From a virus, in the IMG/VR virus record IMGVR_UViG_3300007765_000061, positions 1 through 20,036 of that record: a stretch of DNA of 20,036 nucleotides. One strand, given 5' to 3'. This document shows, piece by piece, positions 1 to 20,036 of this stretch (its first letter is position 1; the number at the start of each line of letters is the position of its first letter). Under the pieces are notes generated by a model. The model searched no databases. It saw only the letters and a list, made by a program, of their open reading frames with translations, and had not been told where the DNA came from. The position numbers and the translations under genes are program-made.

Positions 1-52
1 GATTATGAATAAATACTTTTACATCTGTATTTGATGAATTGTAAACAGCCAT
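1..52 (-). CDS. Start of an unidentified phage structural-operon gene (partial)
   Basis: Only the first 17 codons are present, read leftwards and cut by the window edge: MAVYNSSNTDVKVFIHN. The ATG (complement of CAT at 50-52) follows a purine-rich Shine-Dalgarno stretch, AAGGAAAAGGAA, directly upstream on the minus strand. It lies in the direction of the head operon, about 100 bases after the preceding gene, so it is probably another virion gene. Too little is visible to name it. Confidence 0.6.
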   Translation of the reverse strand, partial: MAVYNSSNTDVKVFIHN

Positions 53-85
53 TTCCTTTTCCTTATTTTAAATTCTTAGTAGATT

Positions 86-115
86 TGGGGCAAGCCCTTT
101 ATACGACCTGCCCCA
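86..115 (-). other. Intergenic hairpin between two structural genes
   Basis: TGGGGCAAG at 86-94 pairs with CCTGCCCCA at 107-115 (8 of 9 positions) around a loop of about 12 bases. It lies in the 96-base gap after the 302-residue gene. No U-tract follows on either strand, so a simple intrinsic terminator is not supported. A processing or attenuation hairpin is possible. Confidence 0.35.
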
Positions 116-148
116 CAGTCCTACAAAACTGTTAACCTTTACAGGTTA

Positions 149-1057
149 TTATTGTGTTGCATAAGCATCTGATGCTGGCCACTTCTTAACTGTAACGTCT
201 TTTAGATAAAGAACGTCAGCTGCTGCAGTGTCGCTCAAAGTTGCTATGTAAGGGATTATCTGATCTCCGCTGTCAAAAGTAAAAGATGCTACTGATGCTG
301 GCTCATCTAATGTACCTGCGCCCGCTACAGCATTTACTACGAATCCGTAAGTAACAGCTCCGTCGTATCCAACATGGATTTTTACTCTTAAGTTCTGACC
401 GTCAACTGGAACGCTTGCTCCTAAGTCGGTTAGCGTTGAAGTACCTGAATCATTCAAATCAGTTTGAGTTTCAAGATTAGTATCTCCCATATTTCCAAAA
501 GCTGCAAAATCAGTATAAATACCATCTGCCGCTGAAGAACCTTTTAATACAGGAACATGACCGTCATTGAAATCCTCAGCTTTTCTCCAACCAATTGCAA
601 CGCAATCAAAATCAGTCCAATCTGGAGTGATAAATGTTGCATCGATATATCCAGAATGTGTACCAACGGTAATGCCATTGTTTCCGCCCATTGGGCCTCC
701 ACCTAATACCATTTCAATACCAACATCAGCCCCACCTGTTTCACAATCCATTTGGATATCTAAACCAGCTGAAGTTGTAGCTGTATCGGTAGCTGGAACG
801 CTTCCGTCAACCTGTGGTGTTTTACCAGCTGCTGTGTATGCGCCTACTGATATAGCAGTTGCAGGATACCACTCGCCATTTGGCCCAGGGAATATCATGC
901 CCCACTTGTCTTCAGTAGCCATTACACCGTCACCTGAATTACCAAGGTTTGTTACAATTGGATAAGCACAATCAATGTAATTCCATTTCAAGATTGTCGT
1001 TGAATGTTCTTTCTTTTGATAATCTCCACTGTTCTTATTTAATGAACTTGTATACAT
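149..1057 (-). CDS. Probable virion decoration-type or structural protein, 302 aa
   Basis: I do not recognise the family. The protein is rich in Gly, Ala, Ser, Thr and Asp, has almost no Lys in its middle part, and looks beta-rich, as phage head-decoration and lectin-like coat proteins often do. It lacks a signal peptide and membrane segments. The ATG is preceded by AAGGAGG seven bases away, and this ribosome site overlaps the stop codon of the capsid gene upstream, so the two are probably translated together. The position directly after the major capsid gene supports a head-surface or head-completion role, which is inference. A C-terminal segment near residues 265-295 (YIATLSD...VLYLKDVTVKKWP) resembles the end of a jelly-roll sandwich. 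A tail or fibre protein is a less likely alternative. Confidence 0.65.
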   Translation of the reverse strand: MYTSSLNKNSGDYQKKEHSTTILKWNYIDCAYPIVTNLGNSGDGVMATEDKWGMIFPGPNGEWYPATAISVGAYTAAGKTPQVDGSVPATDTATTSAGLDIQMDCETGGADVGIEMVLGGGPMGGNNGITVGTHSGYIDATFITPDWTDFDCVAIGWRKAEDFNDGHVPVLKGSSAADGIYTDFAAFGNMGDTNLETQTDLNDSGTSTLTDLGASVPVDGQNLRVKIHVGYDGAVTYGFVVNAVAGAGTLDEPASVASFTFDSGDQIIPYIATLSDTAAADVLYLKDVTVKKWPASDAYATQ

Positions 1058-1069
1058 GTCTTATCCTCC

Positions 1070-2500
1070 TTAACTAAATTCTACTTGATAAAGAGCGTGA
1101 GCTTCTGGAAGAGTTACCTCTAGACCAGCTTCAGTAAGGATCATATCCTTCCTTAAGTCTTCATCAGCATTTTGTACGTTAGTTAAAATTGCAGTGTCAC
1201 GATTAAGTCCATTACCAACCAATGGTCTATAAGATACTTTACTCATATCAATCATAGCCATAAGATCAGATGAAGTACCACGGAATAGTGGTTCTTTAAC
1301 TAAGTGTAATGTACCATGAATTGTTTCGATTGTCATAACCTTATGACCAAAAGCACCTGCACGCTCTGACATATTCATGCGATGAGGTGATTGGTTAACT
1401 GTGGTTGCACCTCCACTTAAAGCAGCATTAGCATTATGAGCCAAGCTTGCACTTAAGAACGAGTCTGAACCAAGCTTATTAAAGAAGCTGATTACAGGTA
1501 AACCTGCAAGAACTAATTTATCGCTTGCTCCACCACGAGCCGGATCGAACATTACTTCCAAATCTGAAAGCAATCTATCGTATGTTAGCTCAGCTTCTGC
1601 TACGCTTCTAAAATAAGGTGCGCCAGAAGTGTAAGACAATGCAGTATCTCCTGTATTAACGGTAGCATTCTTTAGAATGTGTCCAACAATACCTTCTGTA
1701 TACTGAATTGAGCTTACTCGAGCTCTTTGACCAAACAACATTGCGCGCTCAATATCTACTTTATGCTCACGAAGTTTAAGAGCCCAAATGCGCTCCCATT
1801 CGTTTGCATAACCGCGATAGCGAGTTGCAATTGCTGTATTTGACATTTCGGCTGCAGTCTTAAAGATCTGCGTATAGCCATAGTCGTCTTCTATTTCACT
1901 AGACCATGCGTCAGGTGAACCAGTTCCTTCTTGAAATGATGTACCAATTACTTGGCAATTATCATCATCACTAAGAGTTTTTGATGCATCACTACTACCC
2001 GATAAAGCAACTATCTTACCTGTAAAAGTAGTAGATGTACCAGCATCCGTTGGAGCTGAATCAATCCTAACCAAAGCCTGAGTATAACCACTTGCACCAC
2101 TTACGGTATTAACCGCAAAAACCATTCCTTTTACAAGAAAATCTACCGATGCTCCGCCAGAAGATGTTCCACCTGTAGCACCATCAGCGTCAACTGTAAA
2201 ACTATAAGAACTTCCCGCTGAAACAGCATTCTCACTATTTACATCTGCAGCTAATTTAAAACTACGTGTAGTCCAATCAATCTTGGAACGATTTTCCAAA
2301 AATCTAAATACAGGATCATCCGTTGGTACTTTTGCAACTTTTGAAAGATATACAAAAAACGGTGATTCCTCGGGTGCTAATTCAGCGACCCTATCTGAAA
2401 AATCGTATAATCTGCGGCGGTCGGGCGCCTGCCCAACACCAGCACTGGTAGCAGCAGCTGTGATATCATAACTGGATTTTACTCCACTTGTAACAGCCAT
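1070..2500 (-). CDS. Major capsid protein (HK97-fold type, predicted)
   Basis: A 476-residue protein in the classical position for the major head protein: after portal and scaffold, before a small structural gene. The N-terminal region (about 30-75, including LAPEESPFFVYLSKVAK and VFRFLENRSKIDW) and the later IERAMLFGQRA segment near 253-263 look like phage major head proteins of the SU10/DUF5309-like type. Residues about 90-185 form a Ser/Gly/Ala/Thr-rich stretch that may be an inserted surface domain. The ATG has an ideal AGGAGGT site (TAGGAGGTAACACAA before ATG). No delta-domain or protease cleavage site is obvious, and a separate scaffold gene lies next to it. The exact family assignment is inferred from position and general look; the capsid role is fairly secure. 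Confidence 0.82.
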   Translation of the reverse strand: MAVTSGVKSSYDITAAATSAGVGQAPDRRRLYDFSDRVAELAPEESPFFVYLSKVAKVPTDDPVFRFLENRSKIDWTTRSFKLAADVNSENAVSAGSSYSFTVDADGATGGTSSGGASVDFLVKGMVFAVNTVSGASGYTQALVRIDSAPTDAGTSTTFTGKIVALSGSSDASKTLSDDDNCQVIGTSFQEGTGSPDAWSSEIEDDYGYTQIFKTAAEMSNTAIATRYRGYANEWERIWALKLREHKVDIERAMLFGQRARVSSIQYTEGIVGHILKNATVNTGDTALSYTSGAPYFRSVAEAELTYDRLLSDLEVMFDPARGGASDKLVLAGLPVISFFNKLGSDSFLSASLAHNANAALSGGATTVNQSPHRMNMSERAGAFGHKVMTIETIHGTLHLVKEPLFRGTSSDLMAMIDMSKVSYRPLVGNGLNRDTAILTNVQNADEDLRKDMILTEAGLEVTLPEAHALYQVEFS

Positions 2501-2529
2501 TTGTGTTACCTCCTATTTGATTATATTAA

Positions 2530-3402
2530 TTAGGGAATTCTCCCTGCTTGCCCTGCTTGCAAAATTCTATCCCAAGCCGAATCTTGTTCATTCTTTCTTG
2601 GCAGTTCGCCGCCCTGAAGAATACCAGCTGTCTTAGGAATACTTTGAGTTGCTTTCACAGCTTCCATATTTTCCGATATAGTATCAGTCCCTTTATTATA
2701 ATACTTGCGATATATATCTACAAGCAAATCAATTGGTAACTGATCTCTCGGCGTTGTCGCAAACTCAATAAAGCTATTGACGTCACCTTCGTCGGTCATA
2801 TTGTAGTTGCTAACCAACTCATTTTTCAAATTATGCAACGCTACTTGACTTTGTATCTGAGACATATGTGTTCCAACAGCCTCGTCTACTAAAGCCTTTT
2901 CCTGAGTCATTCTCATTTTATACGAAGGAGACTCAGGCTTATAATAGGCCTCCCATGGGTCAAAAGATGATTCATCAACAGTTTCGCTATCATCTTGTTC
3001 GCGTATAGTTTCTTGAGAATTTTTACCTTCAAGTTTTTCTCTTATTGCCTCAACTACATCTGGTCTTGATTCAAGAACGCTTTGTAATTCAGACATTGGC
3101 TGAAGTTTTTCATATTCGCCATGCAATCTATCATAATCAGCTTTTTGCTTATCATACATAGACTGAAACTTGCGAGTTTCATTTTCCCAATCAGTACCGT
3201 AGTCGACTTGGCTATCATCACCTTCTTTAGTAATTAAATTAGGTGGTCTTTTATTACCTTCCTCTACTACAGCATCCTGCACACTTGGCAATTCAGACGC
3301 TAATTCAACATCAGGCATAGACTGATCTAAGCCTTCTCTTGTATTCTTGCCAGTATTTACCGCTGGTGCTTCAACTACACTTTCTTGCACTTGTTCTTCC
3401 AT
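2530..3402 (-). CDS. Head scaffolding protein
   Basis: A 290-residue, highly charged, acidic protein with no cysteine. It has an extended helical, coiled-coil-prone centre (about residues 70-130, RKFQSMYDKQKADYDRLHGEY and following) between portal and major capsid, the standard place and composition of a phage scaffold. A QIQSQVALHNL segment near 185-195 and a C-terminal helix ending in WDRILQAGQAGRIP could be the capsid-binding end. The reading frame is open for eight more codons upstream, but I place the start at the internal ATG. It is preceded by AAAGGAGG four bases away, while the upstream ATG has no ribosome site. No protease motif is visible, so a fused prohead protease is not supported. 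Confidence 0.75.
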   Translation of the reverse strand: MEEQVQESVVEAPAVNTGKNTREGLDQSMPDVELASELPSVQDAVVEEGNKRPPNLITKEGDDSQVDYGTDWENETRKFQSMYDKQKADYDRLHGEYEKLQPMSELQSVLESRPDVVEAIREKLEGKNSQETIREQDDSETVDESSFDPWEAYYKPESPSYKMRMTQEKALVDEAVGTHMSQIQSQVALHNLKNELVSNYNMTDEGDVNSFIEFATTPRDQLPIDLLVDIYRKYYNKGTDTISENMEAVKATQSIPKTAGILQGGELPRKNEQDSAWDRILQAGQAGRIP

Positions 3403-3475
3403 ATAACCTCCTTTAGATTTCTTCATTAATTCAAGACACCATTAAATGCCTTGAAGAAGCATAACCTATGATTAT

Positions 3476-5518
3476 TTATTTTTGTGCGCTCCCCTTCTTT
3501 GAGGAACTCCCTTTATTCGCCTTTTGTACAGCTAACGCAGCTTCGGCACGAACATCCGCTTTATCAATCACTTTTTCTAGGTCTACAAGCTTAACTCTTT
3601 CCTTATATTTCGCCTCAGACATAACCTCGCTTAGGTCGGATTTGAACTTTTCAGTGATAACCTGTTTTTTAGCATGAACCGCTTCGCGGTCTGCTGTCTG
3701 CAAGTCACCAGTAAGCTCTTTTATCTGACCCTCTAGTTGTTGTATATATGACTGCATTTGCGCCATCATACCTTTGCGTTGCAATACACCTTCTTTGTCG
3801 TAGATCTCCGTTTTCTTTAAGACCTCGACATCATCTACCAATCCTAACTTATACGCCTCAAGATACATATTATATTCTGCAATCTTGTTTGACGGTAAAG
3901 TTGATCCTGATATAATCCGAACATCATGCTGACCTAATGATATATCATTATCTATCTGCGCGAGTTCATTTGATTTATCATCATACAACCTATTGTTTAC
4001 TGAAAATTCAGTAAGATCGTTATTTGGTTGCACGATTCTAAAAGTTTTCTGGAATGTATAATGTCCTTTTGCATAATTATATATGCACTTTCCAAGCTGA
4101 TTTAAGCTTCCTTCTATATCTCGAAGCTTTGAGCGACCGCGACTTTCTCCCATTTCAGATAACATTGCCGTTCCACGAACAGTATCTGGTGCTTTATCGC
4201 GAAATCCGTGCATCAACTCGGGTATTCCAAAATTTAAATCTATATAATGCTCTACTCTATCTATTAAATGATAAAACTCTCCAGCCAACGGTTGTGGCGC
4301 AGGAAAATGCGGTTCACCAAATTCTGGATTATATTCTAAAACAGCATTGGGATTTGCCCAATCCCTTTCCAACTGACCGACATCATCTACACTTCCCTCT
4401 GGGACAAGAAGCTTAAGGCCGGCAGAAGCCTGCGCATGGCTAAGAGTTAATGAAAATAATTTATTTAAAAGTCTTTGCGAGTCCTTTACATTCATCACAT
4501 CTGACTTTGGATATGGAGTATTAGTCCAAATATTAGGAACTGGTATAATAGGATATATATCAGTATTGAGCAATTGCTCGTATAAAACATGTTGACCCAT
4601 TGTGGCGACAACCTTAACTCTGGTTTGCATAATTTCAACAGCCTCAACCAGCCCGGATTCTATAATTTCCGCACTCTCGTTTACAATCTGTTCGAATGCA
4701 TCAATATCCACAATTTTTTCTTCACCACTTTGCTTATTAAAAAGCCTGTAGTATGGGACTTTTATTTTTTCAAATCTTTCTAAAATCCTGTATCTTTCAT
4801 ATCCGCCGCGATCAGCATCTTTTATTACATCGGGAGTAAAAGATTCAGAAGAATTCTTTTTACCCGAAGATGGATAGTCATCTTCATCGCCCATCGTATC
4901 TATATCATCAATTACTTCCGCCAGTTGTGGGTATAGAGAAATGATTTGTTCTTTTGTAAGTATAGTTGATAATATTATGGCAGAGGCATCGTCGAAATAT
5001 CTGTTTCTTGCAGCGGGATCGACATATACTCTAAAGGGATTTACATTTGTAAACTTAACATCGCCCCTGCCAAAGTCTGCCTCTGGGTCTGTATAAACAT
5101 AAAAATAACCTAATCCAGATATAGAATAATCGTGAACAACTTGTTTAAATTCAACATCTCCATCTGATATATCCCAAACATACTCAAGAATAGTCTTCCA
5201 AACTTGAGCAAGTTTATTATCAGAATCCTCCCTGCCTATAGCAGAAAATCTCGGGTTGCGCGAGGTTAATAATGATTTAAGCTTATCAACAGCAGCATAA
5301 ACTCTATCAATAATAAAATCACCCTGCCCCACCGCACTTAGAGTGTCAGATTCTTCTTGGGTATATTGATTGCCGAGAACAAAGTCCACAGCATCGCGCG
5401 CCTCTTCATCCCAATCCTGCCTTGCGTCACGCCACCTTCTCCAAAGGTCTTTACTTTTTTGCGCCTCGTCTATTTGCGCAATTTCATTTTCGTTAGCGAT
5501 ATTAAAACCCCCAAACAT
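3476..5518 (-). CDS. Portal protein (P22-like)
   Basis: A 680-residue protein of the length and order expected for a dodecameric portal, the channel at the unique capsid vertex through which DNA enters. The N-terminal part has the P22-like run RWRDARQDWDEEARDAVDF, a FIIDRVYAAVDKLKSLL segment, and about residues 130-175 with SGLGYFYVYTD and NPFRVYVDP, which is characteristic of this family. The C-terminal 100 residues are a Lys/Glu/Ala-rich coiled coil (MAQMQSYIQQLEGQIKELTG onward), like a barrel extension. No canonical Shine-Dalgarno site precedes the ATG. A strong promoter lies so close that the predicted leader is only about 14 bases, and no other ATG lies in the first 100 codons that could replace this start. 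Confidence 0.88.
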   Translation of the reverse strand: MFGGFNIANENEIAQIDEAQKSKDLWRRWRDARQDWDEEARDAVDFVLGNQYTQEESDTLSAVGQGDFIIDRVYAAVDKLKSLLTSRNPRFSAIGREDSDNKLAQVWKTILEYVWDISDGDVEFKQVVHDYSISGLGYFYVYTDPEADFGRGDVKFTNVNPFRVYVDPAARNRYFDDASAIILSTILTKEQIISLYPQLAEVIDDIDTMGDEDDYPSSGKKNSSESFTPDVIKDADRGGYERYRILERFEKIKVPYYRLFNKQSGEEKIVDIDAFEQIVNESAEIIESGLVEAVEIMQTRVKVVATMGQHVLYEQLLNTDIYPIIPVPNIWTNTPYPKSDVMNVKDSQRLLNKLFSLTLSHAQASAGLKLLVPEGSVDDVGQLERDWANPNAVLEYNPEFGEPHFPAPQPLAGEFYHLIDRVEHYIDLNFGIPELMHGFRDKAPDTVRGTAMLSEMGESRGRSKLRDIEGSLNQLGKCIYNYAKGHYTFQKTFRIVQPNNDLTEFSVNNRLYDDKSNELAQIDNDISLGQHDVRIISGSTLPSNKIAEYNMYLEAYKLGLVDDVEVLKKTEIYDKEGVLQRKGMMAQMQSYIQQLEGQIKELTGDLQTADREAVHAKKQVITEKFKSDLSEVMSEAKYKERVKLVDLEKVIDKADVRAEAALAVQKANKGSSSKKGSAQK

Positions 5519-5539
5519 ACAAAGTTAACTTATATTTAT

Positions 5540-5568
5540 AATATAAGTCTTAAATACCAATTTGTCAA
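5540..5568 (-). promoter_or_regulatory. Family I promoter upstream of the portal gene
   Basis: Read on the minus strand: TTGACA (complement of 5563-5568), a 17-base spacer, then TATATT (complement of 5540-5545). The spacer begins AAAT-like and contains TTAAG, as in the two other copies at 8676-8704 and 11561-11589. Transcription should start near 5533 and give a leader of about 14 bases before the portal ATG. The match of -35, spacing and shared spacer bases makes this a confident sigma-70-type promoter. Confidence 0.75.
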
Positions 5569-5586
5569 GTCTTTTTTATTTTTTTT

Positions 5587-7173
5587 TTAAATTCTTTGTC
5601 CAGTTATCCAGCTTCTTACTATAGAACGACCTAAAAACTCTTTCTTTTCTTCTATCGTTTCTTCAAATTTATCAGAATCAAACTTAACACTTAACGGCGC
5701 TCTTGCGTTAACTATTGAATACCAAAGCCCATCAAGTATGTCATCGTTCTTACCTTTTGGAAAATGAAACATCTCATCTACCAAGTCACTATGATTCTTT
5801 TTAATAAACAATTTACCCCGATTAACAACCGGGCAAAGCAAGGATTCTAGCCTATCTTCTTTTTTTATCCCTGTTGGCGGTCTTACGCCCCTCGCAATAC
5901 CGGGAGCCATTTTTCTATCCTTACCAGAAAGCTCATTTACCGCATCCTTTATTATTCCCTGCGCCCCAACATGCTCTACATTCGCACGACGCATTGGCTG
6001 ATATTCTCTGGCATACTGAAATATTTTTCTTGGCATATCATATAATGGTATATGCTCTCTGAAAATATCTATTACATAGATATTCTTATCACTGTCAATA
6101 CCAGCAATAACAATAACTTGATAATCATGCTTGGCTGAAGATTCATAGGCCAGATCAACTCCCATATATACGTTAACAGGAATTGCGTCTTCCTTTGTGA
6201 GGATATATGCTTGATTGTTTCTAGATTTAAACTGCCCATCAAAATAATTAATCCTATCCACTTTAAATTTAGCCGTCTCCAGATCGCGAGCATCATTCAT
6301 ATACTCCTGAGCAAACTTGTGTAACTGACCAACGTATTCGTAATCTTTTCTTATGCTTTCTATTTTTTTCTTTGGGAAATATGAAGGCCATAAGGGCTTA
6401 CCATCCTCTAATACCCTATGGAAAACCATCTCCCATGTATAATCTTCATTATTTTCTTTCGCCTCCAGATATCCATCGTATATACCTTGCAAAGCAGAAT
6501 CATAATGAACAATAGTTCCTATAAGCCATATGGAACCTTCATTGCCTTTTGATTCCTCCAATGCCGGATAAACAGTAGACATAAGCCATTCTTTAATTTC
6601 TTTTCGCCTCTCCGGGGTTTTTGTATTCAACTCAGATTCAAAATCATCAAGAATAATTTTAGTATACCTAAGACCAAGTTCCGATCTTCCACGCAACCTT
6701 TGGCTTGTACCCTTTGCGATTATTCTATCACCCTTTGAAGTGGTAATTTCTTTTTCAGTCCACTTGTTTCCAGCCATATTACCAAAATAATAATTCAAAG
6801 CAGGATTTAATTCAATATGATTTTTAATATACTTAAGATGATCTATAGCCTGCCCCTGCTCTTCCGATACCCAAGCTGCAAACTCATTTTTACCCTTTGG
6901 GTTAAAACATATCCTATGTAAAAGCGCAGCTTTGGCCATAGTCGATTTAGTGTGCCCGCGAGGTAAAACTAGGCACAATCTTCTAATTGTGCTGTCGAGA
7001 AACCTCTCCCCCACCTCATAGTGAAATGGAGCAGGTTTAGATTTCATAAAATCTTCTGGAAGAAACAGTTGTCCAAATGCTACCAAATCTTTTGATACCA
7101 TATTCAAGACTCTTTCCTTCTCGTCTAAATTATTTGGTATTATGTTGAACTTTTCTATTGTACCAATCTCCAT
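5587..7173 (-). CDS. terL: Terminase large subunit (packaging ATPase and nuclease)
   Basis: The DNA-packaging motor and headful or cos nuclease. Numbered from the GTG at 7194, the ATPase domain shows Walker A PRGHTKST (78-85) and Walker B IILDDFE (180-186). The RNase H-like nuclease domain has VYMGVDLAY with D347, VEHVG with E407, and KNDDILDGLW with D484, D485 and D488. Total length is 528 residues from the chosen ATG, normal for TerL. The start is uncertain: the frame is open to a GTG at 7194, I choose the ATG at 7173, and an ATG at 7101 has the best ribosome site (AAGGAAAG). The first two choices overlap the upstream cyclotransferase-like gene by 65 or 44 bases; the third lies 28 bases beyond it. 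Confidence 0.93.
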   Translation of the reverse strand: MEIGTIEKFNIIPNNLDEKERVLNMVSKDLVAFGQLFLPEDFMKSKPAPFHYEVGERFLDSTIRRLCLVLPRGHTKSTMAKAALLHRICFNPKGKNEFAAWVSEEQGQAIDHLKYIKNHIELNPALNYYFGNMAGNKWTEKEITTSKGDRIIAKGTSQRLRGRSELGLRYTKIILDDFESELNTKTPERRKEIKEWLMSTVYPALEESKGNEGSIWLIGTIVHYDSALQGIYDGYLEAKENNEDYTWEMVFHRVLEDGKPLWPSYFPKKKIESIRKDYEYVGQLHKFAQEYMNDARDLETAKFKVDRINYFDGQFKSRNNQAYILTKEDAIPVNVYMGVDLAYESSAKHDYQVIVIAGIDSDKNIYVIDIFREHIPLYDMPRKIFQYAREYQPMRRANVEHVGAQGIIKDAVNELSGKDRKMAPGIARGVRPPTGIKKEDRLESLLCPVVNRGKLFIKKNHSDLVDEMFHFPKGKNDDILDGLWYSIVNARAPLSVKFDSDKFEETIEEKKEFLGRSIVRSWITGQRI

Positions 7174-7495
7174 TGGGTATTTCTTCAAATACACTTACTA
7201 AATCAAGCAACCTTGGGCCAGCAACATATACCCAAGCCTTTTGCTTCTTACCAGAATCTAATTCCACATCAACCTTGACTCTTTCATAAAGACCAATCTT
7301 TATACCTTCATATAAATCATATTGAGCTAAGTCTTCGCCTGTAACATCGTGCACCTCCACCACAGTTCCACTTCCTTTGTAATCCTGTATCATTGCCGGA
7401 AATCTTTGATGCCCTGGATAAACAAGAGATGTATTCTTTATTCTTCCAATATTTTTATTTCCATTCCGAAGCGTTCCATAAACGGCTAACTTCAC
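7130..7495 (-). CDS. Gamma-glutamylcyclotransferase-like (AIG2/GGCT fold) protein
   Basis: A 121-residue protein with the family signature at its N terminus, VYGTLRNG (residues 5-12), which binds the gamma-glutamyl part of the substrate. The conserved acidic site is LAQYDLYEGIKIGLYER (56-72), in which E63 of YEG is the expected catalytic glutamate. The C-terminal IPNGDW motif is also typical. Members release 5-oxoproline from gamma-glutamyl-amines or peptides. The start is GTG, overlapping the previous gene by four bases (GTGA), with AAAGGTAAAGAA as its ribosome site. A place between the two terminase genes is odd for a metabolic enzyme. The family is also known as a neighbour of Amidoligase_2 genes, two of which lie 8-12 kb away here. 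Substrate is unknown. Confidence 0.82.
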   Translation of the reverse strand: MKLAVYGTLRNGNKNIGRIKNTSLVYPGHQRFPAMIQDYKGSGTVVEVHDVTGEDLAQYDLYEGIKIGLYERVKVDVELDSGKKQKAWVYVAGPRLLDLVSVFEEIPNGDWYNRKVQHNTK

Positions 7496-7728
7496 TTCTT
7501 TACCTTTGCTTTCTTTTTAGACTTAGTTGCTTTTGGAACTTTTTTCTCCTCTATATTCATAGATTCTATATAAAAGTTATCTGGAGATCCCTTTTCTCCT
7601 ATAACTTTCTTGACAATACCTTTAACGCTACTATCATTTATAGCATATATCTCCAAATACTTCTTTAATTCATCTTCTTTTAATTTATCATGAACCTGTA
7701 ATACAAGGTCATATTTAACTGTCTTCAT
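7492..7728 (-). CDS. Small basic-tailed hypothetical protein, 78 aa
   Basis: I do not recognise it. The first 55 residues look like a compact alpha/beta unit (KYDLVLQVHDKLKEDELKKYL...). The end is a lysine tail (KSKKKAKVKK) that could bind nucleic acid or the procapsid interior. The ATG is preceded by AGGAG. It overlaps the cyclotransferase-like gene by four bases, so the two are translationally coupled within the packaging operon. Confidence 0.7.
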   Translation of the reverse strand: MKTVKYDLVLQVHDKLKEDELKKYLEIYAINDSSVKGIVKKVIGEKGSPDNFYIESMNIEEKKVPKATKSKKKAKVKK

Positions 7729-7740
7729 TTTTTATTACTC

Positions 7741-7965
7741 CTATGCTTCTCCCGGATTAAATATTAAACCCGGCATCTTTATTTCAAAATTTTCATCATA
7801 AGAAGAAAAACATTCACAGCATTCTATAGAAAAATAATCTTCCGATATGTTATACCATATAGACGCATATTCTCCCATAGGAAATCCGCAAATTATACAA
7901 GTTTTACTTTTCGACTTCTCTCGAAGCTTCAATGAGTTTTTTCGAATCTCCGCCTTGGATAGCAT
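7741..7965 (-). CDS. Small CxxC zinc-finger-like protein, 74 aa
   Basis: A lysine-rich N terminus (RKNSLKLREKSKSK) is followed by CIIC (C23, C26) and CCEC (C49, C50, C52), a spacing that can hold one zinc ion. No family is recognised. Its start lies inside the small terminase gene, with 62 bases of overlap in another frame. It is supported by a textbook ribosome site, AAAGGAG seven bases before ATG. The reading frame is credible because the gene ends just before the next ribosome site. Part of the packaging operon; role unknown. Confidence 0.7.
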   Translation of the reverse strand: MLSKAEIRKNSLKLREKSKSKTCIICGFPMGEYASIWYNISEDYFSIECCECFSSYDENFEIKMPGLIFNPGEA

Positions 7966-8668
7966 CTAATTGCTCCTTTGTAAATCCTTGAAATAAAGTT
8001 AAAGATTCAGTTCTTTTTTCTGTTTCCATCATACCACTAATTTGCATTAGAGTCTTAATGGCTTGAATCTTATCTTTATCTTGTGCCTTCTCGTTATCTA
8101 CAACTTCCTTCATTTTTTCAAGTAAATAAAGCGGAGTTATATCGGCATCATTCAATACCTTGTCAACTTCTTCTCTGATCAAACTTTTAACCCTTTCAGT
8201 ACTTAATAATATCTTACCTTGATAATCTGCGTATTTTTCATTATTGGTTGGATACGCCTTCATAAAGGCTTCCGCAATACCATCTCCCTGAGCAACATAC
8301 TTGGCAAATAAAAATTCCCTACGAGTAGCTTTTTTTCTTTCTATCTTTTGCCGATACGAAGTTAAGTCAGTAGCCCCGAAAGAATACATATTACTTCTAA
8401 GCCCACCAGATATTTCCACATTATCTCGACAAATAAAAGTGCCAATAACTGTCCTGATATAGTAATTACACACGCCCGTGGACTGACTATTCTTAAGCTC
8501 CCCTCGCTTTAAGACTTGGCAAATCTTGCCGTCATCAGTCTCTACCCAGCTACCTTCAGTGCCTTCCCTCCAATTTCGAGTTAAATCAAAATCAGGACAG
8601 TACCGGCGAAACTCCTCTTCATTATCATATACCCTGTGTTCAATGTTTTTTATTTTACGAACCAGCAT
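7904..8668 (-). CDS. terS: Terminase small subunit-like protein with N-terminal extension
   Basis: Residues about 112-150 (RKKATRREFLFAKYVAQGDG followed by IAEAFMKAYP) form the helix-turn-helix DNA-recognition region typical of small terminases. Residues 150-215 continue as the usual helical core (STERVKSLIREEVDK; DITPLYLLEKMKEVVDN). The first 100 residues, with four cysteines (C24, C50, C67, C80), are extra compared with a usual small terminase of 130-180 residues and look like a separate beta-rich domain. Five genes lie in one operon, with the large subunit last. An in-frame TAG precedes the ATG by six bases, so this is the only possible start. There is no ribosome site, and the -10 box of a promoter ends seven bases upstream. 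Confidence 0.75.
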   Translation of the reverse strand: MLVRKIKNIEHRVYDNEEEFRRYCPDFDLTRNWREGTEGSWVETDDGKICQVLKRGELKNSQSTGVCNYYIRTVIGTFICRDNVEISGGLRSNMYSFGATDLTSYRQKIERKKATRREFLFAKYVAQGDGIAEAFMKAYPTNNEKYADYQGKILLSTERVKSLIREEVDKVLNDADITPLYLLEKMKEVVDNEKAQDKDKIQAIKTLMQISGMMETEKRTESLTLFQGFTKEQLDAIQGGDSKKLIEASREVEK

Positions 8669-8675
8669 ATACTAT

Positions 8676-8704
8676 AATATAAGGCTTAAGTACATATTTG
8701 TCAA
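8676..8704 (-). promoter_or_regulatory. Family I promoter, probably giving a leaderless terS mRNA
   Basis: Minus strand: TTGACA (8699-8704), 17 bases, TATATT (8676-8681). The spacer AAATATGTACTTAAGCC shares AAAT and TTAAG with the other two copies. The -10 hexamer ends exactly seven bases before the A of the terS ATG, so transcription should begin at or within a base or two of the start codon. The gene just upstream (DEDD exonuclease) ends at 8707, next to the -35 box. Confidence 0.78.
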
Positions 8705-8706
8705 GT

Positions 8707-9672
8707 TTATCTGGCCACACTTCTCAAATTTGTCTTATTAAGACCCAAACTGTTTTTGCCTCTTATGTACGGAGAATTACAACTTCCACACCTGTAAACA
8801 GGAAATTCATTAGAACTTGTAAAGTATGTAGCATTTGAAGCAATTATGTTCTTACTTCCGCACGAAGGACAAGAACTCTCATCCATAAGCACTCCTAAGT
8901 TTGGATGATTCTTAATATAAGGTCTTAACTTAAGATAGACCTCTTCCAAGCCAGAAACATCACGCTCATTATATTCAAGCATTCTTTTCAATGCTTCCCT
9001 TTTTCCATTCATGCAATCAACCCATAGTTGAAAATCGGTCTTAAGCTTTTCAGAAAGACTAAATGCTTTAGTAAGAAAATCCTGCTTGTTAGAACTAAAA
9101 GCAAATTCCTTTCTTGATATCTTCAGAGTATCAATTGATTTATAAGGAGACGGTGGAGCCATGTCATTCATTATAAATCTTGCATTAAGCTTTCTTATAT
9201 CAAACCTATCACCGTTATGCGCCACAACAATATCTGCTTCATCTAACAATTCCCATATTGATTTTAATATACGAGAATCATCTCTTTGCAAAGATTCCTC
9301 CGGGGTGACCATATCTGATATGACAATATCGTCATAAAGCCATTTTGCCGCCCAAGACAGTACATACCAATCTCTTTGCTTACCATTATCGTCCCTCACT
9401 AAATTAGTATGTGGAACATATTGTTTTCCAAAATCCCAAACCCATACTGGCATAGGCGTAGTTTCTATATCAAACAACAGTATCCTCGGGAGAACGCTAA
9501 TATCAGCCAAGTCCGTCGGTCTATGCCAACCCATAGATTCTATTTTTCTTGTTACAGCTTTATAGGTACGCATAAACCCGGCGGCATCCAGATCATAACA
9601 TATAGCTTGTATACTTTTCATTGTTCTGGTATACTGGTTTAGTATTTTCATTTCAGCATCAGACCATCTCAT
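8707..9672 (-). CDS. DEDD-family 3'-5' exonuclease/RNase H-like protein with zinc ribbon
   Basis: A 321-residue protein in three parts. Residues 1-50 look like a helix-turn-helix (MRWSDAEMKILNQY...YKAVTRKIESMGWHRP). Residues 60-250 are a DnaQ/YprB-like ribonuclease H fold with LLFDIETTP (D68, E70), VVAHNGDRFD (N153, D155, D158), SIDTLK (D181) and YNERDV (D238), the metal-binding acids of DEDD exonucleases. Residues 268-298 hold CPSC and CGSC, a zinc ribbon. The likely job is trimming or degrading DNA or RNA during replication or host takeover. The ATG follows AGGAG nine bases away. Last gene of the minus-strand replication-type operon. Single- or double-strand preference cannot be told. Confidence 0.82.
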   Translation of the reverse strand: MRWSDAEMKILNQYTRTMKSIQAICYDLDAAGFMRTYKAVTRKIESMGWHRPTDLADISVLPRILLFDIETTPMPVWVWDFGKQYVPHTNLVRDDNGKQRDWYVLSWAAKWLYDDIVISDMVTPEESLQRDDSRILKSIWELLDEADIVVAHNGDRFDIRKLNARFIMNDMAPPSPYKSIDTLKISRKEFAFSSNKQDFLTKAFSLSEKLKTDFQLWVDCMNGKREALKRMLEYNERDVSGLEEVYLKLRPYIKNHPNLGVLMDESSCPSCGSKNIIASNATYFTSSNEFPVYRCGSCNSPYIRGKNSLGLNKTNLRSVAR

Positions 9673-9751
9673 ATTACTTTTCTCCTGTTTTTAATTAGCA
9701 GCCTTATGATAAGCTTTAAAAACAAAGACTCTATGTAGAGAAACAATGTTT

Positions 9752-10105
9752 TTATTTTCCCCATACCTTCTCCGCAACCAATTGAGCTATCACACCATAT
9801 ACAGACAAATCCTTAAATGCATCCATATATGTTTCATTGTCAACAGCATTTTCACCACGATGCTTGACAATTATATTTTTAAGCCTGTTCACTTTATCAT
9901 TCATTCGAATTACCAAAGCAGTTAAGGCAAACATCCTGTCTTCATCATTATCCAAGTCGCCTCCAAGAGTTATATTCCCACAACCATAGTCGTATTGCTT
10001 CTTACAGAATAACTCATACTGCTCTTTAGTTATATCCGAGAATCTTTTCATCATTATCGGATAACCAGCCTCAATAGCTTTTACTACTTTTTGGTTTTTC
10101 GCCAT
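9752..10105 (-). CDS. Nmad1/DUF1599-like nucleotide-modification-associated protein
   Basis: A 117-residue helical protein with CKKQYDYGCGNI near residues 34-45, a central RMNDKVNRLKNI (68-79), and an acidic C-terminal block, ENAVDNETYMDAFKDLSVYGVIAQ. This pattern (KQxDYG, then DKxxRL, then ExxxDxxxDLxxYG) is that of the DUF1599 or nucleotide modification associated domain 1 family, found in many phages beside nucleotide-altering enzymes. Its chemical role is not established. GGAG precedes the ATG, and the start overlaps the HExxH gene upstream by 22 bases. An all-alpha NTP-pyrophosphatase (MazG-like) relation is an alternative. Confidence 0.65.
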   Translation of the reverse strand: MAKNQKVVKAIEAGYPIMMKRFSDITKEQYELFCKKQYDYGCGNITLGGDLDNDEDRMFALTALVIRMNDKVNRLKNIIVKHRGENAVDNETYMDAFKDLSVYGVIAQLVAEKVWGK

Positions 10106-10377
10106 AGAAATTCTCCAACACCTAATTGATGGAATCCATTAGAGAGTGTTTCAATCACTCCTTCGTCATGCTCACATCCATTGTTTACTAAAATACAATG
10201 AATTACTTCATGAAGAAATGTTTCGTTCCTGCGGGACGTTACAAGCTTCTCATCTAAGAATATCTCGCAAGTCCTAGGATTGTTCATTCCAAATAAATAT
10301 CTATTTTCAGAACCAGATTTTTCACCATCCATAAACCTAACCTTATAATCATGTCCTCCAATTTCTATTCTTCTCAT
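10084..10377 (-). CDS. Minimal HExxH metalloprotease-like protein, 97 aa
   Basis: A single catalytic-core protein with NETFLHEVIHCIL (H56, E57, H60) and a downstream glutamate helix, GVIETLSNGF (E76 a candidate third zinc ligand), the layout of small gluzincin-like or ImmA/IrrE-like phage peptidases. The N terminus RRIEIGGHDYKVRF is a beta hairpin common in that group. No helix-turn-helix is fused. The start is an ATG with AAGGAG five bases before it, 12 codons inside the longest open frame; the upstream alternative has no ribosome site. This ATG overlaps the previous stop codon (ATGA). The substrate might be a repressor or another phage protein, which is inference. Confidence 0.72.
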   Translation of the reverse strand: MRRIEIGGHDYKVRFMDGEKSGSENRYLFGMNNPRTCEIFLDEKLVTSRRNETFLHEVIHCILVNNGCEHDEGVIETLSNGFHQLGVGEFLWRKTKK

Positions 10378-10538
10378 TTTTTCTCCTTTTCTTCTTTTCT
10401 CATTGATCCCCACGCTGGAACAGTGCAGGGCATTACACCAGCCTTAATGGGCCTTTCTTTTTTTCTTACTTCATCTATTACGCTTTCCAAAAATTTTATC
10501 TTTTTTGGTGTGCTATCTTTATTTATACCCATAATCAT
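10374..10538 (-). CDS. Small basic hypothetical protein, 54 aa
   Basis: Sequence begins MIMGINKDSTPKKIKFLESV and ends in a charged helix (GSMRKEEKEKK). No family is recognised. It is coupled at both ends: the ATG overlaps the PP-loop gene's stop (ATGA), and its own TGA overlaps the ATG of the HExxH gene. The longer frame opens at a GTG at 10562 inside the upstream gene, but the ATGA junction makes the shorter form more likely. Possibly an adaptor of its neighbours; unproven. Confidence 0.6.
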   Translation of the reverse strand: MIMGINKDSTPKKIKFLESVIDEVRKKERPIKAGVMPCTVPAWGSMRKEEKEKK

Positions 10539-11311
10539 ATACCGCAGTATCCCTCTTCGCACATAAAAAGCTCTTCTTGGTCTTCTTGAAAATATGCATT
10601 TTCAATTGGCTCTCTAGACTCGTGCAAATACAGTTTATCTTTCAGTCCTTTCTTAGTTACGTTTCTTATCTTTTTATCAACCTTTACAACCTTTTTCCAT
10701 TCTTCTGGATAATTTAATTTTATATCTTTCCACTGCCTATTGCTATGATACGGACAAAATACACAAGAGGACTTCTTAACTCCAATAAACCCTTTTTCTT
10801 TTAAATATTTTTCACAATCATTTCTTGTTATCTTTTTTTCTATCAATGGATATTTATATGTAATTCTATGTAATACTGATAATTTCATTCTTTCTATTTC
10901 GTCTAAAGATATGCCAAGCCAAACTTCGGTGGGATGCATTTTTTGATATTTCCTCAATCCTTGCAATCTTCTTATCTCGCCAATAACAGTATTTACTTTA
11001 TATTCTCCAGTACACTGCCTTCTTATCATTCCCCCGCTTTCGGTAAAAGCAGGAATAGAGGCCCATCTTTTATCATATGAATTTACACCATTTATTATAT
11101 CCTTATACAATGATTTTGTTTTTTTAACAAGACTTATGCCGTCATTGTCTTTCTGCCATTTATTAAGGTCTTCCCACAATTTATATGTATCTGGCAATTC
11201 TGCGCCCGGATCAGCAAATATAGCATAATCAGCTCTTTCTATTTCGCCAAGCGAACTCATTATATACATAGCCGTAGACTGTATACCAAGACCTAAGCTA
11301 ATTATTTTCAT
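10535..11311 (-). CDS. PP-loop ATPase, PAPS reductase-like family
   Basis: A 258-residue adenine-nucleotide alpha-hydrolase. SLGLGIQST (5-13) is the PP-loop that binds ATP pyrophosphate, followed by YAIFADPGAELPDTY (29-43), which is typical of the phage branch of PAPS-reductase-like proteins. Cysteines in RRQCTGE (C100) and SSCVFCPYHSNRQW (C183, C186) could hold a cluster or act in sulfur chemistry. The C terminus adds CEEGYC. Known relatives activate a substrate by adenylation, as in tRNA thiolation or DNA phosphorothioation (DndC). The exact reaction here is unknown, and DndC itself is not claimed. The ribosome site is GGGG close to ATG, and the gene overlaps the preceding one by 14 bases. 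Confidence 0.78.
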   Translation of the reverse strand: MKIISLGLGIQSTAMYIMSSLGEIERADYAIFADPGAELPDTYKLWEDLNKWQKDNDGISLVKKTKSLYKDIINGVNSYDKRWASIPAFTESGGMIRRQCTGEYKVNTVIGEIRRLQGLRKYQKMHPTEVWLGISLDEIERMKLSVLHRITYKYPLIEKKITRNDCEKYLKEKGFIGVKKSSCVFCPYHSNRQWKDIKLNYPEEWKKVVKVDKKIRNVTKKGLKDKLYLHESREPIENAYFQEDQEELFMCEEGYCGI

Positions 11312-11501
11312 TTATCCCCGGTATTACTATATTATCAAAATAATTACATCCGCTATCAACGGCACAATCCTTGTCTGCTTTATCCTTATCTACAAAGAAA
11401 TGCAATTCACCCTCCACCCGGTGCATCATTACACCTAAACACTTACCAGCATTCCAATTTGCACAATAATGTCTAGCATCTGTCTTTTTGCTTTTTTTCA
11501 C
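11298..11501 (-). CDS. Small four-cysteine hypothetical protein, 67 aa
   Basis: Cysteines C13, C21, C46 and C52 in a compact setting (HYCANWNAGKCLG ... CAVDSGCNYFDNIVIPG) suggest a small metal- or disulfide-stabilised fold. No family name is known to me. The frame opens with GTG, and the conserved-looking CANWNAGKC lies before any ATG, so GTG is the probable start. There is no clear ribosome site, but a promoter-like sequence ends about 10 bases upstream. First gene of the minus-strand replication-type operon, overlapping the PP-loop gene. Confidence 0.65.
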   Translation of the reverse strand: MKKSKKTDARHYCANWNAGKCLGVMMHRVEGELHFFVDKDKADKDCAVDSGCNYFDNIVIPGINENN

Positions 11502-11511
11502 ATTAGAAGTT

Positions 11512-11540
11512 AATATATATAAAAAAACAAAACAAGTAAA
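11512..11540 (-). promoter_or_regulatory. Candidate promoter of the minus-strand replication-type operon
   Basis: Minus strand: TTTACT (11535-11540), 17 bases of T-rich spacer, TATATT (11512-11517). The -10 box is identical to the family I copies and the spacing is ideal, but the -35 is only a partial match and the spacer lacks TTAAG. The predicted start lies about 3 bases from the GTG at 11501, so the leader would again be almost absent. The run is so AT-rich that a chance match is possible. Confidence 0.4.
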
Positions 11541-11560
11541 ATATTTTTTTTAAAAAAAGC

Positions 11561-11589
11561 TTGACAAATACCACTTTAAGCCTTATATT
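11561..11589 (+). promoter_or_regulatory. Family I promoter reading rightwards
   Basis: TTGACA at 11561-11566, 17-base spacer containing AAT and TTAAG, and TATATT at 11584-11589. It shares CTTGACAAAT...TTAAG.CTTATATT with the two minus-strand copies. Transcription would begin near 11596, upstream of the 48-residue gene, with a leader of about 95 bases that carries the AT repeat and hairpin. Confidence 0.75.
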
Positions 11590-11608
11590 GTTAGTACGTA
11601 TGGAGCTT

Positions 11609-11639
11609 AATATAATATATATATAATATATATATATAA
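11609..11639 (+). repeat. Alternating AT tract in the leader of the 48-aa gene
   Basis: About 30 bases are almost pure alternating A and T, made of two offset copies of TATAATATATA. It lies just after the predicted transcription start. It could melt easily or form a weak hairpin; a replication unwinding element is possible but not shown. Confidence 0.5.
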
Positions 11640-11649
11640 AAGAAAGAAA

Positions 11650-11669
11650 ACTATTACTAACGTAATAGT
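11650..11669 (+). other. 8-bp perfect inverted repeat in a leader
   Basis: ACTATTAC (11650-11657) and GTAATAGT (11662-11669) are exact inverse copies around a TAAC loop. On each side are purine runs of the type AAAGAAAG. It sits 21 bases before the ATG of the 48-residue gene, so it may be an operator or an RNA hairpin that affects that gene. Confidence 0.5.
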
Positions 11670-11690
11670 GAAAGAAAGAAAGGAAGTTGT

Positions 11691-11837
11691 ATGAATGGCA
11701 AAGGAGATAAAGATAGAGTCGCCAATTTAACCCGATATGAAAAAAATTATACCAAAATTTTTGGAGATTGGATGGAAAACCGTACTCCAGTCCCAAATTC
11801 TAAAAAAAAGAAAAAGGTTGAAAAATCTAAAAAATAA
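11691..11837 (+). CDS. Small lysine-tailed hypothetical protein, 48 aa
   Basis: MNGKGDKDRVANLTRYEKNY begins the protein, which ends with a run of lysines (NSKKKKKVEKSKK). An AAAGGAAG ribosome site stands six bases before the ATG, and a family I promoter lies upstream. The protein is probably soluble and very basic and may bind nucleic acid. No family is recognised. A single-gene transcript facing right, away from the minus-strand operon. Confidence 0.55.
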   Translation: MNGKGDKDRVANLTRYEKNYTKIFGDWMENRTPVPNSKKKKKVEKSKK

Positions 11838-12123
11838 GCCATATGCCTACCTATATACCAAGAAATCATAAAAACGCCGTAAAAGTACCAAATTCAGCGT
11901 TAAACCGCTATATCTATATCTGACCTGTAGTATAATATTATAGGCAAACCATACAGATAGTATTGAACTACAAAAATTTGACTACATTGTGTGTCGGTCT
12001 TTATCGCGCGAAAGGGCATCCCCCGTCTCCTAAATTGGATTTTTTCTATTTAGTTGAAATTTGTCTTTTTAGTTAGAAATGTCTAATAAGTTAAAATTTA
12101 TCTAATACAATTTAATTTTATAT
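11838..12123. other. Gene-poor convergent intergenic region
   Basis: Almost 290 bases separate the 48-residue gene from the terminator of the oppositely directed gene. I find a perfect 12-base palindrome, TATAATATTATA, at 11931-11942, and the degenerate repeat array at 12050-12105 with a weaker relative, TAAATTGGATTTTTTCTA, just before it. A small GC-rich island near 12005-12030 contains CGCGCGAAAGGG. The only open frame is 26 codons from an ATG at 11843 without a ribosome site. No tRNA cloverleaf is visible. Confidence 0.5.
12050..12105 (+). repeat. Three degenerate 18-19-bp tandem repeats (iteron- or operator-like)
   Basis: Three units follow each other with the consensus TTAGTT(A/G)AAATTTGTCTAA, the AGTT elements standing at 12052, 12071 and 12089, so the period is 19 then 18 bases. 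The third unit's AATTTATCTAATA is found again at 12690-12702. Such spacing, close to two helical turns, is usual for repeated protein-binding sites such as repressor operators or origin iterons. Confidence 0.5.
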
Positions 12124-12151
12124 AAAAAAAAACCCCCATGAAACATGGGGG
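12124..12151 (-). terminator. Strong intrinsic terminator of the gene at 12176-12496
   Basis: CCCCCATG (12133-12140) and CATGGGGG (12144-12151) form an 8-bp GC-rich stem with an AAA loop. On the minus strand it is followed directly by nine U residues (the A run 12124-12132). The stop codon of the minus-strand gene lies 25 bases upstream. In the plus direction the following CTTTTCTT is a weaker tract, so it may act both ways. Confidence 0.88.
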
Positions 12152-12175
12152 CTTTTCTTATGAAATAAGATTACC

Positions 12176-12496
12176 TTATTTCTTCGTGTTTTTCTTCTTT
12201 ACCACCTTCTTACAATAAACGCCACATTCGTACATAAACCCATCTTTACCTTTAAAGGCGGGAATAGAACCCATTATTGATTCCGCATCTTTATAGGTGC
12301 CTTGCGCTTCGTTAGGTGCGTAGGAAATGTTAGTCCTTTCCCTTGTACCTTTTAAGCAAAACACTTCGTCGGAAGTTTCTATCAATGTAGTGTTTAATTT
12401 GGTAGGATTTTCTTCTAATTCGGCAACATCTTTCGCATCCATCTTGTAAGTCTTGGTCAAGATATCTACCGCTTGTTCTAGTGTTAATCTAACCAT
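12176..12496 (-). CDS. Hypothetical protein, 106 aa, monocistronic
   Basis: I do not recognise it. It begins MVRLTLEQAVDILTKTYKMD with a helical N-terminal half (KDVAELEENPTKL), has a charged middle (CLKGTRERTNIS), three cysteines (EVFCLKG and YECGVYCKK) and a lysine tail. The chosen ATG has AAAGG six bases upstream; a TTG two codons earlier is not placed well for that site. It has its own promoter and terminator and runs against all neighbours in the right half, so it is a single-gene unit facing a divergent operon. That is a usual arrangement for a regulator, but no clear DNA-binding motif is visible. Confidence 0.75.
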   Translation of the reverse strand: MVRLTLEQAVDILTKTYKMDAKDVAELEENPTKLNTTLIETSDEVFCLKGTRERTNISYAPNEAQGTYKDAESIMGSIPAFKGKDGFMYECGVYCKKVVKKKNTKK

Positions 12497-12554
12497 GATC
12501 AACCTTTCATTTTAAGTGATGAAATAAGAAACCATATCCTATTTCTAATATCTA

Positions 12555-12583
12555 AAATTAACGAATCCCCATGTAACTTCCAA
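12555..12583 (-). promoter_or_regulatory. Family II promoter for the 106-aa gene
   Basis: Minus strand: TTGGAA (12578-12583), a 17-base spacer ending ATTCGT, then TAATTT (12555-12560), with GC before the -35 as in the 14928 copy. The start would be near 12548, giving a leader of about 50 bases. It is supported by the same hexamer pair and exact spacing in two other places. Confidence 0.5.
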
Positions 12584-12686
12584 GCAAATTTTTCATCTAT
12601 TTTTTATTCACCTATTAATTCACCGCTTATCTAACCCAATAAATTCCCTCAAAAAGTATTAGAGCCCAAGTTGGGATCGGGCGGAC

Positions 12687-12705
12687 TTATAATTTATCTA
12701 ATAAA
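12687..12705 (+). repeat. Detached fourth copy of the operator-like repeat
   Basis: The run TTATAATTTATCTAATAAA matches the third unit of the 12050-12105 array over AATTTATCTAATA. It lies about 20 bases upstream of the plus-direction family II promoter, so a bound protein could affect that promoter. The AT-rich setting makes the evidence modest. Confidence 0.4.
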
Positions 12706-12722
12706 TTTTTTTAAAAAAGTAT

Positions 12723-12751
12723 TTGGAAAATTCGTTTTTTTATCGTAAATT
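12723..12751 (+). promoter_or_regulatory. Family II promoter for the small-gene operon
   Basis: TTGGAA (12723-12728), a 17-base spacer containing ATTCG and a T run, then TAAATT (12746-12751). The same hexamers and spacing recur at 14928-14956, and similarity continues past the -10 (AATTCCAATA compared with AATTTACATA). Transcription should begin near 12758, 42 bases before the first gene. Confidence 0.5.
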
Positions 12752-12799
12752 CCAATAATTGATGATACATTCTGATAAAAATAATAGGAGATACGAAAT

Positions 12800-13315
12800 A
12801 TGTCAGACGCACTAATTCGTCTACAAGACAAGCGTATTTCTGAATTGGAAAGCGAGCTTCAAGAAGTCAAGTCTCGGAAGGATAATCTAATCAAGGCGAC
12901 AAAGAGCGACGATCTTGCTCCTATGCGTTTTGAAATAGAAAGAACAATAGACGGCTGGGATTTAACATATCCTCTTAATTCCGACGAAAAACAACCCACT
13001 ATTCTGAAGGGCTTGGAATCTCTTAAAGCTTGTATTTGTATAATAAAAATTGCGTACAAAACGGCACAATTCAGAAATCAACCGTTTGAACTCTATGACC
13101 ATAATAGTAAAACACTTTTTCGAGACTATCGTGTCTTTACTGAATACTTGGAATTGTCTGAAAAAGAAAAGAAAATAGTAAAGAAAAAGAAACGAGATCC
13201 GAAGTCCATTAGGGAAAATACGGTGAAAAAGCTGAAAAGTAGTAGAATCTCTAAAAATGGTAAAGTTCAATCAAAGGTCAAAAAAGTAGATATGCGAATA
13301 TATGAGATTTTTTAA
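12800..13315 (+). CDS. Coiled-coil and lysine-rich hypothetical protein, 171 aa
   Basis: The N-terminal 30 residues (LQDKRISELESELQEVKSRK) form a clear coiled coil. The middle (35-115) is a compact region beginning MRFEIERTIDGWDLTYP. The last 50 residues are a basic tail (KKKKRDPKSIRENTVKKLKS). It is reminiscent of a small oligomeric nucleic-acid-binding protein, but no family is recognised. AGGAG lies nine bases before the ATG. First gene after the family II promoter. Confidence 0.75.
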   Translation: MSDALIRLQDKRISELESELQEVKSRKDNLIKATKSDDLAPMRFEIERTIDGWDLTYPLNSDEKQPTILKGLESLKACICIIKIAYKTAQFRNQPFELYDHNSKTLFRDYRVFTEYLELSEKEKKIVKKKKRDPKSIRENTVKKLKSSRISKNGKVQSKVKKVDMRIYEIF

Positions 13316-13348
13316 TTAACCTAATAAACACGAAAGGAGGTGAATTAA
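13312..13348 (+). repeat. Repeated intergenic leader module, copy 1
   Basis: TTAATTAACCTAA (13312-13324), a short spacer, then GAAAGGAGGTGAATTAA before ATG. The 13-mer recurs exactly at 14397-14409, again ahead of an AGGAGGT ribosome site. The AAAGGAGGTGA part is a full complement of the usual 16S rRNA 3' end. Confidence 0.6.
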
Positions 13349-13645
13349 ATGTTAGATGCTAATACTATTGGTACGCTTGAAGGGATTCTGAATGAAAGAT
13401 ATCCTGAAGATAAATATACCATACAAGATGGATTTATCTCTAATGGTAAAGATTGGCTCGGCGATAAACCTCGTGGCAACCACGCATTAGTCATATTTCG
13501 GGTTGATTTTGATTATGCGAATGGTGGAGTATGCAAAGGTTGCGAGGAAGATTTCCATTTAGGAAATGCCGTATTCGTACAGGGCGGCAATGAGAGACAA
13601 TGGTACCTCCAAAACCATCATACAGACCCCACAATGGGAATCTAA
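13349..13645 (+). CDS. Hypothetical protein, 98 aa
   Basis: Not recognised. An acidic N-terminal helix (LDANTIGTLEGILNERYPED) precedes a beta-rich part with a VFRVDFDY-like strand set (HALVIFRVDFDYANGG). CKGC (C62, C65) and H70 then form a half metal site, and a C terminus rich in His follows (YLQNHHTDP). An AAAGGAGGTGA ribosome site is placed eight bases before the ATG, so translation should be efficient. Second gene of the small-gene run. Confidence 0.72.
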   Translation: MLDANTIGTLEGILNERYPEDKYTIQDGFISNGKDWLGDKPRGNHALVIFRVDFDYANGGVCKGCEEDFHLGNAVFVQGGNERQWYLQNHHTDPTMGI

Positions 13646-13652
13646 TAACTAA

Positions 13653-13689
13653 ATTTGGGTACAATGACTTAAAAGCGTTGTACCCAAAT
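13653..13689 (+). other. Long perfect RNA hairpin ahead of a membrane microprotein gene
   Basis: ATTTGGGTACAA (13653-13664) and TTGTACCCAAAT (13678-13689) pair perfectly over 12 bp, with two further possible pairs and a loop of about 9-13 bases. No U-tract follows. Instead AAAAGGAG, the ribosome site of the next gene, starts 3 bases after the stem. It is a candidate translation-control, processing or mRNA-stability element. Confidence 0.7.
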
Positions 13690-13707
13690 ATAAAAGGAGA
13701 TTAAACA

Positions 13708-13821
13708 ATGTTTAATAGACTAATAAATGCCATAGATAAATGGTTTGAAGTCTGGGTTGTGGCAATAGCCATAATTACAGGTGCTTGGGTTCTCTATCGA
13801 ATAGTAGAATTCTTGATTTAA
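13708..13821 (+). CDS. Single-membrane-segment microprotein, 37 aa
   Basis: Starts MFNRLINAIDKWFEVWVVAI and has one hydrophobic helix, about residues 14-31 (EVWVVAIAIITGAWVLY), with a short charged tail. The ribosome site AAAAGGAG is 8-9 bases before the ATG, and a strong hairpin lies just upstream. Too short for a usual holin. The topology is not obvious, since an amphipathic N terminus is followed by the helix. Confidence 0.65.
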   Translation: MFNRLINAIDKWFEVWVVAIAIITGAWVLYRIVEFLI

Positions 13822-13866
13822 TTAGAATTAAAGTTTATACCTCGTAAAATAAACTAAGCCAGCATT

Positions 13867-14031
13867 ATGATAAGATACTCTTATAACCGATGCCCACATT
13901 TAAAGAAGGAAGATCTCGTTCGGTGGGCTCAGAAATATTTCAATATAACTCACCATAAGGCTAACTCTTATAAAAAAGATCAATTAATAGCCATTTGGTA
14001 TAGCGAAAGAAAAAGAAAGGAGGTGAATTAA
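13867..14031 (+). CDS. Small SAP/Rho-N-like basic protein, 54 aa
   Basis: The frame runs MIRYSYNRCPHLKKEDLVRW onward to a helix with SYKKDQLIAIWYSERKRK. A two-helix KKEDLVRWA...YKKDQLIAIW pattern is like SAP or Rho-N nucleic-acid-binding motifs, at low confidence. No good ribosome site precedes the ATG. Its stop codon is placed directly before the ATG of the next gene, whose AAAGGAGGTGA site lies inside this gene's last codons, so coupling is likely. It might be a low-expressed gene. Confidence 0.5.
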   Translation: MIRYSYNRCPHLKKEDLVRWAQKYFNITHHKANSYKKDQLIAIWYSERKRKEVN

Positions 14032-14394
14032 ATGTCAGAGAATAATAAATGGGAAATGGGAACCGATCAGGAAGCCATTTTAGAGAACGAACGATTATCA
14101 TTCTTAGACAAGCTCCCAAAGGGAATGTCCATTAAAGATTATGATGAGATTAATGAAGTAGCCAGAAAAGATGATGGGTTTACAGAAAAAGAATGGTATA
14201 ACATTGATCCTGATAGAATGATGATAACTGATTATTTTCCAGATTCCCCAAGTTGGCACGGAAAAGTTTGCGTGGTCTTTCACGGAGAAATAAACTTTAT
14301 GACTATATTTCTAAAAGACAGCAAAAACTTAAAATATAGCAAATCCAACGATTGGAGAATATATTCTAATCAGGAAATAATAGAAGATGAGTAA
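14032..14394 (+). CDS. Acidic hypothetical protein, 120 aa
   Basis: Not recognised. An acidic helical start (MSENNKWEMGTDQEAILENE) is followed by KGMSIKDYDEINEVARKDDG. A beta-rich C-terminal part holds VCVVFHGEINFMTIFLK and a WRIY segment near 105-110. The ATG follows the previous stop without a gap and has a full-length AAAGGAGGTGA ribosome site, suggesting strong expression. It may be an inhibitor or DNA-mimic-type protein on composition alone, which I do not claim. Confidence 0.72.
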   Translation: MSENNKWEMGTDQEAILENERLSFLDKLPKGMSIKDYDEINEVARKDDGFTEKEWYNIDPDRMMITDYFPDSPSWHGKVCVVFHGEINFMTIFLKDSKNLKYSKSNDWRIYSNQEIIEDE

Positions 14395-14396
14395 TA

Positions 14397-14434
14397 TTAA
14401 TTAACCTAAAACATTAAAGAAAGGAGGTAGATCA
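14397..14434 (+). repeat. Repeated intergenic leader module, copy 2
   Basis: TTAATTAACCTAA at 14397-14409 is identical to copy 1. Then follow AACATTAAAG and AAAGGAGGTAGATCA before the ATG. A partial third copy (AATTAACC at 14508-14515, then AAAGGAGGTGAATT) precedes the gene at 14534, inside the coding end of the preceding microprotein. Confidence 0.55.
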
Positions 14435-14530
14435 ATGGAGATATGCGGTCATCACTTAGTCCAATTCTCTTTAATCTTAGTGATTATAGCGATTGCGACA
14501 TATTCAGAATTAACCAAAGAAAGGAGGTGA
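14435..14530 (+). CDS. Single-membrane-segment microprotein, 31 aa
   Basis: MEICGHHLVQFSLILVIIAI opens the peptide, one hydrophobic helix followed by TYSELTKERR. AAAGGAGG lies close before the ATG. The last codons (AGG AGG TGA) are themselves the ribosome site of the next gene. Function is unknown; it could be an interaction partner of the cell membrane. Confidence 0.55.
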   Translation: MEICGHHLVQFSLILVIIAIATYSELTKERR

Positions 14531-14533
14531 ATT

Positions 14534-14728
14534 ATGGCAGACAGTAAAAATCTTAATTCAGCACTTCACACTTTATTAGTTGAAAATGAAATCAGCGAAA
14601 TAAAGAATGTGAGATTAAGAATAAATAAAGATGGCAAGAGTAATATCGGCAAAATTATTTTCAAGGATGGAATTGGGAGACAAGTAAAATTAACTGCTGA
14701 AATTTCTAATTCCCCGTTTGTTGAGTAA
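14534..14728 (+). CDS. Small hypothetical protein, 64 aa
   Basis: Not recognised. Begins MADSKNLNSALHTLLVENEI and then forms a predicted beta-hairpin unit with two Lys/Gly turns (RLRINKDGKS; IIFKDGIGRQVKLTAEI). Ribosome site AAAGGAGGTGAATT directly before the ATG. Overlap-free, close behind the microprotein gene in the same transcript. Confidence 0.65.
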   Translation: MADSKNLNSALHTLLVENEISEIKNVRLRINKDGKSNIGKIIFKDGIGRQVKLTAEISNSPFVE

Positions 14729-14756
14729 CAAATAGGAAAAGGAGGGTAAAAATCTC

Positions 14757-14813
14757 TTGTATAAAGGTATCAAGCCAATTATCCTCGGAAATCCCAAACT
14801 CAGAGATAAATAA
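14757..14813 (+). CDS. Possible 18-codon TTG-started leader peptide
   Basis: TTG with AAAGGAGGG about ten bases upstream opens MYKGIKPIILGNPKLRDK and then a stop. Nothing but the strong ribosome site supports it, and it precedes a structured stretch and a promoter. It may be a leader peptide or a remnant. Confidence 0.25.
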   Translation: MYKGIKPIILGNPKLRDK

Positions 14814-14814
14814 G

Positions 14815-14898
14815 GCATACCTCACTCTCGATAGAAGAGTGCACTTCAGAGTGTATTGAAGCGGAATCTCGACACACAGAGCGTATTACAGCCCTCTA
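14815..14898 (+). other. Structured, internally repeated gene-free stretch
   Basis: Two adjacent small stems are visible: CACTCT/AGAGTG (14823-14828 with 14836-14841) and CTTCA/TGAAG (14844-14848 with 14857-14861). A 15-base element, CAGAGTGTATTGAAG (14847-14861), returns as CAGAGCGTATTACAG 30 bases later (14877-14891, 12 of 15 equal). It is GC-richer than the flanks and lies upstream of a family II promoter. It could be a small RNA or the 3' end of the upstream transcript. No terminator U-tract immediately follows. Confidence 0.35.
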
Positions 14899-14927
14899 AA
14901 ATTATTTTTTGCTCTAAAAAAAAGTGC

Positions 14928-14956
14928 TTGGAATTTCGAAAAAATGGTTGTAAATT
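14928..14956 (+). promoter_or_regulatory. Family II promoter for the amidoligase operon
   Basis: TTGGAA (14928-14933), 17 bases with TTTCG, then TAAATT (14951-14956), matching the 12723 copy in hexamers, spacing and the -10 flank. Transcription near 14963 would run into the microprotein genes at 15021 and 15177 and on to the amidoligases. No terminator is visible before 20036. Confidence 0.5.
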
Positions 14957-14969
14957 TACATATTCAATG

Positions 14970-14996
14970 GAGTACAAATTTTAAGAATTTGTGCTC
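14970..14996 (+). other. Hairpin at the 5' end of the amidoligase-operon leader
   Basis: GAGTACAAATT (14970-14980) and AATTTGTGCTC (14986-14996) pair over 11 bp (one G-U pair) with a TTAAG loop. It would lie within about 7 bases of the predicted transcript start, a position typical for a 5'-protecting stem. No U-tract follows. Confidence 0.55.
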
Positions 14997-15020
14997 GGAT
15001 GTTATCAAAATGGAGAAGAA

Positions 15021-15149
15021 ATGGTAGAAATACTAATTAAAATCGCAGGTTCGCTATTTATTGGTGGGATAGGATTGGCTCTGTTTACGGCGTCTTTTCT
15101 ATTTTTAGCAGTATTGGTGCATGAGGTTTATAATCATTTCAGGAAATAA
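15021..15149 (+). CDS. Single-membrane-segment microprotein, 42 aa
   Basis: MVEILIKIAGSLFIGGIGLA begins a hydrophobic helix of about 25 residues (8-33), followed by a short polar tail, HEVYNHFRK. GGAG precedes the ATG. It is the first gene after the family II promoter. Small size and a basic end would suit a membrane-associated factor; no family is recognised. Confidence 0.6.
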   Translation: MVEILIKIAGSLFIGGIGLALFTASFLFLAVLVHEVYNHFRK

Positions 15150-15176
15150 TCATGGAAGAAATAGAATAAAAATTTT

Positions 15177-15311
15177 ATGATAGAGACAATTAAACATTTA
15201 CTCGGATTTTGTGGTGAGCCTCATGGCTTGGCACACATTGTTTTGACAGGAGGGACATTAGTCTCTGCAATAATTATATACATAAAGTCAATAATAAAAG
15301 GAGATAGCTAA
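15177..15311 (+). CDS. Single-membrane-segment microprotein, 44 aa
   Basis: MIETIKHLLGFCGEPHGLAH is followed by a hydrophobic segment around residues 20-40 (IVLTGGTLVSAIIIYIKSII) and a short KGDS tail. The ribosome site is weak. The stop codon is directly before the next ATG, and AAAAGGAG for the next gene lies within its last codons. Confidence 0.5.
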   Translation: MIETIKHLLGFCGEPHGLAHIVLTGGTLVSAIIIYIKSIIKGDS

Positions 15312-15461
15312 ATGAGCAGAAAAAAACGTATCCCCTTCCACATTAAACATAATCTCAAACAATTTGAATACAATGGCAGAGTATTCTGGGCTAAGAATAC
15401 TGAGGAGGCTGACGAATACATAGAGAGATTAAAAATCGTAGATAAGAGAGAGAGTAAATGA
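15312..15461 (+). CDS. Small basic hypothetical protein, 49 aa, coupled to amidoligase
   Basis: MSRKKRIPFHIKHNLKQFEY starts the protein, then NGRVFWAKNTEEADEYIERL. AAAAGGAG lies before the ATG. Its TGA overlaps the amidoligase ATG (ATGA), so the two are translated in coupling. The coupling suggests a partner role for the amidoligase, which is inference. Confidence 0.6.
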   Translation: MSRKKRIPFHIKHNLKQFEYNGRVFWAKNTEEADEYIERLKIVDKRESK

Positions 15462-17299
15462 CTGATTGTTTCAATATAAATATTGGTGATACGGTATTGC
15501 TCCCTTCTCGCTCGGGGGATAGATATTATCTCCCCATTAGTGAGGAGGGCGACAGACTTTTAGACCAATTTCAAATTGGGATTGTGGAGGAGATAAAGGA
15601 TGAGCAATCTCAGCTGTTTAATCATCGAGTAAGTTTTGATAGTGATTCAATATGGGTTTGTAAAGAGCAAATTGCATTAGTTTCTGATTTTTTAGATGGT
15701 GAGATAGTATTTAGGGAAAGGCAAATAATTATATTGCCACCAGAATTCTTTAATAGCTCTGGAGATTCGAGAAGGTTTGATTTAGATGGTGTTTCGTCGC
15801 AATATATAGATTTTGCTCTTGTAGTGAAAATTGAGTCAGGTGAAGAAGGAGGTGAAATATTTCTCAAAACCTATTTAGGCGATTTTTCCATGTCTGGAAT
15901 GGAGTTATTAGAAAATGGAGCAATTCCCTTCGATGGTAGATTTCACCTCGATGAAGATATTATAGAGAGCACTCGAATTAGAGATAATTATAAAAATTTC
16001 CAGAATTATATTGCCAGATATGGATTTGATAGAAACGAAGAGTATTATAAGTGTCGTAACTGTTATAATTGGACTGCTGAACGAAATTTATTTCACATTG
16101 GCAACGGAGAATCTTTGTGCGGCTCTTGCGCAGACGATTATCAATATAAATGTTTTGTCTGTCATGGGCAGAAAAGAGTTGTACATATGCAATTCAGAAT
16201 GGTGGACAATGAAAGAGTTTGTAATAGATGTATGGAAACAAGGGTTATTGAGTGCAGGGGCTGTAGAAAATTTCACATTGATGAACCTTGGAGTCGATAT
16301 GGCGGAGACCGGTATTGCGAAAAATGTTTTGAGAATAGAGTTTTAGATGCTATGTCTTCTCCTCCAAGGGCTCTTGGCAGATCAACTATTAGTAAAATAT
16401 CCATAGACCCTAAAAAAGAATTCAGATTAAATAAAAGCAATACTGCTGTAGCCGTTGAAATTGAGGCTATGAATGACCATTTTAATTTTGAGGAAGAAGA
16501 TGCAGATCCATACCTTGAATATCCAAGAGGTTGGAATGATACCTACGATGGTTCGCTCAGTGATGTAAGTGGAAGAGAATTTATGATGCAACCAGAAATT
16601 GGTGATGCTGCTTTTTCAAGAATAAATAGTTTTTGCGATTGGTTGAGAAACAATGATTGGTATGCAGATGACTCTTGTGGTGTTCATGTTCATACTGATG
16701 CTTATTATCTCGGGATAGAGGAGCTTAAGGGGATACTTGTTGTTGGGCGAGCTCTTGAACCAATGATTTATAGTATGTTGCCTGCAAATAGGTTAAAATC
16801 CAGATATTGTAGACCTATGGCCGATATTTCTGTTCATAAGATTGCAGATATTTCATCTGCTAAAGAATTTTCTGATTTATGGTATATTGCAATGAATAAT
16901 ACAGAGGCATCGTCTGATAAATATAATAGCTCCAGATATTGCGGATTAAATATTCACTCAAGATTTTTACATGGCACAATAGAGTATAGATACCATTACG
17001 GAACAATATCTTCGGAGTCGATAAATAACTGGGTTAAGCTTTGTTTGCTTATTTCAGATTTTGGTTCGAGATTGTTCCTTAAAAAGACTACAAAACAATC
17101 TTCAGTATCTAAGAAAATAACAAATTTATTTATGTATAACGAGACAAATGATTATACAGATTATCTTGAGGCTATGGGGGCAAACCACAAATTGATAGAT
17201 TATGTAAAAAATATGATTAACAGACGACACGGGTCAGAAAAACCTATAACCAATCGGATTCTTCGAGAAACATCAGAAGGTTGGATTCAGATTGGTTGA
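15458..17299 (+). CDS. Amidoligase_2 enzyme with N-terminal beta region and triple zinc-ribbon array
   Basis: A 613-residue multidomain protein. Residues 1-180 are a beta-rich part, starting SH3- or KOW-like (IGDTVLLP...GIVEEIKDE). Residues 199-290 hold six CxxC pairs (199/202, 221/224, 232/235, 255/258, 266/269, 287/290). Residues about 325-540 are the glutamine-synthetase-like amidoligase domain, with VAVEIEAM (E334, E336), YDGSLS (D364), GREFMMQP (E374), SCGVHVHTD (H410, H412, D414), RYCGLNIH (N498, H500) and GTIEYRYHYGT (E509, R511, H513). The family joins an amine to a carboxylate using ATP; the substrates here are unknown. A second amidoligase and an amidotransferase lie downstream. A role in host surface or protein modification is inference. 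Confidence 0.88.
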   Translation: MTDCFNINIGDTVLLPSRSGDRYYLPISEEGDRLLDQFQIGIVEEIKDEQSQLFNHRVSFDSDSIWVCKEQIALVSDFLDGEIVFRERQIIILPPEFFNSSGDSRRFDLDGVSSQYIDFALVVKIESGEEGGEIFLKTYLGDFSMSGMELLENGAIPFDGRFHLDEDIIESTRIRDNYKNFQNYIARYGFDRNEEYYKCRNCYNWTAERNLFHIGNGESLCGSCADDYQYKCFVCHGQKRVVHMQFRMVDNERVCNRCMETRVIECRGCRKFHIDEPWSRYGGDRYCEKCFENRVLDAMSSPPRALGRSTISKISIDPKKEFRLNKSNTAVAVEIEAMNDHFNFEEEDADPYLEYPRGWNDTYDGSLSDVSGREFMMQPEIGDAAFSRINSFCDWLRNNDWYADDSCGVHVHTDAYYLGIEELKGILVVGRALEPMIYSMLPANRLKSRYCRPMADISVHKIADISSAKEFSDLWYIAMNNTEASSDKYNSSRYCGLNIHSRFLHGTIEYRYHYGTISSESINNWVKLCLLISDFGSRLFLKKTTKQSSVSKKITNLFMYNETNDYTDYLEAMGANHKLIDYVKNMINRRHGSEKPITNRILRETSEGWIQIG

Positions 17300-17361
17300 G
17301 ATTATTAATACGATGGAGAAAATTTTTGTAACTAAATAAAAAAAAAGAAAAGGAGATACAT

Positions 17362-18537
17362 ATGTGTGGAATTTTCGGATTTGCCAAGCGTGAAGGCTGG
17401 CAATCTGATGCCCAAATGGATAGGATAGAAGATGTTATCAGCAATCTAACCTTTGAATCGGTTGTTAGAGGTGATGATTCTACTGGTCTTGCAATAGCCT
17501 CCCCAAGAGAGCGTTTAGTGTATAAAACACTTAAAGCCTCGGATGAGTTGGTGTGCAGTGACGAGTGGCATGGAATCCTCGAAAGGGTTGATAAGGATAC
17601 CACTATCTTTCTGGGGCATACGAGACTTGCTACTACTGGCGTTGTCACAGAGCGCAACGTTCACCCTTTTGTTAAGGGGAGCATCATTGGAGCTCACAAT
17701 GGTATTATATATAACCATGAAGATATAGCCAAAAAAATAGATAAGTCTGTTCAAGTGGATTCAGAAGTCATATTCGGGCTACTTAATAAAAAGGAAAAAT
17801 ATCAAGAGGTATTCGATCTTCTTGAGGGTGACTTTGCATTAAGCTGGTTTGGGAATGATTACAGGATACTTAATTTAATGCATGAAGAGGGAAGACCTCT
17901 TCACATTGCTTACTGGAAAAAAGCAAGGTGTTTATTTTGGGCATCTACAGAAAATATACTATATCAAGCCTTGAAAGATTCTGGCTTGGTTATTGATATC
18001 GCAAAACTTCCAGTTGATATTATTTATGAGTTTAACACTGCGGAATTTTGGAAATCTTATTCTGTTAGTGAAATCGAAGTAATAACTAATGCGAATTTTA
18101 CTCATAATAAATATGGTTATGGTGGTTACTATAGAGGCTACTCATCTTACTCGCCCAAGTCAACTCCTTGCATAATGTGTGCAAAGGAGGTTTGGTCAAC
18201 AAATGATATTTGTTGGAGATGTAAGAAAGACAATGAGAATACCAAAGTTCCAGAATATAAAATGGACGCTTCGGGCAATTGGACTGTTGTTTGTTCTGTT
18301 TGCAGGAAAAGGAAGCGTTATGATGAAATTACCTATATAGAGGGATTCAACGTTTGTGATATTTGCGATAGCAGGGAAAATGTTGATGATAGTTACGGTG
18401 GTAGAGACTGGAATTGGGGAACGTGTGATTTCTGCGGAGATTGGGACGAGAGAACAATGTCAAAGGGATACAATATGTGTATATATTGTCTCGAGCAAGA
18501 TAAAAAAGCAAATCAAACATGTTTACCTACACAATAA
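17362..18537 (+). CDS. Class II glutamine amidotransferase with C-terminal zinc-ribbon array
   Basis: Begins MCGIFGF, so C2 can become the N-terminal nucleophile after Met removal. The rest of the glutaminase site is present: RGDDSTG (36-42), GHTRLATTG (85-93, R88), AHNGIIYNH (N113, G114) and VDSEVIFG (D133). Residues 1-230 make a full Ntn-hydrolase domain that frees ammonia from glutamine. No synthetase, phosphoribosyltransferase or isomerase domain follows. Instead there are a Tyr/Gly-rich linker (YGYGGYYRGYSSYS) and three CxxC pairs of pairs (270/273 with 284/287, 311/314 with 332/335, 355/358 with 373/376). GGAG precedes the ATG. It probably supplies ammonia to, or hydrolyses amides made by, the neighbouring amidoligases. 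Confidence 0.9.
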   Translation: MCGIFGFAKREGWQSDAQMDRIEDVISNLTFESVVRGDDSTGLAIASPRERLVYKTLKASDELVCSDEWHGILERVDKDTTIFLGHTRLATTGVVTERNVHPFVKGSIIGAHNGIIYNHEDIAKKIDKSVQVDSEVIFGLLNKKEKYQEVFDLLEGDFALSWFGNDYRILNLMHEEGRPLHIAYWKKARCLFWASTENILYQALKDSGLVIDIAKLPVDIIYEFNTAEFWKSYSVSEIEVITNANFTHNKYGYGGYYRGYSSYSPKSTPCIMCAKEVWSTNDICWRCKKDNENTKVPEYKMDASGNWTVVCSVCRKRKRYDEITYIEGFNVCDICDSRENVDDSYGGRDWNWGTCDFCGDWDERTMSKGYNMCIYCLEQDKKANQTCLPTQ

Positions 18538-18550
18538 ATATAGGAGTATT

Positions 18551-18859
18551 ATGACAAAAAAATTAAAAGATAAAAAGAATGCTGTGTTTGTTGGTATAGC
18601 AGGAAAAATACAAATTAAATCAAAAAGTTATGTAATGAGAAAGCTTTATGAGAAGGCTAAAAAGAATCCTTTTATAGCAGATAAATCTTATGAAGAGTAT
18701 ATGGAATACATAAAATCTCAAATTAAATTGTTAGAGGGTATTGAAATAGCTGCGGAGTCAGAAGAAGAGCTTTACAACGCCCTTAAAAGACTTGGGTGGC
18801 TTAAAGAGATTAGCGTCATAGCTGCCTACATAATAACAGCTAACTATGGTATAGCATAG
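18551..18859 (+). CDS. Helical hypothetical protein between amidotransferase and amidoligase, 102 aa
   Basis: The frame is open further upstream, but the true start is the ATG at 18551. A TAGGAG site stands four bases before it, and the earlier part lies inside the amidotransferase gene. MTKKLKDKKNAVFVGIAGKI begins a basic half. A long acidic helical half follows (KSYEEYMEYIKSQIKLLEGI; AAESEEELYNALKRLGWL), and a mildly hydrophobic end. No family is recognised. Its place inside the amidoligase cassette makes it a candidate partner or acceptor. The next gene starts eight bases after its stop. Confidence 0.65.
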   Translation: MTKKLKDKKNAVFVGIAGKIQIKSKSYVMRKLYEKAKKNPFIADKSYEEYMEYIKSQIKLLEGIEIAAESEEELYNALKRLGWLKEISVIAAYIITANYGIA

Positions 18860-18867
18860 GAGTAAAT

Positions 18868-20036
18868 ATGCCTAAAAAGATTGAATGCGATTTCTGTGAG
18901 AGGAAATTTGACAGAGAAGAAATGCGTGAAGCGCCAGATTGTGGCGATATACTCTGCCAGGGTTGTTTTGGAGATAATTATATTGACTGTTGCGGTTGTT
19001 CTGATACCGTTCACATGGACGAATCGTATTATTCAGATGCTTATGGTGTGTCTTATTGCGGGGATTGCTTCTGGGAAGATCATTTCGAGTGCGAGCCTTG
19101 CGGAGATTATGTAGCCACAGAATATGGTTATTGGTCTGAAGGTGACGGTCAGTATTATTGTGAAGGTTGTTACGACAATTACGCTCCCCATAATGTGGAT
19201 TTAAACAGTTTTTCAGGTAGGGGTCTTTCGAGGTCGCAAAAAGGCAATACATTTTCTGTAAATAAATTTGAAAGATTAGTTGGGGTAGAGATAGAAACCC
19301 TCGGAATAATGGAGGCAGATGATGAACACCCAAGTTCTTTTAGAAGAAGTTGCGACGGCAGTATAAGCGGAGATTATGGATTTGAATACATATCCAATCC
19401 AATGAGCGGGGATTATCTTTTTGAAGAAATAGATAAAATGAGTGATTATCTTTGGCGTAGAGATTACGATATTAATAGAAGTTGCGGACTACATATACAT
19501 ATAGATGCACGAGATTTATTTTACAAAGAACTGGTTGGAATAATGCTTGTAGCAAAATCTTTTGAAGAAACAATTTTCAGCATGATGCCAAATTCGAGGC
19601 AATCATCAAACTGGTGTAGAAAATTTCCGCTCAATAAGAGAAGTATAAGAAATATAGCAAGTGATTCTGAGTTTATTGAATATTGGTATGATGCCTGTGA
19701 AAGCAATCCCAGTTTCGATAAATACAATGACGCAAGATATCACGGACTGAATCTACATGCAAGAGTTTACCTTGGCACGATAGAATTTAGATATCATTCT
19801 GGAACCAACAATCCTACAAAAATTAAGAACTGGATTACTATATGCCAGTCAATAGTTGAAAAAGGTATAACGCTAAGCAAGGAGCTTGGCAAGAAACCTG
19901 AAGATTGGGATGCCAATACACATTTACTTATGAATTCAAGCGGAGATTTAGGCTTACAAGCGTTTATAGAAATACTTGAACTTGATACCATAAAAGATTA
20001 TATAGTAAGGAGAGTACGCAAATTTGACCGCCCAAG
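18868..20036 (+). CDS. Second Amidoligase_2 enzyme with triple zinc-ribbon array (3' end cut off)
   Basis: 389 codons are visible and the frame is still open at the window edge. Six CxxC pairs (7/10, 30/33, 41/44, 64/67, 75/78, 98/101) open the protein without the beta region seen in the first amidoligase. The amidoligase domain follows: LVGVEIET (E141, E143), SCDGSIS (D163), FEYISNP, SCGLHIHIDA (H209, H211, D213), RYHGLNLHAR and GTIEFRYHSGT (E306, R308, H310). All the motif positions seen in the first copy are conserved, so both are probably active. AGGAG precedes the ATG. The gene is a paralogue, not a fragment, and shows no frameshift. The first copy ends about 75 residues after the equivalent position. 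Confidence 0.88.
   Translation, partial: MPKKIECDFCERKFDREEMREAPDCGDILCQGCFGDNYIDCCGCSDTVHMDESYYSDAYGVSYCGDCFWEDHFECEPCGDYVATEYGYWSEGDGQYYCEGCYDNYAPHNVDLNSFSGRGLSRSQKGNTFSVNKFERLVGVEIETLGIMEADDEHPSSFRRSCDGSISGDYGFEYISNPMSGDYLFEEIDKMSDYLWRRDYDINRSCGLHIHIDARDLFYKELVGIMLVAKSFEETIFSMMPNSRQSSNWCRKFPLNKRSIRNIASDSEFIEYWYDACESNPSFDKYNDARYHGLNLHARVYLGTIEFRYHSGTNNPTKIKNWITICQSIVEKGITLSKELGKKPEDWDANTHLLMNSSGDLGLQAFIEILELDTIKDYIVRRVRKFDRP

Follow-up and report, generated by a model that had tools for sequence, protein, structure and literature searches.

The right end of the tailed-phage record IMGVR_UViG_3300007765_000061 carries a compact cassette of two Amidoligase_2 paralogues (AmdA and AmdB), a class II glutamine amidotransferase (GAT) and a small helical protein (P102), in the order AmdA-GAT-P102-AmdB. 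The set is fairly probably a variant form of the amidoligase/glutaminase/cyclotransferase cassette of phages and would carry out glutamine-fed amidation, probably of host cell-wall peptides. The predicted chemistry, in which ammonia from GAT serves the ATP-dependent amidation of carboxylates, is well supported by family membership, and by analogy the most likely target would be cell-wall peptide side chains or their precursors. The pairing of two Cys-module amidoligases with P102, carried by a family of uncultured phages, appears undescribed in the literature and libraries searched.

Genomic context and enzymes

The record is a linear IMG/VR fragment of 20,036 bases rather than a whole genome, and the full stretch is referred to here as the window. 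Its left part holds the structural genes on the minus strand (SU10-type capsid, P22-like portal and large terminase), and its right part is a run of plus-strand genes ending with AmdA (15458-17299), GAT (17362-18537), P102 (18551-18859) and AmdB (18868-20036). The four cassette genes are separated by gaps of only 62, 13 and 8 bases, an operon-like layout that agrees with the initial annotation, which had described a 102-residue protein between the enzymes, one direction and short gaps. A scan for promoters and terminators returned sites no more numerous than in shuffled sequences. When window proteins were searched one by one in IMG/VR, the close relatives amounted to one near-identical partial contig, and wider relatives had to be sought with alignments.

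Both amidoligases match PF12224 strongly (AmdA, 613 aa, 1.3e-23; AmdB, 389 aa, 1.1e-23), with scores of 84.6 and 84.8 bits against a curated cut-off of 22, and they share 33% identity over 379 aa, the Cys-rich part included. AmdA consists of an unassigned N-terminal region, three four-Cys modules (approximately residues 199-290) and an amidoligase core (approximately 320-540), while the three four-Cys modules of AmdB are N-terminal. AmdB runs off the end of the record but is probably short of only a few residues, because AmdB relatives can end after 385 aa. The presumed catalytic residues of AmdB (E141, E143, D163, S165, E173, H209, H211, R290, N295, E306, R308 and H310) form the motifs ExE, D-x-S, E, HxH, R, N and ExRxH. 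All are invariant in 117 amidoligases, of which 51 are in the A position (three of them from outgroup phages), 48 are B-type and 18 are single-copy, so the loss of catalytic residues that was looked for in homologues was essentially absent and the initial description of two proteins with intact motifs was borne out. H297, next to the catalytic residues, has two exceptions, both in A sequences.

AmdB, the one amidoligase modelled (AlphaFold2, alignment of 36 relatives, mean pLDDT 90.7), is predicted to have the glutamine-synthetase/YbdK fold, as had been expected from its family. The top PDB matches of the model in Foldseek were gamma-glutamylmethylamide synthetase, YbdK and glutamine synthetases (PDB 9qur, 1r8g and 8oon) with E-values of 2e-5 to 1e-3; TM-scores were modest (0.25-0.42), for which the additional Cys-module domain of the query is partly responsible. 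These enzymes have the fold of the amidoligase domain in common with AmdB but share only 10-14% identity with it and occur in another domain context.

GAT is a complete class II glutamine amidotransferase of the Ntn glutaminase type, in line with the initial annotation (GATase_6, PF13522, 4.7e-15). Across 22 sequences there is no variation at Cys2, Arg88, Asn113-Gly114 or Asp133, and its best PDB match by sequence is the glutaminase domain of GlmS. The window also encodes a gamma-glutamyl(amine) cyclotransferase of the AIG2-like family (7130-7495, minus strand; PF06094, 1.3e-13), which overlaps the terminase gene. The initial annotation had not connected this gene with the cassette. The family is present in 33 of 37 related records, and the cyclotransferase is a likely genome-wide functional partner of the cassette, although its position 8 kb away on the opposite strand counts against this.

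Relation to known phage cassettes

Phage amidoligase cassettes were predicted more than fifteen years ago, and the literature found gives functional predictions only. PMC5498523, which cites Iyer et al. and Hardies et al., reports that RIO1-like podoviruses have a peptidoglycan modification cassette of seven genes that include a gamma-glutamyl amidoligase, a second amidoligase, an ATP-grasp enzyme, a gamma-glutamyl cyclotransferase and a glutamine amidotransferase. It also lists the cassette in phiEco32, 7-11, PA11, tf, MR299-2, LUZ24, PaP3 and CW02, and relays the prediction that it changes the host surface and stops superinfection (Iyer 2009; Hardies 2013). The same gene list is reported for UFV-P2 (PMC3890496), an amidoligase with GAT for OM43 phages (PMC10580990), and two amidoligases with a cyclotransferase for prophages (PMC11318856). 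The initial annotation had rightly credited Iyer, Aravind and colleagues with the Amidoligase_2 prediction, but the novelty it implied for a phage amide-forming pathway does not hold, since related cassettes occur in many podoviruses (PMC5498523, PMC3890496, PMC10580990).

The published arrangement was inspected directly in phage tf, ctwe8250 and an Alcaligenes phage. As in the window, the cassettes of phiEco32, LUZ24, tf, PA11, RIO-1 and PSA-HP1 place an Amidoligase_2 near a class II GAT together with an AIG2-like cyclotransferase, and the cassette likewise lies on the early/replication strand of a podovirus-like genome. In those phages a single Amidoligase_2 is accompanied by an ATP-grasp enzyme and a type-2 COOH-NH2 ligase, whereas the window has two Cys-module Amidoligase_2 paralogues and P102, with the other two ligases undetected. 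For the type-2 COOH-NH2 ligase, PF14395 was found in none of 37 records, some possibly fragments, and phrog_3815 in none of 29 possibly fragmentary relatives; the ATP-grasp family phrog_2599 was likewise found in none of the 29, and the control OK172329 matched in both PHROG searches (5e-73 and 1e-90, respectively). As these two ligases of the classical cassette were undetected, the product may differ. The window thus fits the broad amidoligase/GAT/cyclotransferase group and is not identical with the classical cassette.

Other relatives share parts of this arrangement. Caudoviricetes sp. ctUh1700 (MW202637, Manatee Spring) has a long amidoligase, Cys-rich in its N-terminal part, whose gene immediately precedes that of a class II GAT, but it has a single amidoligase of about 28% identity and lacks P102. 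An amidoligase and GAT also occur together in the Arthrobacter phage Wheelbite/Laroye group and in the OM43 phages MEP401/402, the latter compared through their description in PMC10580990. The two genes are adjacent in Wheelbite, which differs in having one amidoligase without CxxC modules. Among gut and soil phages, Faecalimonas NatCom_26447 and Bacillus 031MP004 have an Amidoligase_2 with a gamma-glutamyl cyclotransferase nearby, and C. clostridioforme prophages have two phrog_2443 amidoligases; this group differs in that GAT was not annotated in the stretches viewed and Cys modules were absent from the two phage proteins checked.

Conservation of the cassette

Conservation was assessed with three IMG/VR retrievals whose contigs overlap: an amidoligase retrieval (75 loci, from the best 80 of 318 matches), a P102-only retrieval (61 loci, 59 newly fetched) and a GAT-only retrieval (80 loci, best of 209 matches, 79 newly fetched). 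The last two make no selection for an amidoligase. The complete order AmdA-GAT-P102-AmdB was found in 49 loci of the amidoligase set (best 80 of 318 matches), with 18 others carrying GAT and one long amidoligase. The 59 P102 loci comprised 53 with the complete order, four with GAT-P102-AmdB and two that were cut, while the GAT set (79 loci, best of 209) gave 51, six and two, respectively, with a further 20 holding GAT and a single amidoligase. Travelling together of both amidoligase copies, GAT and the 102-residue gene, which the initial annotation had proposed to check, was therefore recovered in 51 of 79 loci even from GAT-only retrieval. In the P102 set, P102 precedes an amidoligase in 61 of 61 loci and follows GAT wherever the sequence extends, and it occurs nowhere else; in four of these loci GAT also matches the amidoligase profile and does not represent an extra amidoligase. 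Because order and residues are kept in dozens of diverged contigs, the arrangement is not a matter of chance.

These comparisons separate a constant core from its additions. The core is GAT plus a PF12224 amidoligase, and P102 is tied to the B-type branch. AmdA is often added to it but can be dispensed with, being missing from some relatives: a second amidoligase was not found within the record at GAT-P102-AmdB loci, and at several of them a pyrimidine dimer DNA glycosylase (PF03013) occupies the AmdA position. One 80-kb record forms an exception, with two amidoligases 44 kb apart. The idea that P102 tracks the duplicated amidoligase state was discarded, given that P102 is also present in loci without AmdA. 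In cellular genomes, six loci contained distant amidoligases only, with GAT and P102 absent from the stretch. With AmdA optional and the two usual extra ligases undetected, GAT, AmdB and P102 make a compact version, so that three or four proteins could suffice to reconstitute the reaction.

Cysteine modules and P102

In each amidoligase, six CxxC pairs (199/221, 232/255 and 266/287 in AmdA; 7/30, 41/64 and 75/98 in AmdB) make up three four-Cys modules with a period of 34 residues. The initial annotation had called the paired, zinc-ribbon-carrying form unfamiliar; the form does seem to be undescribed in the literature and libraries searched, but what it called zinc ribbons is more aptly termed a tandem array of three four-Cys modules, for which we infer zinc binding. 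The module profile matches LIM domains weakly, chiefly through the cysteines. CxxC motifs were found in none of 10 known phage amidoligases sampled, the exception being the ctUh1700 protein. GAT has a Cys-rich C-terminal tail of its own (CxxC at 270, 284, 311, 332, 355 and 373). The tail holds two to seven CxxC motifs in relatives with P102, such motifs are nearly absent from the single-amidoligase branch, and the GATs of phage tf (LUZ24-type) and the Alcaligenes phage have two each. Comparison of this tail with the amidoligase modules revealed no homology beyond the spacing of cysteines, and the window GAT gave no match.

P102 occurs only in the cassette and gave no match above chance to Pfam, PHROGs, PDB by sequence or fold, or phage sequences by tblastn. 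Its model has four predicted helices with a confident core at approximately residues 21-81 and a hydrophobic C-terminal helix that is unplaced, and K9, G15, K25, Y33, N39-P40-F41, L78 and W83 are invariant. Assignment to DUF5312 was rejected: matches were obtained in eight of 33 members (best 9e-5), and the window member scored 13 bits where the cut-off is 25. The hydrophobic C-terminal segment exceeds a strict threshold in nine of 33 members compared with 35 of 1380 background ORFs, which is no more than suggestive of a membrane anchor. Being strongly constrained and specific to the cassette, P102 offers a handle on the organisation of the enzymes or their target.

Proposed mechanism and alternatives

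In the proposed reaction, GAT would release free ammonia from glutamine, and AmdB, the constant partner, would use ATP to activate a carboxylate as an acyl-phosphate and then trap ammonia or an amine to form an amide. A second carboxylate, substrate or step could be served in the same way by AmdA, and the cyclotransferase might take off gamma-glutamyl groups, yielding 5-oxoproline. It is probable that the Cys modules and P102 keep the enzymes together or on their substrate, and the modification may serve to hinder superinfection or tune lysis. A scaffold is the preferred role for P102, which may otherwise act as a carrier or substrate.

The carrier role would make P102 a protein on which a group is built or amidated, in the manner of a protein tag, the amino-group carrier LysW or the acyl carrier of butirosin synthesis. 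We regard this as quite unlikely, though it would account for the confinement of P102 to the place between GAT and AmdB, for the invariance of Lys9 and Lys25, and for a constraint tighter than that on the enzymes, with the lowest pN/pS in six of seven pairs (0.085-0.235). A conserved C-terminal Glu, Gln or Gly-Gly is absent, the C-terminus being A, V, S, T or G, which also led to the rejection of Pup-like tagging; the PDB fold search of the model yielded no carrier fold, and P102 is absent from related cassettes that combine GAT with a single amidoligase. The larger proposal, that two glutaminase-fed amidoligases of glutamine-synthetase fold build or amidate a peptide-like group on P102 as an undescribed phage system for protein-bound amide synthesis or tagging, seems improbable.

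The target might instead be a host protein, amidated or aminoacylated on an acidic side chain for takeover of the cell. The location of the cassette on the non-structural strand, just upstream of DNA nuclease and DnaB genes, would suit such a role. Cys modules are frequent in protein- or nucleic-acid-binding parts of proteins, which is also consistent with it. The literature on sister cassettes prefers the cell surface, and a host-protein target is judged unlikely. Supply of small gamma-glutamyl or amide metabolites for nitrogen recycling, as an auxiliary metabolic set, has only a slim chance of being correct. The nearest solved folds do produce gamma-glutamyl amides, and PMC10945688 proposes an aid to nitrogen use for a phage with similar genes, but it appears to give no mutational link between the growth effect and these genes; moreover, a simple metabolic gene would need neither two ancient paralogues nor Cys modules nor a protein specific to the cassette. 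As for other roles, the cassette has no match among anti-phage defence families, and no gene supporting DNA-base modification was noticed in the window or its annotated neighbours.

Inheritance and selection

A tree built from the amidoligase core places A, B and single-copy sequences in clusters of their own across all phages, with the deepest branches unresolved. A recent tandem duplication giving rise to AmdA and AmdB is ruled out by this separation, which indicates that the duplication is old and that two active sites have been retained since. Furthermore, pairwise distances for all of the cassette genes rise in step with the distances for DnaB, nuclease, terminase-subunit and cyclotransferase genes (r 0.74-0.94), indicating that the cassette is inherited vertically with the phage backbone. 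All four cassette genes have pN/pS below 1 in seven of the seven pairs compared, with AmdA the highest in five of them.

In relatives that lack AmdA, a pyrimidine dimer DNA glycosylase gene stands at its position, upstream of the glutamine amidotransferase gene (related loci L194, L114, L195 and L202). Among these loci, the PF03013 assignment was tested on L194 (5535-5951), and the corresponding gene of L114 (4425-4841) was likewise read as a pyrimidine dimer DNA glycosylase. In two contigs of 64 and 80 kb, IMGVR_UViG_3300030101_002855 (L043, L048) and 3300030708_000851 (L194), the cassette region occurs twice, at a spacing of about 44 kb, and each contig looks like two phage genomes fused during assembly.

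Within the window, the large terminase gene overlaps the cyclotransferase gene (7130-7495) by 65 bases, and many relatives repeat this gene pairing. A small SprT/IrrE-like metallopeptidase candidate (10084-10413), suggested by a sub-threshold Pfam match, is conserved in 47 loci. The PAPS-reductase-like protein encoded at 10535-11311 (phrog_424, 8.5e-38) is also matched by the PADLOC model for SspD (8.9e-11), a family of phosphorothioation-type systems. The sign of the GC skew flips at approximately 12.5-12.8 kb, coinciding with the junction of the minus-strand structural block and the plus-strand early block.
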